Source: Sulfuriferula plumbiphila
GTDB lineage: Bacteria > Pseudomonadota > Gammaproteobacteria > Burkholderiales > Sulfuriferulaceae
Assembly (NCBI RefSeq): GCF_009938015.1
Contig: NZ_AP021884.1
Coordinates: 1,599,501 to 1,663,500, forward strand
DNA: 64,000 nucleotides
Direction: 5' to 3'
Part shown: piece after piece, positions 1 to 64,000 of the stretch
Layout of the letters: each line of letters starts with the position of its first letter
Numbering within the stretch: the first letter of the stretch is position 1
Program-made: the position numbers and the translations under genes
The notes under the pieces: generated by a model
Databases searched by the model: none
What the model was told of the DNA's origin: nothing
What the model saw: only the letters and a program-made list of their open reading frames with translations

Positions 1-24
1 TGGACACAATCAGAGGGATTCGCT

Positions 25-582
25 GTGCAGATTAAGCGGCTTCGAGTGCTTTTGTTTACGCTTGCCATCGCATCCGGATTGCTGCTTAACATGGAAGCCA
101 GTTGCGCCGCTGGTGAAGAAGTTTTCAGCCCGTTTCCCGGTCACCCAGCTGCACCGAAGCTCAAGCTGCTTAACATGGATGGTAAGCAGGTAGACCTTGA
201 AAAACTGAAAGGCCAAGTGGTGCTCGTCAACTTCTGGGCGACCTGGTGTCCTCCGTGTCGACGTGAAATGCCTTCCCTGCAACGGCTTTGGCTAAAACTC
301 GGGAAATCAAAGCTACAAATCGTGGCGGTAAATGTAGGAGAGGATGCGGATACGGTTCTCAGCTTTATGGGAATGCTTGACGTTTCACCGACTTTTCCGA
401 TCGTCTTCGACAAAGACAGCGCTGTCTTGCGCGCCTGGCCTGTCAAGGGCTTGCCTACGACTTTCCTGATCGACAGAAAAGGCCATATTGCTTATCGAGC
501 AATCGGTGGTCGAGATTTCGATAGTCCGGAGAATATTCGCTTTATAACTGAGCTATCGGCCAGTAAAATTGGGAGCAAATAA
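25..582 (+). CDS. TlpA/ResA-like periplasmic thioredoxin
   Basis: Predicted exported thiol-disulfide oxidoreductase of the TlpA/ResA family. Residues 1-29 form a signal peptide (KR followed by a long hydrophobic stretch, then SCAA). The catalytic motif WCPPC lies near residue 76 in the context VVLVNFWATWCPPCRR, and the cis-proline motif appears as GLPTTFLID near the C-terminus, both diagnostic of the fold. The length, 185 aa, is normal. The chosen start is GTG with an AGAGGG ribosome site at 12-17. The frame is open to the left window edge, so a longer form cannot be excluded. Thioredoxins of this type reduce or oxidise periplasmic cysteines, for example in cytochrome c maturation or sulfur metabolism. 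It is followed by a lipoyl synthase homologue on what appears to be an island, so its substrate is unknown. Confidence 0.85.
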   Translation: MQIKRLRVLLFTLAIASGLLLNMEASCAAGEEVFSPFPGHPAAPKLKLLNMDGKQVDLEKLKGQVVLVNFWATWCPPCRREMPSLQRLWLKLGKSKLQIVAVNVGEDADTVLSFMGMLDVSPTFPIVFDKDSAVLRAWPVKGLPTTFLIDRKGHIAYRAIGGRDFDSPENIRFITELSASKIGSK

Positions 583-669
583 TACCCCGTATTTTGAAAA
601 TAAAAATGGGCATTAGCAACTGTCCTCCAATTTTGTAGGCACCCGAGCGTTATTAAGATAACTGTGATG

Positions 670-824
670 GATGTGCGTTTGAGTGGGAAGCAATATGTCG
701 AAGGGTTCAAGATTGAAGTAGCCGGGTAATGGGTGGATCGGGATTGTTCCGAATCTGATGTGGAGGATAGCTCGGCGTTACCACTAAGCGCCTGTATGGC
801 TGGATCAAGGAATACGGAGATTAG
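670..824 (+). pseudogene. IS3-family OrfA transposase remnant
   Basis: A decayed fragment of an IS3-type OrfA (helix-turn-helix) protein. In one frame the DNA reads KQYVEGFKIEVAG and then a stop codon. After the stop it continues with VDRDCSESDVE, and a shifted frame gives TTKRLYGWIKEYGD before another stop. These are successive pieces of the usual OrfA pattern (YxxEFKxEAV, then LGVxxxxLYxWxK). The remaining sequence between 583 and 944 is comparatively AT-rich and holds no other gene I can support. It is evidence of past transposition in the island end left of thrS. Confidence 0.6.
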
Positions 825-944
825 AATGATCAACAATCATTCAGTTTATGCGCAAATTCAAGAAGAAAAGGTGACCAGTTCGGGCTCCGCCAGCGTGCGC
901 AGTTCCATTTCCTCATATTAACTGTCGATTAGGAGGCAAGTCCG

Positions 945-1841
945 TTGGGTAACCAAACTGCTCGGCCAATACTTTTACGCAAGCCGATCTGGATAACAAC
1001 GAAACTCGCCGGGGAAGGGCTGTACGGACGGACGGACCTTGCTGTACATGGGGGTCTGCTCCATACTGTTTGCGAGGAGGCGAAGTGCCCCAACCGCAGT
1101 GAATGCTGGAGTCGCGGCACGGCGACCTTTATGTTGTTGGGAGATATATGCACGCGCGCATGCGGGTTTTGTGCGATAAAAAGTGGACGTCCGACCTTTC
1201 ATGAAACCGATGAGCCGCGCCAAGTCGCTGACGCAGTGGCGGCAATGAACCTCAAGTACGTTGTCCTCACGTCTGTTAACCGTGACGATCTACCAGACGG
1301 CGGGGTTGGCGTGTTTGCGGACACGTTGCGTGAACTGAGGCGACGCTGGCCGGGGATTGGAGTCGAATTTTTGACCCCCGACTTTCGTAACTGCCAGGAG
1401 AAGGCAATTCAGGGCGTGCATGATGCGCTTGCGGGCTTGCCCGAAGGAGCGAATCGGACCCTTGTATGGGGCCACAACGTCGAAACCGTACCCAGACTCT
1501 ACCGGCAAGTAAGAAAAGGGTCGAAATACGAGCGCTCCCTCGCGCTGTTGGAGGCGGTTGCACGCCTGGATGCTGTGGAAACCAAGTCCGCGTTAATGCT
1601 CGGTCTGGGGGAGACGCGAGATGAGGTCGTGGAAGTGCTTGCTGACCTGCGCGCGCGCGGTGTGAGGCGCGTTTCGCTCGGGCAATACTTGCAGCCCACG
1701 CTGCATCACTTGCCGGTCCTGCGATATTTGCCTCCGGACGAGTTCGCAGACTATGAGCTAGTTGCGCGCAGATTGGGTTTTACGTGGGTGAAGGCAGGAC
1801 CATTAATGAGAAGTTCGTATTACGCCGAAGAGCAGTCGTAA
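945..1841 (+). CDS. lipA: Lipoyl synthase homologue (radical SAM)
   Basis: Radical-SAM lipoyl synthase, which inserts two sulfurs into protein-bound octanoyl groups. Both Fe-S sites are visible: the auxiliary cluster motif CEEAKCPNRSEC near residues 43-54 and the radical-SAM motif CTRACGFC near residues 69-76. The C-terminal RSSY motif, which supplies the auxiliary-cluster serine, is also present. At 298 aa it is slightly shorter than the 321-aa E. coli enzyme. The start is TTG with an AGGAGG site at 931-936. The gene lies in an island-like segment with a thioredoxin and transposase debris, so it may be an additional LipA serving a special lipoylated protein rather than the housekeeping copy. 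In sulfur oxidisers such extra genes accompany sHdr/lipoate-binding-protein systems. The upstream genes needed to test this are outside the window. Confidence 0.85.
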   Translation: MGNQTARPILLRKPIWITTKLAGEGLYGRTDLAVHGGLLHTVCEEAKCPNRSECWSRGTATFMLLGDICTRACGFCAIKSGRPTFHETDEPRQVADAVAAMNLKYVVLTSVNRDDLPDGGVGVFADTLRELRRRWPGIGVEFLTPDFRNCQEKAIQGVHDALAGLPEGANRTLVWGHNVETVPRLYRQVRKGSKYERSLALLEAVARLDAVETKSALMLGLGETRDEVVEVLADLRARGVRRVSLGQYLQPTLHHLPVLRYLPPDEFADYELVARRLGFTWVKAGPLMRSSYYAEEQS

Positions 1842-1854
1842 TTTATTTCCGGGC

Positions 1855-2469
1855 GTGACAGGAAAATCGTTGCTCGAAGCACCCTCCAGTCCAGTGCTGA
1901 CGTTCGAGTCCGCGCGCGATTATGGCGATGTCTGGGCACTGACCGAATTGTGGAATTCGCTAGGTTTTGACCGCCTGCGTCAGATATTTCGGCGTACACG
2001 CCTACCTGCCCCGGGGAAAACTGCGGCTGTGCCGGCCGGCAATCTGGTCCTCGAAGAAGCGGAGCCGGAATCGACCGCGAGCCGCTTTGGCTACGGCCGG
2101 CGTTACCTTGCCCGGCCCAATGCCGTGCCGGTCGCCCCCCTGAGCCTGCCGTTCACCTGCCTTCCGGGCGACCAGGCGACCTACGAGCCGGTCAATCCGC
2201 CCCTGTTCGGCGCGGTGCGGGATGCCGCCCTGGATTTCTGGGGGCGGCGCGTGCTCGAAACCAAACTCAAGGTGCCGCCCGACTCGGTGCCGGAGTCCGT
2301 CTATCTGCTGAATGCCGGCCCCAATCGCTTCGGTGCCCTGGATTTCCGGCCCGAGATGGAGAGCCCAGAAGCCCCGGCGTTCAGGCGGAGGAGGTCACTG
2401 CCATGCAGTGGGTCTTGTTGTTCACCGCAGCCACTTGTGGCAGAATGCGTGCCTGTGCCAGAACTGTGA
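1855..2469 (+). pseudogene. Chimeric remnant: IS1634-like transposase N-terminus joined to a HipA fragment
   Basis: An open frame of 204 codons made of two unrelated scraps. Residues about 14-46 resemble the N-terminal part of IS1634-type transposases (SARDYGDVWALTELW, then FDRLRQIFRRTR). Residues about 90-170 resemble the N-terminal domain of HipA-type kinases: PLSLPF, then LFGAVRDAALDFWGRRVLE, then YLLNAGPNRFGALDF. The kinase domain of HipA is absent, and the last 30 residues look like random continuation. I read it as decayed mobile-element cargo that happens to stay open, not a working protein. Both family assignments are from motif memory. Confidence 0.55.
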
Positions 2470-2587
2470 CGCACTGGCGTCACATAAATGGTTGCTGCGG
2501 CGCTTTTGGGTGCCAGTTTGGGATTTGGCGAGCGCAGAGCGCATAGTTAAATCAAATAGTTAAACGTGGCGCATGGGTTCGCAACCC

Positions 2588-2633
2588 CTTGACATGGTGG
2601 GGGTCGTTGGTTCGAGTCCAATCGCGCCTACCA
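2588..2633 (+). other. 3' fragment of tRNA-Val(GAC), probable att scar
   Basis: The sequence matches the 3' part of tRNA-Val(GAC). It has the anticodon loop TTGACAT followed by GGTGG, variable region GGGTC, T stem-loop GTTGG/TTCGAGT/CCAAT (2606-2622), acceptor strand CGCGCCT (2623-2629), A and CCA (2631-2633). The 5' half is missing: upstream bases do not form the D-arm, and the 5' anticodon stem reads ACCCC instead of CCACC. Identity starts at the edge of the anticodon loop, a usual crossover point for tRNA-targeting integrases. It is therefore best read as the attachment-site duplicate left beside thrS when an island entered the tRNA-Val gene. The intact tRNA would lie left of this window. 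Confidence 0.7.
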
Positions 2634-2753
2634 ACGGATTCAATACAGAGAGATGGATGTGGCACGGAAAGGCAGCGTTATGACACCGCGAACTCGTGCT
2701 GCCGCACATGACAACTATCGTCGCGTTAATCCCTGAGTAGGTTTGTATCTGTC

Positions 2754-2786
2754 AAAAAAGCGCGGCTTATCCGCGCTTTTTTGTTT
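2754..2786 (+). terminator. Intrinsic terminator or leader hairpin before thrS
   Basis: A perfect 12-bp inverted repeat, AAAAAAGCGCGG (2754-2765) with CCGCGCTTTTTT (2771-2782) around a 5-nt loop, ends in a T-rich tail. It originally would have terminated the tRNA-Val transcript. It sits only 20 nt before the thrS start codon, so it could also act in the thrS leader. Confidence 0.8.
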
Positions 2787-2802
2787 TGTGCCGGAGAAAT
2801 CA

Positions 2803-4722
2803 ATGTTGAATGTCACTTTGCCAGACGGTTCTGTCCGCAGTTTCCCCCAGCCGGTCACGGTGGCTGAAGTTGCCGCATCGATTGGCGCAGGGCTGGCCAA
2901 GGCCGCGCTCGCCGGACGCGTTGACGGCACCCTGGTGGATACCAGTTTCGTCATCGGGCAAGACGCGAAACTGTCCATCGTGACCGATCGTGATGCCGAT
3001 GGCCTGGACATGATCCGCCACTCCACCGCGCACCTGCTGGCCTACGCGGTGAAAGAACTCTATCCGGATGCGCAAGTGACCATCGGTCCGGTGATCGAGG
3101 ATGGCTTCTACTACGATTTTTCCTACAAGCGCCCGTTCACGCCGGACGATTTGCAGGCTATCGAGAAAAAGATGGCCGAGCTGGCCAGGCGCGATATCCC
3201 GGTCAGCCGGAAAGTTCTGCCGCGCGACGAGGCGGTGGCATATTTCAAGGGGCTGGGCGAGCACTACAAGGCGGAAATCATTGCCTCCATCCCGGCGAAT
3301 GAGGAGGTGTCGCTGTACACCGAGGGCGATTTCACCGACCTGTGCCGCGGCCCGCATGTTCCCTCCACCGGAAAGCTCAGGCATTTCAAGTTGATGAAGC
3401 TGGCTGGCGCGTACTGGCGCGGCGATCACCGCAACGAAATGCTGCAGCGCGTATACGGCACCGCGTGGGCGAAAAAGGAAGACCTCGACGCTTACCTGTA
3501 TCGCCTGGAAGAAGCCGAGAAGCGCGATCACCGCAAGCTGGCCAAGCAGCTCAGCCTGTTCCATATGCAGGATGAAGCGCCGGGCATGGTGTTCTGGCAC
3601 CCTAACGGCTGGGTGATCTGGCAGCAGATCGAGCAGTACATGCGCGAAAAATTCCGCGAATACGGTTATCAGGAAGTGCGCACGCCGACGGTAATGGACC
3701 GGCAGATGTGGGAAAAATCCGGCCACTGGGAAAACTATCGCGACAACATGTTTACCACTGCGTCGGAGAACCGCGAATACGCGGTCAAGCCGATGAATTG
3801 CCCGGGCCATGTGCAAATATTCAATCGTGGTCTGCACAGCTACCGCGACCTGCCGCTGCGCCTGGCGGAATTCGGTTCATGCCACCGCAATGAGCCTTCC
3901 GGCGCGCTGCATGGCCTGATGCGGGTACGTGGCTTTACTCAGGACGACGCACACATTTTCTGTACCGAAGCGCAGATTGAATCCGAAGTGGCGGACTTTA
4001 TTGTCATGCTGCAAAAAGTCTATGCAGACTTCGGCTTCAACGACATGCTGGTCAGGCTCTCCACACGCCCGGAAAAACGGGTGGGCTCGGACGAAACCTG
4101 GGACAAGGCCGAAGCCGGCTTGGCGGCGGCATTGCAGCAGAACGGCCTGGCGTACGACCTGCAGCCGGGTGAAGGTGCCTTCTACGGCCCCAAGATCGAA
4201 TTCACGCTGAAAGACAGCCTCGGGCGCCTGTGGCAATGCGGCACCATCCAGCTCGACTTCAATCTGCCGGTGCGTCTGGATGCCGAGTTCGTGGACGAGG
4301 ACAATACACGCAAAGCGCCGGTGATGCTGCACCGCGCCATTCTCGGCTCGATGGAACGCTTCATCGGTATCCTGATCGAGCATCATGCCGGCAACTTCCC
4401 GCTGTGGCTGGCGCCGCTGCAAGCAGTCGTGATGAATATCACCGACCATCAGGCGGAATACGCGCAAAAAGTCTGCGATGTGATGCGTCAGGAAGGTTTG
4501 CGCGTCACGGCGGACTTGAGAAATGAGAAAATAACCTATAAAATTCGGGAACATAGTTTGCAAAAGCTGCCTTACCAGCTGATCGTTGGCGACAAGGAAA
4601 TGGCCGCAGGTGTGGTTGCAGTGCGCAGCCGCAGCGGCCAGGATCTCGGCCAGATGCCTTTGGAAGTGTTTATGGCACGACTCAAGGAAGCCGTGGCGCT
4701 GCGCAAGCCGGGCGGGGAGTGA
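2803..4722 (+). CDS. thrS: Threonyl-tRNA synthetase
   Basis: Class II synthetase that charges tRNA-Thr in the cytoplasm. The N-terminal TGS domain begins [11 protein letters not shown]. The editing domain shows HSTAHLL near residue 75 and the DLCRGPHVP motif near residue 180. The catalytic core contains MNCPGH (a zinc ligand) near residue 333, and an anticodon-binding domain follows to the end. Length 639 aa is typical. An open frame runs upstream to 2743, but that part overlaps the terminator hairpin. The ATG at 2803, with GGAG about 10 nt upstream and the expected MLNVT N-terminus, is the start. It is first in the conserved thrS-infC-rpmI-rplT-pheST-ihfA block. Confidence 0.98.
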
Positions 4723-4767
4723 GGTTTTCTCACTCCTCTTGTCTTTTGATTTACAGGAGTTGCAGCT

Positions 4768-5286
4768 ATCGCTCAGGATAAAGAAACACGGGTCAACGGT
4801 GAAATTACCTGGCCGGAGATTCGTTTGGTGGGACTGGAAGGGGAACCCCTTGGTATCGTTAGCGCCGCCGAGGCGCTGAAACTGGCCGAGGAAGCCGAAG
4901 TGGATCTGGTGGAAATCGCCCCGCAGGCCAAGCCGCCGGTGTGTCGCCTGATGGACTACGGCAAGTTCAAGTACCAGCAGAGCAAGCGCCAGCACGAGGC
5001 CAAGGTCAAGCAGAAGCAGATCCAGGTCAAGGAAGTGAAGTTCCGACCCAATACTGACGAAGGCGACTACCAGATCAAGCTGCGCAACCTGATCCGCTTC
5101 CTGGAAGAAGGTGACAAGGCGAAAGTTACCCTGCGTTTCCGGGGTCGTGAAATGGCGCATCAGGAAATCGGTCTGGCGCAGTTAAGGCGTGTGGAAGCGG
5201 ACCTGGCCGAACAGGCAGTGGTCGAGCAGTTTCCCAAGATGGAAGGCCGGCAGATGGTAATGATGCTGGGGCCCAAGAAGAAGTAA
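4768..5286 (+). CDS. infC: Translation initiation factor IF-3, AUC start
   Basis: IF-3 binds the 30S subunit and proofreads start-codon selection. The protein begins [20 protein letters not shown], which is the conserved IF-3 N-terminus, and ends [16 protein letters not shown], with the usual basic linker in between. No ATG, GTG or TTG lies before these residues. The only suitable start is ATC at 4768, eight bases after AGGAG (4755-4759). Use of a rare AUU/AUC/AUA codon is a known trait of infC, because IF-3 discriminates against it and so represses its own synthesis. Calling the downstream TTG at 4825 would wrongly remove 19 conserved residues. Length is 172 aa. Confidence 0.96.
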
Positions 5287-5296
5287 ACAGAATTTT

Positions 5297-5325
5297 GCGG
5301 GCAAGTCGCGGTACGGCTTGCCTGC
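5297..5325 (+). promoter_or_regulatory. Hairpin in the rpmI-rplT leader
   Basis: In the 171-nt gap between infC and rpmI, GCGGGCAAG (5297-5305) pairs with CTTGCCTGC (5317-5325), with one G-U pair. The rpmI-rplT leader is where ribosomal protein L20 represses its own operon in other bacteria. This hairpin is a candidate for such control, but no L20-specific motif could be confirmed by eye. Confidence 0.35.
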
Positions 5326-5457
5326 TTAAGGTATTTTCGCTGAAATCCGGCGAAAACCATCTGGCGCTAGCAGCCGCCGGATGTATCGCGGATGTCCGGG
5401 TTCCTAAATGTCTCGTTGTGAGACTGCCCGGCGTCTTGCCCAACAGGAGTTAATGCA

Positions 5458-5655
5458 ATGCCGAAGATGAAAACCAAATCGGGTGCGGCCAAGCGCTTCA
5501 AGGCGCTGGCGAATGGTGGCGTAAAGCGCGGTCAGGCTTTCAAGCGCCACATTCTCACCAAGAAAACCACCAAGAACAAGCGCCAGTTGCGCGGCACGCT
5601 GATGGTCGATGCGACCAACATGCGTTCCGTTCGCGCCATGTTGCCCTACGCATAA
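5458..5655 (+). CDS. rpmI: Ribosomal protein L35
   Basis: Small basic 65-aa protein of the 50S subunit. The opening [14 protein letters not shown] and the [16 protein letters not shown] core are the L35 signature, and the length equals the family norm. The ribosome site AGGAG lies just before the ATG. It precedes rplT by 12 nt, and the pair is co-transcribed in nearly all bacteria. Confidence 0.98.
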
Positions 5656-5667
5656 AGGAGAGATGAC

Positions 5668-6027
5668 ATGCCAAGAGTAAAGCGTGGTGTAACGGCGCGC
5701 GCGCGTCACAAGAAAGTCCTCGACCTGGCCAAGGGCTATCGTGGTCGCCGCAAGAACGTCTACCGTGTCGCCAAGCAGGCGGTGATGAAGGCGGGGCAGT
5801 ATGCCTACCGTGACCGTCGCCAGCGCAAGCGTCAGTTCCGCTCCCTGTGGATTGCGCGTATCAACGCGGCTGCGCGTGAGTGTGGTATGCGTTACAGCGT
5901 ATTCATGAACGGTCTGAAAAAAGCCGAAATCGTGCTGGATCGCAAGGTACTGGCCGATCTGGCAGTATTCGACAAACCTGCGTTTGCGCAGCTTGCCGAG
6001 CAGGCCAAAGCCAAATTGGCGGCCTGA
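5668..6027 (+). CDS. rplT: Ribosomal protein L20
   Basis: L20 of 119 aa, needed early in 50S assembly and a translational repressor of its own operon in several species. The start [18 protein letters not shown] and the segment [16 protein letters not shown] are hallmark L20 sequence. AAAGGAGA precedes the ATG. A strong terminator follows, separating it from pheS. Confidence 0.98.
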
Positions 6028-6043
6028 AGCTGACTATACCTTC

Positions 6044-6071
6044 AAAAAGGAGGCCGTCGGCCTCCTTTTTT
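6044..6071 (+). terminator. Terminator after rplT
   Basis: GGAGGCC (6049-6055) pairs with GGCCTCC (6059-6065) around a 3-nt loop, flanked by A-runs and ending in a T6 run. This is a classic rho-independent terminator. In some bacteria the rplT-pheS gap holds the pheST attenuator, but I saw no Phe-rich leader peptide here. Confidence 0.85.
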
Positions 6072-6132
6072 GTGGGCGCTTCCAGAAATTCAATCTGGCG
6101 CAAATGTATCAGATGCCGGTTGAATTTCTTGA

Positions 6133-7176
<1,044 letters not shown>

Positions 7177-7185
7177 ACCATCAAG

Positions 7186-9543
7186 ATGAAATTCTCCGAG
7201 CTCTGGTTGCGTACCCTTGTTAATCCTGCGCTGGACAGCGCGGCGCTGTCCCATCTTCTTACCATGGCCGGACTGGAGGTCGAAGCGCTGGACCCGGTCG
7301 CGGCGGATTTTTCCGGCGTGGTGGTGGGGCAGGTGCTGTCCGTAGCGCCGCATCCGGATGCCGATCGCCTGCGCGTGTGCCTGGTAGATGCCGGCACTGG
7401 CAGCCCGTTGCAGATCGTATGTGGCGCACCCAATGTAAGTGAAGGCGCGCGCGTGCCTTGCGCCCTGGCAGGCGCCCGCTTGCCGGGCTTTGAAATCAAG
7501 AAAGCCAAGTTGCGGGGTGTGGAATCGCAGGGTATGTTGTGCTCCGCGCGCGAGCTGGGACTGGCAGAACAAGCCGATGGCCTGCTGTTGTTGCCGAACG
7601 ACGCACCGGTGGGTAGCAATATCCGCGATTATCTGCATCTGGATGACAGGCTTTATACGCTCAAACTTACCCCCAATCGCAGCGATTGCCTGAGCGTGGC
7701 CGGCGTGGCGCGTGAAGTGGCCGCGCTTACCGGCAGTCCATTGAACTTGCCCCGGATTGAACCCGCAGCGGTCACCGGCAGGCTCACCCGCATGGTGCAG
7801 GTGACTGCAGGACAAGCCTGCCCGCGCTATTGCGGGCGCGTCATCAGCCAGCTCAATCGCGCGGCTCAAACACCGGGCTGGATGATTGAACGCCTTTCCC
7901 GCAGTGGCCTGCGCAGTATCAGTCCGGTAGTGGACATTACCAACTATGTATTGCTGGAGTTGGGACAACCCTTGCATGCCTTTGATCTGGACAAGCTTGC
8001 TGGCGATATCCAGGTGCGCATGGCCACGCCGGGTGAAACGCTGACGCTGCTGAATGATCAGCGTGCGACGCTGGAAGCGGACATGCTGGTGATCGCCGAT
8101 GACAACGGCGCGCAGGCGCTCGCTGGCATCATGGGGGGGGCGGCCACCGCAGTGGATGAAAATACCTCGGAAATTTTTCTTGAGGCAGCGTATTTCAGCC
8201 CCGGCGCGATTGCCGGACGGGCGCGCCGGCTGGGCTTGTCCACCGATTCATCGCACCGTTTTGAGCGCGGGGTGGACTACGCAGCCACGCGCGATGCGCT
8301 GGAACGCGCCACGGCATTGATACTTGAAATTTGCGCTGGCGCGGCAAGTGCAATCACCGAAATAACAGGCGATCTGCCACAACGTGCGCCTGTCATGCTG
8401 CGCACCGCGCGTGCCAGCAAAGTGTTGGGCGTGGCGCTGAGTGACGCGCAGGTGGAAGTGTTGCTGGGCCGCCTGTGCTTTGACTTTCAGCGCGATGGCG
8501 CGGCCTATCAGGTGACGCCGCCCAGCTACCGCTTTGACCTGAATATCGAGGAAGACCTGATCGAAGAACTGGCGCGGCTCCATGGTTATGACAACATTGT
8601 TGCGCAGGCCCCGGTCGCCCGCCTGACCATGTTGCCGCAGCCGGAGCAACAGCGTGGGGTGGATGCGTTGCGCACCCTGCTCACCGCGCGTGATTATCAG
8701 GAAGTCATTACCTACAGCTTTGTAGATGCCGCATGGGAAGCGGATTTCGCACCCGGCGCTCAGCCCGTCGTGCTGAAAAATCCCATCGCCAGTCAGATGG
8801 GCGTGATGCGCTCCACCTTGTTGGGCGGCCTGATGGATGTGCTGCGCAACAATCTGAACCGGCGCCAGGAGCGTGTGCGTATTTTTGAGAGCGGACGCTG
8901 TTATCTGCCGGCGGCCGAGGGCTTCGATCAGCCGCAACGCCTGGCTGGACTGGCTTACGGCAGCGCTATGCCGGAGCAGTGGGGGAGTGCGGCGCGCAAC
9001 GTGGACTTTTTTGACGTCAAAGCCGATCTCGAAGCGCTGTGCTGGCCACAGCCTGCACGCTTTGAAAAATCCGCTCATCCTGCGCTGCATCCAGGCCAGT
9101 GCGCTGAAATGTGGTTGAATGGTGTCCATGCCGGCTGGCTGGGTACATTACACCCACGGCTGACGCAGCAATATGATTTGGCGACAGCGCCGGTTGTGTT
9201 TGAACTCGCCCTGCCGGCATTGTTAACGCGGAAGCTGCCCAGGCATGGCGAGATTTCGCGTTTCCAGAGCGTGCGCCGTGATCTGGCCGTGATAGTCGAT
9301 GAATCGGCGCCGGTACAGGCTTTGATTGATGCGATGTACGCAGCACGCATAGAGGGTGTTGCCGAGATTACATTGTTTGACGTGTATCGCGGCAAAGGCA
9401 TTGATTCTGATAAAAAAAGTCTTGCATTCCGGGTGCTGTTGCAAGATACTCAAAAGACCTTTACCGACACTGAAGTGGATACCGCCATGGCGTACTTCAC
9501 CGATCTGTTAAAACAACAATTCAACGCGCAATTACGTTCCTGA
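7186..9543 (+). CDS. pheT: Phenylalanyl-tRNA synthetase beta subunit
   Basis: Beta chain of PheRS, involved in tRNA binding and editing. It opens [14 protein letters not shown], followed by an EMAP-like tRNA-binding domain (about residues 40-150). The B3/B4 editing domain follows, with [18 protein letters not shown] near residue 350, then B5. A ferredoxin-fold anticodon-binding domain lies at the C-terminus ([15 protein letters not shown]). 785 aa is normal. It is translated just after pheS and immediately before ihfA. Confidence 0.97.
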
Positions 9544-9550
9544 GGTAGTC

Positions 9551-9856
9551 ATGACCCTGACCAAGGCAGAACTGGCAGACATGCTGTTCGAAAAAGTTGG
9601 CCTGAATAAACGCGAAGCCAAAGACATGGTGGAGTCGTTTTTCGAAGAAATACGCATTGCACTGGAAGCGGGCGATACCGTGAAGCTTTCCGGCTTTGGC
9701 AATTTTCAGCTGCGTGACAAACCGCAGCGTCCTGGCCGCAATCCCAAAACCGGCGAAGAAATGCCAATCACGGCACGCCGCGTGGTGACCTTTCACGCCA
9801 GCCAGAAACTCAAATCGCAGGTAGAAGACGCGCATGGCGGAACATCAGCCAACTAG
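9551..9856 (+). CDS. ihfA: Integration host factor alpha subunit
   Basis: DNA-bending HU/IHF-family protein of 101 aa that pairs with IHF beta. It starts [24 protein letters not shown]. The DNA-intercalating arm holds the conserved [10 protein letters not shown] segment near residue 65, and the C-terminal helix has [12 protein letters not shown] assists sigma-54 promoters, which matters for the hydrogenase promoter at 44.4 kb. It follows pheT by 7 nt and overlaps the next gene by 23 nt, an arrangement common in this phylum. Confidence 0.96.
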
Positions 9857-10208
9857 TCAACTGCCGCCGATTCCTGCCAAGCGCTACTTCACTATCGGCG
9901 AGGTCAGCGAACTGTGCGGGGTGAAGCCGCACGTACTGCGCTACTGGGAACAGGAATTCGGCCAGCTCAAACCAGTCAAGCGACGTGGTAACCGTCGTTA
10001 CTATCAGCATCATGAAGTGCTGCTGATTCGCCGCATCCGGGAACTGCTTTATGAGCAGGGATTCACGATCAATGGCGCACGCCATCGTCTGGATGTGCTG
10101 GCCACATCCGACGCCGCCGAGGCCGCACCCACGGTGACTGAATCGGTAACGGATTATGCAGCACTGCGTCGCGAAATGATGGAAATTGTCGAGTTGCTGC
10201 GCCTGTGA
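9834..10208 (+). CDS. MerR-family transcriptional regulator
   Basis: A 124-aa MerR-type regulator usually found directly after ihfA in beta- and gammaproteobacteria. The winged helix-turn-helix is clear: [20 protein letters not shown], then RYWEQEF, then [30 protein letters not shown]. No metal-binding cysteines are seen in the C-terminal part, which is short, so the effector is unknown. The start ATG lies inside the end of ihfA, indicating translational coupling. Confidence 0.9.
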
Positions 10209-10225
10209 TTTTTTAGCTCCAGTCT

Positions 10226-10255
10226 TTGTCCAGGCGCTACAGACTCTGCTATAAT
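10226..10255 (+). promoter_or_regulatory. Sigma-70 promoter for tRNA-Pro
   Basis: TTGTCC (10226-10231) and a perfect TATAAT (10250-10255) are separated by 18 bp. The tRNA begins 9 bp after the -10 box, consistent with a strong stable-RNA promoter. Confidence 0.7.
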
Positions 10256-10264
10256 CGCGGCCTT

Positions 10265-10341
<77 letters not shown>

Positions 10342-10408
10342 GAACAATGCCCAGGTGTCATGCCTTTCTAGAAAGCAATTCACGGGAATTTCAGAGTAGC
10401 CGTCCACT

Positions 10409-11152
10409 ATGCGCATTTTGCTGAGCAACGACGACGGTTACTTTGCACCCGGTCTCGCCATCCTGGCGGATACACTCTCACACATCGCAGATATCACGGT
10501 GGTTGCCCCCGAGCGCGACCGCAGCGGCGCCAGCAATTCCCTCACACTCGATCGTCCGCTGATGCTGCGCCAGGCGCACTCCGGGTTTTATTACGTCAAT
10601 GGTACGCCCACGGACTGCGTTCACCTCGCGGTTACGGGTATGCTCGATCACCTGCCGGACATGGTTATCTCCGGTATCAATCACGGTGCCAACATGGGCG
10701 ACGACACTATTTATTCGGGCACCATAGCGGCAGCCACCGAAGGGTTTTTACTGGGGGTGCCGTCGCTGGCGATATCCCTGGCGAGCCATGCAGCGGGCAA
10801 CTATGCCACAGCCGCGCGTGTTGCCAGCGAGCTCGCGCAACGTGTCATGGCACGGCCTTTTGCGGCACCGCTACTGCTCAACGTGAACGTGCCGGATATT
10901 CCCTATCAGGACTTGCAAGGCACCGCAATCACCCGCCTCGGACGCCGCCACAAAGCCGAACCGGTGGTCAAATCCACCAATCCGCGCGGTCAGACGGTGT
11001 ATTGGGTGGGGGCTGCGGGTGCGGCGCAGGATGCAGGCGAAGGCACGGATTTCCATGCGGTGGCGAATGGGCGTGTGTCGGTGACGCCGTTGCAGATGGA
11101 TCTCACCCAGTTCAGTCAACTGGCGCCGCTGCGGGCGTGGTTGCAGGCATGA
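10409..11152 (+). CDS. surE: 5'/3'-nucleotidase SurE
   Basis: Metal-dependent survival-protein nucleotidase that removes phosphate from nucleoside monophosphates in stationary phase. The N-terminus [16 protein letters not shown] holds the conserved DD metal site. The motifs [14 protein letters not shown] and [14 protein letters not shown]-like (seen as [14 protein letters not shown]) are present. Length is 247 aa. It overlaps pcm by 4 nt (ATGA) and starts the surE-pcm-nlpD-rpoS cluster. Confidence 0.97.
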
Positions 11153-11811
11153 GCGTGACGCGTCACAGCGGTATCGGCATGACTTCCGAGCGTACCCGCG
11201 CGCGCATGGTCGAGCGCCTGCGTGCGCAGGGGATCAAGGACAACAACGTACTCACCGCGATGGGCATGGTGCCCCGGCATATTTTTGTGGATGAGGCACT
11301 GTCCATCCGGGCTTATGAGGACAGCGCGCTGCCGATAGGTTTCGGCCAGACCATTTCCAGCCCCTATAGCGTGGCGCGCATGATCGAGGTGCTGCGTGGC
11401 GGCGCCGACCTGCAGTGCGTGCTGGAAGTCGGCACAGGTTGCGGCTACCAGGCCGCTGTACTGGCCAAGCTGGCACGCGAAGTGTACTCGGTTGAGCGCA
11501 TTGCCACGCTGCTCGGGCGCGCGCGTCGTACCATACGCGAACTACGCATCGGCAATATCAAACTTAAACATGGCGATGGTAGCATTGGGTTAAAGGATGT
11601 GGCACCTTTCGATGGCATCATCCTTGCCGCCGCCATACCCACTCCCCCCCAGGCGTTGCTGGAACAACTGGCGCAGGGCGGCCGCATGGTATTGCCGCGA
11701 GGTATTGGTGAAACGCAGCAAATGGTGCTGATCGAGCGCACCGCAGAAGGTTTTCAGGAGACGGTGCTGGAAATGGTACATTTTGTTCCACTGTTGCCCG
11801 GAGTGCGCTGA
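11149..11811 (+). CDS. pcm: Protein-L-isoaspartate O-methyltransferase
   Basis: Repairs isoaspartyl residues in aged proteins using SAM. Family motifs are [13 protein letters not shown] and the SAM loop [18 protein letters not shown], then VYSVERI. The ATG at 11149 overlaps the surE stop and gives 220 aa. Longer in-frame sequence upstream is only surE read in another frame. It leads into nlpD with a few nucleotides between. Confidence 0.96.
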
Positions 11812-11815
11812 CGTG

Positions 11816-12826
11816 ATGGTATTCGACAAGATTGCATGCCCGGTTTATCTGGTTGCTGTGATCCTTGCCCTGGGAGGATGCGCCACGCAGAATTCTGCGC
11901 CGGTTGTGGATGGCACCCAGCCTGGCACAAGCAATATTGTCAAGCCGGCAATCAAGTCCGCCACTACCCGCGCCGGCGCAGCAAAGCTGCATGACTGGCG
12001 ACCGGACAGCCATACCGTGCAAAAAGGCGACACGCTCTACAGCATCGCGCTTGAATATGGCCTGGACTACCGTGATCTGGCGAGCTGGAATGCACTATCT
12101 GACAATAACCTGATCCGTGTCGGGCAGGTGTTGAAACTGAGTGCGCCGCAGCCAGGCAGCGGCATTGCGCAAGTCACGACATCTGAATCAGCAGTTCAGA
12201 CCATCCCCCTCAAGATCGAACCGTTACCGCAGGCCCAGATAGCGACCGGCGCGGTGTTGATAACCCAGCCCAAGGCGGTCAAATTGCCCTACTCTGCCGC
12301 CGCATTGGCGCAGCTTGAACAAGGCGGGACGCCGCAGCCGGCCGCGCGGCCTCCCGCAACACCGGAGGCAGCGTCCGGGGTGGCGCCCGAGCCCGCATCC
12401 TCTGCAGAACAATCCCGACCGGCCGCGACTGCCAAGGAAACCGATGATACGGGTATTGATTGGATCTGGCCTACGCAAGGCCGGGTCATTGCCGGATTTG
12501 ACGAAGCCAAAAACAGCAAGGGGCTGGATATAGCAGGCAAAGCCGGACAAGCCATATTCGCAGCCGCGCCGGGCAAGGTGGTGTATAGCGGCGCTGGTTT
12601 GCGCGGCTATGGCAAGCTGGTTATTATCAAGCACAACGCCATTTATTTGAGTGCCTACGCACACAATCAGCGGGTGCTGGTGAAAGAAGGTCAGACGGTT
12701 GCGCGCGGGCAGAAAATCGCCGAAATGGGTGACAGTGATGCCGATCAGGTCGCGCTGCATTTCGAAATCAGGAAAATGGGCCAACCGGTGGACCCGATGA
12801 AATATCTTCCCGGAGCACAAAAATAG
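11816..12826 (+). CDS. nlpD: NlpD-type LysM/M23 lipoprotein
   Basis: Outer-membrane lipoprotein that activates septal amidases. The lipobox LGGC lies about 20 residues after the ATG at 11816. A LysM domain follows ([20 protein letters not shown]), then a Pro/Ala-rich linker and a C-terminal LytM domain (about 230-335). The LytM metal ligands are degenerate: KGLDIAG occupies the place of the HxGxD-type motif. This matches E. coli NlpD, which regulates rather than cuts. It sits 2 nt before rpoS; in E. coli the rpoS promoter lies inside nlpD. Confidence 0.93.
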
Positions 12827-12828
12827 CG

Positions 12829-13755
12829 ATGCATGACGACAACGAGCAGGAAGACTACGCCGGTATCCCGGACGACAAATCCCAGACCGAAGTGCCCGAG
12901 GTCGAACTGGGATTTACCGAGGATGCGCATACCGATGTGACGCAGATGTACCTCAACGAAATTGGCCACAACGCATTGCTCAGCCCCACTGAGGAACGCC
13001 GCCTGGCCGAACTCACCCGTGCGGGCGATTTTGACGCCCGGCAAAAAATGATCGAACACAATCTGCGGCTGGTGGTGAATATCGCCAAGCATTACGCCAA
13101 TCGCGGGCTGGCACTGCTGGACCTGATCGAGGAGGGCAACCTGGGACTGATTCATGCGCTGGAAAAGTTCGAGCCCGAACGCGGATTTCGTTTTTCCACT
13201 TATGCCACATGGTGGATACGCCAGAATATCGAGCGCGCCATCATGAACCAGTCGCGCACCATCCGCCTGCCGGTGCACGTCATCAAGGAACTCAACGTCA
13301 TTTTGCGCGCCCGCCGTCATCTGGAAAATCACGGCGCCTCCGACCCGAGTGACGAGGACATCGCCCATCTGGTCGGGCTGCCGGTAGAAGATGTACGACG
13401 CATGTTGCGCCTGAATGACCGGGTGGCATCGCTCGACGCACCGCTCGATATTGATCCCAGTCTGTCCATCGGGGAGGCCATTGCAGATGGCAACAGCGCG
13501 TTGCCTGAAGACATGCTTGAGCACGCCGAGACTGAAGCCTTTGTGCGCCTGTGGCTGAGTGACCTCAACGACAAGCAGCGCTGGGTAATTGAGCGGCGTT
13601 TCGGGCTGGGCGGGCAGGATGTGCACACCCTGGAACAGCTGGCCGAAAGCCTCGACGTCACCCGTGAACGCGTGCGCCAGATCCAGATGGAAGCCCTGCA
13701 CCATTTGCGGCGCATGCTGAAACGCACCGGCGTCAACAAGGACGCTCTGTTGTGA
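12829..13755 (+). CDS. rpoS: RNA polymerase sigma factor RpoS
   Basis: Stationary-phase/general stress sigma factor of the sigma-70 family, 308 aa. Region 2 shows [22 protein letters not shown] and [16 protein letters not shown]. Region 3 has [14 protein letters not shown], and region 4 ends [22 protein letters not shown]. Adjacency to nlpD, surE and pcm distinguishes it from RpoD, as does the lack of region 1.1. The N-terminal about 35 residues are acidic. Confidence 0.96.
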
Positions 13756-13761
13756 CGCGGC

Positions 13762-14412
13762 ATGCTTGACTGGCAGGCGATAGATAGCGTTCTGCTCGAT
13801 ATGGACGGGACCTTACTGGATCTCCATTTCGACAATTTCTTCTGGCGCCAGCATGTCCCCCGGCGCTACGCCGAGTTGCACGACATATCGCTGGCGGATG
13901 CGCACGATGAACTGGCCGGGCGTTATCAGCGCCATCTCGGCACGCTCAACTGGTACTGTGTGGATTTCTGGAGCCGCGAACTCCAGCTTGACATCGCCCA
14001 GCTGAAAATCGAGGTGCAACACCTCATTGCCGTATATCCGCAGGTGCCCGAATTTTTGCAAGCCGCACGTGCCGCCGGCAAGCGCGTCACCCTGGTCACC
14101 AACGCCCACCATAAAAGCCTCGCCTTGAAAATGCAGTGCACCCGGCTCGACATCCATTTTGATGCGCTGATCACTTCCCACCAGATCGGCCTGCCCAAGG
14201 AACATCCGGATTTCTGGCACAAGCTGCAAAGCACCGAACGCTATGACCCGGCCAGAACCTTGCTGGTGGACGACAGCCTGCCGGTACTGCGCGCCGCGCA
14301 AAGTTACGGCATTGCGCATTTGCTTTCGGTATACCGCCCGGACAGCAAGGAAGGGCGCAAGGATGTGGAAGGGTTTCGTGCGATTGAAGGCTTTAATGAC
14401 ATCATGCCGTGA
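13762..14412 (+). CDS. yrfG: GMP/IMP nucleotidase, HAD family (YrfG-like)
   Basis: Haloacid-dehalogenase phosphatase, 216 aa. HAD motif I is LLDMDGTLLDL near residue 11, motif II is LVTNAHHKS near residue 113, motif III falls around GLPKEHPDFW, and motif IV is TLLVDDSLPVL. The cap insertion with FFWRQHVPRRYA and NWYCVDFW resembles YrfG, known to hydrolyse GMP and IMP. It follows rpoS by a few bases and may be co-transcribed. Confidence 0.85.
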   Translation: MLDWQAIDSVLLDMDGTLLDLHFDNFFWRQHVPRRYAELHDISLADAHDELAGRYQRHLGTLNWYCVDFWSRELQLDIAQLKIEVQHLIAVYPQVPEFLQAARAAGKRVTLVTNAHHKSLALKMQCTRLDIHFDALITSHQIGLPKEHPDFWHKLQSTERYDPARTLLVDDSLPVLRAAQSYGIAHLLSVYRPDSKEGRKDVEGFRAIEGFNDIMP

Positions 14413-14434
14413 GCATTAACTGATCAGTGCGTAA

Positions 14435-14818
14435 TCAGGTACTCACGCCGATCAGCAACCCCATCACCACATGCCGCCCTTCTGCCACCAGGATATTGTA
14501 GGTGCGGCAGGCTGCGCCGGTGTCCATGACTTCGAGACCGATGCCTGCGTTGGTGAGGCAGGCAGACAGACGCGGGTGGGGAAAGCATAATGTCGTGCCG
14601 GTGCCGAGCAACGCGATTTCCGGCTTGAGCGCGAGCAGGGCCTGGAAGTGGTTTTCGTTGAGCTGGGAAAAATTGCCCACACGCCAGTCTTCAATAATTT
14701 CGTCGGGCGTGACGATCAGGCTGCGGGCATCATAGCGCTGACCGTTGATGATGACGTAATCGTTGCCATAGCCAGTGAACAGGTTTAGTCCTTGGGGCTG
14801 GGCGAGATGGAACTTCAA
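14435..14818 (-). CDS. Mth938/NDUFAF3-like domain protein (DUF498)
   Basis: A 127-aa single-domain protein of the Mth938-like (DUF498/DUF598) family, recognised from the TGYGNDYVIINGQRY opening, the PEIALLGTG core and the GLEVMDTGAACRTYNIL segment. The mitochondrial relative NDUFAF3 helps assemble complex I; the bacterial role is undefined. It is transcribed away from the following alaA gene and convergent with yrfG. Confidence 0.8.
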   Translation of the reverse strand: MKFHLAQPQGLNLFTGYGNDYVIINGQRYDARSLIVTPDEIIEDWRVGNFSQLNENHFQALLALKPEIALLGTGTTLCFPHPRLSACLTNAGIGLEVMDTGAACRTYNILVAEGRHVVMGLLIGVST

Positions 14819-14876
14819 GCTGGTTCTCCAATTGCGGCGGGGGCTTGCGCTCGGGTAATATTATACATTTTGGAGC

Positions 14877-14921
14877 CGGCGCAGCAATGCGCCGCTTTTT
14901 TCGGAACCAAACCGAAAAAAG
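14877..14921 (+). promoter_or_regulatory. Overlapping hairpins in the alaA leader, possible attenuator
   Basis: CGGCGCA (14877-14883) pairs with TGCGCCG (14888-14894) and is followed by CTTTTTT, a terminator shape. The same T-run starts a second perfect 10-bp repeat, CTTTTTTCGG (14895-14904) with CCGAAAAAAG (14912-14921). Forming the second hairpin would hide the U-tract of the first, so the pair could switch termination. A TATTAT-like -10 lies near 14857-14865. No leader peptide was identified. Confidence 0.45.
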
Positions 14922-14961
14922 ACTGCTACGGATTATCAAGTTGAAAATTATAGAGGCGCCC

Positions 14962-16197
14962 ATGTTGCGACCGGTACGCAAATCTTCCAAACTGGAAAAC
15001 GTCTGTTATGACATACGCGGGCCTGTGCTCGCCCGTTCCAAGCAGATGGAGGAGGAGGGGCAGCGCATCATCAAGCTGAATATCGGCAATCCGGCGCCGT
15101 TCGGCTTTGAGGCGCCTGAAGAGATCATCCAGGACGTCATCGTCAACTTGCCCAATGCCTCGGGGTATAGCGATTCCAAAGGCTTGTTCGCGGCCCGCAA
15201 GGCGATCATGCACTACACCCAGGGCAAAAATATCGCCGGAGTACAGATTGATGACATCATCATCGGCAATGGCGCATCCGAGCTGATTGTGCTGGCCATG
15301 CAGGCACTGCTCAACACCGGTGATGAGGTGCTGGTGCCGGCACCGGATTATCCGCTGTGGACGGCGGCAGTGAGCCTCGCAGGCGGTACGCCGCGCCACT
15401 ATGTGTGCGACGAAGACACCGGCTGGATGCCGGATCTGGCGGATATTCGCGCCAAAATCACACCCAACACCCGCGCCATTGTGGTAATCAATCCGAACAA
15501 TCCCACCGGAGCGCTGTATCCTGCCGAGTTGCTCAAGGAAATTGTGGAAGTCGCCCGCCAGCATCAGCTCATCATCTATGCCGACGAAATTTACGACAAG
15601 GTGCTCTACGATGGCCGCAGCCATGCATCCATCGCCGCGCTGGCGGAGGATGTGCTGTGCGTCACGCTCAATGGCTTGTCCAAAAATTACCGCGCCTGCG
15701 GTTATCGTGCCGGCTGGATGGTGATTTCTGGCGACAAGCGCCACGCCCAGGATTACATCGAAGGGCTGGGCATGCTGGCCTCGATGCGCCTGTGCTCCAA
15801 CGTGCCGGGCCAATATGCGATTCAGACCGCACTGGGCGGCTATCAGAGCATCAACGACCTGGTGGCACCCGAAGGCCGCCTCACGCGCCAGCGTGACCTG
15901 GCATGGACGCTGCTCACAGCCATACCCGGGGTGAGCTGTGTGAAGCCGCAGGCCGCGCTGTACCTGTTCCCGCGCCTTGATCCCAGGGTATATCCGATTC
16001 AGGATGACCAGAAATTCATCCTGGACCTGCTGGAGGAGGAGCGTGTGCTGGTAGTGCAGGGCACCGGTTTTAACTGGCATCAGCCGGACCATTTCCGCGT
16101 CGTATTCCTGCCGCACGAGGATCATCTGCGCGAGGCCATCGAGCGCATTGCGCGCTACCTCGAACGCTACCGCAAACTGCACGGCTCCGCCAACTGA
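14962..16197 (+). CDS. alaA: Alanine aminotransferase AlaA-like
   Basis: PLP-dependent class I aminotransferase, 411 aa, closely resembling E. coli AlaA (glutamate-pyruvate transaminase). Shared stretches include KSSKLENVCYDIRGPVL, KLNIGNPAPFGF, LVPAPDYPLWTAAVSL and INPNNPTGA, and the PLP-lysine motif is NGLSKNYRACGYRAGW. The ATG at 14962 fits this alignment; upstream in-frame codons cover the leader hairpins. It precedes hom and thrC, the common betaproteobacterial order. Confidence 0.93.
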   Translation: MLRPVRKSSKLENVCYDIRGPVLARSKQMEEEGQRIIKLNIGNPAPFGFEAPEEIIQDVIVNLPNASGYSDSKGLFAARKAIMHYTQGKNIAGVQIDDIIIGNGASELIVLAMQALLNTGDEVLVPAPDYPLWTAAVSLAGGTPRHYVCDEDTGWMPDLADIRAKITPNTRAIVVINPNNPTGALYPAELLKEIVEVARQHQLIIYADEIYDKVLYDGRSHASIAALAEDVLCVTLNGLSKNYRACGYRAGWMVISGDKRHAQDYIEGLGMLASMRLCSNVPGQYAIQTALGGYQSINDLVAPEGRLTRQRDLAWTLLTAIPGVSCVKPQAALYLFPRLDPRVYPIQDDQKFILDLLEEERVLVVQGTGFNWHQPDHFRVVFLPHEDHLREAIERIARYLERYRKLHGSAN

Positions 16198-16217
16198 CAA
16201 TAATGGAAAAAACCGTA

Positions 16218-17531
16218 ATGAAACCAATCAATGTAGGCCTGCTGGGTCTGGGCACGGTCGGGGGCGGTACACTCACCGTGTTGCGCCGCAATGCGACAGA
16301 AATCACCCGTCGCGCCGGGCGCGAGATTCGCGTGACCATGGCGGCAGTACGCGATCTCGACAAGGCCAGGCCATACGCATCGGCTGGCCTGGCGCTCACC
16401 AATAATCCGTTTGCCGTGGTGGACAACCCTGATATCGACATCGTGGTCGAAATGATGGGAGGGATCAGCCCCGCCAAAGACCTGATCCTGATGGCGATTG
16501 AAAACGGCAAACATGTAGTCACCGCCAACAAGGCGCTGATTGCCAACCACGGCACCGAAATCTTCGCGGCGGCGCAGAAGAAGGGTGTGATGGTCGCGTT
16601 CGAGGCCGCTGTCGGCGGCGGCATTCCCATCATCAAGGCAATCCGCGAAGGCCTCACCGCCAATCGTATCGAATGGATTGCCGGGATTATCAACGGCACC
16701 ACCAATTTCATCCTGACCGAAATGCGCGACAAGGGTGCGGGTTTCGACGAAATGCTGAAAGAAGCGCAACGTCTGGGCTACGCCGAGGCCGATCCCACGT
16801 TTGACGTGGAAGGCGTGGACGCCGCACACAAGCTCACCATCATGTCGGCAATTGCGTTCGGCATTCCCATGCAATTCGAGCGCGCCTACATTGAGGGCAT
16901 CACCCAGATCACCGGCGCTGACGTGAAGTACGCCGAACAACTGGGCTATCGCATCAAGCTGCTGGGCATTACCAGACGCACCGCCAAGGGCATCGAGTTG
17001 CGCGTCCATCCCGCGCTGATCCCGGCGCGGCGCCTGATTGCCAATGTGGATGGCGCAATGAATGCCATTCTGGTCAAAGGCGATGCGGTTGGCCCGACCC
17101 TGTACTACGGTGCCGGAGCCGGTGCCGAGCCTACCGCTTCCTCGGTGGTTGCCGATCTGGTGGACATCACGCGCATGCACACCGCCGATCCGCACAACCG
17201 CGTGCCGCATCTGGCGTTCCAGCCGGATGCGCTGTCCGATGAACCCATCCTGCCGATGGATGAAGTCCGCACAGCCTACTATTTGCGCCTGCGCGCGCTA
17301 GACAAGCCAGGGGTGCTGGCCGATGTGACGCGCATCCTGGCTGACCTGGATATTTCAATTGACGCGATGATGCAAAAAGAGCCACATGAGGGTGAGGAAC
17401 AGGTGGACATCATCATGCTCACGCATCAGAGCGTGGAGAAGAACATCAACGCGGCGATGACCAAAATCGAGTCGCTGCCGGCGATTTGCGGCAAGATTGC
17501 GCGCATTCGCCTGGAACAACTGGGCAAGTGA
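16218..17531 (+). CDS. hom: Homoserine dehydrogenase
   Basis: NAD(P)-dependent step from aspartate semialdehyde to homoserine, on the way to threonine and methionine. The Rossmann motif GLLGLGTVGGGTL lies at the N-terminus. The catalytic region has GGGIPIIKAIREGL and GIINGTTNFILTEM, and a C-terminal ACT domain (about 345-437) begins RALDKPGVLADVTRIL, implying feedback by threonine. I favour the ATG at 16218 (MKPINVG), preceded by GGAAAAAA, over the ATG at 16203, which lacks a Shine-Dalgarno sequence. Confidence 0.96.
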   Translation: MKPINVGLLGLGTVGGGTLTVLRRNATEITRRAGREIRVTMAAVRDLDKARPYASAGLALTNNPFAVVDNPDIDIVVEMMGGISPAKDLILMAIENGKHVVTANKALIANHGTEIFAAAQKKGVMVAFEAAVGGGIPIIKAIREGLTANRIEWIAGIINGTTNFILTEMRDKGAGFDEMLKEAQRLGYAEADPTFDVEGVDAAHKLTIMSAIAFGIPMQFERAYIEGITQITGADVKYAEQLGYRIKLLGITRRTAKGIELRVHPALIPARRLIANVDGAMNAILVKGDAVGPTLYYGAGAGAEPTASSVVADLVDITRMHTADPHNRVPHLAFQPDALSDEPILPMDEVRTAYYLRLRALDKPGVLADVTRILADLDISIDAMMQKEPHEGEEQVDIIMLTHQSVEKNINAAMTKIESLPAICGKIARIRLEQLGK

Positions 17532-17571
17532 TCTTTACGGGGCCGGCAAACATGCCCCTGAGGTAAATACC

Positions 17572-19011
17572 ATGGTCATGCGTTATATCAGCACGCGCGG
17601 CAACGCGCCTGCACAAACTTTCACCGAGATTTTGCTGGGCGGTCTCGCGCCAGACGGCGGACTGTATTTACCGGAAACCTATCCGCAGTTTTCCGCCAAT
17701 GATTTGGCACGCATGCGCGGGATGAATTACCGCGAGCTGGCGTTCGAGATATTGTCGCGCTATGCCGACGACATTCCTGCCGGTGACCTGCGTGCCATTA
17801 TCGACAAAACCTATACCCCCGGGGTGTACTGCAACACGCGCCCGGACGAAAACGCCGCAGACATCACGCCGCTGCATACCCTGGAGCCGGGTTTGCACCT
17901 GCTATGCCTGTCCAATGGTCCCACGCTGGCATTCAAGGACATGGCGATGCAGTTGCTGGGCAACCTGTTCGAGTACGCGCTGAACAGGGCTGGACAGGAC
18001 ATCAATATCCTCGGCGCCACCTCGGGCGATACCGGTTCCTCTGCCGAATACGCGATGCGCGGCAAACGCGGCATCCGCGTGTTCATGTTGTCGCCACACG
18101 GCAAGATGAGCCGTTTTCAGACCGCGCAGATGTTCTCGCTGCAAGACCCCAATATTTTCAACATTGCCATCGACGGCGTGTTCGATGATTGTCAGGACAT
18201 CGTCAAGGCCGTATCCAACGACCATGCCTACAAGGCGCAATACAAAATCGGCGCGGTCAATTCCATCAACTGGGGACGCGTGGCCGCACAGATTGTGTAC
18301 TACTTCAAAGGTTATTTTGCCGCCACCCACAGCAACGACCAGCAGGTGAATTTCTCGGTGCCGTCGGGCAATTTTGGCAATGTCTGCGCAGGGCATATTG
18401 CACGCATGATGGGGCTGCCGATCAAACACCTGATTGTCGCCACCAACGAAAACGATGTGCTCGACGAGTTCTTCAAGACCGGCGTCTATCGTCCCCGCGG
18501 GGCAGCAGATACCTACCATACCAGCAGCCCGTCAATGGATATCTCCAAAGCTTCCAACTTCGAGCGTTTTGTCGCCGACCTGAGCGGACGCGACGGGAAA
18601 AAACTGCGCAACTGGTGGAGCGCGGTGGATCAGGGTGGCGGGCTTGATGTCAACCAGGAAGGCTTATTTGAAAAAGTGGCAGATTTCGGACTGCTATCTG
18701 GCGCCAGCAATCACGCCCACCGCATGGAGACGATCCGCGATACCTGGGAAAAATACGGCGTGATGATTGATACCCACACCGCCGACGGCCTCAAGGTTGC
18801 GCTGGAATACCATGAACCGGGCACGCCCATGTTGTGTCTGGAAACTGCGCTGCCGGCCAAATTTGAAGACGCCATCCACGAGGCGCTGGGACGTGCCCCC
18901 CTGCGCCCGGCAAGTATGGAAGGCCTGGAGCGCCTGCCGCAGCGGTTTGATGTAATGGCAGCAGATGTTGAAATGGTAAAACGGTTCGTGGCGCTGCACG
19001 CGACGAGCTGA
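17572..19011 (+). CDS. thrC: Threonine synthase
   Basis: PLP enzyme that converts phosphohomoserine to threonine, 479 aa, of the long bacterial type. It opens MRYISTRGNAPAQTFTEILLGGLAPDGGLY. The PLP lysine lies in GPTLAFKDMAMQLLG, and the phosphate-binding loop is SGDTGSSAEYAM. GAGGTAA precedes the ATG at 17572. It follows hom in an operon; thrB is not adjacent. Confidence 0.97.
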   Translation: MVMRYISTRGNAPAQTFTEILLGGLAPDGGLYLPETYPQFSANDLARMRGMNYRELAFEILSRYADDIPAGDLRAIIDKTYTPGVYCNTRPDENAADITPLHTLEPGLHLLCLSNGPTLAFKDMAMQLLGNLFEYALNRAGQDINILGATSGDTGSSAEYAMRGKRGIRVFMLSPHGKMSRFQTAQMFSLQDPNIFNIAIDGVFDDCQDIVKAVSNDHAYKAQYKIGAVNSINWGRVAAQIVYYFKGYFAATHSNDQQVNFSVPSGNFGNVCAGHIARMMGLPIKHLIVATNENDVLDEFFKTGVYRPRGAADTYHTSSPSMDISKASNFERFVADLSGRDGKKLRNWWSAVDQGGGLDVNQEGLFEKVADFGLLSGASNHAHRMETIRDTWEKYGVMIDTHTADGLKVALEYHEPGTPMLCLETALPAKFEDAIHEALGRAPLRPASMEGLERLPQRFDVMAADVEMVKRFVALHATS

Positions 19012-19181
19012 GACGATCGAAATATTCATCTTGTAAGACAAACGCTTACAGGAAAGCGGCTGCCATTACCTACGAAAAATACCGTGCTGCGCCGATTTGC
19101 AGTTCCCTGAACAAACGCCAATATTCGTACCACCAGTGATGCCACTGGCAAACCGAATCGAGACGGACAAGGGAGACGAAA

Positions 19182-19316
19182 ATGATCCTGAACGCGATAC
19201 GCAATGCGTTGCGCCACGCGCTTCGTGCAGCAGTCAATTGCTGCATGCTCATGACATCCAGCCACGCTACCCCCACCCTGGCCTGCGTCCCGGTCAATCC
19301 ACGTGGGAGGGTTTAA
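19182..19316 (+). CDS. Possible small protein upstream of fliA
   Basis: A 44-codon frame starting MILNAIRNALRHALRAA with GGGAG 7 nt before the ATG and a stop 2 nt before the fliA start. The N-terminus would form a basic amphipathic helix, and three cysteines follow. Because it ends so close to fliA, translation could be coupled. No homology is recognised and it may be chance. The rest of 19012-19181 holds no gene I can support. Confidence 0.3.
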   Translation: MILNAIRNALRHALRAAVNCCMLMTSSHATPTLACVPVNPRGRV

Positions 19317-19318
19317 TC

Positions 19319-20050
19319 ATGCCAGCCATCAGTCACGCCGCCAGCAAAAATAGCTACATCGTGCAACATGCCCTGCTGGTCAAACGCCTGGCCTATCACC
19401 TGAAAGCGAAATTGCCGCCCAGTGTCGAGATGGATGATCTGGTGCAGGCCGGGATGATTGGTCTCCTCGATGCGGTTAACCGCTACGAAGAAACCAACGG
19501 TGCACAATTTGAAACCTACGCGGTGCAGCGCATACGCGGTGCCATGCTGGATGAACTGCGCAGCAACGACTGGATGCCACGCAGCGCGCGTCAGAACATG
19601 CGCAAAATCGAAGTGGCTATCAGTACCCTGCAACAATTGCTGGGACGCGCTCCTCGCCAGACCGAAATTGCCAAACATCTCAAACTGACCCTGGCCGAAT
19701 ACCAGCTAATGCTGTGCGAGGGAAGCGGGCACCAACTGCTGTATTACGAAGATTTTCATGAGGGAGGGGGGCATGGCAATTTCCTCGACCGGCACTACAT
19801 GGATACTTCCAGCGACCCGTTGCAAAGCCTCATTGACAACGGTTTCCGCGGCGCGGTAATCGACGCAATTGGCCGTCTTCCCAAGCGTGAAAAACAGATG
19901 ATGGGGCTATATTATGAGCAGGAAATGAACCTCAAGGAAATCGGTGTGGTGATGGGCGTTTCCGAATCACGCGTATGCCAGTTGCATGGCCAGGCAGTAG
20001 CACGCATCCGTGCCATGCTGCGTACCCAGACCTGGGTTGTGAATGTTTAA
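19319..20050 (+). CDS. fliA: Sigma-28/FliA-type RNA polymerase sigma factor
   Basis: Sigma factor of the FliA class (regions 2, 3 and 4), 243 aa. Region 2 shows VEMDDLVQAGMIGLLDAVNRYE, then FETYAVQRIRGAMLDELRSNDWMPRSAR. Region 4 has LPKREKQMMGLYYEQEMNLKEIGVVMGVSESRVCQLHGQA. These are close to motility sigma factors. GGGAGGG lies before the ATG. No flagellar, chemotaxis or anti-sigma (flgM) genes are in this window, so it is either an orphan copy serving distant flagellar genes or a regulator of something else. Confidence 0.88.
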   Translation: MPAISHAASKNSYIVQHALLVKRLAYHLKAKLPPSVEMDDLVQAGMIGLLDAVNRYEETNGAQFETYAVQRIRGAMLDELRSNDWMPRSARQNMRKIEVAISTLQQLLGRAPRQTEIAKHLKLTLAEYQLMLCEGSGHQLLYYEDFHEGGGHGNFLDRHYMDTSSDPLQSLIDNGFRGAVIDAIGRLPKREKQMMGLYYEQEMNLKEIGVVMGVSESRVCQLHGQAVARIRAMLRTQTWVVNV

Positions 20051-20211
20051 AGGGTACTCCGGAAACACAATCTCCGTCGCGGCAGGGCCTTGCTCGAATT
20101 TGTAGAGGTTCCCGGAATGCAGGCAGAGCTTGCGCATCCGGCAGAAGTGCGTTGGCAGGTGAAGTCGGGTACATGGCGTGCTACCATTCACGCTCACCCG
20201 AATAGCCATAC

Positions 20212-22143
20212 ATGATGAACGACCTGGCAACCGTATTCAGCGCCGACGGCGTATTTGCAGCAGCCATTCCAGGTTACCGGGTACGCGCGCAACAATTGGA
20301 ACTTGCCAATGCCATTGGACAGACCATCGAGTCCCGCAGCGTACTCATCGCCGAAGCGGGCACCGGTACCGGAAAAACGCTCGCCTACCTTGCCCCGGCG
20401 CTGCTGCATGGCGGCAAGGTAATCATCTCTACCGGCACAAAAAACTTGCAAGACCAGCTCTACCGGCGCGATCTGCCCACGGTGCGCGCTGCCCTTAAAG
20501 TGCCCGCTATTGTGGCGCTGCTCAAGGGGCGTGCCAATTATGTCTGCCACTACCATCTGGAACGTGCGCGCGAAGAAGGCCGTTTCATGTCGCGCGAAGA
20601 TGTGGCGCACCTGGAACAGGTGAGCCGCTTTGCCGAATCCAGCCGCAGCGGCGACAGGGCGGAACTGCATGGCGTGGCCGAAGACGCCAATATCTGGCGT
20701 TACGTCACTTCCAGCCGGGAAAATTGTCTGGGCAGCGATTGCCCGCATCATAAAAAATGTTTTGTGCTGGAAGCGCGCAAAAAAGCGCTGGAGGCGGATA
20801 TCGTGGTGGTCAACCATCATCTGTTTTTTGCCGATGTCTGGCTGCGCGATGAAGGTGTGGCGGAGCTGCTGCCGGCATGCAATACGGTGATATTTGATGA
20901 AGCCCACCAACTGCCCGAAACAGCCGGGTTATTCTTTGGCGAAACCCTGACCACCGGTCAGTTAGTCGAACTGGCACGGGACGCGCGGCTGGAGGCGATA
21001 CAGTCGTGCAAGGATTACGCGGCACTACCCGAGGCGGCGCAAAAGCTGGATAAGGCAGCGCGTGATTTGCGTTTGGTATTCAGTGAGGACAGCGGGCGCT
21101 GGCCGCTGGAAAAAGTGTGCGACCGCAGCGGGTTTGAAGCGGCTTTTGTCGATGCGGGTGCTGCACTGGATGAACTGGTGGCACACCTGGAAACGCAGGC
21201 GCAGCGTGCACCGGGTCTGGAGAACTGCTGGCAGCGCGGGCGCGAGCTGGCAAACATGCATGCAAAATGGCAGGAGCCCGCACCTGCCGAGAGTGTGCGC
21301 TGGGTAGAAGCATTCAGCCACGCATTGGGGTTCAACACCACGCCGCTGTCGGTCGCAGAGATATTCACAAAGCAGATCGAGGGTAGCGCCCGCGCCTGGA
21401 TTTTTACTTCGGCGACCCTGTCGGTGAAAGGCGATTTTGCCCATTACCGCAAGCAGCTCGGACTTATGGAGGCAACCAGCGCATCATGGGAGAGCCCATT
21501 CGACTATGACCGGCAGGCCATGCTCTACGCGCCGCCTGGCATGCCCGAGCCCAACACGCCGAACTACACTCGCGCCGTGCTGGAGGCTGCGCTGCCAGTG
21601 ATTGCCGCCAGCCAGGGCAGGGCGTTTCTGCTGTTTACCTCGCTGCGTGCGATGAAAGAAGCGCATGGCCTGCTGCAACAGGCCTTCGAGCAGAGCGCGC
21701 TTGATTACCCCATTCTCATGCAGGGCGAGCAATCCCGCACCGAACTCCTCGAACGTTTTCGTCAGCTCGGAAACGCCGTATTGCTTGGCAGTCAGAGCTT
21801 CTGGGAGGGCGTGGACGTCAAGGGTGAAGCGCTGTCCCTGGTGGTAATTGATAAACTGCCGTTTGCACCGCCGGACGATCCGGTGCTGGCAGCGCGTATC
21901 AGTCATATCAATCAGTCGGGCGGCAATGCTTTCATGGAATATCAACTGCCGCATGCGGTGATTACCCTCAAGCAGGGCGCTGGTCGATTGATTCGCGACG
22001 AAGCCGACCGCGGCGTGCTGATGATCTGCGATCCGCGTCTGCTTTCCAAACCCTACGGACGGCGCATCTGGCAAAGCCTGCCGCCGATGCGGCGCAGCCG
22101 CGAGCTCGCAGATGTGCAGAGCTTTTTTGCCCGGCCGCAATAA
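20212..22143 (+). CDS. DinG/YoaA-family ATP-dependent DNA helicase
   Basis: XPD-like superfamily 2 helicase, 643 aa. Walker A lies in AEAGTGTGKTLAYL near residue 48. The four Fe-S cysteines are around NYVCHYH (about residue 110) and NCLGSDCPHHKKC (about 168-180). The DEAH box is VIFDEAHQLPE, and helicase motif VI falls near LKQGAGRLIRDEADRGVL. The length and the Fe-S pattern fit YoaA more than the longer DinG. These helicases act in replication repair. The 20051-20211 gap shows no gene. Confidence 0.92.
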   Translation: MMNDLATVFSADGVFAAAIPGYRVRAQQLELANAIGQTIESRSVLIAEAGTGTGKTLAYLAPALLHGGKVIISTGTKNLQDQLYRRDLPTVRAALKVPAIVALLKGRANYVCHYHLERAREEGRFMSREDVAHLEQVSRFAESSRSGDRAELHGVAEDANIWRYVTSSRENCLGSDCPHHKKCFVLEARKKALEADIVVVNHHLFFADVWLRDEGVAELLPACNTVIFDEAHQLPETAGLFFGETLTTGQLVELARDARLEAIQSCKDYAALPEAAQKLDKAARDLRLVFSEDSGRWPLEKVCDRSGFEAAFVDAGAALDELVAHLETQAQRAPGLENCWQRGRELANMHAKWQEPAPAESVRWVEAFSHALGFNTTPLSVAEIFTKQIEGSARAWIFTSATLSVKGDFAHYRKQLGLMEATSASWESPFDYDRQAMLYAPPGMPEPNTPNYTRAVLEAALPVIAASQGRAFLLFTSLRAMKEAHGLLQQAFEQSALDYPILMQGEQSRTELLERFRQLGNAVLLGSQSFWEGVDVKGEALSLVVIDKLPFAPPDDPVLAARISHINQSGGNAFMEYQLPHAVITLKQGAGRLIRDEADRGVLMICDPRLLSKPYGRRIWQSLPPMRRSRELADVQSFFARPQ

Positions 22144-22212
22144 GCTGGCCAGGGAAGGCTGCGGTCGGAGACGGTTGGACGCTGTTCAAATCACAATCTA
22201 AAATCAACGGGT

Positions 22213-23439
22213 TCATTCCTCACACCGACGTGCAATGAGCACGGCATTGCTGCCGCCGAATGCGAAGGAGTTGGAGAGCACTGCGCTCAGCGTTTTCTGG
22301 CGCATGCCTTCCGCCACCACGTCGATGCCGAGGCCGGGGTCGGTTACCCGGCAGTGGGCGGTCGGTGGAATCACGTTTTTTTGCATGGCGATAATGGCAA
22401 TGGCCAGTTCCACTGCCCCGCCTGCACCCATCAGGTGACCGTGCACCGCTTTGCTCGAGCTAACCGGCAGGGTGTGCAGATGTTCGCTAAACACCGTACG
22501 TAATGATTCCGCTTCGACGGCATCGCCAGCCGGCGTTCCGGTGCCATGCGCATTGACATAGTCGATTGCGCCTGGATCGAGTCCAGCGTCGGTTAGCGCG
22601 TGGCGAATGGCTTTGACCTGTCCGCTTGATGAAGGGTGAGTAATATGGGCAGCATCGCAAGAAGCCCCATAGCCGGCCAGTTCAGCCAGGATGGTCGCGC
22701 CGCGAGCCTGGGCCGAAGCCAGGCTTTCCAGCACCAGAAAGGCGGCACCCTCACCCAATACCAGGCCATTGCGATCAGCCGAAAAGGGGCGGCAGGATGC
22801 TTCCACTTGGGCATCGGGAGTGGCCAGGGCGCGTAGCGCATGCCAGGCATGCAAGATGCCATAAGTCAACAATGCTTCGCTGCCACCGGCCAGTATGCGT
22901 TCGCTATAGCCATGGCGAATGGCGCGCAGCGCTTCACCGATGGCGCTGCTGGAGGAAGCGCAGGCAATTGAATAGGTGTTATTGACGCCGCTCAGGCCGA
23001 AGCGGATAGCCAGCTCTGAAGCCGCCGCGTTGTTTATGCCGCGTGGCAGCGTCATCGGCGCGAGACGGTTGCGGTTTTCCCCATACAGACGGTAGAACGC
23101 CTCGTCGGTGGTGGTGCTGGCGCCGGAGCCGGTGCCAAGATGGACGCCCATGTCAGCCAGCAGCTCGGGACGTTCAAGCAGGCCGGCTTCGGTCAGCGCA
23201 TAGCGGCCCGCGGCCAGCGCCAGTTGCGTGACCCGGTCGGGCGGCGCCCCCTTGCTGGCATCGTCGATGGGTGTGTCGATCCAGGCGGCAAGCTGTACCG
23301 GCGAGGCGCGTTCCCCCGCAGGCAGCAACCGTATCCCAGAGCGGCCTTCTGCTACATTGTCAAACAGGGGACCGGGCCAGTTGCCGACGGGTGAGACGAT
23401 GCCCATCCCGGTGACGACAACGCGACGCAGTTCACTCAT
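22213..23439 (-). CDS. Beta-ketoacyl-ACP synthase (FabF-like)
   Basis: Condensing enzyme of the KAS II type, 408 aa, in a three-gene operon with a dedicated carrier protein. The N-terminus is RRVVVTGMGIVSPVGN, and the catalytic triad is visible: cysteine in YSIACASSSSAI, histidine in NAHGTGTPAGDA and histidine in AVHGHLMGAGGAVE. It is more divergent than a housekeeping FabF and separate from fabD/fabG, which suggests a specialised acyl product. It overlaps the upstream ACP gene by 8 nt. Confidence 0.9.
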   Translation of the reverse strand: MSELRRVVVTGMGIVSPVGNWPGPLFDNVAEGRSGIRLLPAGERASPVQLAAWIDTPIDDASKGAPPDRVTQLALAAGRYALTEAGLLERPELLADMGVHLGTGSGASTTTDEAFYRLYGENRNRLAPMTLPRGINNAAASELAIRFGLSGVNNTYSIACASSSSAIGEALRAIRHGYSERILAGGSEALLTYGILHAWHALRALATPDAQVEASCRPFSADRNGLVLGEGAAFLVLESLASAQARGATILAELAGYGASCDAAHITHPSSSGQVKAIRHALTDAGLDPGAIDYVNAHGTGTPAGDAVEAESLRTVFSEHLHTLPVSSSKAVHGHLMGAGGAVELAIAIIAMQKNVIPPTAHCRVTDPGLGIDVVAEGMRQKTLSAVLSNSFAFGGSNAVLIARRCEE

Positions 23440-23668
23440 GCTGGAGCTTTGCGGTGACCTGATCCAGCACATCACCGACGGTTACCGGCGGCTCGCCGGT
23501 TTGGTCAAAACGAATATTGAAACTGTCCTCGATCTGGAACATGAATTCGATGGTGGCCAGCGAGTCGAGCCCGATTTGTTCCAGTGTCGTTTCGCGCGAA
23601 AGCCCCGCGCGGGGAATCTCAAGTTGCTGAGCCAGCATGTCGCACAGGCGGTTTTCGGTATCGTTCAC
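23432..23668 (-). CDS. Acyl carrier protein
   Basis: A 78-aa carrier protein whose phosphopantetheine-attachment serine lies in GLDSLATIEFMFQIED near residue 36. It overlaps the hydrolase gene by 4 nt and the ketosynthase by 8 nt, so the three are translationally coupled. It is not the housekeeping acpP, whose neighbours would be fab genes and which normally has a longer acidic DSLD motif. Confidence 0.9.
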   Translation of the reverse strand: MNDTENRLCDMLAQQLEIPRAGLSRETTLEQIGLDSLATIEFMFQIEDSFNIRFDQTGEPPVTVGDVLDQVTAKLQHE

Positions 23669-24531
23669 TGTTTCTTTCTTTGGGGCATAAGCGGGGCGTG
23701 GATCGGAGGAGCAAAGGGCTGCATGGCGTCAGCGCTGGCCTGAAAAAAATCGACGGTGAGCGCTGCAACACGCTCGCGCTCGTTGTCGAGTGTGATCATG
23801 TGGTAGCTGTCATGCAACTGCACCAGGCGTACATCGCGCGCCTGTACCCGGCGTTGTACCAGATAGGCGCTTTTCAGACTGGCGATGTCGTCTTCACTGG
23901 AATGCAATATAAGCGTGGGTGCGACGACCTGCGGCAAGTGGCGGCGCGTGTATCGCATCAGTTTTTCCGCTTCGTGCAGTGCCGGCAGTGAGAGGGCGGA
24001 AGCGCCGACCGCGGAAATCGGTCCCGCCGCTACCTGGCGTTCGATCCATTCGCGCAAACGTTCATTCTTGATGCCGAAGGGTGAGGTTTCGCGGATCAGC
24101 ATGCGATGCCGTAATGGTGTGAAATAGCCTAGCGGGCTCAGAAAACGGTACCAGGGGGTATTCCAGCCGTCGTAGTACAGGGTGGTGGATAGTGCACCGA
24201 CTGCCGCAACGGCTCCGCTGCGCGCGACGGCAACCGCCAGCGCCAGCGTGGCACCCATGCTTAAACCGCATATTGCGACTTGGCTGTACCGGGTGGCGAG
24301 CGTGTCGAAGCGAGCCACCGCCTCATCCAGCCAATCGCGCCAACTGCCTGTGCTGGCCTTGGCGGAAAAACCATAGCCTGTCAGGTGCGGCGCATCGACC
24401 GTGAAACCGGTGCGATGAAGCGCCTTGAGCAGCGGCTGCAGTTCAAGCGGAGTGCTGCGCAGGCCGTGGAGTGCGAGCACGGCATAATCACCACCGGCCA
24501 GAAACTGGGCGCGATTGATATCATTCGTCAT
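23665..24531 (-). CDS. Alpha/beta hydrolase (esterase/thioesterase-like)
   Basis: Serine hydrolase of the carboxylesterase/monoacylglycerol-lipase type, 288 aa. The oxyanion region is AVLALHGLRSTPLELQPL, the nucleophile elbow is CGLSMGATLAL near residue 110, the acid lies in LILHSSEDDIAS, and the histidine in LHDSYHMITLDNERE. First gene of the operon with the ACP and ketosynthase, it plausibly releases or edits the acyl chain. The ATG at 24531 is preferred; 13 in-frame codons upstream look non-coding. No gene is seen in 24532-24838. Confidence 0.82.
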   Translation of the reverse strand: MTNDINRAQFLAGGDYAVLALHGLRSTPLELQPLLKALHRTGFTVDAPHLTGYGFSAKASTGSWRDWLDEAVARFDTLATRYSQVAICGLSMGATLALAVAVARSGAVAAVGALSTTLYYDGWNTPWYRFLSPLGYFTPLRHRMLIRETSPFGIKNERLREWIERQVAAGPISAVGASALSLPALHEAEKLMRYTRRHLPQVVAPTLILHSSEDDIASLKSAYLVQRRVQARDVRLVQLHDSYHMITLDNERERVAALTVDFFQASADAMQPFAPPIHAPLMPQRKKQ

Positions 24532-24838
24532 GGGATTGATTTCTTGTAATGTTTTTGCGAACGTCAACAAAGCCCAAAAAAACTGTCGAGACCCTATTCA
24601 CGCCTGGCATTGCTTCATCATGAGGTAGGTGCGTGGAGCATGCTTTGAGGCATGCCTGCCCTGCCATTGTAGCTTTTGAACCTTACGATTCACTTAAATG
24701 CCCAGTGTCCAGCAAACCGCTGCCTGAGATAACCTCTCGAAGATGAAATTTAAGATAAACGACGGTATAGAGATGCCTGGTCAAGTGGTTTGGCGGATAG
24801 TGCACGCAGCATTCATCCAGCCGCCCATCACTCGACCT

Positions 24839-26164
24839 TTAAAACGTCCCGTGCAGCCGCACGGCACCGATGGAAACCGGCCCACGCTCGGCGTTATACG
24901 CGGGATTGCGGATGTATTGGTAGTCCAGGGTAAGCCAGGTGCCTTTTACAGCCCCAAGGCTATAGTAGGTTTCCAGGATTCTTTCCGGACGGTAGTTGAG
25001 TGCGCCGTCGCCGATGAAGAAACTGATGCCGCCGGCGGCCAAATAGCCGCGCCGCTGACGCGACAGTCCGTTTTGCACGAGCGCGACGCCCATGCTGTCC
25101 TGAGTGCGACCCCAGGCACTGCCCTGGACGACTGCTCCTGCAGACAGTGAGTTGTCTATTTCGGTGAAGGCGTAGGTTTCGGTTTTGCCGTCAGCCCAAC
25201 TGGCGCGGCCGAACACGCCCACATCGGGAGTGAGCTGTTGTTCCAGGTTGAGGTCAAAGCCGTATTTGATCTGATTGCCGTAACGCACATTGTTGATGTC
25301 CGGCACGCCGCCGTGGAGCGCGGCATAATCCAGCGCATCCTGGAAGCGGGACATCACAGTGCGGTTGCGGAAAGCCAGCAGGTGCACCTTGCCCGGTTGA
25401 CCGGCTAGCGTATGGTCGTGTTCCACTTCGATCTGGTCGCCGTAGTGACTGAAGATATTCTGATCGAGAGCAAGCTGGTTGGGCACCTTGGGCTGGATGA
25501 AGCGGCCGGCGCGCAAGGCCCAGTCGTCGTGATAGTACTCCAGCGCTGCGCCCCAGGAATAGCCACGCGAATCAGCGGCGTAGTCGTAAGCGCCCGCCGT
25601 CATGAGAGACCAGTTGAGAAACTGGGTACGCGGATCGTGGCTGTAGGCGTTATTGTCGAATATGTCCGTTACGGAAAGCTTGCCAATGGTGAGCGCTATC
25701 CGGCGGCTATCTATTGTTCCTGCGAGTTGGTTGGCTGCCGAATCAACCGCATTTTGTGTACCGCCCAGTCCCCAGGTTTGGCGCAGAAAGATCCTGGCCA
25801 CGTAAAATGTCGGCGTAGGCCCGGCGGTGCGGGCGATTTCTCCGTTGGTGAAACCGCCCAGGCCAGTGAGGTTGGAGAGCGGGACGCCTTGCGCCACTTC
25901 CGGGTTGAAATACAGTTCGCCCCCCGCCCATGGCCGCATACCGAGGAAAGCGGTCCCGGTGAAGGAATAGCTTTTTGCCCGCTCCGGAGAGAGGCTGTCG
26001 GGTCCGCTGTAGGCGGCATTGAATGGCGCCTTGCCCTGCCAGATGTAGGTGGTCTGGAATTTGGCGTTCCAGCTTTCTTCATCTGCCCCACGGGCGAGAG
26101 GGAATCCGATGCTGGCCGCAACACAGACCAGCAGCAAAGGAGTGATAATGCGATGAATGGCCAT
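24839..26164 (-). CDS. OprB-like carbohydrate-selective porin
   Basis: Outer-membrane barrel of 441 aa with an N-terminal signal peptide (about residues 1-26, ending ARGADE). OprB-type segments include WNAKFQTTYIWQGKAPFNAAY, a PTFYVARIFLRQTWGLGG strand, KLSVTDIFDNNAYSHDPR and the C-terminal aromatic residue of GAVRLHGTF. Repeating amphipathic strands fit a 16-stranded pore. Substrate is not predictable; OprB relatives move sugars. It lies 20 nt after the small unknown gene on the same strand. Confidence 0.85.
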   Translation of the reverse strand: MAIHRIITPLLLVCVAASIGFPLARGADEESWNAKFQTTYIWQGKAPFNAAYSGPDSLSPERAKSYSFTGTAFLGMRPWAGGELYFNPEVAQGVPLSNLTGLGGFTNGEIARTAGPTPTFYVARIFLRQTWGLGGTQNAVDSAANQLAGTIDSRRIALTIGKLSVTDIFDNNAYSHDPRTQFLNWSLMTAGAYDYAADSRGYSWGAALEYYHDDWALRAGRFIQPKVPNQLALDQNIFSHYGDQIEVEHDHTLAGQPGKVHLLAFRNRTVMSRFQDALDYAALHGGVPDINNVRYGNQIKYGFDLNLEQQLTPDVGVFGRASWADGKTETYAFTEIDNSLSAGAVVQGSAWGRTQDSMGVALVQNGLSRQRRGYLAAGGISFFIGDGALNYRPERILETYYSLGAVKGTWLTLDYQYIRNPAYNAERGPVSIGAVRLHGTF

Positions 26165-26184
26165 AACGCTACACCAGGGGCAGT

Positions 26185-26586
26185 TTAAAACGCCAGCTCG
26201 ACTAATTTAAAGCGCAATAGTCCAGCTGCGAGGACGAGATATGCGCGCAGAACGATCATCCAGATCCTGTTCAAGAGCGTCAGGTTGGCTGGCGCGGGTT
26301 GATCGAGTGGCGGCATCCGCCAAGTTTCTTTCAGCGCGGGATCCATCCGCTCGACACTGTCGATCTTAATGCCGCGCACTTTTTCCCGCGTCTTCGCACC
26401 GGTGGTTGTCGCGAGGCCGGCGCGGATCCCGCCGATGGGTACGCCTAGAACTTGCCAGCCCTGGATGTCAGGAAAAAGCGCGCCGCGGATATCACCAAGG
26501 CATGCACTACCGAGAACTCCACTCCCACGCATATCTGCACTAGGCGGTATCTCGTACTGCTCTTTGATCAGGCGATTTGATTTCAA
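26185..26586 (-). CDS. Unknown protein with C-terminal membrane helix
   Basis: A 133-aa reading frame not matched to a family. The N-terminal part is soluble and glycine-rich (DIQGWQVLGVPIGGIRAGLA). A single hydrophobic helix near the end (NRIWMIVLRAYLVLAAGLLRF) could anchor it in the inner membrane. It is directly upstream of the porin in the same direction, so the two are likely co-transcribed. Confidence 0.5.
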   Translation of the reverse strand: MKSNRLIKEQYEIPPSADMRGSGVLGSACLGDIRGALFPDIQGWQVLGVPIGGIRAGLATTTGAKTREKVRGIKIDSVERMDPALKETWRMPPLDQPAPANLTLLNRIWMIVLRAYLVLAAGLLRFKLVELAF

Positions 26587-27460
26587 GCTTGTTCTCCTGT
26601 TTCTTTCATTCGCACGGGTTACACGCGCGTGATCTGTTAGCGGCTCGCACTAGCAGATCCGCCGTCATGGAGTGATGTTTGCAGGCGGGATGGGCGCGCT
26701 TGCCGGGCAGTAGTGCTCATTCGCATCGTCATGCTGCGTCTATCTTCAATAACGCTCCGGAGGAGCGACGAGGAGCCCATACACGCCTTGGCGGACATGG
26801 TTTGCACTGGAGTCGTTGGTTTCATGCTGATCAGTCGTCTGCGCCGCCCGGGACGTGGTACGGCCGGGTAGCCACCGGTTCAAATGCCGCGCGCTAAAAC
26901 GGGAGACGAATGCGGAGGAAATGCGAATTTTCAAAGCCATTTTTATACCTCTTCATTTCCACAACTGCCAGGCGATCAGCCGCAGCAGTTGAGACAGAAA
27001 GGCCGAACGCCCCCGACATCTCGATCTTCCTACGGCCCAAAGACCTGACAGGGAATCGAAATGAAATGGCGTGCGCTCTCAGTCCAGAACGAACCGATCT
27101 GCGCCGGATCCGGCCAGCGAAAGGGAGGTGCTTTATAGGTCGCCTCTAAGGAGGCGATAAAACTTGAAATTACCTAATGGCGCACCGTCCCGCTTTTGGG
27201 CGAGACGGTGGTTTGAGAATGGACTCAACCGACGATCTCGCTATTGTTTTGCGTTCAAGGATCTACCAGAGTCAGCATTCATGGGGGAGCCCCGTTGTTT
27301 AGATGGGGCGCATTATGGGTGGTTGGAATGACGATGTCAAGGCCGCAAGCATGGTGATACAGAGCGCTTTGTCCAAACATTCAACCCGAGGAAATTTCGA
27401 GCAGTCGCTCGTGAATTTTTTAACCTGCTAGGCGCTCAATCCGGATTAGCCAGGCGCCGT
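26587..27460. other. Long gene-free stretch with several hairpins
   Basis: About 870 nt without a convincing gene on either strand. It holds a 7-bp hairpin TCGCCTC/GAGGCGA (27140-27157), a second CACCGTC/GACGGTG (27183-27210), and GCCCC/GGGGC near 27290-27315. Near 27390-27418 a CGAGC/GCTCG stem with flanking A/T runs could terminate the APC permease transcript. A 23-codon frame starting at 26921 has a GGAGG site but no recognisable product. The block lies upstream of the porin operon and may contain its promoter or an RNA element; no known riboswitch motif was recognised. Confidence 0.45.
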
Positions 27461-28840
27461 TCATGTATTGCGCCTCGCGCTGGATCTGCGCCAGCGCTTG
27501 CGATTGAGCAACAGGGGTACAACGCCGATGGCAATACCCCCCAAGCCGACAATGTTGGTGGTGAGATCGAAGGTCGGGATGCTGTAGGCGGCGATGAAGA
27601 ACAGGAAGGCAGCGCTGCCCGCCGGCCAGAGGGTAAGAAAAATCAGATTGTGAACGGAGTCGAGAGCCTGCCTGCGGTAATGCCAGGCACAGGCGAAACC
27701 GGCAAGGCCGTAATAGAAAGCGACCTGGAAACCGATGGCGTTGACTGAATCCTTGATGATCAGGTTTACGCTCGAGAAATTGGACGAGAGGAACAGTAAC
27801 ACCAGGCCGAACAGGGTGATGACCGCCGTCGCCACCCACGGCGTTTGCCAGGATTTGTGCAGAATGGCGTAACGCGGGTGGAGCACACCGTCGCGGCCCT
27901 TGGCATACATGGTGCGGGTAAATTGCAGGATCGAGGTTTCCAGCGTGCCGATGGAACTCAGCATCACGGCAACGATGGCCAGGTAGCTCCAGGGTTTGGG
28001 AAACAGTTTTTCGGCAACGGCGAATACGACATTGGTGCTTGATTGTGCAATCTCCTGATCGGTCAGCACCAGCAGCGTGATGGCCGCAAAAGCCATGAAC
28101 AGCAGCAGCACGATCACCATTGCCATCACCGCGCCGCGCCCGGGTGCATGAGCGGCATCACGCGTTTCCTCGTTGAGGTTGACGGTGACATCCCAGCCCC
28201 AGAAAAAGAACAGCGCGGTGAGCGCGCCGGTTGCGAATAGCTGGGGGGTGAATTGTGCGAAGGAGAACCAGGCCAGCGAGAAAGCATGCGCCGGTTGTGC
28301 GGCAAACTGGATGATCGCCGCGATGATGATGGCGATCAGCACCCCGATTTCTATGCCGGTCATGATGATCTGGGTATAGCTGGTCGGCTTGATGCCTTTG
28401 ACGATCACGGCGCTCACCGCCAGCAGCCAGCCGGCGGCGACAAAGGTCACCATGGCCGAATCGTTGGCCAGTGCGGGTTTGATCAGGATCAGTGTGGCGG
28501 TGGCGGCAGGGATAGTGCCGGACACCATGAATACCGCCGAAGCAACCAGCAAGGCCCAGCCGGCGAAAAAACCGAGCACCGGATTGAACGCCGCGCCTAC
28601 CCAGGCGTAGGACGCACCCGCATTCGGGTTGCTGCGATTGAGGTGCAGATAGGCAAATGAGACACCGAACATGATCAGCCCGCAGTAGAGCAGACTCGCA
28701 GGCGCCAGCGCACCGACTGCGGCGATCAGGGTGGCGGTGGTGGCGGCGATGCTGAAGGCGGGCGCGGTGCCGGCCACCCCCATGACGACGGACTCGCCTA
28801 CCCCGAGGGCATCGGCTTTGAGTTGGGTGGTTTCACGCAT
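27461..28840 (-). CDS. APC-family amino acid/polyamine permease
   Basis: Inner-membrane transporter, 459 aa with about 12 hydrophobic segments. The N-terminal signature GVGESVVMGVAGTAPAFSIA and the NPNAGASYAWVGAAFNP motif are typical of the amino acid-polyamine-organocation family, as is WGWDVTVNLNEETRDA in the middle. Substrate cannot be read from sequence. It is divergent from kup. Confidence 0.88.
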   Translation of the reverse strand: MRETTQLKADALGVGESVVMGVAGTAPAFSIAATTATLIAAVGALAPASLLYCGLIMFGVSFAYLHLNRSNPNAGASYAWVGAAFNPVLGFFAGWALLVASAVFMVSGTIPAATATLILIKPALANDSAMVTFVAAGWLLAVSAVIVKGIKPTSYTQIIMTGIEIGVLIAIIIAAIIQFAAQPAHAFSLAWFSFAQFTPQLFATGALTALFFFWGWDVTVNLNEETRDAAHAPGRGAVMAMVIVLLLFMAFAAITLLVLTDQEIAQSSTNVVFAVAEKLFPKPWSYLAIVAVMLSSIGTLETSILQFTRTMYAKGRDGVLHPRYAILHKSWQTPWVATAVITLFGLVLLFLSSNFSSVNLIIKDSVNAIGFQVAFYYGLAGFACAWHYRRQALDSVHNLIFLTLWPAGSAAFLFFIAAYSIPTFDLTTNIVGLGGIAIGVVPLLLNRKRWRRSSARRNT

Positions 28841-28895
28841 GCGGGTGTGTGGTCATTCTGTTATTAGGACTGGTTTCAGTAATTTGAACATGACC

Positions 28896-28922
28896 GCGGG
28901 ATTCAAGTAAGTGGAATCCCGC
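28896..28922. promoter_or_regulatory. Inverted repeat in the APC-kup divergent region
   Basis: A perfect 9-bp repeat, GCGGGATTC (28896-28904) with GAATCCCGC (28914-28922), sits 56 bp before the permease start. It could be an operator or a leader hairpin. The rest of the 430-nt gap (28841-29270) shows no gene and must contain both promoters. Confidence 0.35.
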
Positions 28923-29270
28923 TGATTTCAGGCTGCCAGTTTAACTGTCGGCAACATCGCAGCATAGGCCCTTATCCGGAGTCTGTTGATTCAGGCCCGA
29001 ATGGAGTGGGTTGGCTGCACCAGGTAAATGGCGGCGCATCGAATCCCGGGCCTGCCCATCAACAGACCGGAAGTTTGTGCGGTGCCGTGGAAAATTTCTC
29101 TCGCATACATTTACAAAGCTCCTACAACAAACTCAAATATGTGGCATATTTACTTGCCGTATCCGTCCTGAAAAACCGGATGCCCTTTATGCACGTCCAA
29201 CCTCGGGAATCCGAAATTCGCTGCCAACTTAAGTGGGCTCCACTGCCAGGCAATCCACCTATCCAAACGT

Positions 29271-31151
29271 ATGAACAATAAATCCGATAAATCACGCCTG
29301 GCTGGGCTATCTCTCGCCGCCATCGGTGTTGTCTACGGGGATATCGGCACCAGTCCCCTTTATACCTTGAATACGATTTTCACGGGGGGGCTACACCCGG
29401 TTCCTTTGAATCCGGAGAATATCCTGGGCATTCTGTCGCTGATTTTCTGGTCCTTGATGATTGTCGTTTCTTTCAAATACGTCGCTTTTATCATGCGTGC
29501 GGATAACCGGGGCGAAGGCGGTATCATGGCATTAATGGTCCTGGCCCTGCGCAAGCTTGAAGACAATGGAAAGACGCATGCCATCGTCATGCTGCTGGGG
29601 ATTTTTGGTGCAGCACTGTTTTACGGCGATGGCATTATCACTCCGGCCATTTCCGTGTTGTCCGCCGTAGAAGGACTGCAAATCGCCAGCCCGGCCTTCA
29701 AAACCTTTGTCATCCCTATTACGGTTGCGGTTCTGTGGGCGCTGTTCATTTTCCAGCGCAAAGGCTCTGCCCGCGTGGGGGCGCTGTTTGGGCCGATCAT
29801 GTGCGCGTGGTTTGGGATATTGGCAGTGCTTGGTGTATTGAGCATTGTGGCCGAACCGCATGTTCTGGGTGCCCTGAATCCGCTCCACGGTATCGTTTTT
29901 CTGATGGCTTCCCCGTGGATGGGCTTTCTGGCACTGGGCGGGGTGGTATTGGCCTTGACCGGTGCGGAAGCCTTATATGCCGACATGGGCCATTTTGGGC
30001 GGCACCCGATCCAGCTTGCCTGGTTTGGCCTGGTGCTACCCGCCCTGGTGCTCAACTACTTCGGGCAGGGCGCGTTGCTCATGCATAACCCCAAAGCCAT
30101 CGCCAATCCCTTTTATCTGCTGGCCCCGGGTTGGGCGCTGTACCCATTGGTCATATTGTCGACTGTGGCCACGGTGATCGCCTCACAAGCGGTGATTTCC
30201 GGTGCGTTCTCGATGACGCGTCAGGCCATGCAACTCGGCTACTCCCCGCGCATGGAGATGCAGCAGACCTCGGAACAGGAAATTGGGCAGATTTATCTGC
30301 CCGGCATTAACTGGACGCTGATGCTTGCCGTGATGGTGCTGATCCTGGGCTTTCGCACCTCAACCAGTCTGGCTGCGGCTTATGGCATCGCTGTCACGGG
30401 CACGATGGCGATCACCTCCATTCTTGCTTTTATCGTGGTGCGCAAACTGTGGGGATGGGGGTGGATAAGAGGCGGGTTGCTGATCACCTTTCTGCTGACC
30501 ATCGACCTCGCCTTTTTTAGTGCCAACGCCATCAAAATAGAGGAAGGCGGCTGGCTTCCCCTGGTATTCGGGTTAGGCGTATTTCTGCTGATGACTACCT
30601 GGAAGCGCGGACGCCAGCTGCTGCGTGAAAGGCTGCAGCGCGATGCGCTGGATCTGGTGCCGTTTGCCGGAACCATGGGTCCTGCTTCGGTCACACGTGT
30701 TGCAGGAACGGCGGTGTTTTTGACAGCACACCCGGATGGTGTGCCGCATGCACTGCTGCATAACATGAAGCACAACAAAGTGCTGCATGAGCATGTAGTC
30801 GTGCTCTGCGTTCGAATGCTGGATATCCCGCATGTTCTGGATGAGGAGCGGATCGAACATCAGGCGCTGCCAAACAATTTTCATCGTCTTATCGTTCGGT
30901 TTGGCTTCAAGGATGAGCCTGATATTCCGAAGGCGCTTGAGCTGGCTGCACGGCAAGGTCTGCCTTTGGACCCGATGGAAACCTCATTTTTCATTGGGCG
31001 TGAAACACTGATTCCGAAGATGGGCTCGGACATGCCGGTATGGAGAGAAAAACTTTTCATCGCCATGTATCGCAATGCAGGCAGCGTAGTCGGTTTCTTT
31101 AAAATCCCGCCGAACAGTGTTGTGGAACTGGGCACGCAGGTGATCCTGTAG
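29271..31151 (+). CDS. kup: Kup/Trk-type low-affinity potassium uptake protein
   Basis: H+-coupled K+ importer, 626 aa. The start region has LAGLSLAAIGVVYGDIGTSP, the most conserved segment of the family, followed by a long membrane domain of about 12 helices. FGRHPIQLAWFGLVLPALVL and AFSMTRQAMQLGYSPRM are further Kup motifs. The last about 175 residues are a cytoplasmic domain with TETSFF-like sequence (METSFFIGRETL). It stands alone as a single-gene unit. Confidence 0.96.
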   Translation: MNNKSDKSRLAGLSLAAIGVVYGDIGTSPLYTLNTIFTGGLHPVPLNPENILGILSLIFWSLMIVVSFKYVAFIMRADNRGEGGIMALMVLALRKLEDNGKTHAIVMLLGIFGAALFYGDGIITPAISVLSAVEGLQIASPAFKTFVIPITVAVLWALFIFQRKGSARVGALFGPIMCAWFGILAVLGVLSIVAEPHVLGALNPLHGIVFLMASPWMGFLALGGVVLALTGAEALYADMGHFGRHPIQLAWFGLVLPALVLNYFGQGALLMHNPKAIANPFYLLAPGWALYPLVILSTVATVIASQAVISGAFSMTRQAMQLGYSPRMEMQQTSEQEIGQIYLPGINWTLMLAVMVLILGFRTSTSLAAAYGIAVTGTMAITSILAFIVVRKLWGWGWIRGGLLITFLLTIDLAFFSANAIKIEEGGWLPLVFGLGVFLLMTTWKRGRQLLRERLQRDALDLVPFAGTMGPASVTRVAGTAVFLTAHPDGVPHALLHNMKHNKVLHEHVVVLCVRMLDIPHVLDEERIEHQALPNNFHRLIVRFGFKDEPDIPKALELAARQGLPLDPMETSFFIGRETLIPKMGSDMPVWREKLFIAMYRNAGSVVGFFKIPPNSVVELGTQVIL

Positions 31152-31240
31152 GCGATGACCGGTCCCGGCTGGCCGGGAAATGAATCTTGCCGTCCGTGCC
31201 AGTCTGACCCAGACACCGACTCTCTTTAGTTCGTAACATC

Positions 31241-31423
31241 CAGCATTTCAATGCAGGGCGTGAACCTGAACGCCTTGTCCTCAAGTACCGCACCATGCGG
31301 TCGGGCCATTTCGTCTTCCTGCGCGCTACCTGCCACCCGTTCTACGACCGCTTGCCGCGTGCCCGGGTTCTGGACCGGGCGCCGGTCACCTGGATCTGCG
31401 GCGACCTGCACATCACTGAGTGA
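31241..31423 (+). pseudogene. DUF2252 protein fragment
   Basis: An open stretch reading HFNAGREPERLVLKYRTM, then FLRATCHPFYDRL and APVTWICGDLHITE before a stop. This matches the N-terminal signature of DUF2252 proteins (KYxxM, FLRGTCH, WICGDLHLENFG). The remaining roughly 300 residues are missing, so it is a truncated relic. It lies between kup and the SenA-like gene, a spot with other signs of deletion. Confidence 0.65.
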
Positions 31424-31481
31424 TCCGGGGCTCATTTTCCGATCAGTCAGTCCGCCGGGTGAGCAAAGTCCGGATTTTTGC

Positions 31482-32702
31482 TCAGCAAGTTTTAAGGCAA
31501 CTCCGGAATCCAGCAAAGATGTCGCTGCGCTCGGGCAGGCAGAAATTTCGATACTGCGGATGATGCATGCGCGGGTGGGTTGCGAAACTACCTCCCCGCA
31601 GGCAGTAGTGGCTCTCAAACCACGGAACAGAATAATCTCGGTAAGGGTCTGGGCTAAATCCATGGTAAGGCATGAAGGCGTTGTTCATCCATTCCCATAC
31701 CAGACCGCCCCATTGAATGGCGTCCTGCCGCGCAGCAGCTTCCCATAGCGCATCCGTAGGCAAACTGCGTTCTGCCCACCGGCAGTAAGCCTGTGCCTCA
31801 TAGGCGTTGACATGCATGATCGGCATATCCGCCGGCAAGGGCAGCCATTGATCGAACCAGCGGCATTGCCACCCGTCTGCCGTCTTGCGCCAGCGTTCTG
31901 GGTGCGATCGCGCTACGCTGCTGCGCCAGCGTCCTGCGAGCCCGGGCCAGAAATCCGGTGCATCGTAACCACCGGCTTCCACAAAATCCAAAAATGCGCC
32001 GCATGAGATGGGCGTGGCATCCATTTGCAGTGCGGGGATCGCGACCTCATGCGCCCATTTCTCATTGTCGAAGTAGAACCCGTTACCGTCCGGCTCCTGT
32101 CCGACACGTGCCTGACCGGCCGCTATTGTCACTTGCGCGGCCTCTATTGGCACGCTGGGCAATAACATTCCCGAAGGAGGAGGAAAACGCAAATGGTCGC
32201 GCAAATAGGTGAGCGCTTCCACGTGCATGTCTTCGTGAAACAGGGCTAGCCGATAAAAATACAAATCCGCATCAGAATCGCCGCTGTGCGTCAGGCTCAC
32301 CAGGGTGGCGTCAAGTTGTGCCGCCAGCATGTCATACAGCGCACGACGTTCCGGCAGGCTAACTTTCCAGCGCTCCACGTGCGGAATGATGCTCGAATTG
32401 AAGGTTTGGTCAGGCCCGGCATGGCGTGCAGGCAGCCGGGCCTGCAGCCGGCCATCACCGTCCATCCAATGCGGGCCGCGCAAGGTCCACCATTCCGCAA
32501 ACCAGGCGACATGAGCGATTTCCCACGCCACCGGGTTATAGCTGGCGTGGTACGGCACGCGCCATTCTTCATCGGACAAATCATCCACCCGCGCCAACAA
32601 GTTGCTGCGCGCGTCGCGCATTGCCGTAGCCAATTGCCCCTTGTTATAGTGCCTGGCAAGCAGGCCTTGCTGTTTTGTCTGTAACATATCCACTCTATAC
32701 AT
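31482..32702 (-). CDS. senA: SenA/EgtB-like sulfoxide or selenoneine synthase
   Basis: Iron-dependent enzyme of the EgtB class, 406 aa. An N-terminal DinB-like domain carries the iron site (NPVAWEIAHVAWFAEWW near residue 60 and FHEDMHVEALTYL near residue 160). A C-terminal formylglycine-generating-enzyme fold follows (GGLVWEWMNNAF, then CLRGGSFATHP and FAGFRSC). EgtB joins hercynine to a thiol, whereas SenA joins it to a selenosugar. I favour SenA because the neighbour is a senB remnant, followed by selD and with egtD close by. Without a working SenB its substrate supply is unclear. Its start nearly abuts the opposite-strand senB remnant. Confidence 0.75.
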   Translation of the reverse strand: MYRVDMLQTKQQGLLARHYNKGQLATAMRDARSNLLARVDDLSDEEWRVPYHASYNPVAWEIAHVAWFAEWWTLRGPHWMDGDGRLQARLPARHAGPDQTFNSSIIPHVERWKVSLPERRALYDMLAAQLDATLVSLTHSGDSDADLYFYRLALFHEDMHVEALTYLRDHLRFPPPSGMLLPSVPIEAAQVTIAAGQARVGQEPDGNGFYFDNEKWAHEVAIPALQMDATPISCGAFLDFVEAGGYDAPDFWPGLAGRWRSSVARSHPERWRKTADGWQCRWFDQWLPLPADMPIMHVNAYEAQAYCRWAERSLPTDALWEAAARQDAIQWGGLVWEWMNNAFMPYHGFSPDPYRDYSVPWFESHYCLRGGSFATHPRMHHPQYRNFCLPERSDIFAGFRSCLKTC

Positions 32703-33172
32703 TGTCAGATAACCAATCCACCTGTGCCATTGTCAGCCCGGCATTGGCAAACGCCAATAATGGCAGCTGGCACACCGCATCGCGCTGGCAAGCGTTGCCT
32801 GGCGCGGATGCCGATGTCTCGGTAACGCTGGCATGGGGTGACGAGACCGTCGTGCTGACCGGGACTGAACCTTTACCGCGATAAAAAAATACACTGTGCA
32901 TCGCATTCTCTGGAGGCGGCAACCCACTTGGTCGTGTTGCAGGATCAGGCGTTGCCGGAGCTTGTGCTCAGCCTGTGCGAACAGGCGCGCGTCATCATCC
33001 AGGCCGCCCCCGCTTTCGCTGGCTAGGCTGATGTTGCGCTTTGCATCGGAGCAGGCGTTTGCCGCGCATCTGTTTACCCAATGCGCGGCACGCTCGGCGC
33101 TGTTTGAGCCGAGACGTGAACGGCAGTTAGTGCGACGATTGTTCAACGATGCTAGACTCAGGCAATCAAAAT
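32701..33172 (+). pseudogene. senB: senB (selenosugar synthase) remnant
   Basis: Three separated pieces of a SenB-type glycosyltransferase. The first frame reads CAIVSPALANANNGSWHTASRW, the family N-terminus. It jumps to TVVLTGTE, where an extra A at about 32868 shifts the frame, so that LYRDKK and then LEAATHLVVLQDQALPEL and ARVIIQAAPAFAG appear in the next frame and stop. A third frame gives FAAHLFTQCAARSALFEPRRE, like the SenB C-terminus. About half of the expected 320 codons is missing, so the gene is dead. It lies between the senA-like gene and selD. Confidence 0.72.
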
Positions 33173-33195
33173 TATGCCGGATAAGTGAGCCACCC

Positions 33196-34254
33196 ATGAA
33201 TACCCCAGTCGAAATTCCCGCAATCAAACTCACCGCGTTTTCGCATGGGGGCGGCTGCGGCTGCAAAATCGCGCCCGCCGTGCTCGCTGAAATACTCAGG
33301 AACAGCCAGGGTACGCTCATTCCGGAACAGTTGCTGGTTGGCATTGAGACCTCCGACGACGCTGCGGTCTATCAGCTCAATGACACGCAGGCGCTGATTG
33401 CCACCACGGATTTCTTTATGCCGATCGTGGATGACCCTTTTGATTTTGGGCGGATTGCAGCCACCAACGCTATCTCCGATATTTATGCCATGGGTGGCAA
33501 GCCCATCATGGCCTTGGCGCTGGTGGCCATGCCCGTGAATAAACTCCCTACCGAGATCATCGGAAAAATCATTCAAGGCGGCGAAGCCGCTTGTCGCGAA
33601 GCCGGAATCCCGATTGCGGGAGGGCACACCATTGACTCCGTTGAACCGATTTACGGGCTGGTGGTCATGGGCTTGGTGCATCCCGACCGGGTCAAGAAAA
33701 ATACAGGCGCCAAACCGGGTGACCAACTCATTCTGGGCAAACCTTTGGGCGTCGGCGTGTATTCCGCGGCGTTGAAAAAAGGTCAGCTGGATGCGCAGGG
33801 CTACGCGCAATTTGTGGCCCTGACCACCCAGCTCAACAAGCCGGGTATTGCATTGGCCGAACTCGCCGGCGTGCATGCGTTGACCGACGTCACGGGCTTT
33901 GGTCTGGGCGGACATGCGCTGGAACTGGCGCGTGCCGGCAAAGCGACGGTGGTGATTGATTGGACCAGGGTGCCGCTGCTGCCGAACGTGGAAGCGATGA
34001 TTGGCGCAGGCACCGTGACTGGGGCGTCCGGGCGAAACTGGCTCAGTTATGGACATGAAATTCGGTTATCCCCGACGCTGGGGCAAGTGCAGCAGGACCT
34101 GCTCACGGACCCGCAAACCTCGGGCGGGCTGCTGGTCGCGTGCGCGCCGGAGGCGGTAGACGAAGTGTTGGCGATTTTCGCTGCCGGTGGTTTTGCCAGC
34201 GCCGCCGTCATCGGCGAAGTCCAGGCTGGGGCGGCCCAATTGCTGGTGCGCTAG
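33196..34254 (+). CDS. selD: Selenophosphate synthase SelD/SenC
   Basis: ATP-dependent enzyme making selenophosphate from selenide, 352 aa. The N-terminal active loop is SHGGGCGCKIAPAVL, with cysteine (not selenocysteine) at the catalytic place. ATP-site motifs include TTDFFMPIVDDPFDFGRIAATNAISDIYAMGG and TDVTGFGLGGHALELA. The ATG at 33196 (MNTPVEIPAIK) is the start; upstream in-frame codons are the senB relic. It could serve selenoneine synthesis, tRNA 2-selenouridine or selenocysteine. The position next to senA/senB favours an original role as senC. Confidence 0.93.
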   Translation: MNTPVEIPAIKLTAFSHGGGCGCKIAPAVLAEILRNSQGTLIPEQLLVGIETSDDAAVYQLNDTQALIATTDFFMPIVDDPFDFGRIAATNAISDIYAMGGKPIMALALVAMPVNKLPTEIIGKIIQGGEAACREAGIPIAGGHTIDSVEPIYGLVVMGLVHPDRVKKNTGAKPGDQLILGKPLGVGVYSAALKKGQLDAQGYAQFVALTTQLNKPGIALAELAGVHALTDVTGFGLGGHALELARAGKATVVIDWTRVPLLPNVEAMIGAGTVTGASGRNWLSYGHEIRLSPTLGQVQQDLLTDPQTSGGLLVACAPEAVDEVLAIFAAGGFASAAVIGEVQAGAAQLLVR

Positions 34255-35210
34255 GCGTGAACCGGCGTGGCGTAGATGAGCGCAAAATAGTTCATCGGAT
34301 CGGTCCAGAATTGCCGCACCGCCAGTCCCGCTCGTTGCAGTAAGGCGCACGCCGATTCCGGCGTGTATTTATAGGAATTTTCGGTATGGATGCGCTCGTG
34401 CGCGGCAAACCTACGGCTACCACCCGGCCAGGCAACGCGCACGTCACGCACCGCCTCAAGATGCATTTCAATCCGCGACGCCTGGGTATTGAACAGCGCG
34501 ACATGCCGCCAATCCTCAACCCTGAAATCACTGCCCAAAATACGGTTCACATGCAGCAGCACATTCCGGCTGAATGCGGCAGTGACGCCCAGCGCATCAT
34601 CGTAGGCCGTGACCAGCGTAGCGCTGTTTTTGACCAGGTCCATCCCGATCAACAGGCCATCTTCCGCAGCCATGTTGTGACGCAGACGCTCAAGCAGCAT
34701 CGCAGCCTCGGCATTGGAAAAGTTGCCGATGGAAGAGCCAAGATAAAACAACACACGCCGGCCATCCGCCACTTCTGCGGGCAAATCCAGTTGAGCGGAA
34801 AAATCCGCTCCCACGCCCAGCATGTCGGTATCAGGGTATTGCCGGCCCAGATGTTCCAATGCATCGCGCAGAAATTCCACCGAGATATCGACGGCGACAT
34901 ATTGTGCCGGCTGGAGTACCGGAAACAGCCGTGCGACTTTCTCGCAATTGCCCGCACCCAAATCAATCAGGGTTGCATGCGTGCCGAGGGCGTGCGCAAT
35001 TTCATCGAGGTAGGTTGAAAAAATTTCCGCCTCGACGCGCGGCGGATAATACTCCGGCAAAGCCGTGATCGCCGCAAACAGACGCGATCCGAGCAGGTCA
35101 TAAAAAAACTTGGGCGCAATCCAGGCATCACCTGCGAGCAGGCCAAGCTTCAGCTCGGCGATAACGGCGGCCGCGTTTTCTTCGTATAGTTGAAAAAATC
35201 GAGGAGCCAC
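34251..35210 (-). CDS. egtD: L-histidine N-alpha-methyltransferase EgtD
   Basis: SAM-dependent enzyme that trimethylates histidine to hercynine, the shared precursor of ergothioneine and selenoneine. Length 319 aa. Signature stretches are PKFFYDLLGSRLFAAITALPEYYPPRVE, LIDLGAGNCEKVARLF (SAM site), LGSSIGNFSN, and NSYKYTPE near the C-terminus. It is convergent with selD, overlapping by 4 nt. With the SenA-like gene it makes up the conserved part of a hercynine-based pathway. Confidence 0.93.
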   Translation of the reverse strand: MAPRFFQLYEENAAAVIAELKLGLLAGDAWIAPKFFYDLLGSRLFAAITALPEYYPPRVEAEIFSTYLDEIAHALGTHATLIDLGAGNCEKVARLFPVLQPAQYVAVDISVEFLRDALEHLGRQYPDTDMLGVGADFSAQLDLPAEVADGRRVLFYLGSSIGNFSNAEAAMLLERLRHNMAAEDGLLIGMDLVKNSATLVTAYDDALGVTAAFSRNVLLHVNRILGSDFRVEDWRHVALFNTQASRIEMHLEAVRDVRVAWPGGSRRFAAHERIHTENSYKYTPESACALLQRAGLAVRQFWTDPMNYFALIYATPVHA

Positions 35211-35262
35211 GATTATCGGTTTGCAAGATTAGACGGCATGAGGGTGGTCCGCATTGGATCGT

Positions 35263-36087
35263 CTAGCTCCAATCGTCCCCGCCGCCGTCCATGTTGTCAG
35301 CTACGTTTGAGTTATCGTCCCAGGACGAGTTATCGGCGATGCCAAAGTCTGCGCCTCCCATATTGTCAGAAGAGGAATCCGGGGAGTCTGAAGCAGTCAC
35401 GGCAGAGTTGGTTCCACTTTTATTCCCATCCATGAAATGATGGACAAGCGCTTCGCCAGCAACCATGCCGGCGCCGACGGCCGCGCCTGTAGCGAGACCG
35501 GAAACGATACTGGAGCCAATTCCGCCGCCTGCAGGTGCCATGGGCGTTACGCCGCCCCCCATATAAGGCTGTCCAGTTGGGCCGGGCGTTCCCGCTGGGT
35601 TGGTGCCAGCCATCGGCACGTTATTGCGCGCCGTCATTGCCCGGACCAGCAGGGTGATCAGCACGATGGAACCAATGCCCAGCAGCAGCAGGCCCCAGGG
35701 GAATCCAGCAGCTGTTTCCGCGGGACCACCATTCATCGTTGACTGACTCCGATGGCTGGCGGCGATCCGGGCCTTGAGTTCCTGTACGGCCTGGGGTTTG
35801 GCAAACGGCAGTCCCGGTTCCAGCCGTTCTGCGGTGTTGAGTTCCGCTTCTGCCTTGCCCAATCGCCCTTGCCTTGCCAATATCTCGGCTTCCACAAAGT
35901 GCGCTTTGCCGCTATTAGGATGCTCCTGAATGACTTTTTCCATCATCCCTTGCGCCTCGTCCAGCTTTCCGGCCTGTGCCGCCTGGTAGACCTGGTGGAG
36001 CGTAGGCGCATCTGCGGCGCATGCAGAGCCGCCAAAAGCAGCCACGCAGGCCAACAATACAAATGCGGGAATTGCTTTTCTTAACAT
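35263..36087 (-). CDS. TPR protein with membrane anchor and glycine-rich tail
   Basis: Exported or membrane-anchored 274-aa protein of unknown role. A signal peptide starts at the ATG 36087 (MLRKAIPAFVLL, then GGSACAADAP), preceded by AGGAGG. Residues about 30-115 contain TPR-like helices (AGKLDEAQGMMEKVIQEHPNS, then GRLGKAEAELNTAERLEP). One membrane helix follows (WGLLLLGIGSIVLITLLV), then a Gly/Met/Pro-rich stretch and an acidic Ser/Asp-rich end finishing GGGDDWS. The GG-rich segment and DxWS end resemble proteins annotated as TPR or DUF1542-like, but no function can be assigned. It is convergent with nothing and runs toward egtD. Confidence 0.7.
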   Translation of the reverse strand: MLRKAIPAFVLLACVAAFGGSACAADAPTLHQVYQAAQAGKLDEAQGMMEKVIQEHPNSGKAHFVEAEILARQGRLGKAEAELNTAERLEPGLPFAKPQAVQELKARIAASHRSQSTMNGGPAETAAGFPWGLLLLGIGSIVLITLLVRAMTARNNVPMAGTNPAGTPGPTGQPYMGGGVTPMAPAGGGIGSSIVSGLATGAAVGAGMVAGEALVHHFMDGNKSGTNSAVTASDSPDSSSDNMGGADFGIADNSSWDDNSNVADNMDGGGDDWS

Positions 36088-36683
36088 CGAAATGCCTCCT
36101 GTTGGAACTCCATGCGTATGAGCCTCTTGCAAACCCCTCATCGAAGCTGAATCATGCTTCGATTTGAAGGTTAAAAAAGGGTGGGCGCCGCCTGCGTACA
36201 CAGGCACCATCGGGTTATCGAAACATAATGGAACGCCGGCATGAACTCTACCTTCGGCCACCGTTTATCGCAAGCCTGGTTTGCCATACAGGACGGTTTG
36301 TTTCCAGAGACAGAGCATAACCGGGCGAAACCCGCACCCCGAAGTCGCAGCAACGGATCCGCACGCCTGAAGTCGCCCGCATGGGAGCCCATTTCTCCCC
36401 ATCGCGTGTTCGGCGAGCGGCCGCGGCCATAACCGGTCTGCTTCTGCCACACTAATCAGCCGCTGGCTGCAAGAAAAGCAACATGACCATCCCGCTGCGT
36501 TAAGACATGTTCAGCGGAATCGCCTGTCACTGCTGTCACACAGGGCGGAGGGACTGCCAGGATATTCTGGCCGCGGCTCTTCAGCGTCTGATAAGCTGGT
36601 GCGCCATCATGGACGCCGTCGCCGTCACTTGCTTTGATATTGGCTCTGCGACCTGCATGACCCAATTAAACCGGCTACTTATG

Positions 36684-36720
36684 ATAGTTTATAACTATCA
36701 GTATAATAATATTATTCAAT
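36684..36720 (+). promoter_or_regulatory. OxyR-type binding site upstream of prx-grx
   Basis: Four tetranucleotides with exact 7-nt spacing fit the OxyR pattern ATAG-N7-CTAT-N7-ATAG-N7-CTAT. They are ATAG at 36684, CTAT at 36695, ATAA at 36706 and CAAT at 36717; two are perfect and two have one mismatch. The first half is the palindrome GATAGTTTATAACTATC. It lies about 105-140 bp before the peroxiredoxin-glutaredoxin gene, which OxyR controls in other bacteria. The rest of the long gap 36088-36683 shows no gene I can support. Confidence 0.6.
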
Positions 36721-36823
36721 TATTCCTATTAATTTCTTTTCCCTATCATTGCTGCATGGATGTCGCAGCGTCGCATCCAATCGGTTGTAACACCGAATCA
36801 TTTCACCGCTAAAGGAGTTGAAG

Positions 36824-37576
36824 ATGCAATTCGAGAATCGTGAAGGTCAACGCGTACCCAATGTAACATTCAGGACCCGTGAAGGCAGCCAGTGGAAAGA
36901 TGCCACCACGGATGACATCTTTAAGGGCAAGACTGTCGTGGTATTCTCACTGCCGGGCGCTTATACGCCTACCTGCTCATCCAGTCATGTACCGCGCTAC
37001 AACGAACTGGCGCCCGTCTTCAAAGAAAACGGCGTTGACGAAATCGTCTGCATTTCCGTGAATGATGCATTCGTGATGGAAGCCTGGGGCAAGGATCAGA
37101 ATGCCGAGAACATCCGTTTCATTCCGGACGGTAACGGTGAATTTACCGGGCAAATGGGTTTTCTGGTCGACAAATCTGACATTGGTTTTGGGCAGCGCTC
37201 ATGGCGTTATTCCATGCTGGTCAAGGACGGTGTAATCCAGAAGGAGTTCATCGAGCCGGACAAGCCGGGCGATCCGTTTGAAGTGTCCGATGCCGATACC
37301 ATGCTGCATTATATCAACCCCAATGCCAAGGAACCGGATTTCGTTGCCCTGTTCACGCGCGAAGGCTGCCCGCATTGCATGCGGGCCAAGGAGCTCCTGA
37401 ATGAGCGTGGCATCAAGTACGAAGAAATCAGGACTGGGCAGGGAACGGGCGTTTCTTCCCGCACGCTGCGTGCCACTACGGGCCGCTCCACGGTGCCGCA
37501 GGTATTTATCGGTGGCAAACACATTGGCGGGAGAGAAGACCTGGAACGTCATTTCGGCATTACCCAGTTATCATAA
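36824..37576 (+). CDS. Peroxiredoxin-glutaredoxin fusion (hybrid Prx5)
   Basis: Two-domain peroxidase, 250 aa, that reduces peroxides with glutathione. Residues about 1-160 are a Prx5 domain with the peroxidatic cysteine in [17 protein letters not shown]. Residues about 170-250 are a glutaredoxin with the CPHC active site ([16 protein letters not shown]) and the [14 protein letters not shown] glutathione-binding segment. The start is ATG 36824 after AAGGAG. The next gene encodes glutathione reductase, completing the recycling chain. Confidence 0.94.
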
Positions 37577-37605
37577 AAGGGCGTAAGCCAAGCCAATGTA
37601 AACAC

Positions 37606-37639
37606 CAACCGGATGCCAACATTGAGCGACATCCGGTTG
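37606..37639 (+). promoter_or_regulatory. Hairpin between prx-grx and gor
   Basis: A perfect 10-bp repeat, CAACCGGATG (37606-37615) with CATCCGGTTG (37630-37639), with a 14-nt loop and followed by ACTTTTC. It could stop part of the prx-grx transcript and so set the ratio to gor. The weak T-run makes full termination doubtful. Confidence 0.45.
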
Positions 37640-37660
37640 ACTTTTCTCAGGGAAAACAGC

Positions 37661-39007
37661 ATGACAAAACATTACGATTTGCTGGCCATCGGCGGTGGCA
37701 GTGGCGGCATTGCAACGGTCAATCGCGCTGCGCGTTATGGCGCAAAGTGCGCAGTCATTGAGGGTGGCAGACTGGGGGGAACCTGTGTGAACGTTGGCTG
37801 CGTCCCGAAGAAAATCATGTGGAATACCGCTGCCGTAAACCATGCCCTGGAAAGGGCAGCAGAGTACGGTTTTAGCCTGGGCAAGCATGAATTTCATTGG
37901 CCTGTCTTGAAACAGGCCCGCGATGCCTATATTGAGCGGCTCAATCAACGCTATGGAGTCGGGCTGGCCGATAACAATGTTGAACTTATCCGTGGCTATG
38001 CGCGTTTTGTGGACGCCCATACGGTTGAAGTCAATGGTGCGCAATTCACGGCGGATCATGTCGTGATTGCCACGGGTGGCCGCCCAGTCGTGCCGCAGAT
38101 ACCTGGCGCTGAATGGGGAATTACTTCCGACGGTTTTTTCGAGCTGGAAACACAGCCGCAACGCGTGGCTGTGGTGGGAGCCGGCTACATTGCCGTGGAA
38201 CTGGCAGGCGTACTCAATATGCTGGGTAGCGAAGTATCCCTGTTATTGCGCCGCGCCCATTTCCTCGATAGCTTTGATGCCATGCTGCGGGAAACGCTGA
38301 TGGAAGATATGGTCGAGGCGGGGGTCAATATCCTGACGCATCGCAGCGTGGCTGAGATGCGCCGAGAAGGGGGCGCCTTGACGCTGATTTTTGAACATGG
38401 CGAACAGCTGTCTGGAATCGATAGCGTGATCTGGGCGATTGGACGGGAGCCGAACACCCGGGCATTGAACCTGGGGACCGCAGGTGTTGAAACGGATGCG
38501 CGTGGATATATCCATACGGATGCATTCCAGAATACAAACGTGGCGAATATCTATGCCATTGGCGATATCACTCCGCGCCCGGCATTAACTCCAGTGGCGA
38601 TTGCCGCCGGACGCCGGCTCGGCGACCGCCTCTTTGGCGGCATCTCAGATCGCCATCTGGATTACAGCACTATCCCGACGGTAGTCTTCAGCCACCCGCC
38701 GATCGGCACGGTTGGCTTGACCGAAGCCCAGGCACGTGAAATTCATGGGGATGGGGTCAAGGTGTATCAGACCCGCTTTACACCCATGGTACATGCTTTC
38801 TCCCCGCGTCCGACCAAAACCGCCATGAAACTGATAACTGTCGGCGAACACGAGAAAATTGTCGGGCTGCATGTCATTGGCGACGGCGCCGACGAAATGC
38901 TGCAGGGTTTTGCAGTAGCAATCAAAATGGGGGCCACGAAGAAAGACTTCGACGACACGGTGGCTATCCATCCGACCAGTGCGGAGGAATTCGTCACCAT
39001 GCGGTAG
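37661..39007 (+). CDS. gor: Glutathione-disulfide reductase
   Basis: FAD/NADPH enzyme regenerating glutathione, 448 aa. It starts [18 protein letters not shown] (FAD site). The redox disulfide lies in [17 protein letters not shown] near residue 40. The NADPH motif is [17 protein letters not shown], and the C-terminal active-site histidine is in [14 protein letters not shown]. This combination matches Gor rather than lipoamide or mercuric reductases. It is co-directional with the Prx-Grx gene, probably a shared peroxide-response unit. No gene is seen in the 246 nt that follow. Confidence 0.94.
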
Positions 39008-39253
39008 ATAGACTGACCCTACGCCAGGGCGATGCGCTAAACCTGATGGTGGAGGGGCAGGACCGTGCTCCGGACCATGCGCTCCATCTTCCCGGGAGTC
39101 GACACGGCGCACGATGCGCCAACGGCGGGTTTGCTAGGCCAGCGCATGCAGGTGCCTGAAAAGCATGCCTGGATGCTCAGGTCGCTTTTGGAAGGGCGAA
39201 GATGCAGCCGTTCCTCCAGAGCACCACCACGATTGCATCATCACCAGTACGGA

Positions 39254-40432
39254 TTACTCGCCATTGGGTGCACCACAGACAGGGTCCGCCAGTCCGGTTT
39301 CAACTGACAGACAGGGGGAGAAAAAGAGCGTGCCCTGATACGCGCCGATCACCGTTCGAATAGACACCAGCACCCAGAAACCGGTCAGCATGACGACCAG
39401 GAAGGCGCCCGCCCATTCAAAGAACTGCAGATGCGTGCTTCTCGCCAGCGCCAGGGTGGCCAGGGAGTACACCCCGATCGGGAAGGTGAAACCCCACCAG
39501 CCCATATTGAAAGGCAAACCCTCCTTGATATAGCGCAGCGTTATCAGCACCGCCATCACCAGCCACCAAAGTCCGTATCCCCAAAGGATGGTTCCCGCAA
39601 TCACTCCGAATCCCTGGGCTACCACACCCATGCTGGCCATACCCTGCGGTGCGAGTATGGTCGGGGCATCACCACCCAGAAGCAGCAGACCCAAGGCGCC
39701 GGTACCAATCGGGCCCAGACTCAGCCAGCTTGATACGGCCATATCGCGCGGCGGCAGTTTGTGTAGTACCAGCCGCATGAACAGGATCACGAGCACACCC
39801 ATGGCCAGCGGCACGGATATGGCCCACAGGATATAGCTCATAAAGAAAATCAGCACCGCCGAGGACGCGTCCGTCAGATGCGGCGCCAGCAATCCACCGC
39901 TCGCGGCCGTCACCTCGGCTGCCACAATGGGCAATAGCCACACCGCCGTCATGTTTTCGATGCTGTGCGTCTGGCGGGTAAACATCAGATAAGGCAGCAC
40001 GACCGCGCACAGCAGGGCCAGCAGCGCGTCTATCCACCACAGGCCATACGCAATGGAGACTGCGGTCTGACCCCAGCGGTTGATTCCGAAGGCCAGGAAG
40101 CCGTTTAAAATGGTAGCCAGCCCCATCGGGATGGCGCCAAAAAACATCGACACGACCGGATGCTGAAAGATGGCTTTTGCTTCATTAGGAAAGAACATCC
40201 AGCGCAGCAGATACAGCACGCTGAACAAGACGAAAAGAAAGATATTGAAACGCCAGAAAAAGTCCGCAATCGGATATAACGTCGAGTGGCCATAGGGAAA
40301 CTGGTTTAACGCAAGCGCCAGCACGCCGGTACCCATGGTGGCGGTAAACCAGTTGGGCGTGAACTGGCGAATCGCTTCTCGGGGATGCGAAAGTTTTGCA
40401 AGCGGTTGCGGAATGTGCGAATTGGTGTTCAC
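39254..40432 (-). CDS. SLAC1/TehA-type (TDT) membrane transporter
   Basis: Ten-helix membrane protein of the tellurite-resistance/dicarboxylate transporter family, 392 aa. It starts with a soluble N-terminus, then FTPNWFTATMGTGVLALAL, the usual first TDT helix. Later segments are WLLPIVAAEVTAASGGLLAPH and GWWGFTFPIGVYSLATLALA. Bacterial members move C4-dicarboxylates, sulfite or anions; substrate is not predictable. It is on its own. Confidence 0.87.
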   Translation of the reverse strand: MNTNSHIPQPLAKLSHPREAIRQFTPNWFTATMGTGVLALALNQFPYGHSTLYPIADFFWRFNIFLFVLFSVLYLLRWMFFPNEAKAIFQHPVVSMFFGAIPMGLATILNGFLAFGINRWGQTAVSIAYGLWWIDALLALLCAVVLPYLMFTRQTHSIENMTAVWLLPIVAAEVTAASGGLLAPHLTDASSAVLIFFMSYILWAISVPLAMGVLVILFMRLVLHKLPPRDMAVSSWLSLGPIGTGALGLLLLGGDAPTILAPQGMASMGVVAQGFGVIAGTILWGYGLWWLVMAVLITLRYIKEGLPFNMGWWGFTFPIGVYSLATLALARSTHLQFFEWAGAFLVVMLTGFWVLVSIRTVIGAYQGTLFFSPCLSVETGLADPVCGAPNGE

Positions 40433-41060
40433 GGATCATTGTCCTTGGACTAATCGGAAAGGACGAAAGCTGCATAAACCATAATATTTGACTACTCTTG
40501 AGCGATTGGGAGCATTCAAGCGATATCTGGAATCGGAACCAGAATGCCTTTTCAGCAGTATGCAAACCGATATTCCGGCAGAAGACTGCGGTAAGCGCAC
40601 AATAATTTGCGGAAATCAAGAAACCTGGCTGCAAAGAATAACATATGCATTTCAATGGTTATCATCAAATATTTTGCTGGGTATATTATTGAGGGCGGTC
40701 GCCAATAGTGGACATGAACGGATTCATGCGGCCAGTTTTTTGCATAAGAATCTGGCGTTCAAAAGCGGACCGGGGAAAGAACCCCCGGTCTTGTTGCGGA
40801 AGCGCTTGGCGCAGTACTGATCGCGCCGGTCCGGATGGTGGGTTCCGGCCTCTGGGGGTGGCACTTCTGGTGCGACCGCCCGGAACAGAGACGGGTTCTC
40901 CAGGTTTTGGGTCATGCGTTCATTCCCTGAATTCCCCCTGCCAGCCCAGCCTCTTCCCTGACTCGTGCCAAGGATGAATGTCCGTCTCAGGCATGGTAGC
41001 CGCTGGCCGAAACACCGTAGACCCGGCTCATCACGGTAATTGGGTAATTCGGGCCCAACC
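40433..41060. other. Gene-free stretch before the IS element
   Basis: About 630 nt in which I find no convincing gene. It includes an 8-bp hairpin GACCGGGG/CCCCGGTC (40768-40790) that lacks a T-run. Reading frames here have no family features. The last ten bases, GGGCCCAACC (41051-41060), are the left copy of the IS target duplication. Confidence 0.5.
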
Positions 41061-42396
41061 CTGACCCTTCCCCTCAATCATCGCTTGTAAAACAAACGGT
41101 TGCAGAGTATACAGCCGTAAAAACGGCGCATGCATGGCCGGTTAAGCACTTCATTCGTAGCGACCAAACTGCGAAGGAGTGCGACCATGCATGCACAGCG
41201 AATCATACAAGACCTGTTGCAAACTGAATGCGACACTATCCATGCCAAGCGCCGAATTACGCTCGCGCTCATGGTGCAGGCCAGCTGCATTGGGCATCTC
41301 AGCCTTATAGGCATCAGCCGCCGACTCAATAGCAGCACTGCGTTGCGCCACCGCATCAAACGCGGTGACCGGCTGCTCGGCAATCTTCATCTCAGCCACG
41401 AGAAACTCGACGTGTATCGCGCCATGGCGCGGCGCATTCTCATCGGCAACACCCGGCCTGCCATCATCATCGACTGGTCTGATCTATCGGCTGACCGCAG
41501 CCAGCATTTATTACGCGCTGCGTTGATCGTCAAAGGCCGTGCCGTCGTGTTGTACGAAGAAGTGCATCCGATGAAGCAGTACGGCTCCCCCAAGGTGCAT
41601 GAACGCTTTCTGCGACGCCTGCGGGCATTGCTACCGCAGTCCTGCCGCCCAGTTCTCGTTACCGATGCAGGATTCAGGGCGTCCTGGTTCAAGTTGTGCG
41701 AGCGGTTGAAGTTTGACTGGATGGGGCGCATCCGCAACCGCGACATGGTGCACCCGCTGGGCACGACAGATTGGCTGGGTTGCAAGAGCTTGTATCCCAA
41801 GGCCGCCGCCACGCCGCAGGACGAGGGTGAGTTCGAGTACGTGCGCAGTAACCCGGTGGCGTGTCGCCTGGTGCTCTACAAGAAACCGAACTGTCACCGG
41901 CAGGCAAAAACCGCCTTGGGTAAACGCGCGCGCTGTGGCCACAGCCTGAAGCAGGCGAAGACGCAAACCGAACCGTGGCTATTGGCTGTATCACCCAGTC
42001 TGGCTGAACTTGATGCACGTACAGTGGTGGATTTATACAGCGGGCGGATGCAGATTGAACAGTCGTTCCGCGATGTAAAGAATCCGCGCTGGGGCTTGGG
42101 CTTGTCGCTCAGTCAAACTACACGCCCGGATCGTTTGGCGATCCTGCTATTAATCGGGGCGCTGGCGATATTTGCGTTATGGCTGATTGGTCTGGTAGCG
42201 CAGGCACGTGGGTATCGGGTGAACTTCAGCTCACGCGCCCGAGCGGCGGCAACGCTGTCGATCATTTCGCTGGCACGCTGGTGGTTGGAAGAGCCAGTAC
42301 ATCGCACGATTCATTTTCGAAAACGGGAAGTAATCACTGCGCTGGAGGCGCTTGGAAATATGACTTGGAAAATGTAAATATGAGGGGAAGGGTCAG
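41061..42396 (+). mobile_element. IS4-family insertion sequence, intact
   Basis: The left end CTGACCCTTCCCCTCA (41061-41076) is the exact reverse complement of the right end TGAGGGGAAGGGTCAG (42381-42396), giving 16-bp terminal inverted repeats. The 10-bp direct repeat GGGCCCAACC flanks it at 41051-41060 and 42396-42405; one base is shared between repeat and end, so the exact border is ambiguous by 1 nt. The element is about 1.34 kb with a single full transposase. Perfect ends and target duplication mean a recent insertion. It lies just upstream of the hydrogenase activator gene. Confidence 0.9.
41187..42377 (+). CDS. IS4-family transposase
   Basis: DDE transposase, 396 aa. The first catalytic Asp lies in AIIIDWSDLS, the second in PVLVTDAGFRASWF, and the YREK-like region is YSGRMQIEQSFRDVKNPRWG, with the catalytic Glu in IEQSFRD. 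These are IS4-family features. The ATG at 41187 (MHAQRIIQDLLQ) is preferred over 41130. It ends 4 nt before the right inverted repeat and fills the element, so it is probably active. Confidence 0.9.
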   Translation: MHAQRIIQDLLQTECDTIHAKRRITLALMVQASCIGHLSLIGISRRLNSSTALRHRIKRGDRLLGNLHLSHEKLDVYRAMARRILIGNTRPAIIIDWSDLSADRSQHLLRAALIVKGRAVVLYEEVHPMKQYGSPKVHERFLRRLRALLPQSCRPVLVTDAGFRASWFKLCERLKFDWMGRIRNRDMVHPLGTTDWLGCKSLYPKAAATPQDEGEFEYVRSNPVACRLVLYKKPNCHRQAKTALGKRARCGHSLKQAKTQTEPWLLAVSPSLAELDARTVVDLYSGRMQIEQSFRDVKNPRWGLGLSLSQTTRPDRLAILLLIGALAIFALWLIGLVAQARGYRVNFSSRARAAATLSIISLARWWLEEPVHRTIHFRKREVITALEALGNMTWKM

Positions 42397-42511
42397 GGCC
42401 CAACCCCTCTTTATTAATAGGTGCAGACACCCACTCAATGAGGCCAGCTGGCACGATGATACCGCGCAAAAGGCGGGGGAATTCATTCCATCATTCATCT
42501 GCTATCCTGAC

Positions 42512-44020
42512 ATGAGGATATACAATTCTGCAAAGAAAGTTGGCATGCGACGGAATGGTGAGTGGGAAATATTGTTGGTGGGGCCAACGTTGGCTGCGGA
42601 TAAAGCTTTGCGTAAAAGGCTGTCCGTTGATTATGCGCTGTCTTCTGCGAATACCCTGGCTCGAGCCATTAAAGCAATGGAAGCGGGTGATATCGACGCG
42701 GTGGTGTCGGAGCAGCATTATCCTGATGGGCGTGGGGTTGATTTTCTCAAGCAAATGCGGGTCGTCCACCCGAACACCATTCGTATTCTGGTAATGGAAA
42801 CTGTACGGCGTGACGAGATCGTCAAACTGATCAACGACGCGGCGATCTATCAGGTGGTCGGAGCACCGTGGGAGCCCGAACAGATCAGCCTGATGCTCAA
42901 GCGCGCCCTGGAAAGTCGTGAATTGGCGCGCAGGCACCGCTATCTCAGCCACGAGCTGAAATTCGCCGACGCTGTGCTACACCGTCAGAATGACAGCATG
43001 ACGCGCGCGCTGCAAGAAACCTACGAATTCGACAAGTTGGTGTTTTGCAGCAATTCCATGGCCAAACTCTGCAACCAGGCAAAAAAGGCCGCTGCAACCG
43101 ATCTACCCGTGTTGATCGAAGGCGAAACCGGAACCGGCAAAGAACTCATGGCACGGGCGTTGCACCTGTTTAGCGCGCGCAGCAAGCAGATATTTCTGGC
43201 GCAAAATTGCGGTGAGTTGTCAGACAGCTTGTTGCAGTCCGAGTTGTTCGGCCACAAGCGCGGCGCGTTTACCGGCGCGGTGGGTAATCGTCTCGGTCTG
43301 TTTCCGGCGGCTGATGGCGGTACCGTTTTCCTGGATGAAATATCGGATATTTCTCCCGTCATGCAAGTCAGTCTGCTGCGCTTTTTGCAAGAAGGGGAGT
43401 TCAAGCCGGTGGGGGCTGACCAGACCCACCACAGTAATGTCCGCATCATTGCCGCAAGCAATCGCCCATTAAGCCAGTTGGTTGAGGAAGGCCGGTTCCG
43501 CCGCGATCTCTATTACCGCCTGCGCGGCCTGGAGCTGAAAATTCCACCCTTGCGGGAGCGGCCTGAAGATATTCAGGTGCTGACTGATTATTTGATCAAG
43601 AAATACGCCGAGAAAAGTAGCCGGAGGGTGGTGGGTATCTCTGCCGAAGCGATGCAAAGGCTCAAGTGCTATGACTTTCCAGGTAATGTGCGCGAGCTTG
43701 AAAACGAAGTGCGGCGCATGGTTGCGATGACAGAAAGCGGTGCCATCATTACCGTAGATCAACTATCCCCTGAAATAGCCCAAAGTCGACCCGGGTTACA
43801 GAATTTACGCGGGATAGAATTACCCCAGGGCGAGGGTTTTACGCTCAAGAGAACGGTCGAATTTATCGAAGCTCAACTCGTACGCCAGGCCTTGCATCGT
43901 CATCATTGGAACCACTCGCGCGCCGCACGCGAACTGGGTTTGTCGCGTGTGGGTCTGGACAACAAGATCAGGCGCTATGGCATCGAACGCGCCACGGATG
44001 GAGTGACCCAAAATGGCTGA
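42512..44020 (+). CDS. hoxA: HoxA/HupR-like sigma-54 activator with degenerate receiver
   Basis: NtrC-family activator of hydrogenase genes, 502 aa. Residues about 18-140 form a receiver-like domain, residues about 185-415 the AAA+ domain with Walker A GETGTGKE, the sigma-54 contact loop GAFTGA and Walker B GTVFLDEIS, and the C-terminus a Fis-type helix-turn-helix (HSRAARELGLSRVGLDNKIRRYG). The receiver lacks key residues: the acidic pair reads GP (VGPTL), the phospho-acceptor place is Glu67 (VVSEQ), and the usual KPW lysine is Ala118 (GAPW). A longer open frame back to 42179 runs through the IS and is not real. It precedes the sigma-54-dependent hupS promoter. Confidence 0.9.
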   Translation: MRIYNSAKKVGMRRNGEWEILLVGPTLAADKALRKRLSVDYALSSANTLARAIKAMEAGDIDAVVSEQHYPDGRGVDFLKQMRVVHPNTIRILVMETVRRDEIVKLINDAAIYQVVGAPWEPEQISLMLKRALESRELARRHRYLSHELKFADAVLHRQNDSMTRALQETYEFDKLVFCSNSMAKLCNQAKKAAATDLPVLIEGETGTGKELMARALHLFSARSKQIFLAQNCGELSDSLLQSELFGHKRGAFTGAVGNRLGLFPAADGGTVFLDEISDISPVMQVSLLRFLQEGEFKPVGADQTHHSNVRIIAASNRPLSQLVEEGRFRRDLYYRLRGLELKIPPLRERPEDIQVLTDYLIKKYAEKSSRRVVGISAEAMQRLKCYDFPGNVRELENEVRRMVAMTESGAIITVDQLSPEIAQSRPGLQNLRGIELPQGEGFTLKRTVEFIEAQLVRQALHRHHWNHSRAARELGLSRVGLDNKIRRYGIERATDGVTQNG

Positions 44021-44246
44021 TGACAATAAACCACCGGTATCAGAGTTGATACCCTTTCCGTTTTCAAGGGTGTCACCCCAACACACACCAGGCGGTTTCC
44101 GTGAATTAGGCACCACCCCACTGGCGCAACAACTGGGATTGGAAGAATGGCAACTCAATGGCCACTGGTGCAGCCGCTGCCAGGGAATCTGGTACGGCTA
44201 TACACTGGAAACGGAATGTCCCTGCTGCGGCAACCGACATGGTTAG
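44013..44246 (+). CDS. Small zinc-ribbon-like protein
   Basis: A 77-aa protein that overlaps the activator gene by 8 nt. Two CxxC pairs, HWCSRCQGIWYGY and ECPCCGNRHG, suggest a rubredoxin-like or zinc-ribbon knuckle in the last 30 residues. The N-terminal half is polar and probably flexible. No family is recognised. Its translational coupling to the regulator suggests a role in hydrogenase regulation or assembly. Confidence 0.65.
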   Translation: MADDNKPPVSELIPFPFSRVSPQHTPGGFRELGTTPLAQQLGLEEWQLNGHWCSRCQGIWYGYTLETECPCCGNRHG

Positions 44247-44260
44247 CACGCTCATTTAAG

Positions 44261-44277
44261 TTTGCGATATTCGCAAA
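44261..44277. promoter_or_regulatory. Perfect palindrome after the zinc-ribbon gene
   Basis: TTTGCGA (44261-44267) and TCGCAAA (44271-44277) around TAT. It may be an operator upstream of hupS or a weak terminator hairpin for the activator transcript; a T6 run follows at about 44291-44296. Confidence 0.35.
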
Positions 44278-44380
44278 GTCAGGCGTATCGATTTTTTAAG
44301 ACATGAAACTGTAAAGCAGGTTTGCATCTTGGGTTTTGGCACAAACTAAATATACACAGTCCATGCTGATAAGCTAATTC

Positions 44381-44398
44381 TTGGTATCCAATTACCAA
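44381..44398 (+). promoter_or_regulatory. HupR/HoxA-type activator palindrome
   Basis: TTGGTA-N6-TACCAA, which contains TTG-N5-CAA, the half-site spacing reported for the HupR hydrogenase activator. It lies 46 bp upstream of the sigma-54 -24 element, closer than most enhancers but in a suitable AT-rich region where IHF could bend DNA. The rest of the 44247-44534 gap is AT-rich leader. Confidence 0.55.
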
Positions 44399-44443
44399 TA
44401 GCAAAAACAGTCACTTGTTAAGAAATTTCCCTCCAAGAGTATC

Positions 44444-44459
44444 TGGCACCTCTATTGCT
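44444..44459 (+). promoter_or_regulatory. Sigma-54 (-24/-12) promoter of the hydrogenase operon
   Basis: TGGCAC-N5-TTGCT matches the RpoN consensus TGGCAC-N5-TTGCW exactly, with GG and GC ten bases apart. Transcription would start near 44470, about 65 nt before hupS. It agrees with the adjacent gene for a sigma-54 activator. Confidence 0.85.
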
Positions 44460-44534
44460 TATAGTGTTCACAGGCCGGTGTTTCAACTGGATTACCACTC
44501 CCGCCTAATACTCAAACACTAAGGAGGCTAGAAC

Positions 44535-45497
44535 ATGGCAAATCTCTTGTGGTTACAAGGCGGTGCTTGCTCCGGCAACACCATGTCCTTTCTTAACGCC
44601 GAGGAACCGAGCGCCTGTGATCTCGTCACGGACTTCGGTATCAACGTGCTCTGGCACCCATCGCTCGGCGTGGAGCTCGGTGACAACGTGAAGAAAATCC
44701 TGCTCGATTGCATATCCGGCAAGATTGCGCTCGATATCTTCGTGTTCGAGGGCACGGTGGTCACCGCACCCAATGGCACAGGGGAATGGAACCGCTTCGC
44801 CGGTCGCGCGATGCAGGATTGGGTGCGTGAACTGTCCAAGGCGGCCACCTATGTTGTCGCCGTCGGCGACTGCGCCACCTGGGGCGGTATTCCCGCCACC
44901 GCGCCGAATCCCAGCGAATCCAGGGGCATGCAGTTCCTCAAGCGGGAGAAGGGCGGTTTTCTTGGCGATGGATTCAAATCCAAATCCGGTTTGCCGGTGG
45001 TCAACATTCCCGGTTGCCCGGCGCACCCGGACTGGATCACGCAAATCGTGGTCGCGATTGCCACCGGGCGCGGCGCCGACATCGCGGTGGACGAGTTCCA
45101 CCGTCCCAAGACCTTCTTCCAGAGCTTCACCCAGACCGGCTGCACGCGCAACATGCACTTCGCCTACAAGGTGTCGGCCACCGAGTTTGGCCAGCGCAAG
45201 GGCTGCCTGTTCTATGACCTCGGATGTCGCGGTCCGATGACGCATTCGCCCTGCAACCGCATCCTGTGGAACCGGCAGTCATCCAAGACGCGCGCCGGCA
45301 TGCCCTGCCTGGGTTGTACCGAACCCGAATTCCCGTTCTTCGATCTCGCGCCGGGTACCGTATTCAAGACGCAAACGGTGATGGGCGTACCCAAGGATCT
45401 GCCGCTGGGCGTGGACAAGAAAGGTTACATCGCCCTCACTGGCGCAGCCAAAAATGCGGCTCCCGCCTGGGCGGAACAAGACCTCTTCGTGGTTTGA
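44535..45497 (+). CDS. hupS: Group 2a [NiFe] hydrogenase small subunit
   Basis: Electron-transfer subunit, 320 aa. It starts directly MANLLWLQGGACSGNTMSF, with no twin-arginine signal, so the enzyme is cytoplasmic. That, and the C-terminus without a membrane helix, are traits of group 2a (cyanobacterial HupSL and mycobacterial Huc). Cysteine motifs for Fe-S clusters are GACSGN, GDCATWGG, PGCPAHP, QTGCTRN, KGCLFYDLGCRGP, HSPCNRILWN and PCLGCTEP. AAGGAGG precedes the ATG. First gene behind the sigma-54 promoter and 48 nt before hupL. Confidence 0.95.
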   Translation: MANLLWLQGGACSGNTMSFLNAEEPSACDLVTDFGINVLWHPSLGVELGDNVKKILLDCISGKIALDIFVFEGTVVTAPNGTGEWNRFAGRAMQDWVRELSKAATYVVAVGDCATWGGIPATAPNPSESRGMQFLKREKGGFLGDGFKSKSGLPVVNIPGCPAHPDWITQIVVAIATGRGADIAVDEFHRPKTFFQSFTQTGCTRNMHFAYKVSATEFGQRKGCLFYDLGCRGPMTHSPCNRILWNRQSSKTRAGMPCLGCTEPEFPFFDLAPGTVFKTQTVMGVPKDLPLGVDKKGYIALTGAAKNAAPAWAEQDLFVV

Positions 45498-45545
45498 GTG
45501 CTGGCTTGAATCAACCTATCGCGAGACGCTGAAAAGGAGTTACAA

Positions 45546-47144
45546 ATGAGTGCTGTACAAACCCTGGATATTTCCCCGGTGGGTCGAGTTGAAGGCGACC
45601 TGGATGTGCGCGTCGACATCACCGACGGCGTCGTCACCAATGCATGGACTTCGGCCGAGCTGTTCCGCGGCTTCGAAATCATCCTGCGCGACAAGGACCC
45701 GCAAGCGGGCCTGGTGGTGACACCGCGCGCCTGCGGCATCTGCGGCGCCTCGCACCTGACCTGCGCAGCCTGGGCGCTTGATACGGCCTGGGCTACCGAG
45801 GTGCCGCGCAACGCGATCCTGGCGCGCAACCTCGGGCAGATCGCCGAGAGTCTGCAGAGCCAGCCGCGCTATTTCTATGGACTTTACGCCATTGACATGA
45901 CCAACAAGAAGTACCGCAACAGCAAATTCTACGAGGAAGCCTGCAAGCGCTTCGCGCCCTTCACCGGCACCTCGTACGAGCTGGGTGTCACCATCTCTGG
46001 CAAACCGGTGGAGATCTACGCCCTGCTCGGCGGGCAGTGGCCGCATTCGAGCTACATGGTGCCCGGCGGCGTGATGTGCGCACCGACCCTGACAGACATC
46101 ACGCGCTCCCGGTCCATCCTGGAGTATTTCAAGACCACCTGGCTGGAACCGGCGTGGCTGGGTTGCTCGCTGGAGCGCTACGAGCAGATCAAGACCTACG
46201 ATGACTTCATGGCCTGGCTCGACGAGAGTCCGGCGCACGCCAATTCTGACCTCGGCTTCTACTGGCGCATGGGCCTGGACATCGGTCTGGACAAGTACGG
46301 CGGCGGTGTCGGCAAATATATCTCCTGGGGCTATCTGCCGCACGAAGACAAGTACCAGAAGCCCACCATCGACGGCCGCAACGCGGCGCTCATCATGAAG
46401 GGCGGCGTCTACGACGGCAAGACCGATACCCACGTGCTGATGGACCAGAAATACGCCCGCGAGAATGTGATGCACGCCTGGTACGACGAAGGCGACAACG
46501 ACACCCATCCGTTCGATCGCACCACCAGGGCCGTCAGCAAGAATACCCCGGACTTCAACGGCAAGTATTCCTGGTCCACTGCAGTGAGCCATGTCGATTC
46601 GGGGCGTCTGGAGGCGGGTCCGTTCGCACGACAAATGGTCGCTGGCGGCCAGCATGGCGAAGCCTGGCAGCATTATGACGGCCTGATTCTCGATATGTAC
46701 AAGAAGATGGGCGGCCCCAGTCTGCATCTGCGCCAGATTGCACGCATGCATGAAACCATCAAGCTGTATCGTCAGGCCGAACGCTGCCTGGCTGAGTTCC
46801 GGCTGAACGACCCGTGGTACATCAAGCCCAAGGAACGTGATGGCCGTGGCTGGGGTGCTACCGAAGCGATCCGCGGCGCGCTGTGCCACTGGATCGAGGT
46901 GAAGGACGGCAAGATCAAGAACTACCAGATCATCGCCCCGACCACCTGGAACGTGGGTCCGCGTGATGGCCAGAATATCCGCGGGCCGATCGAGGAGGCG
47001 CTGGTTGGTACGCCGATTGCCGATCCGACCGACCCGGTGGAAGTCGGCCATGTGGCGCGTTCTTTCGACTCGTGCCTGGTGTGCACGGTTCATGCGCACG
47101 ACGGCAAGACCGGCAAGGAGTTGGCGCGCTTCCGCACTGCCTGA
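45546..47144 (+). CDS. hupL: Group 2a [NiFe] hydrogenase large subunit
   Basis: Catalytic subunit holding the NiFe(CN)2CO centre, 532 aa. The L1 motif is TPRACGICGASHLTC near residue 65 and the L2 motif is SFDSCLVCTVHAHD near the end. These provide the four nickel cysteines. The roughly 15 residues after CTVH are the C-terminal extension removed by the protease gene downstream. SPVGRVEGDLDVRVDI opens the protein. RBS AAAAGGAG lies before the ATG. H2 oxidation is the expected physiological direction for this group. Confidence 0.95.
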   Translation: MSAVQTLDISPVGRVEGDLDVRVDITDGVVTNAWTSAELFRGFEIILRDKDPQAGLVVTPRACGICGASHLTCAAWALDTAWATEVPRNAILARNLGQIAESLQSQPRYFYGLYAIDMTNKKYRNSKFYEEACKRFAPFTGTSYELGVTISGKPVEIYALLGGQWPHSSYMVPGGVMCAPTLTDITRSRSILEYFKTTWLEPAWLGCSLERYEQIKTYDDFMAWLDESPAHANSDLGFYWRMGLDIGLDKYGGGVGKYISWGYLPHEDKYQKPTIDGRNAALIMKGGVYDGKTDTHVLMDQKYARENVMHAWYDEGDNDTHPFDRTTRAVSKNTPDFNGKYSWSTAVSHVDSGRLEAGPFARQMVAGGQHGEAWQHYDGLILDMYKKMGGPSLHLRQIARMHETIKLYRQAERCLAEFRLNDPWYIKPKERDGRGWGATEAIRGALCHWIEVKDGKIKNYQIIAPTTWNVGPRDGQNIRGPIEEALVGTPIADPTDPVEVGHVARSFDSCLVCTVHAHDGKTGKELARFRTA

Positions 47145-47223
47145 TCAGTGCCCATCTATCATGTAATCCAACAAGCACTGCACGCGTGGGGGCGCCCCTC
47201 GCCTGCGTAGAGGAGACGGGTAC

Positions 47224-47538
47224 ATGCAGAACGACCAGGAAAACGCGTTGCGGAATCGCATCGCGAAAATGATGGCCGATGGCCTGCAAACGCAAACCGA
47301 GCCATTTCCCGAGACCGATCGCGAGTTCGGCCAGTTGCTTGCCGAATTGCGCGATTTGCCTGCGGAAGATTTGAAAGCCAGGCTGGTGGTATCCGGTTTC
47401 GTCGACAAGCCTTACGGTCCGGATCAGATGCGTTGCCAGGAGTGCATGTACTACTTGGTGCATCGCAAGTGGTGCGACTTGCCGGAGCTGGCTGTTCCAG
47501 TGGAGCCTGACTGGTGGTGCCGTCTGTGGCGCATCTAG
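47224..47538 (+). CDS. HiPIP-like tetra-cysteine protein, copy 1
   Basis: A 104-aa protein without signal peptide. The N-terminal about 65 residues are helical and charged. The C-terminal end carries C-x2-C-x9-C-x14-C (CQECMYY, then KWCDLPELAVPVEPDWWCRLWRI), reminiscent of the cluster-binding end of high-potential iron-sulfur proteins (CxxC, C-LFPG, GWC). I infer a [4Fe-4S] or metal site. A clear paralogue lies 0.8 kb downstream. It is between hupL and an OmpW-like gene, so it may be an electron acceptor or assembly factor for the hydrogenase. Confidence 0.7.
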   Translation: MQNDQENALRNRIAKMMADGLQTQTEPFPETDREFGQLLAELRDLPAEDLKARLVVSGFVDKPYGPDQMRCQECMYYLVHRKWCDLPELAVPVEPDWWCRLWRI

Positions 47539-47623
47539 TTATCCAGTTTGCGCGGGCATTGCCGCTGTCGCAAAAGAACTTTAGTCCCATTCCCAACCCT
47601 TCAATAATAATGAGGTCACCAAC

Positions 47624-48244
47624 ATGAACAACATGAACAACATGAACAAATTGACCAGCCTTGCGTCTTGGCTCGCTACAATCGCCCTGACGTTTTCGAT
47701 GATTTCATCATCATTCGCCCAGACGGGCGATATAGTGATACGAACCACGGTGATCACCGCATCGACTCACGCCAGTTCCAAGACCCTGGGATTGGACGTT
47801 GGCAACGCCACATCGGTTGCGGTGGACGGGACCTATTTCGTCACGCCGAATATCGGGATCAATGTGCTGGCCACATTTCTCAATACCGAAGTCAAGGCAA
47901 AAAGTCTCGGCTCGCTTGGCTCGGTTGACCTGCTGCCCCCCATCTTCACGGTGCAATATCATTTTGCACCGGAGGGCCAAATCAGGCCTTACGCGGGCCT
48001 GGGCTTCAACTACAACCATTTCTACCACTACAGCGGTACGTTGAAGTCGGTCAACGCCAAAATCGATGACAAGGTCGGATTTGTCGCGCAGTTGGGCCTG
48101 GACTACATGCTGAGCAAGACGCTTTCACTGAACGCCGATCTGAAATATCTGGATGTCAGACCGGATGTTAAAACCACTTTGGGTAACGACAAGTTGAACC
48201 TGAGGGCGACCATCTTTGGTGTGGGGCTGGGTTATCGCTTCTGA
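47624..48244 (+). CDS. OmpW-like outer-membrane protein
   Basis: Eight-stranded barrel protein of the OmpW family, 206 aa. A signal peptide ends near SSSFAQTGD. Typical segments are VAVDGTYFVTPNIGINVLA, PPIFTVQYHF, IRPYAGLGFNYNHFY and the end VGLGYRF with terminal Phe. The start region is a ninefold-base repeat (ATGAACAAC twice, then ATGAACAAA), giving three in-frame ATG codons. GAGG precedes the first. An outer-membrane pore inside a cytoplasmic hydrogenase operon is unexpected. Confidence 0.85.
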   Translation: MNNMNNMNKLTSLASWLATIALTFSMISSSFAQTGDIVIRTTVITASTHASSKTLGLDVGNATSVAVDGTYFVTPNIGINVLATFLNTEVKAKSLGSLGSVDLLPPIFTVQYHFAPEGQIRPYAGLGFNYNHFYHYSGTLKSVNAKIDDKVGFVAQLGLDYMLSKTLSLNADLKYLDVRPDVKTTLGNDKLNLRATIFGVGLGYRF

Positions 48245-48323
48245 TGGTGGAAGGTTGTGGCCTCGGGATGCCAGCGATTCGATTCAATGGCAGCGTTGCG
48301 ATGGACAAAATGAAGAGACCAAA

Positions 48324-48650
48324 ATGGAAGAGACCGATCTCGATCTTCTCAGAGATAGCCTCGCCAGGCTGATGGAAGACGGCTTGGAAACCGAGTGGCG
48401 GGAGCGCGCATACACCAGCGAGGCGGTGAATGCCGTCGTCGCCCGGTTGCAGTCGCTGCGTCCCGACGATGTGGAGGGCAAACTCCGGGTTGCGGGGTTC
48501 AGGCTACAGCCTTACGATTGCACCGAAGAAGAAATCTCGCAAGCCTGCGAGACTTGCATGTACTACGTGAAGCATCGCCAGTTCTGCGACCTGCCGGAAT
48601 TGCAGCTTCCGGTCAGGCCTGAATGGTCGTGCCGGCTATGGCGGATTTAA
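48324..48650 (+). CDS. HiPIP-like tetra-cysteine protein, copy 2
   Basis: 108-aa paralogue of the 47.2-kb protein. The same layout is seen: an N-terminal helical part (LARLMEDGLETEWRERAY; compare MMADGLQTQTEPF in copy 1) and the motif CETCMYYVKHRQFCDLPELQLPV, then WSCRLWRI, with identical C-x2-C-x9-C-x14-C spacing. The ATG at 48324 is chosen because upstream codons overlap the intergenic sequence after OmpW. Conservation of two copies in one operon suggests they act as a pair or at two steps. Confidence 0.7.
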   Translation: MEETDLDLLRDSLARLMEDGLETEWRERAYTSEAVNAVVARLQSLRPDDVEGKLRVAGFRLQPYDCTEEEISQACETCMYYVKHRQFCDLPELQLPVRPEWSCRLWRI

Positions 48651-48681
48651 TTCCGATCTTCATCCGCTCCAATGGACAGCC

Positions 48682-49164
48682 ATGCTGACCATCATTGGTT
48701 GCGGCAACCTCAATCGCAGCGACGACGGCGTCGGCGTGATCGTGGCCCGGCGCTTGATGGATTGGATCAACGCGCGTGGCATCAGCGATGTACCCGTATT
48801 TGACGCAGGAACCGCGGGTATGGACGTCATGTTCCGGGCGCGCGGTGCCAAAAAGTTGATCCTGATCGATGCATGCCGCAGCGGCTCGGAAGCGGGTGCG
48901 GTGTTCCAGGTGCCCGGTGCCGAATTGGCACAGGGCCATGACCCAGGCTACAGTCTGCATGACTTTCGCTGGGATCATGCGCTCTATGCGGGACGACGCA
49001 TTTTTGGCGCGGACTTTCCCACAGACGTGACCGTATTCCTGATTGAGGCCGCCGAACTTGGCCTGGGTCTGGAATTGAGCGAGCCGGTGCAGCGCGCGGC
49101 AGATCAGGTCGTTGACGATATCAAAGCCATTATCGAACGCCATGCAGTCCGCGCCATTGTCTGA
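48682..49164 (+). CDS. hoxW: Hydrogenase maturation protease
   Basis: Endopeptidase that trims the C-terminal extension of HupL after nickel insertion, 160 aa. It begins MLTIIGCGNLNRSDDGVGVIVAR, the nickel-sensing GxGNxxxxDDGxG motif of the HyaD/HoxW family, and has FDAGTAGMDVM and LILIDACRSG with the second acidic ligand. SLHDFRWDHALYAGRRIFG resembles HoxW-type members. It overlaps the next gene by 23 nt. Confidence 0.9.
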   Translation: MLTIIGCGNLNRSDDGVGVIVARRLMDWINARGISDVPVFDAGTAGMDVMFRARGAKKLILIDACRSGSEAGAVFQVPGAELAQGHDPGYSLHDFRWDHALYAGRRIFGADFPTDVTVFLIEAAELGLGLELSEPVQRAADQVVDDIKAIIERHAVRAIV

Positions 49165-49540
49165 GGCGGCAGAAACATCGGCGCATCACAGCCTGCGCAT
49201 CGCCTGCGCCAGCCTCTATCTGAGCCGCGAGCTTTGCGACCTGTACCTGCCTGGCATAAGCGCGATCGCCCTGCTGAATCGGGACGGGTGTGTCTTTTTG
49301 TTGCCACTGCATGGCGCCACCGCAGGTGGCTTGCTGCTCAAGATGCGTAATGCGCATGGCGACCGCGTCGCTCATGCACTCGAATTCCTGCGCACGCTTG
49401 GCATTGATGCAGACACTCCTGAACACAGCTACAGGGTGCGCTGGGTACCCGATATCGCCGGTTTGCTATTGGAAGGACTGAATGCCGCCGGGCAGTCAGT
49501 GCAGCCTGTATCGGAAAAAATGCATACTAAGTTTGCATAA
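49142..49540 (+). CDS. Unknown protein in the hydrogenase operon
   Basis: 132-aa protein of unrecognised family. Compact, alpha/beta-like sequence with ALLNRDGCVFLLPLHGATAGGLLLKMRN in the centre and RVRWVPDIAGLLLEGL later; no metal-binding cysteine motif. The ATG at 49142 lies inside the protease gene, a translational-coupling arrangement. It is followed by about 100 AT-rich bases before the TPR gene. Likely a locus-specific accessory protein. Confidence 0.6.
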   Translation: MQSAPLSEAAETSAHHSLRIACASLYLSRELCDLYLPGISAIALLNRDGCVFLLPLHGATAGGLLLKMRNAHGDRVAHALEFLRTLGIDADTPEHSYRVRWVPDIAGLLLEGLNAAGQSVQPVSEKMHTKFA

Positions 49541-49639
49541 TGAAAATATTGTTGACTTAAAAATCCTGACACCTATAGTTCTATCACTATTAAAAAAATT
49601 AACTCACCCGCAGCAGTGATTAATGGAGGAAACAAGGTG

Positions 49640-50623
49640 ATGCAAACGGCTGCCGAAATTCAATTCGCAGAGGCCATTCGGGCGGTTGAAGATCCCGCCA
49701 CCAGTCCCGAAGAACGCGCAGAAATGCTCATGGAAATCGCCATGGGTTTGCAGATCAAGCCAAAATCTCCTGCCCAGTTGCGCGATGCTGTCACACTCTA
49801 CCAACGGGCGCTTGCTGAGTTGCCCGAGTCTGCGATTTTGTTGAAAGCACGTATCCGTGCGCGTATGGGAACAGCACTTCAGACCATACCCGACGGAGGG
49901 ACTGATGCTTTGCGACAAGCCTGTGAATGCTACGAGAGCGTGTTACCGATTCTGTATCAGCAGGGCAAACCCGAAGAGGCCGCTGAAGTCGAATTGAATC
50001 TCGGCCTGGCGACACAGGGACTGGCAAGCCAGGGCGCAGCACGGATTCAGGATGCCATACAGTGCCATCACCGCGCCTTGCGCGTCTTCACAAAAGAGGC
50101 CTATCCGCAGGAATTCGCCGTGTTGCATAACAACCTGGCGATCGCCTATCTGTCGATTCCTGTCACGGATGAGCGCGGGAAAATGCGTGAGGCCATGGCA
50201 GTGCAATCATTCGAGGAAGTGCTGAAAGTCATCAACCTGATCGATCATCCGAGCGAGTACGCGATGATCCAGAACAACCTTGGCAACGCGCTGCAATATG
50301 CCTCCAGCAGCCACGCACTGGAAAACAATCTGCGTGCACTCGAAGCCTACGATGAAGCGCTGAAAGTGCGCAATCCACGCGATACGCCGGTGGAATATGC
50401 CAACACGATCGCCAACAAGGCCAATGTGCTGCGCAACCTGCCCGCCGATACCAAGACCGGTGTTGGGCAGAGTGTCCGTGAACAGGCAGTCGAACTGTAC
50501 CGCGAAGCGATCGCGCTGTTCGAACAATTTGGCCTGCACGATCGGAGTGAATTGCTCTCTGCAAGCATCGCAGAAATCGAACAAGAACACGAACATTCTG
50601 GAGAAGGCAAAGTCATTCACTAA
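49640..50623 (+). CDS. TPR-repeat hydrogenase accessory protein
   Basis: 327-aa all-helical TPR protein. Repeated 34-residue units include AVTLYQRALAELPESAILL, ACECYESVLPILYQQGKPEEAAEVELNLGLA, AIQCHHRALRVF, and ALEAYDEALKVRNPRDTPVEYANTIANKANVL. GGAGG at 49625-49629 favours ATG 49640 (or GTG 49637) over the upstream GTG at 49616. TPR proteins are recurrent members of group 2a and group 1h hydrogenase operons and probably scaffold assembly. Confidence 0.82.
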   Translation: MQTAAEIQFAEAIRAVEDPATSPEERAEMLMEIAMGLQIKPKSPAQLRDAVTLYQRALAELPESAILLKARIRARMGTALQTIPDGGTDALRQACECYESVLPILYQQGKPEEAAEVELNLGLATQGLASQGAARIQDAIQCHHRALRVFTKEAYPQEFAVLHNNLAIAYLSIPVTDERGKMREAMAVQSFEEVLKVINLIDHPSEYAMIQNNLGNALQYASSSHALENNLRALEAYDEALKVRNPRDTPVEYANTIANKANVLRNLPADTKTGVGQSVREQAVELYREAIALFEQFGLHDRSELLSASIAEIEQEHEHSGEGKVIH

Positions 50624-50650
50624 GTAAACCCTCATCATCAAGGAATGGAT

Positions 50651-50848
50651 ATGGATCTGCTGACTGCAATTGAATTACTCATACTTTCCGCTGTACTCGC
50701 CGCTGCTGGAGGGGCAGTGACGGGCTTAAAGATCGGTGGTGAATTCCTGGGCAAAGAGCTCGCGGCGATGATGGGTGCATTTTTTGGGCCTTCCTCGGTT
50801 CTACCTGCGGTGGTGCTCGGCATCATCGTGCTTGCTTGGTTGAAATAG
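50651..50848 (+). CDS. Small hydrophobic membrane protein 1
   Basis: A 65-aa very hydrophobic protein. A first helix (LLTAIELLILSAVLAAAGGAVTGLKIGGEF) with glycine-rich packing and a second (AAMMGAFFGPSSVLPAVVLGIIVLAW) suggest a two-helix membrane protein. AAGGA at 50640-50644 sits 6 nt before ATG 50651, making that the better start than 50645. It is 10 nt before the next small membrane gene. Not recognised as a known family. Position suggests a membrane anchor or quinone-access part of the hydrogenase. Confidence 0.65.
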   Translation: MDLLTAIELLILSAVLAAAGGAVTGLKIGGEFLGKELAAMMGAFFGPSSVLPAVVLGIIVLAWLK

Positions 50849-50857
50849 GAGCTACCC

Positions 50858-51079
50858 ATGCTGGAGATGTTCAAGAACTCGGTGAAGCTGTTCTTCAAGG
50901 GCAAGCTGTTCCGCGACAACAGAGCGGTATTCATGCAGTGGTTTAAAGGCTTCGTGATTGTGCTGGTGCTGTTGCTGGCTATTGGCTTCCTGGTTAACCC
51001 GCTGGTGGGTGTAATCGTCGCCAGCGTGGTTGGCGGCGCACTCCAGCCTTATCTGTTTAAAGACCTCAAGTATGACTGA
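50858..51079 (+). CDS. Small membrane protein 2 with basic amphipathic start
   Basis: A 73-aa protein. The N-terminal third is basic and amphipathic (KNSVKLFFKGKLFRDNRAVFMQWFKGF), followed by a hydrophobic hairpin (VIVLVLLLAIGFLVNPLVGVIVASVVGGAL) and a short polar tail. AGGAGC lies just before the ATG, overlapping the stop of the previous gene. It is the second of two tiny membrane proteins between the TPR and NifU-Rieske genes. Function unknown; a peripheral-to-membrane tether for the enzyme is plausible. Confidence 0.65.
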   Translation: MLEMFKNSVKLFFKGKLFRDNRAVFMQWFKGFVIVLVLLLAIGFLVNPLVGVIVASVVGGALQPYLFKDLKYD

Positions 51080-51085
51080 GCGCAG

Positions 51086-51997
51086 ATGAACGCACCGATG
51101 CCTCATGCCGATCCCGATAGCGTGGCAACTGATTCTGCTGCGGAGCTTGCTCGCATTGCCAGCCAGATTACGAAGCTTGATGAGATAGCCCAAACTTGGG
51201 ATGAGCATCACGCTGGCACACTGTCTGCGATCAAGTCCACCATCGAGGCGCTTAACTGCGAGGCATTCCGACGGCTGATCCGCTTTCTGCGCGAAGACCC
51301 GGCCTGTGCCGTGCGTTTGCGTGAAGCGGTGCGTGATCCTTTCGTCTTTGGTGTGTTGCGCTTTCATGGTCTGGTCAAAGATCCGCTGGAACATCGTGTC
51401 GAAGCCGCACTGGAAGAAGTGCGGCCTTATCTGCACGAGCACGGTGGCGATGTTGAACTGGTGGCAATCAGGGCACCGGACACGGTAGAGGTACGCCTGG
51501 TCGGCGCCTGTCACGGTTGCCCGGCCTCGGGCCAGACGCTGACCGAAGGCGTGGAGCGGGCGATCCGCCAGCACTGCCCGGAAGTACAACACATCCACCA
51601 GGTGAGCCGCCCGCCTCAGCAGCAGGCACATTCCGACACAACGCATCATGTAGTGCATTTCATCAGCCCGTTTGCCAAGGGCAGGGATGAAGGCTGGGAG
51701 CCAGTCTGCACGCTGGCAGACATTCCGGACGGCGGCATATTTACACATAGTCATCAGGGTCACGAGTTGCTGTTTTATCGCCGTAGTGCCGTGGTCAGCT
51801 GCATGAACAACGCCTGCGCCCATATGGGTATGCCGCTGGATGGCGGCGAGTTGATCGAGGGCACCTTGCGTTGCCCCTACCACGGTTTCACCTATCTGCT
51901 CGAAACCGGTGAATGCCTCACCGTGCCGGAAGTACAGCTCACCATGCACGCAGTCAAGGTGGCCAATGATGTTATTTCAGTACGCCTCGCGCGCTAG
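51086..51997 (+). CDS. NifU-domain/Rieske fusion protein
   Basis: 303-aa redox protein. The N-terminal about 90 residues are helical (DEIAQTWDEHHAGTL). Residues about 95-170 resemble the NifU C-terminal domain, with CHGCPAS as the CxxC site. Residues about 195-300 are a Rieske [2Fe-2S] domain: NACAHMGMPLDGG supplies CxH and LRCPYHGFTYLL supplies CxxH. Such NifU-Rieske proteins are found in group 2a and 1h hydrogenase loci (as HucE-type partners in mycobacteria, from memory) and probably carry electrons away from HupS. Confidence 0.85.
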   Translation: MNAPMPHADPDSVATDSAAELARIASQITKLDEIAQTWDEHHAGTLSAIKSTIEALNCEAFRRLIRFLREDPACAVRLREAVRDPFVFGVLRFHGLVKDPLEHRVEAALEEVRPYLHEHGGDVELVAIRAPDTVEVRLVGACHGCPASGQTLTEGVERAIRQHCPEVQHIHQVSRPPQQQAHSDTTHHVVHFISPFAKGRDEGWEPVCTLADIPDGGIFTHSHQGHELLFYRRSAVVSCMNNACAHMGMPLDGGELIEGTLRCPYHGFTYLLETGECLTVPEVQLTMHAVKVANDVISVRLAR

Positions 51998-52000
51998 GCC

Positions 52001-53212
52001 ATGAACACAACATTGCGTGTCTCGCTCTCGCCGGGTCAAAAGCGCCATGCCCTTGCTGCGCCTGTACTCCCATTGCTTGCCGACGCTGGCGCAACAGTGA
52101 TCCTGGGTGCCGCCAACGCAGGGCAGGATCTCAACACTTCGCTTGCGCCCAGCGCGCACAGCCTGTTCGGTCCGCGCGGCGTATGCCTCGCCGCGAACGG
52201 CAGCCTGTGGGTGGCTGATACCGGGCATCATCGTATGCTCGGCTGGCGCAGCTTGCCCGGCGAAGACAATGCGGCCGCTCAGATACTCATCGGCCAGCCT
52301 GACTTTGCACATGAAGGGCGCAACGCCAAGGGCGCGCCCTATGGTGCCACGCTTAACGTCCCCACCGGAATTGCGGCGTGCGGCGCAGGCATTGCTGTGG
52401 CTGATGGCTGGAATCATCGTGTGCTGATCTGGCACGAGCCGCCGCGCACTCACAACCAGCCCGCCGACCTGGTGCTGGGGCAGACAGACTTTGGCGCGGT
52501 TGAGTGCAACCGCGGCAGCGACAGACCCAGCGCAGACACATTGTTCTGGCCGTTCGGCGTAGCCTGGGATGGCACACGTCTGTGGGTCGCCGATACCGGC
52601 AACCGCCGTGTGCTGATGTGGAACGGTTTGCCCACGCGCAACGGCCAGCCCGCCGATCTGGTGCTCGGGCAACGCAGCTTCGACAGTCGCGACGAGAACG
52701 GCGGCGGCACCCCCGATGCAAGCAGCATGCGCTGGCCACATGGGCTGGCATTTCTGGGCACAGGCGTGTGCGTCGCCGACGCCGGCAACAACCGCGTCAT
52801 GGTCTGGCGTACGCTCCCCACGGCCAACGGCCAGGCTTGCGACGCCTTACTCGGCCAGCAAACGGCTTCCGGCGTCGATCACAATCGGGGCGACTACTGG
52901 CCGACTGCATCCGCGCTCAATATGCCCTATGCGGTCACCACGCTGGGTGACTGGCTGGTCGTGGCGGATACCGCCAGTTCGCGTCTCCTGGCATGGCACG
53001 ATCAGGACATCAACGGATACGGGGCACAGCCTCGCCTGCTCGCCGCGCAACCCGACTGGGAAGCCAAAGGCGACAATCGCTGGATGGCGGCCATGCGCGA
53101 CAGTCTGTGCTGGCCGTTCGGTCTGTGCAGCAGCAGCGAATACGCCATTATCGCCGATGCGGGCAATAACCGCGTCATGTTGTGGCGCTGGAGTCGGGAG
53201 ATGGAAGCATGA
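52001..53212 (+). CDS. NHL-repeat beta-propeller protein
   Basis: 403-aa NHL-type propeller. At least six repeats share the pattern of a variable blade followed by WVADTGHHRMLGW, VADGWNHRVLIW, WVADTGNRRVLMW, VADAGNNRVMVW, VADTASSRLLAW or IADAGNNRVMLW. There is no signal peptide, so it acts in the cytoplasm. NHL proteins are constant companions of group 2a/1h hydrogenases; role unclear, presumably assembly or docking. Its end overlaps hypF by 4 nt. Confidence 0.85.
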   Translation: MNTTLRVSLSPGQKRHALAAPVLPLLADAGATVILGAANAGQDLNTSLAPSAHSLFGPRGVCLAANGSLWVADTGHHRMLGWRSLPGEDNAAAQILIGQPDFAHEGRNAKGAPYGATLNVPTGIAACGAGIAVADGWNHRVLIWHEPPRTHNQPADLVLGQTDFGAVECNRGSDRPSADTLFWPFGVAWDGTRLWVADTGNRRVLMWNGLPTRNGQPADLVLGQRSFDSRDENGGGTPDASSMRWPHGLAFLGTGVCVADAGNNRVMVWRTLPTANGQACDALLGQQTASGVDHNRGDYWPTASALNMPYAVTTLGDWLVVADTASSRLLAWHDQDINGYGAQPRLLAAQPDWEAKGDNRWMAAMRDSLCWPFGLCSSSEYAIIADAGNNRVMLWRWSREMEA

Positions 53213-55623
53213 ACGCGCCGCTACAGGGCGCGTCAGCAGTTCCTGCTCAAATCGGCGAGCGCATCCGTGTGCGCGGCATTGTGCAAGGGGTCGGTTTTCG
53301 CCCCGGCGTCTGGCGCATCGCACAAGACTTGGGTGTGTGCGGAAGCGTTGCCAATGACGGCGAAGGCGTGCTGATCGAGGCTTGGGGCGATGCCGCGCTG
53401 CTGCAAACCCTGCTTGAACGCATCCACACGGAGGCTCCGCCGCTGGCCCGCATCGAGAGTATCGAACGCTGTGAAGCCATGGGACTGCCTCCAGCCGATT
53501 TCCGCATCGTCGCCAGCAGAACGAGCACGGCGCTCACCCACGTCGCGCCCGATGCGGCAACGTGTCCAGCCTGCGTCGCAGAAATTTTTGACCCGTTCGG
53601 ACGGCGCTTCCGCTACCCGTTTACCAACTGTACCCACTGCGGGCCGCGCCTCAGCATCATTCAGCAGATCCCGTACGACCGCAGCAACACCACGATGGCG
53701 GCGTTCGCGATGTGCCACGCGTGTGCCGCAGAATATGCCAGCCCGGCTGACCGGCGCTTCCATGCCCAGCCGGTCGCATGCCACGTGTGCGGGCCACGTT
53801 TGAGTTTGAGCCGCAGCGACGGGCGTGCCATCGCTCTGGACTCGCTGACCTTTCTGGATGATGCGGACGCGGCATGCAGTCTGTTACAACGCGGCCATAT
53901 CCTCGCGATACAAGGTCTGGGCGGCTATCAGCTGGCCTGTGACGCAAGCAGCGATAGCGCCGTGGCACGGCTGCGCGCGGGGAAACAGCGCGAGCGTAAA
54001 CCCTTTGCACTGATGGCGCGCGACATCGAGGTCATCCACCGCTACGCGCAACTTGGGGAAGCGGAGGCCGCGCTGCTGAGCAGCCCGGCAGCACCCATTG
54101 TCTTGTTGCAACGCCTGACAGGCACCTCCACGCCTGCGATAGATGCGGCTGTTGCGCCGGGCATGAATACGCTGGGGTTCATGTTGCCCAATACGCCCTT
54201 GCATCACCTGATGCTGCGCCGCATGAATCGTCCGATCGTGATGACTAGCGGCAACCACTCTGACGAACCGCAGGCCATTACCGCCGCGGATGCGCGTGCG
54301 CGACTGGGGCAGATTGCCGACTATTTCCTTGAGCACAATCGGCCTATCGCCCGCCGAGTCGATGACTCGGTAGTACGCGTGGTGGCTGGACAGACGCGTG
54401 TGTTGCGGCGCGCACGCGGCTATGCCCCTGCTCCGTTAAGCCTGCCGCCGGGCTTCGAGCGCGCGCCCAACATACTGGCGTACGGCAGCGAGTTGAAAAA
54501 CACCTTTTGCCTGGTACGCGATGGAACGGCCGTGCTCTCACCCCACATCGGCGACCTGGAAGACGCGCTCACGCGCGCCGATTATCACCAGGCGCTCGCC
54601 GACTTTCGTCGTTTCTTTGAATTCGAGCCGCAGGTGCTGGCCTGCGACCTGCACCCGGACTATGCGGCTACACGACTGGCAAGGGCGCAGTCAGAGGAAA
54701 CGGGTCTGCCGCTGCATGCCAGCCAGCACCATCACGCGCACATCGCCGCTTGCCTGGCGGACAACAGGGTAGCGCTGGATACTGCGCCGGTGCTGGGGGT
54801 GGCGCTGGACGGCATCGGCTATGGGGAAGATGGCACACTCTGGGGCGGTGAATTTCTGCTTGCCGACTACCATGGCTTTGAGCGCCTCGGCACGTTCAAG
54901 CCGGTGGCCCTGCTCGGCGGCGATGCCGCTGCGCGCGAACCCTGGCGCAACACCTATGCGCACCTCATGGCAGAGATGGGATGGCCGGCGTTTGCAATGA
55001 ATTACGCCGGGCTGGAACTGTTCCGCTTCCTCGACCGGCAACCGCGCGCGCTGCTCGACGGCATGCTCAAGCAGCGGGTCAATGCGCCATTGGCCAGTTC
55101 CTGCGGTCGCCTGTTCGATGCGGTGGGGGCGGCTGTCGGCCTGGTGCGCGATCACGCCCACTACGAAGGCCAGGGCGCGGTGGAGCTGGAGGCCGCGGTG
55201 GATCGCGACTGCCTCGAGAACGAGGACGCGACGCTCGACTATCCCTTTGCCATCCCCCTGCTGCCAGGCAGCAAATTGCCTTACATCGAGCCGCTGGCGA
55301 TGTGGCAGGCACTGTTCGGCGATCTCATCCTGGATACCCCGGTCGGCGTGATGGCGGCGCGTTTCCATCGCGGGCTGGCGAAGGTGGTCGTGAAGATGGT
55401 GGAAAAGCTCGCCAGCCGCATCAGCAAAGACGGCGCACCGCTACCCCAGGTAGCACTCACCGGCGGCGTGTTGCAGAACCGCATCCTGTTCGAGCGCGTG
55501 CTGCACGGTCTCGAATCCAAAGGGTTTACGGTATTGACCCACCGGCAGGTGCCATGCAATGACGGTGGCCTGGCGCTGGGACAGGCAGTGATTGCTGCGG
55601 TGCGGCAACTGCAGCACAGTTAG
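53209..55623 (+). CDS. hypF: Carbamoyltransferase HypF
   Basis: First enzyme of CN ligand synthesis, moving a carbamoyl group to HypE. 804 aa. Acylphosphatase domain RIRVRGIVQGVGFRPGVWR at the N-terminus, two zinc fingers (CPACVAEIFDPFGRRF, then CTHCGPR; CHACAAEYASPADRRF, then CHVCGPR), a YrdC-like domain (FALMARDIEVIHRYA) and a Kae1-like domain with HHHAHIAACLADN. The ATG at 53209 overlaps the stop of the NHL gene; longer forms are not supported. Confidence 0.95.
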   Translation: MNAPLQGASAVPAQIGERIRVRGIVQGVGFRPGVWRIAQDLGVCGSVANDGEGVLIEAWGDAALLQTLLERIHTEAPPLARIESIERCEAMGLPPADFRIVASRTSTALTHVAPDAATCPACVAEIFDPFGRRFRYPFTNCTHCGPRLSIIQQIPYDRSNTTMAAFAMCHACAAEYASPADRRFHAQPVACHVCGPRLSLSRSDGRAIALDSLTFLDDADAACSLLQRGHILAIQGLGGYQLACDASSDSAVARLRAGKQRERKPFALMARDIEVIHRYAQLGEAEAALLSSPAAPIVLLQRLTGTSTPAIDAAVAPGMNTLGFMLPNTPLHHLMLRRMNRPIVMTSGNHSDEPQAITAADARARLGQIADYFLEHNRPIARRVDDSVVRVVAGQTRVLRRARGYAPAPLSLPPGFERAPNILAYGSELKNTFCLVRDGTAVLSPHIGDLEDALTRADYHQALADFRRFFEFEPQVLACDLHPDYAATRLARAQSEETGLPLHASQHHHAHIAACLADNRVALDTAPVLGVALDGIGYGEDGTLWGGEFLLADYHGFERLGTFKPVALLGGDAAAREPWRNTYAHLMAEMGWPAFAMNYAGLELFRFLDRQPRALLDGMLKQRVNAPLASSCGRLFDAVGAAVGLVRDHAHYEGQGAVELEAAVDRDCLENEDATLDYPFAIPLLPGSKLPYIEPLAMWQALFGDLILDTPVGVMAARFHRGLAKVVVKMVEKLASRISKDGAPLPQVALTGGVLQNRILFERVLHGLESKGFTVLTHRQVPCNDGGLALGQAVIAAVRQLQHS

Positions 55624-55639
55624 AACAAGGAGAGTCATC

Positions 55640-55930
55640 ATGTGTCTTGGAATTCCCGGACGTATCGTAGAAATCACCGACGCAGCCAATAAGCTGGGAA
55701 TGGTCGACGTCGTCGGCGTGCGCCGCCAGATCAACCTCGCCTGCGTCGTCGACGAGCAGCATCCTGTGGACAGCTGCGTCGGCGACTGGGTGCTGGTCCA
55801 CGTCGGTTTTGCCATGAGCCGCATCAACGAAAACGAGGCGCGGCTGACGCTGAATCTGCTCACCGAGCTCGGTGAAGCACAGGCCGAGATCGAGGCCATG
55901 CGCATGGCCGAGAGCACTGGGGCTGCCTGA
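55640..55930 (+). CDS. hypC: Hydrogenase assembly chaperone HypC
   Basis: 96-aa chaperone that carries the Fe(CN)2CO unit with HypD and delivers it to HupL. It starts MCLGIPGRIVEITD, with the essential cysteine at position 2. The conserved WVLVHVGFAMSRI follows in the second half. The ATG at 55640 follows AAGGAGAG. It overlaps the SIS-domain gene by one base (TGATG). Confidence 0.94.
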   Translation: MCLGIPGRIVEITDAANKLGMVDVVGVRRQINLACVVDEQHPVDSCVGDWVLVHVGFAMSRINENEARLTLNLLTELGEAQAEIEAMRMAESTGAA

Positions 55931-56622
55931 TGGAATCAAAACTCAACGATCCCACGCTCGCCGGGCTGTACCCTTTCCTCGCTGGCAAGCGTCAGGATGC
56001 CGGTCAGTTGCACGCTGCGCTGCTGGAGTCGGTACGCCAGAAAGCCGCCGAGAGCATCGCGGTCAAACAGCGTTTTTTCAATGAAAACGCTGCGGCGATT
56101 GTCGCTGCGGCTCAGGCGCTGGCCGATGTCTACTGCAATGGTGGGCGCCTGTACACGATGGGCAATGGCGGCTCCAGTTGCGATGCTGCGCACATTGCTG
56201 TCGAGTTCCAGCACCCGGTCACCGCCGGACGGCCCGCACTGCCGGCGCGCAACCTGGGCGATGATGTGGCGATGCTCACCGCCGTGGGCAACGACGTCGG
56301 CTTCAAGCATGTGTTTGTGCGCCAGGTGATTGCACAACTGCGCCCGGGCGATGCCTTGATCGGGGTTTCCACCTCCGGCAATTCCGAGAATGTGCTGACT
56401 GCTTTCACTGCGGCCAAGGCGCGTGGCGCAGTCACCATCGGTCTGGCCGGCGGCGACGGCGGTCGCATGCGTGGCTTTACCGACCTCGATCACTGCCTGG
56501 TAGTCCCCAGTGACAGTATCCACCGCGTGCAGGAAAGTCATGTCGCGCTTTATCACATCCTGTGGGATCTGACCCACACCCTGCTGGCCGATGATCGCGG
56601 CAGTGCCGCGAAGGAGTCCTGA
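55930..56622 (+). CDS. SIS-domain phosphoheptose isomerase-like protein (GmhA-like)
   Basis: 230-aa sugar-isomerase-fold protein related to GmhA. SIS-type features are MGNGGSSCDAAHIAVEFQHPV (GGSSCDA substrate loop), GDDVAMLTAVGNDVGFKHVF and LIGVSTSGNSENVLTAFTAAKARGAVTIGLAGGDGG. GmhA itself converts sedoheptulose 7-phosphate in LPS heptose synthesis, but GmhA-like genes embedded between hypC and hypD recur in group 2a and 1h hydrogenase loci. That pattern implies a maturation-linked role, not necessarily LPS. Coupled to hypC by TGATG. Confidence 0.85.
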   Translation: MESKLNDPTLAGLYPFLAGKRQDAGQLHAALLESVRQKAAESIAVKQRFFNENAAAIVAAAQALADVYCNGGRLYTMGNGGSSCDAAHIAVEFQHPVTAGRPALPARNLGDDVAMLTAVGNDVGFKHVFVRQVIAQLRPGDALIGVSTSGNSENVLTAFTAAKARGAVTIGLAGGDGGRMRGFTDLDHCLVVPSDSIHRVQESHVALYHILWDLTHTLLADDRGSAAKES

Positions 56623-56625
56623 ACC

Positions 56626-57771
56626 ATGCAATATGCCGACGAATTCCGTGACCCTGCCAAGGCCCGTACCCTGGTGGAAGAAATCAGCAAGCTGGCTGCA
56701 CTGCTGGCCAAGGCACGTGGCCGCCCGCTGCAGGTGATGGAGGTGTGCGGCGGCCATACTCACACCATCTTCCGTTATGGCCTGAAGGCGATGCTGCCAG
56801 AGGCGCTGGAGTTTGTGCACGGTCCCGGCTGCCCGGTGTGTGTGTTGCCCATGGGGCGGGTGGATGACTGTGTGGCGCTGGCGTGCAATCCGAAAATCAT
56901 CTTCACCACCTTTGGCGACGCCATGCGTGTACCGGGTTCGAAGGGCAGTCTGCTGCAAGCCAAGGCCGAAGGCGCCGATGTACGCATGGTGTATTCGCCG
57001 CTCGATGCATTGAAACTGGCACGCGAAAACCCGACGCGCGAGGTGGTGTTCTTCGCGCTGGGCTTCGAGACCACCATGCCCAGCACCGCGCTCACGGTGT
57101 TGCAGGCCAGGCGCGAGGGCATCCGCAATTTTTCGCTGTTCTGCAATCACATCACCATCATTCCCACCATCAAGGCCATTCTTGATTCGCCGGAACTGAC
57201 GCTGGACGGCTTCCTTGGTCCTGGCCACGTCAGCATGGTGATCGGCAACCGACCGTATGACTTCATCGCCGAGCGCTACCACCGGCCGATCGTTGTCGCC
57301 GGTTTTGAGCCACTGGATATTCTGCAATCGCTGTGGATGCTGTTGAAACAGATGAAAGAGGGCCGCTGCGAAGTCGAAAACCAGTACAAGCGTATCGTGC
57401 CTGAAGCCGGCAACGCGCAGGCGCTGGCCGCGGTTGCTGAAGTATTCGAGCTGCGCGAGTTTTTTGAGTGGCGCGGACTGGGTTCTATCGACCACTCCGG
57501 CGTCAGGATGCGCGCGGCCTTTGCTGACTACGATGCCGAACGCAAATTTGGGGTGCCAGGCTTATCCATCGCCGACCCCAAATCCTGTCAGTGCGGCGAG
57601 GTGCTGAAAGGTGTGATCAAACCGCATCAATGCAAAGTATTTGGCACCTCGTGCACGCCAGAACGACCGCTTGGCGCGCTGATGGTGTCGTCCGAGGGTG
57701 CGTGTGCCGCGTATTACCGGTTTGGCCGCATCGCGATCAAACCGGTTGAAACGGAGACGGTGGCATCATGA
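56626..57771 (+). CDS. hypD: Hydrogenase formation protein HypD
   Basis: Fe-S scaffold on which the Fe(CN)2CO group is built, 381 aa. Motifs: VMEVCGGHTHTIFRYGL (CGGHTH), GPGCPVCVLPMG, and the C-terminal cluster region SCQCGEVLKGVIKPHQCKVFG, then SCTPERPLGALMVSSEGACAAYYRF. The ATG 4 nt after the SIS gene; it overlaps hypE by 4 nt. Confidence 0.96.
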   Translation: MQYADEFRDPAKARTLVEEISKLAALLAKARGRPLQVMEVCGGHTHTIFRYGLKAMLPEALEFVHGPGCPVCVLPMGRVDDCVALACNPKIIFTTFGDAMRVPGSKGSLLQAKAEGADVRMVYSPLDALKLARENPTREVVFFALGFETTMPSTALTVLQARREGIRNFSLFCNHITIIPTIKAILDSPELTLDGFLGPGHVSMVIGNRPYDFIAERYHRPIVVAGFEPLDILQSLWMLLKQMKEGRCEVENQYKRIVPEAGNAQALAAVAEVFELREFFEWRGLGSIDHSGVRMRAAFADYDAERKFGVPGLSIADPKSCQCGEVLKGVIKPHQCKVFGTSCTPERPLGALMVSSEGACAAYYRFGRIAIKPVETETVAS

Positions 57772-58823
57772 AAATGGATGATCCTCACGGCAAGCGCATG
57801 CCTGGCGGCGTGGTGACGCTGGCGCACGGTGGCGGCGGAAGTGCGATGCGCAAGCTGATCGAAAATGTACTTCTACCCGCATTCAACAATCCGCTGCTGG
57901 CGGCACTCGAAGATCAGGCGACGGTACCCCTTGCCGAGCTGCTCGTACATGGCGACCGGCTGGCGTTTACCACCGACTCCTATGTCGTGACACCGATGAG
58001 TTTTCCAGGAGGCGACATTGGAAAACTGGCGGTATGCGGTACCGTCAATGACCTTGCCGTTTCAGGAGCACGCCCGCTGTATTTAAGCTGTGGGCTGGTC
58101 ATCGAAGAAGGTCTGGAAATGGCCCACCTGGCCATGATCGTCGAGAGCATTGCACATGCCGCGCGATTGGCTGGGGTGAGTGTCGTCACCGGTGACACCA
58201 AGGTGGTGGAACGCGGCGCAGCCGACAAACTGTTTATCAATACTGCCGGTATAGGGGTCATTCCAGCAGGAATCCAGATCAGTGCCAGCCGCGCACAGCC
58301 GGGGGACGCCGTCATTGTCAGCGGCAGCCTGGGTGACCATGGAATAGCCATTCTGCTGGCGCGCAACGAGCTGGCGCTCGATGCAGCGGTAATGAGCGAC
58401 TGCCAGCCGCTGCACGGTCTGGTAGCGGTGATGCTGGGAGCATGTCAGGACATCCACTGCTTGCGCGACGCCACTCGCGGCGGTGTGGCCACGGTGCTCA
58501 ACGAGTTTGCTACGAGTTCCCGGGTCGGCATCCGTCTGCGCGAGGCGGCGCTACCGGTCAACGAGACGGTACGTGGCGCCTGCGAAATCCTGGGGCTCGA
58601 TCCTCTGTACCTGGCCAACGAGGGCAAGCTGGTGGCGGTGGTGCCGGCCACGCACGCGGACGCAGTGCTGGCGGCGATGCGCGCGCATCCGGCCGGCCTT
58701 GAAGCCGCGATCGTCGGCGAAATCACAGCTGAATCCGCAGGTAACGTGATCCTGTCGACTGCGTTCGGCGGGTATCGTGTGGTGGATATGCTGGTTGGTG
58801 AACAATTGCCGAGGATCTGCTGA
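57768..58823 (+). CDS. hypE: Carbamoyl dehydratase HypE
   Basis: Dehydrates the carbamoyl group on its C-terminal cysteine to thiocyanate, then gives CN to HypD/HypC. 351 aa. PurM-like motif VTLAHGGGGSAMRKLIE at the N-terminus, DRLAFTTDSYVVTPMSFPGGDIG and DATRGGVATVLNEFA later. The last residues are QLPRIC, which is the required PR(x)C end. ATGA overlap with hypD, and a one-base overlap with the next gene. Confidence 0.96.
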   Translation: MKMDDPHGKRMPGGVVTLAHGGGGSAMRKLIENVLLPAFNNPLLAALEDQATVPLAELLVHGDRLAFTTDSYVVTPMSFPGGDIGKLAVCGTVNDLAVSGARPLYLSCGLVIEEGLEMAHLAMIVESIAHAARLAGVSVVTGDTKVVERGAADKLFINTAGIGVIPAGIQISASRAQPGDAVIVSGSLGDHGIAILLARNELALDAAVMSDCQPLHGLVAVMLGACQDIHCLRDATRGGVATVLNEFATSSRVGIRLREAALPVNETVRGACEILGLDPLYLANEGKLVAVVPATHADAVLAAMRAHPAGLEAAIVGEITAESAGNVILSTAFGGYRVVDMLVGEQLPRIC

Positions 58824-59401
58824 TGCCCGTAACGATGCTGCGCACAGACCCTGTCGCATCTCTGATGGAACCGCAAATAGTGGACGGGACAATTACTATC
58901 CTCGATCACTCTTGGCCATTGCGTCTTGAATACCCGGCGCTGCTCGCCTATCACGGTGGGGGCGCGCTGGCAGGTGCGGCAATCGGTTTTAGGGCGATGG
59001 CCGCCGCCGGTGCGGCCCTTTCTGCCGAACATCCATGGGACCGCCGAGACCTGTCCGTGGTCAGCTGGCACAACGGTCCCGGAGTACGCGATGCCATCGA
59101 ATTTGTTACCCGCGCCATTACCCGTGGACGGTTCACATGGCGCGAATCCGGCGCCGTGCAAAACTGCGGGGCGGCGGACGCATTCCGTTTCGAAGTTGCC
59201 GATGGCAGACATGTCGCACGGGTGGCGTTGCGTGAACACGCGGTCACGCCCGCCTTTTTCGAGCTGGCGCGGACCCCTTCGCGTAGTCTGCAACAGGAAG
59301 CCGAACTGATTCACCTGAAAGCCGTCGTTGCCGATTCGGTAATGGCGTTGCCAGCAGATCGCTTGTTCGAGATCAGCCTGCAGGAGCAAGCCCATGCATG
59401 A
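58823..59401 (+). CDS. FmdE-like domain protein lacking metal ligands
   Basis: 192-aa protein between hypE and hypA. The order AYHGGGALAGAAIGFRAM, then LSVVSWHNGPGVRDAIEFVTRAITRGRFTWRESG, parallels the FmdE/FwdE domain (FHGHxCPGxAxGxR, then ENDxCGVDAIQxLTGCTFGKGN). The metal ligands are gone: HGH-C is HGG-A and the Cys of CGVDA is G (GPGVRDA). A binding-only or regulatory version is likely. Overlaps neighbours by 1 nt and 8 nt, so co-translated with the hyp genes. Family assignment is tentative. Confidence 0.6.
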   Translation: MPVTMLRTDPVASLMEPQIVDGTITILDHSWPLRLEYPALLAYHGGGALAGAAIGFRAMAAAGAALSAEHPWDRRDLSVVSWHNGPGVRDAIEFVTRAITRGRFTWRESGAVQNCGAADAFRFEVADGRHVARVALREHAVTPAFFELARTPSRSLQQEAELIHLKAVVADSVMALPADRLFEISLQEQAHA

Positions 59402-59747
59402 ACTGTCGATTACCCGCAATATCGTGGCCATCGTCAGTGAACATGCTGCGGGCCAGCGGGTGACGCGGGTGCGCCTGCAGATCGGGCAACTGTCGGCAAT
59501 CATGCCCGAGGCCATCCGCTTTTGCTTCGATCTGTGTGCTGCGGGAACACTCGCAGAAGGTGCAAAGCTGGAGATTGATGAGACCCCTGGTCGTGCCCGG
59601 TGTGATGCCTGTGGTGAAGAAGTGGCGTTGACCGCACTGGTGGGGCGCTGCCCGGCCTGTGGTACAGGAATATTACGGATCACTGCCGGCGAGGAAATGC
59701 TGATCAGGGAGATCGAAATGAATACGGAGGAAGCATCATGTGCGTAA
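59394..59747 (+). CDS. hypA: Nickel insertion protein HypA
   Basis: Nickel metallochaperone that works with HypB to load the large subunit, 117 aa. MHELSITRNIV provides the nickel-site histidine at position 2. The zinc site is CDACGEEV and CPACGTGIL (two CxxC pairs). Overlaps the gene before by 8 nt and hypB by 10 nt. Confidence 0.95.
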   Translation: MHELSITRNIVAIVSEHAAGQRVTRVRLQIGQLSAIMPEAIRFCFDLCAAGTLAEGAKLEIDETPGRARCDACGEEVALTALVGRCPACGTGILRITAGEEMLIREIEMNTEEASCA

Positions 59748-60715
59748 CCTGTGGATGTGGGCAGAGCGAAGGGGCGACACTGTCGCTGCACGATGGAAGC
59801 GCGGAAGCGCATGAGCATGTACACGCAGACGGCATGAGACATTTACATCACCATCACCAGTTGGCTCCTGCCCAGGTGCGCGCGCGCAGCCCTGCCCACG
59901 CGGATCAGCCGAGCCAGATGCAAGCTCAAATGCCGGGTGGCGGCATGCAGTACCAGCCTGTACACACGCACGACCACGCTCACCCCCACGAGCATCATCA
60001 CCACGACACCTTGCAGGTTCCGGGTCGTGACACGCACACGCTGCAACTGGAGGCACAAATTCTCGGCAGGAACCAGCGCATCGCCGAACGCAATCGCGGC
60101 TGGCTGGCCGGGCGCGGCATACTCGCATTGAATCTGATGAGCAGCCCCGGTGCGGGTAAGACCACCCTGCTCGAACGTACCCTCAAGGATCTGCAGGCAA
60201 CCATGTCCATCGCGGTGGTCGAGGGCGATCAGGAAACCGCCAATGATGCCAAGCGCATCCGGGCTACCGGCGCGCGTGCGGTGCAGGTGAATACGGGCAC
60301 CGGCTGCCACCTGGAAGCCGACATGCTTGAACGCGCCATGACCCTGCTCAAACCTGAGCCGCGCTCGCTGCTGCTGATTGAGAACGTTGGCAACCTGGTG
60401 TGTCCGGCGCTGTTCGATCTTGGCGAGCGCGCCAAGGTGGTGATCTTCTCGGTCACCGAGGGCGAGGACAAGCCGCTCAAATATCCGCACATGTTCGGCG
60501 CGGCTGAGGTCATGCTGCTGAGCAAGATTGATCTGATGCCCCACCTGCGCTTCAGGCTCGATTTGGCGATTAACAATGCGCACACGGTCAATCCAAAGCT
60601 CAAAATCTTCCCGGTGTCGGCGTATACAGGCGAAGGGCTGGATGCCTGGTATGACTGGCTGCGTACCGGACTTTCCGCATGCGCATCCGTCAATGCAATG
60701 CACGCGATGCCATGA
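59738..60715 (+). CDS. hypB: Nickel incorporation GTPase HypB with His-rich N-terminus
   Basis: GTPase that releases nickel to the hydrogenase, 325 aa. It starts MCVTCGCGQ, the CxxCGC high-affinity nickel site, followed by a histidine-rich stretch of about 85 residues (HLHHHHQ and HTHDHAHPHEHHHHD) that may store nickel. The G domain has the P-loop SSPGAGKTTLLERTL, the Zn/Ni site motif GCHLEADML and SKIDLMPHL. It overlaps the transporter gene by 4 nt. Confidence 0.95.
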   Translation: MCVTCGCGQSEGATLSLHDGSAEAHEHVHADGMRHLHHHHQLAPAQVRARSPAHADQPSQMQAQMPGGGMQYQPVHTHDHAHPHEHHHHDTLQVPGRDTHTLQLEAQILGRNQRIAERNRGWLAGRGILALNLMSSPGAGKTTLLERTLKDLQATMSIAVVEGDQETANDAKRIRATGARAVQVNTGTGCHLEADMLERAMTLLKPEPRSLLLIENVGNLVCPALFDLGERAKVVIFSVTEGEDKPLKYPHMFGAAEVMLLSKIDLMPHLRFRLDLAINNAHTVNPKLKIFPVSAYTGEGLDAWYDWLRTGLSACASVNAMHAMP

Positions 60716-61896
60716 GATGCACACAGCATGCGCCTGAAGCCGGATCCGCGAGCGGCGGCTATCGTCTGGTTGCCGCACCCGGCACAGCCAGCATCCGCAC
60801 CAGCAATGTGCGTCGCCGTCTCAATTTCAGCGTTGCCGAGTGGCAGCGACTCGGTGGCTTTTACGGCGTGATCGGGCTGCTGCACTTGCTTGGTTGCGGT
60901 CTGTTTTTTTACTACTCAGCGCGCTATCCGGCGCTGATTGGCCTGGGCTTTGCCGCTTATATGTTCGGTCTGCGCCATGCCTTTGATGCCGATCACATTG
61001 CCGCTGTTGACGATACCGTGCGCTACCTGCTGCAAAAAGGTCAAAAGCCGCTGGGTATTGGCTTCTTCTTTTCGCTAGGGCACTCGACCGTGGTGTTTGT
61101 GCTTGCGCTGGCCATCGTATTCGCCGCCACCACGGTGAAACAGGGTTTGCCCGAACTGCAGCACCTCGGGGGACTGATAGGCGCCGGCATATCGGGGATA
61201 TTTCTGTGGCTGATCGGCATCCTCAATCTGTTGCTGCTGCTGGACATGCTCAAAATCTGGCGGCAGGCCAAAACCGGCCAGCACAGCCACGCACACCTGG
61301 ATGAACTGCTCTCAAAACGTGGCCTGCTCAATCGCGTGTTTGGCGGTCGCCTGCAAAAAATCATCCAGCGCAGCTGGCAGATGTATCCACTGGGTTTGCT
61401 GTTTGGCCTGGGTTTTGACACCGCTTCTGAAATCGGCCTGCTGGCGATGACTGCCGGTGCAGCCAGCGGCAATCTGCCGATAGGCGCCGTGCTGTCGTTG
61501 CCGATTTTGTTCGCGGCCGGCATGTCGCTGATGGACACCACCGACGGCGTACTGATGGTCAAGGCTTACAACTGGGCGTTTGTGAACCCGCTACGCAAGA
61601 TTTTTTACAACCTCACCACGACGTGTTTGTCGATTGTGGTGGCGCTGGTCATTGGTAGTATTGAGCTGCTGCAGGTCTTCATCAACCTCCTGCACCTCAA
61701 AGGCCCGTTCGCCGATTATGTCGGTGGGCTGGATTTTGGCGTGCTCGGCTACGTGATCGTGGGTATTTTCCTGCTGGTGTGGGGTATCTCAGCCGCGTTG
61801 TGGAAATTCAAGCGGATTGAAGCGCATCATGGCCGGCCGAACGCGCCCCATACGCACTCTGGCGGTATCACCCATATACACGAACACTTTGACTAA
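60712..61896 (+). CDS. NiCoT-family nickel/cobalt transporter
   Basis: High-affinity Ni2+ permease of the HoxN/NixA family, 394 aa, with about eight membrane helices. The signature LRHAFDADHIAAVDDTVR lies near residue 100, and the second motif LLFGLGFDTASEIGLL in the middle. A histidine-rich tail (HHGRPNAPHTHSGGITHIHEHFD) ends the protein. The ATG at 60712 overlaps the hypB stop (ATGA). Its presence at the end of the hyp cluster indicates dedicated nickel supply. No clear gene in the following 235 nt. Confidence 0.92.
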   Translation: MRCTQHAPEAGSASGGYRLVAAPGTASIRTSNVRRRLNFSVAEWQRLGGFYGVIGLLHLLGCGLFFYYSARYPALIGLGFAAYMFGLRHAFDADHIAAVDDTVRYLLQKGQKPLGIGFFFSLGHSTVVFVLALAIVFAATTVKQGLPELQHLGGLIGAGISGIFLWLIGILNLLLLLDMLKIWRQAKTGQHSHAHLDELLSKRGLLNRVFGGRLQKIIQRSWQMYPLGLLFGLGFDTASEIGLLAMTAGAASGNLPIGAVLSLPILFAAGMSLMDTTDGVLMVKAYNWAFVNPLRKIFYNLTTTCLSIVVALVIGSIELLQVFINLLHLKGPFADYVGGLDFGVLGYVIVGIFLLVWGISAALWKFKRIEAHHGRPNAPHTHSGGITHIHEHFD

Positions 61897-62131
61897 GTGT
61901 CCCGAATGCGGCTCCTGCCATATTTACGTAAAAGAAGGTCGCAAAAGTCTGTCAAAAACCCGGCGCGCGGAAAATGAAAAGCTGGATAGCATCGTCGGGG
62001 TGAGTTCCAGTTCGCGCCTGGCCTGCCAGGCGACCATCGGCAGCGAAAATGTCACGGGAATTGCTGGGTTTTGTTTGAGGCGGCAGCATTTTTGGAACAC
62101 ATCCGGCGCCATCGTATTGCGCGGGCTGAAA

Positions 62132-63067
62132 TTACTGATACTGTACAAGTGCGGCATGCGTAGACATGGCCTCCGTGCAATGCCGTGGCAGTGTAAAGCC
62201 ATTGGCCGGGTCGTCTATCGCCTCAATATTGATCACCGGCACAAATGATTTGACCGAGCCGAACACCGTGGCGAATGAAGCATCGGCAGCGTCTCGCCCA
62301 GTACCGAGTCTGACCAGACCCATCGGTGGTGAAATGCCGCTGGGATCGAAGGAATACCAACGGTTACTGAGAAAAACTTCGACATAGGCATGAAAATCGG
62401 TCGGCCCTAATTTCGGGTCTGCGCCATAATCGATTCCCGTGACGAAGCGCGCGGGGATGTTCATCGCCCGGCACAACGCTATCATCAAATGGGCGAAGTC
62501 ACGGCATACCCCCGCCTGATCGATGATGGTATCGGTTGCCGACGTGGTGCTGTTCGAGCTCCCTGGCAAAAACGACGTGCGTTGGCGCACCCAGTCCTGT
62601 ATCGCCTGCACCCGCCGATAGCCGGCTTGGGCATGAGCGAATTCCCAGGTCACGAGCTTTCCAAGCCGGTCAGACTGGCAGTAGCGACTCGGGTAAATAT
62701 AGGGCAGTACTTCCGACGGCAGTTGCGAAATCGGCACTTCCACGAGGTTTTCAGGCGACTCGACATAATGGGAGATATCAACTGTCGCGTCGTAGCGTAT
62801 GGTCAACGGACCGGGGACGGCTTGCAATCGCATGTAGCGCGTGCCATAGGTCGAATCAGTATAGATCACTGGCGTGATCGGCTGGCTCAGATAAAGCTGC
62901 TCGTTGACGACTGATTGATGGCCTGTTTGCGCCGCATGAATGTTAAATATGAAATCGCTCTGGGCGCCAGTGACTTCATAGTTGAGTGCTATATCAAATT
63001 CTAATCTGATCATGCTGGCCTCGTTTTCATTTAAAACAGTGAATGGCCGGATTGTGTTCCATTGCAT
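62132..63067 (-). CDS. Transglutaminase-like protein
   Basis: 311-aa protein with a bacterial transglutaminase fold. The catalytic cysteine lies in DQAGVCRDFAHLMIALCRAMNIPARFVTG, the histidine in DFHAYVEVFLSNRWYSFDPSG, which also holds the aspartate. The N-terminal beta-rich domain starts LEFDIALNYEV. The ATG at 63067 is inside the stop of the upstream gene (TGATG) with AGGAGG before it. Members are often peptidase-like; substrate unknown. Confidence 0.85.
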   Translation of the reverse strand: MQWNTIRPFTVLNENEASMIRLEFDIALNYEVTGAQSDFIFNIHAAQTGHQSVVNEQLYLSQPITPVIYTDSTYGTRYMRLQAVPGPLTIRYDATVDISHYVESPENLVEVPISQLPSEVLPYIYPSRYCQSDRLGKLVTWEFAHAQAGYRRVQAIQDWVRQRTSFLPGSSNSTTSATDTIIDQAGVCRDFAHLMIALCRAMNIPARFVTGIDYGADPKLGPTDFHAYVEVFLSNRWYSFDPSGISPPMGLVRLGTGRDAADASFATVFGSVKSFVPVINIEAIDDPANGFTLPRHCTEAMSTHAALVQYQ

Positions 63068-64000
63068 CAAACCTCCTGCACGCCTTCCTCCAGCCCCGCT
63101 GCAACCGTTAATAACGCGACGTTGTCGCGTGCGAAGAACCCTTGAAAGTCGCCAAAACGCTGTACGTATTCGATAATCAGCGCGGAAAAATCCGACGCCG
63201 AGGAGAAGATTTGCTTGAGACCCACTTCGCGTGAGCCGACGGTGTCGAGCAGAAAGCCTTTGCCCTGGGCAGTGATGGCATCCACGACAATATCGATATA
63301 TTCCTTGCCGTCATGCTGGCCATCTCTAACCGCAAGCGCCATGTGGTGCAGGCGCGGGCCATAGTTGCGCACGAAAGTCTCGGTGGGGCTGGGCAGTTGG
63401 TCCAGGTGGTTGACGCAGTAGGGATGGTTGTTGGCGGTGAATACCTTGGCCGGGCTTGCGGATTCAGGCACACCACGCACGTTTTTGGTGACGTTGGTGG
63501 AGGAGTTCTGATCCGTGATGTCGTAGCTGCCCCAGTAGTAATAGCTCGACAGCGCCAGGTATTCGAGCAAGGCAGCCTCGCGGTTCTGGCTGTACACGCG
63601 GGTGGCAAGGTGGTCGATGGGCAGGATCAGGTCCATGATGCCGATCCGTTCCTGCATCTCCTTGCCACGTTCGTAGGCTGCCTGCGCGCTGCCGAGGATG
63701 ACGCATTCACCGTGCTGATAGAGACGAATGCCGTCCGCCGCACGCTCCATGTAGCCCACCATGTTCTGGGTGTAGGGTGAGGGCTTGGACAGACTCACAT
63801 TGAGCGGCAAATCCAGTTCGGCGAGCTGGCCGATGGGGAAGAAGCGAAACTCGCGCTGCTGTTGCTGGGCTACGACTTCGTGGCGGTTTGACGTGAGCAG
63901 GATTTCGCCCAGATAACGGCTGTGCGGACGCCGTGCCCCCACCGGATACAAGTCGTTCAGGCTGCGGAAAATATCACTGTAGCCCGGATCTTTTACCTCG
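63067..64000 (-). CDS. VOC/HPPD-like protein, 5' part beyond the window
   Basis: 3' end of a gene whose start lies right of the window; the frame is open to base 64000. The visible 311 codons include HHMALAVRDGQ, then DIVVDAITAQGKGFLLDTVGS and, near the end, ALIIEYVQRFGDFQGFFARDNVALL. This order resembles the C-terminal half of 4-hydroxyphenylpyruvate dioxygenase-like VOC proteins (HIAxxxxD, GxxFLDTP, FExIxRxG-GFGxGN). Typical HPPD residues are only partly kept, so it is probably a distant relative. Coupled to the transglutaminase gene. Confidence 0.5.
   Translation of the reverse strand, partial: EVKDPGYSDIFRSLNDLYPVGARRPHSRYLGEILLTSNRHEVVAQQQQREFRFFPIGQLAELDLPLNVSLSKPSPYTQNMVGYMERAADGIRLYQHGECVILGSAQAAYERGKEMQERIGIMDLILPIDHLATRVYSQNREAALLEYLALSSYYYWGSYDITDQNSSTNVTKNVRGVPESASPAKVFTANNHPYCVNHLDQLPSPTETFVRNYGPRLHHMALAVRDGQHDGKEYIDIVVDAITAQGKGFLLDTVGSREVGLKQIFSSASDFSALIIEYVQRFGDFQGFFARDNVALLTVAAGLEEGVQEV

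Follow-up and report, generated by a model that had tools for sequence, protein, structure and literature searches.

Two short adjacent genes in the group 2a [NiFe]-hydrogenase operon of Sulfuriferula plumbiphila, here called A and B, encode conserved membrane proteins that travel closely with a HucM-less branch of the group 2a hydrogenases. In our view A/B are the best candidate for the component by which these enzymes, the cyanobacterial one among them, are linked to the membrane. The fuller proposal, that A and B form a dedicated two-protein membrane module that docks HupSL and gives it access to quinone throughout this branch in Pseudomonadota and cyanobacteria, seems to us evenly balanced between right and wrong. 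Both had already been recorded as genes; what is new is the tie to one hydrogenase branch, the extension to Pseudomonadota and the complementary occurrence with HucM.

Operon layout and the A and B proteins

The window, that is the whole 64,000-nucleotide stretch analysed (G000 C1:1599501-1663500), carries a group 2a [NiFe]-hydrogenase operon. Its 5' part holds a sigma-54-type regulator, a cysteine-containing 77-aa protein whose CxxC...CPCC pattern resembles a zinc ribbon (44013-44246), the small-subunit gene hupS (44535..45497, +), the large-subunit gene hupL (45546..47144, +), a cysteine-rich 104-aa protein (47224..47538, +), an OmpW-like outer-membrane gene (47624-48244) and a 110-aa protein resembling the 104-aa one (48318..48650, +). 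The middle part consists of a hydrogenase maturation protease (48682..49164, +), a 132-aa protein, a TPR-like protein (49616..50623, +; Pfam TPR match 1.1e-4, below its cut-off), A (50651..50848, +), B (50858..51079, +), the NifU-like and Rieske protein HucE (51086..51997, +; PF01106 4.2e-24, PF00355 3.5e-16) and an NHL-repeat protein (52001..53212, +). The 3' part comprises hypF, hypC, a SIS protein, hypD, hypE, a 192-aa protein, hypA, hypB and a nickel/cobalt-type transporter. Pfam and NCBIfam scans covered ten window proteins each, eleven in all; the hyp, SIS, NHL and transporter genes were named after the annotated plasmid-cluster genes that they match, and the sigma-54-type and OmpW-like labels were assigned by eye. 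Across 62 other loci with hupL, the 77-aa protein has a match in 25 and the OmpW-like gene in none.

The best solved relative of the window HupS is mycobacterial HucS (8.7e-159). HupS and HupL are nearest to Huc, a signal peptide is not apparent in HupS when judged by eye, and HucE and the NHL protein are neighbours, which together identify the predicted enzyme as group 2a, in agreement with the signal-less group 2a hydrogenase of an earlier sequence-only reading. That reading had also singled out two tiny, hydrophobic genes of 65 and 73 codons between the TPR and NifU-Rieske genes, and both open reading frames are there and conserved. Each has a Shine-Dalgarno-like motif, aagga (50640-50644) before the ATG of A at 50651 and ggag (50848-50851) before the ATG of B at 50858, and A is separated from B by 9 bases and B from hucE by 6.

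A and B are confirmed as real, conserved membrane proteins, beyond what chance would give: 68 sequences of each were recovered from other loci (38 + 30 each), some of them nearly identical. Over 54 sequences the invariant residues are G21, G34 and G42 in A and M1, G15, L17 and G60 in B, and both ends of B are conserved (GKLFRD-like and PYLFKDLKY-like). AlphaFold2 predicts A (65 aa) as a helical hairpin (3-33, 35-64) broken at the invariant G34 (mean pLDDT 91.3, pTM 0.67), and B (73 aa) as a short N-terminal helix followed by two longer ones (2-13, 21-45, 48-66; mean pLDDT 92.8, pTM 0.67). By Kyte-Doolittle hydropathy, 4 of the 22 operon proteins pass the membrane threshold, namely A with two segments, B with one, the NHL protein with one near its N-terminus, and the terminal transporter, so that from hupS to hypB A and B are the sole such proteins besides the N-terminal stretch of the NHL protein. 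The same scan of 25 proteins from three HucM-type clusters gave one borderline stretch, in a TPR protein. The sequence-only reading had ascribed a basic amphipathic start to B; it is basic in the window (+4 over residues 1-24, with a family mean of +1.6), but its amphipathic character does not exceed that of shuffled controls: the hydrophobic moment of residues 2-13 over 49 sequences is reached by 31% of shuffles.

Neither protein matches a solved structure by sequence at E<=1, and Foldseek against the PDB gives no convincing fold relative (best E 4.9 for A and 7.4 for B). Hence, solved structures hint at no function. A and B are not supported as paralogues of each other (hhalign probability 3.9), and an apparent natural A-B fusion in two cyanobacterial 145-codon B frames (L068, L069) is explained by A's DNA read out of frame. 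In group 1 hydrogenases, cytochrome b subunits are the membrane link of an uptake hydrogenase. A/B differ from these in that the window proteins have no transporter or cytochrome b family match above the Pfam cut-off, have two predicted membrane helices each and contain no histidine, and thus no haem-binding one.

The NCBIfam asr0689 model (NF052670) is matched by 49/49 A proteins tested at E<=0.001. The window A (4.4e-14) scores 52.3 bits, under the equivalog cut-off of 95 bits, and is therefore an asr0689-family homologue that is not named by the model. For B, 0/49 members match NCBIfam at E<=0.001 and Pfam gives just scattered single-member matches at E<=0.01; gene order, Anabaena and Calothrix relatives in the same alignment and two membrane helices point to asr0690 as its counterpart. 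The Nostoc sp. PCC 7120 pair asr0689/asr0690, listed with the tags Npun_R0366 and Npun_R0365, was published in 2008 in a passage on an 'extended hyp operon' (Agervald et al., PMC2408588), which also offers the guess that the asr0689-alr0692 block comprises small-subunit maturation genes. It resembles A/B in family (for A), tandem order, two membrane segments each and TPR, NifU-like, NHL and hyp neighbours; by position, the window TPR and NHL genes are the counterparts of alr0691 and, in the gene order of PMC2408588, alr0693. Text by Holmqvist et al. is a second earlier treatment of asr0689/asr0690, and locus tags of the block have single mentions in PMC2821919 and, for alr0693 only, in PMC12923008. 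The statement of the sequence-only reading that the genes are absent from hyp and hup lists is thus only partly right, since they belong to the Nostoc extended hyp operon and an NCBIfam model exists. Described in cyanobacteria with a maturation guess, the pair is shown here to occur in Pseudomonadota as well and to go with the absence of HucM.

Co-occurrence with group 2a hydrogenases

A protein-level search for B over genome contigs, in which hydrogenase was not a criterion, gave 35 loci. All 35 sit among hup/hyp genes and have A directly upstream of B; hupS and/or hupL lie on the examined stretch in 30, and the remaining five (L002, L004, L020, L029, L033) hold other hup or hyp genes. Homologues widespread without a hydrogenase were looked for and not found in these searches. 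Instead, A/B track group 2a HupSL, the co-occurrence that the sequence-only reading had proposed to examine.

Across the 194 genomes searched from the cyanobacterial phylum, HupL (E<=1e-120), the B profile and the A profile are each found in 29, and the three genome lists are identical. Six of the 29 genomes had entered via the B search, which leaves 23/23 against 165 negatives; the chance of such overlap would be negligible if genomes were independent, and since they are related the figure is no probability. One genome (G503) has two matches each for HupL, A and B, its second HupL match covering residues 167-532 only, a partial match also seen in many heterocystous genomes. At one locus of this genome (L060), two A/B pairs lie inside 20 kb.

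In five genomes hupSL lies away from A/B on the same contig, at 0.11 (G600), 0.98 (G575), 1.49 (G481), 2.06 (G571) and 2.23 Mb (G609), hupS and hupL being adjacent in those loci that entered the tree; G571, G575 and G609 form one clade. Given these distances of 0.1-2.2 Mb, the link between A/B and the hydrogenase is not mere gene neighbourhood.

Among 398 Pseudomonadota genomes, the HupL query has five matches: the window, G258, G401 and G403 (at least 77% identity) and G123 (43%). B has six, in the window, G258, G401, G403, G038 and G294. The G294 match is false, lying inside an unrelated 224-aa open reading frame, and in G038 an accessory cluster with A and B runs to the contig end, with HupS (86%) on another contig. 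True B thus occurs in five of the 398 genomes, and group 2a genes are present in all five. The G123 locus is without A, B and HucM.

Among the 40 records listed by a search of 72,556 plasmid records, 17 carry HupL at 54% identity or above: 12 from Pseudomonadota and 5 others. Plain tblastn with B finds 10 plasmid records, all among the 12 from Pseudomonadota, and the remaining two (Sphingopyxis and Novosphingobium) prove to have both A and B when searched with the profile. Absence by plain tblastn is therefore weak, given that tblastn with A finds one plasmid record and with B misses two. Eleven of the 17 plasmid clusters were examined; the other six are Bradyrhizobium plasmids like the one examined. 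Whole-genome searches centred on three phyla, and the other HucM-type phyla were covered by plasmid records and papers. Identical HupSL occurs at three loci (L008, L010, L047) in genomes labelled Porticoccaceae and Mariprofundus and in G258, and G009 and G258 have the same MenD coordinates, so some bins are probably duplicates or misassigned.

The close restriction of A/B to one hydrogenase branch weighs against an unrelated membrane task for them in the operon, for example the transport of metals or small molecules, or the organisation of lipids nearby. So does the result that, for the window proteins, these hairpins of 65-73 aa have no above-cut-off match to a transporter family. An ABC-transporter-like annotation of asr0689/asr0690 is mentioned in a passage of PMC2408588 and speaks for such a task, which we nevertheless regard as very improbable.

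HucM and the quinone site of HupS

HucM belongs to DUF1641: on a plasmid of M. intracellulare, the gene beside hucS matches PF07849 as well as the HucM chain in PDB 7uus (2.9e-34). DUF1641/HucM was not found in the window's genome or in any of the 34 other B-bearing genomes searched (L027's genome left out). Plasmid clusters of Mycobacterium, Thermus and Sulfobacillus do carry it, as does genome G680 (PF07849 at 22.2 bits, just over the cut-off of 21), and in these four HucM-bearing clusters A/B were not found on the stretches scanned. G680 comes from the phylum of G004 (labelled Acidobacteria), which carries the A/B type; this genome may be misplaced, because its A/B type sits on a 7.4-kb contig of a metagenome bin. 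In the cyanobacterial phylum, DUF1641 occurs in 3/194 genomes, none with HupL, and its absence from cyanobacterial A/B genomes is weak evidence alone because it is rare in the phylum anyway. The Runella and Hymenobacter plasmid clusters (L039, L044; Bacteroidota) are without A/B, HucM and HucE on the plasmid stretches examined. TPR, HucE and NHL genes occur with both A/B-type and HucM-type enzymes, which makes A/B versus HucM the part that changes.

Homology of A or B to HucM was looked for and not detected: PF07849 matches are absent at E<=1 and the hhalign probability is 0.1. The TPR proteins of three HucM-type loci (L037, L038, L040) have 409-424 aa and an N-terminal RPQPLGxFP segment that the window TPR protein (335 aa) is without; this longer TPR form may be a second difference that goes with the HucM type.

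Judged by the phyla concerned, menaquinone might go with HucM and benzoquinones with A/B, but MenD does not separate the two types. The MenD cut-off is reached in 0/27 Pseudomonadota A/B genomes (of which G009 and G258 are probably one genome), and the window's genome has no MenD above it. HucM-type G680 likewise falls below the cut-off, and G024 and G571 from the cyanobacterial phylum are above it.

HucM (MSMEG_2261, DUF1641) serves a group 2a hydrogenase that needs membrane quinone, the task proposed here for A/B. It is described as a 188-aa alpha-helical scaffold with a coiled-coil stalk (PMC10017518), whereas A/B are two predicted integral hairpins, with homology undetected. A related case, described in PMC8808070, is ForE of the Bacillus subtilis ForCE formate dehydrogenases, a small partner subunit through which a dehydrogenase that has no membrane segments of its own is coupled to menaquinone; unlike A/B, it belongs to DUF1641, has no membrane segment and serves a different enzyme. 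Passages elsewhere present the Parageobacillus huc operon as a further DUF1641-type case (PMC12976888) and call HysM of archaeal group 2e a HucM homologue (PMC11018855).

In Huc, the menaquinone head group is described as held by HucS Tyr301, Tyr229 and the Lys212 backbone (structural text of PMC10017518). The window HupS aligns with HucS over nearly its full length and has K212, Y227 and Y298 at the quinone-contact positions. Both tyrosines (Tyr229 and Tyr301 equivalents) are present in 54/54 A/B-type HupS scored, where the Tyr301 of one A/B row (L025), an interrupted gene with a non-homologous tail, is to be disregarded, and in 4/4 of the HucM type. The lysine equivalent is found in 53/54 A/B-type (one arginine) and 4/4 HucM-type proteins. 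Both Bacteroidota rows, without A/B or HucM, also keep both tyrosines. The tyrosine site hence marks group 2a in general, and a conserved quinone site alone requires no A/B- or HucM-like device.

Two short deletions near the quinone site (2 + 1 residues relative to the HucM type) occur in all 43 A/B-type rows in which both places can be scored, and the 11 A/B rows with one scorable place contain no exception; HucM-type HupS has the longer form at both places in 4/4 rows. Bacteroidota HupS is scorable at the second place only, with the short form in Hymenobacter and the long form in Runella. A quick tree was built from 46 rows of concatenated HupS and HupL, with a very long branch for the outgroup row L046. 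In it, all 39 A/B rows fall to one side of a single branch (SH-aLRT 100) and the four HucM rows to one side of a second (91). Given that the A/B-type enzymes are one clade, the swap between HucM and A/B is a single event, which may be coincidence. Judging from these alignments, the A/B-branch enzyme probably reduces quinone directly, as Huc does, beside a remodelled site.

A C-terminal W..ED.FV-like tail seen in A/B and HucM examples is lacking from the Runella and Hymenobacter HupS and may belong with HucE.

Possible roles: docking, maturation or electron relay

To reduce quinone, signal-less HupSL must meet the membrane, and HucM is missing, so the simplest reading is that A and B do HucM's job. 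Beyond the observed genes, association, HucM absence, conserved site and predicted hairpins, we infer HupS contact, quinone passage, topology and quinone type as follows. Cytoplasmic HupSL would oxidise H2, and electrons would pass to a quinone whose head group is held near the distal HupS cluster by the pair of conserved tyrosines, as in mycobacterial Huc. A and B in the inner membrane, with the ends of B cytoplasmic, would form the docking place for HupS, which is what the HucM stalk does in mycobacteria, and would let membrane quinone (ubiquinone or plastoquinone) reach the HupS site. More tentatively, at somewhat short of an even chance, A/B could be a third, membrane-embedded component of the uptake hydrogenase in cyanobacteria and proteobacteria: a minimal helical platform unrelated to HucM and cytochrome b subunits, on which HupS sits and where ubiquinone or plastoquinone passes, and thus a second, independent solution to how a soluble hydrogenase gains access to quinone.

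The main rival to docking is a role in maturing or assembling HupS from the membrane side, in which A and B, with TPR and HucE, would insert or protect its iron-sulfur clusters, as Agervald and colleagues proposed maturation for the asr0689-alr0692 block; we judge this unlikely. The order TPR-A-B-HucE, kept in most loci, speaks for it: a TPR gene is directly upstream of A in 32/35 loci and HucE was found downstream of B in 28/35, the window HucE being a weak query for cyanobacteria. The split genomes also keep A/B with TPR and not with hupSL, since A/B have TPR and HucE as neighbours in three of the five (L050, L052, L054), TPR alone in one (L058, G600) and neither in the last (L059, G481). 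In Nostoc, the A/B block is described as co-transcribed with hyp genes (transcript passages of PMC2408588), and HucE loss in M. smegmatis is reported to abolish even dye-stained Huc activity (PMC6883350), so the A/B neighbourhood contains activity-essential functions. However, TPR, HucE and NHL accompany HucM-type enzymes whose clusters are without A/B, hence the set appears to work without A/B, and a cytoplasmic enzyme has no obvious need for a membrane-embedded maturation step. A maturation role keeps some probability because gene order ties A/B to TPR/HucE rather than to hupSL. The tyrosines retained in the Bacteroidota clusters with neither device shift the balance slightly from docking towards maturation.

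The sequence-only reading is on the whole partly supported. Its suggestion that the pair could replace HucM stands as a matter of distribution, given that DUF1641 is absent in 35/35, HucM clusters are without A/B on the stretches examined and the quinone residues are kept. It is weakened by undetected homology, a single switch and a gene order that favours TPR/HucE over hupSL.

Electrons might alternatively exit HupSL via a protein relay, through the HucE Rieske domain or the 104/110-aa pair, with A/B merely anchoring the relay. The 104- and 110-aa proteins are similar and cysteine-rich (CxxC...C...C), end in WCRLWRI and are a possible iron-sulfur relay, and the authors of an Acidithiobacillus ferrooxidans study propose, in a passage of PMC7735108, that the missing link to ubiquinone is either the NifU-Rieske protein or a putative HiPIP located close to hupLS. 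A match to the 104-aa protein occurs in 29/62 other loci with hupL, all of which are A/B-type and fall in the proteobacterial part of the HupSL tree, although L013 is labelled Melainabacteria. In the same 62 loci, no match was found in photosynthetic cyanobacterial, HucM-type or Bacteroidota loci, although the photosynthetic cyanobacterial loci do have A/B. Moreover, purified mycobacterial Huc is described as HucS, HucL and HucM only and as reducing menaquinone analogues (purification text of PMC10017518), and the HupS quinone site is conserved. We therefore find a relay quite improbable.

A two-subunit group 2a Hup purified from A. ferrooxidans was active with methylene blue, according to work cited in a passage of PMC7735108, so dye-linked catalysis needs no A/B. 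This result fits the docking and maturation readings alike.

Passages of PMC6616624 and PMC7735108 treat as unsettled how the uptake hydrogenase of cyanobacteria and its relatives in proteobacteria are linked to the membrane. With A and B, the question comes down to two short genes that can be removed in one step in Anabaena or Nostoc, which makes it directly testable. If A/B are the link, this would matter for H2 uptake in organisms that use ubiquinone and for H2-producing cyanobacteria, whose uptake hydrogenase consumes the product.
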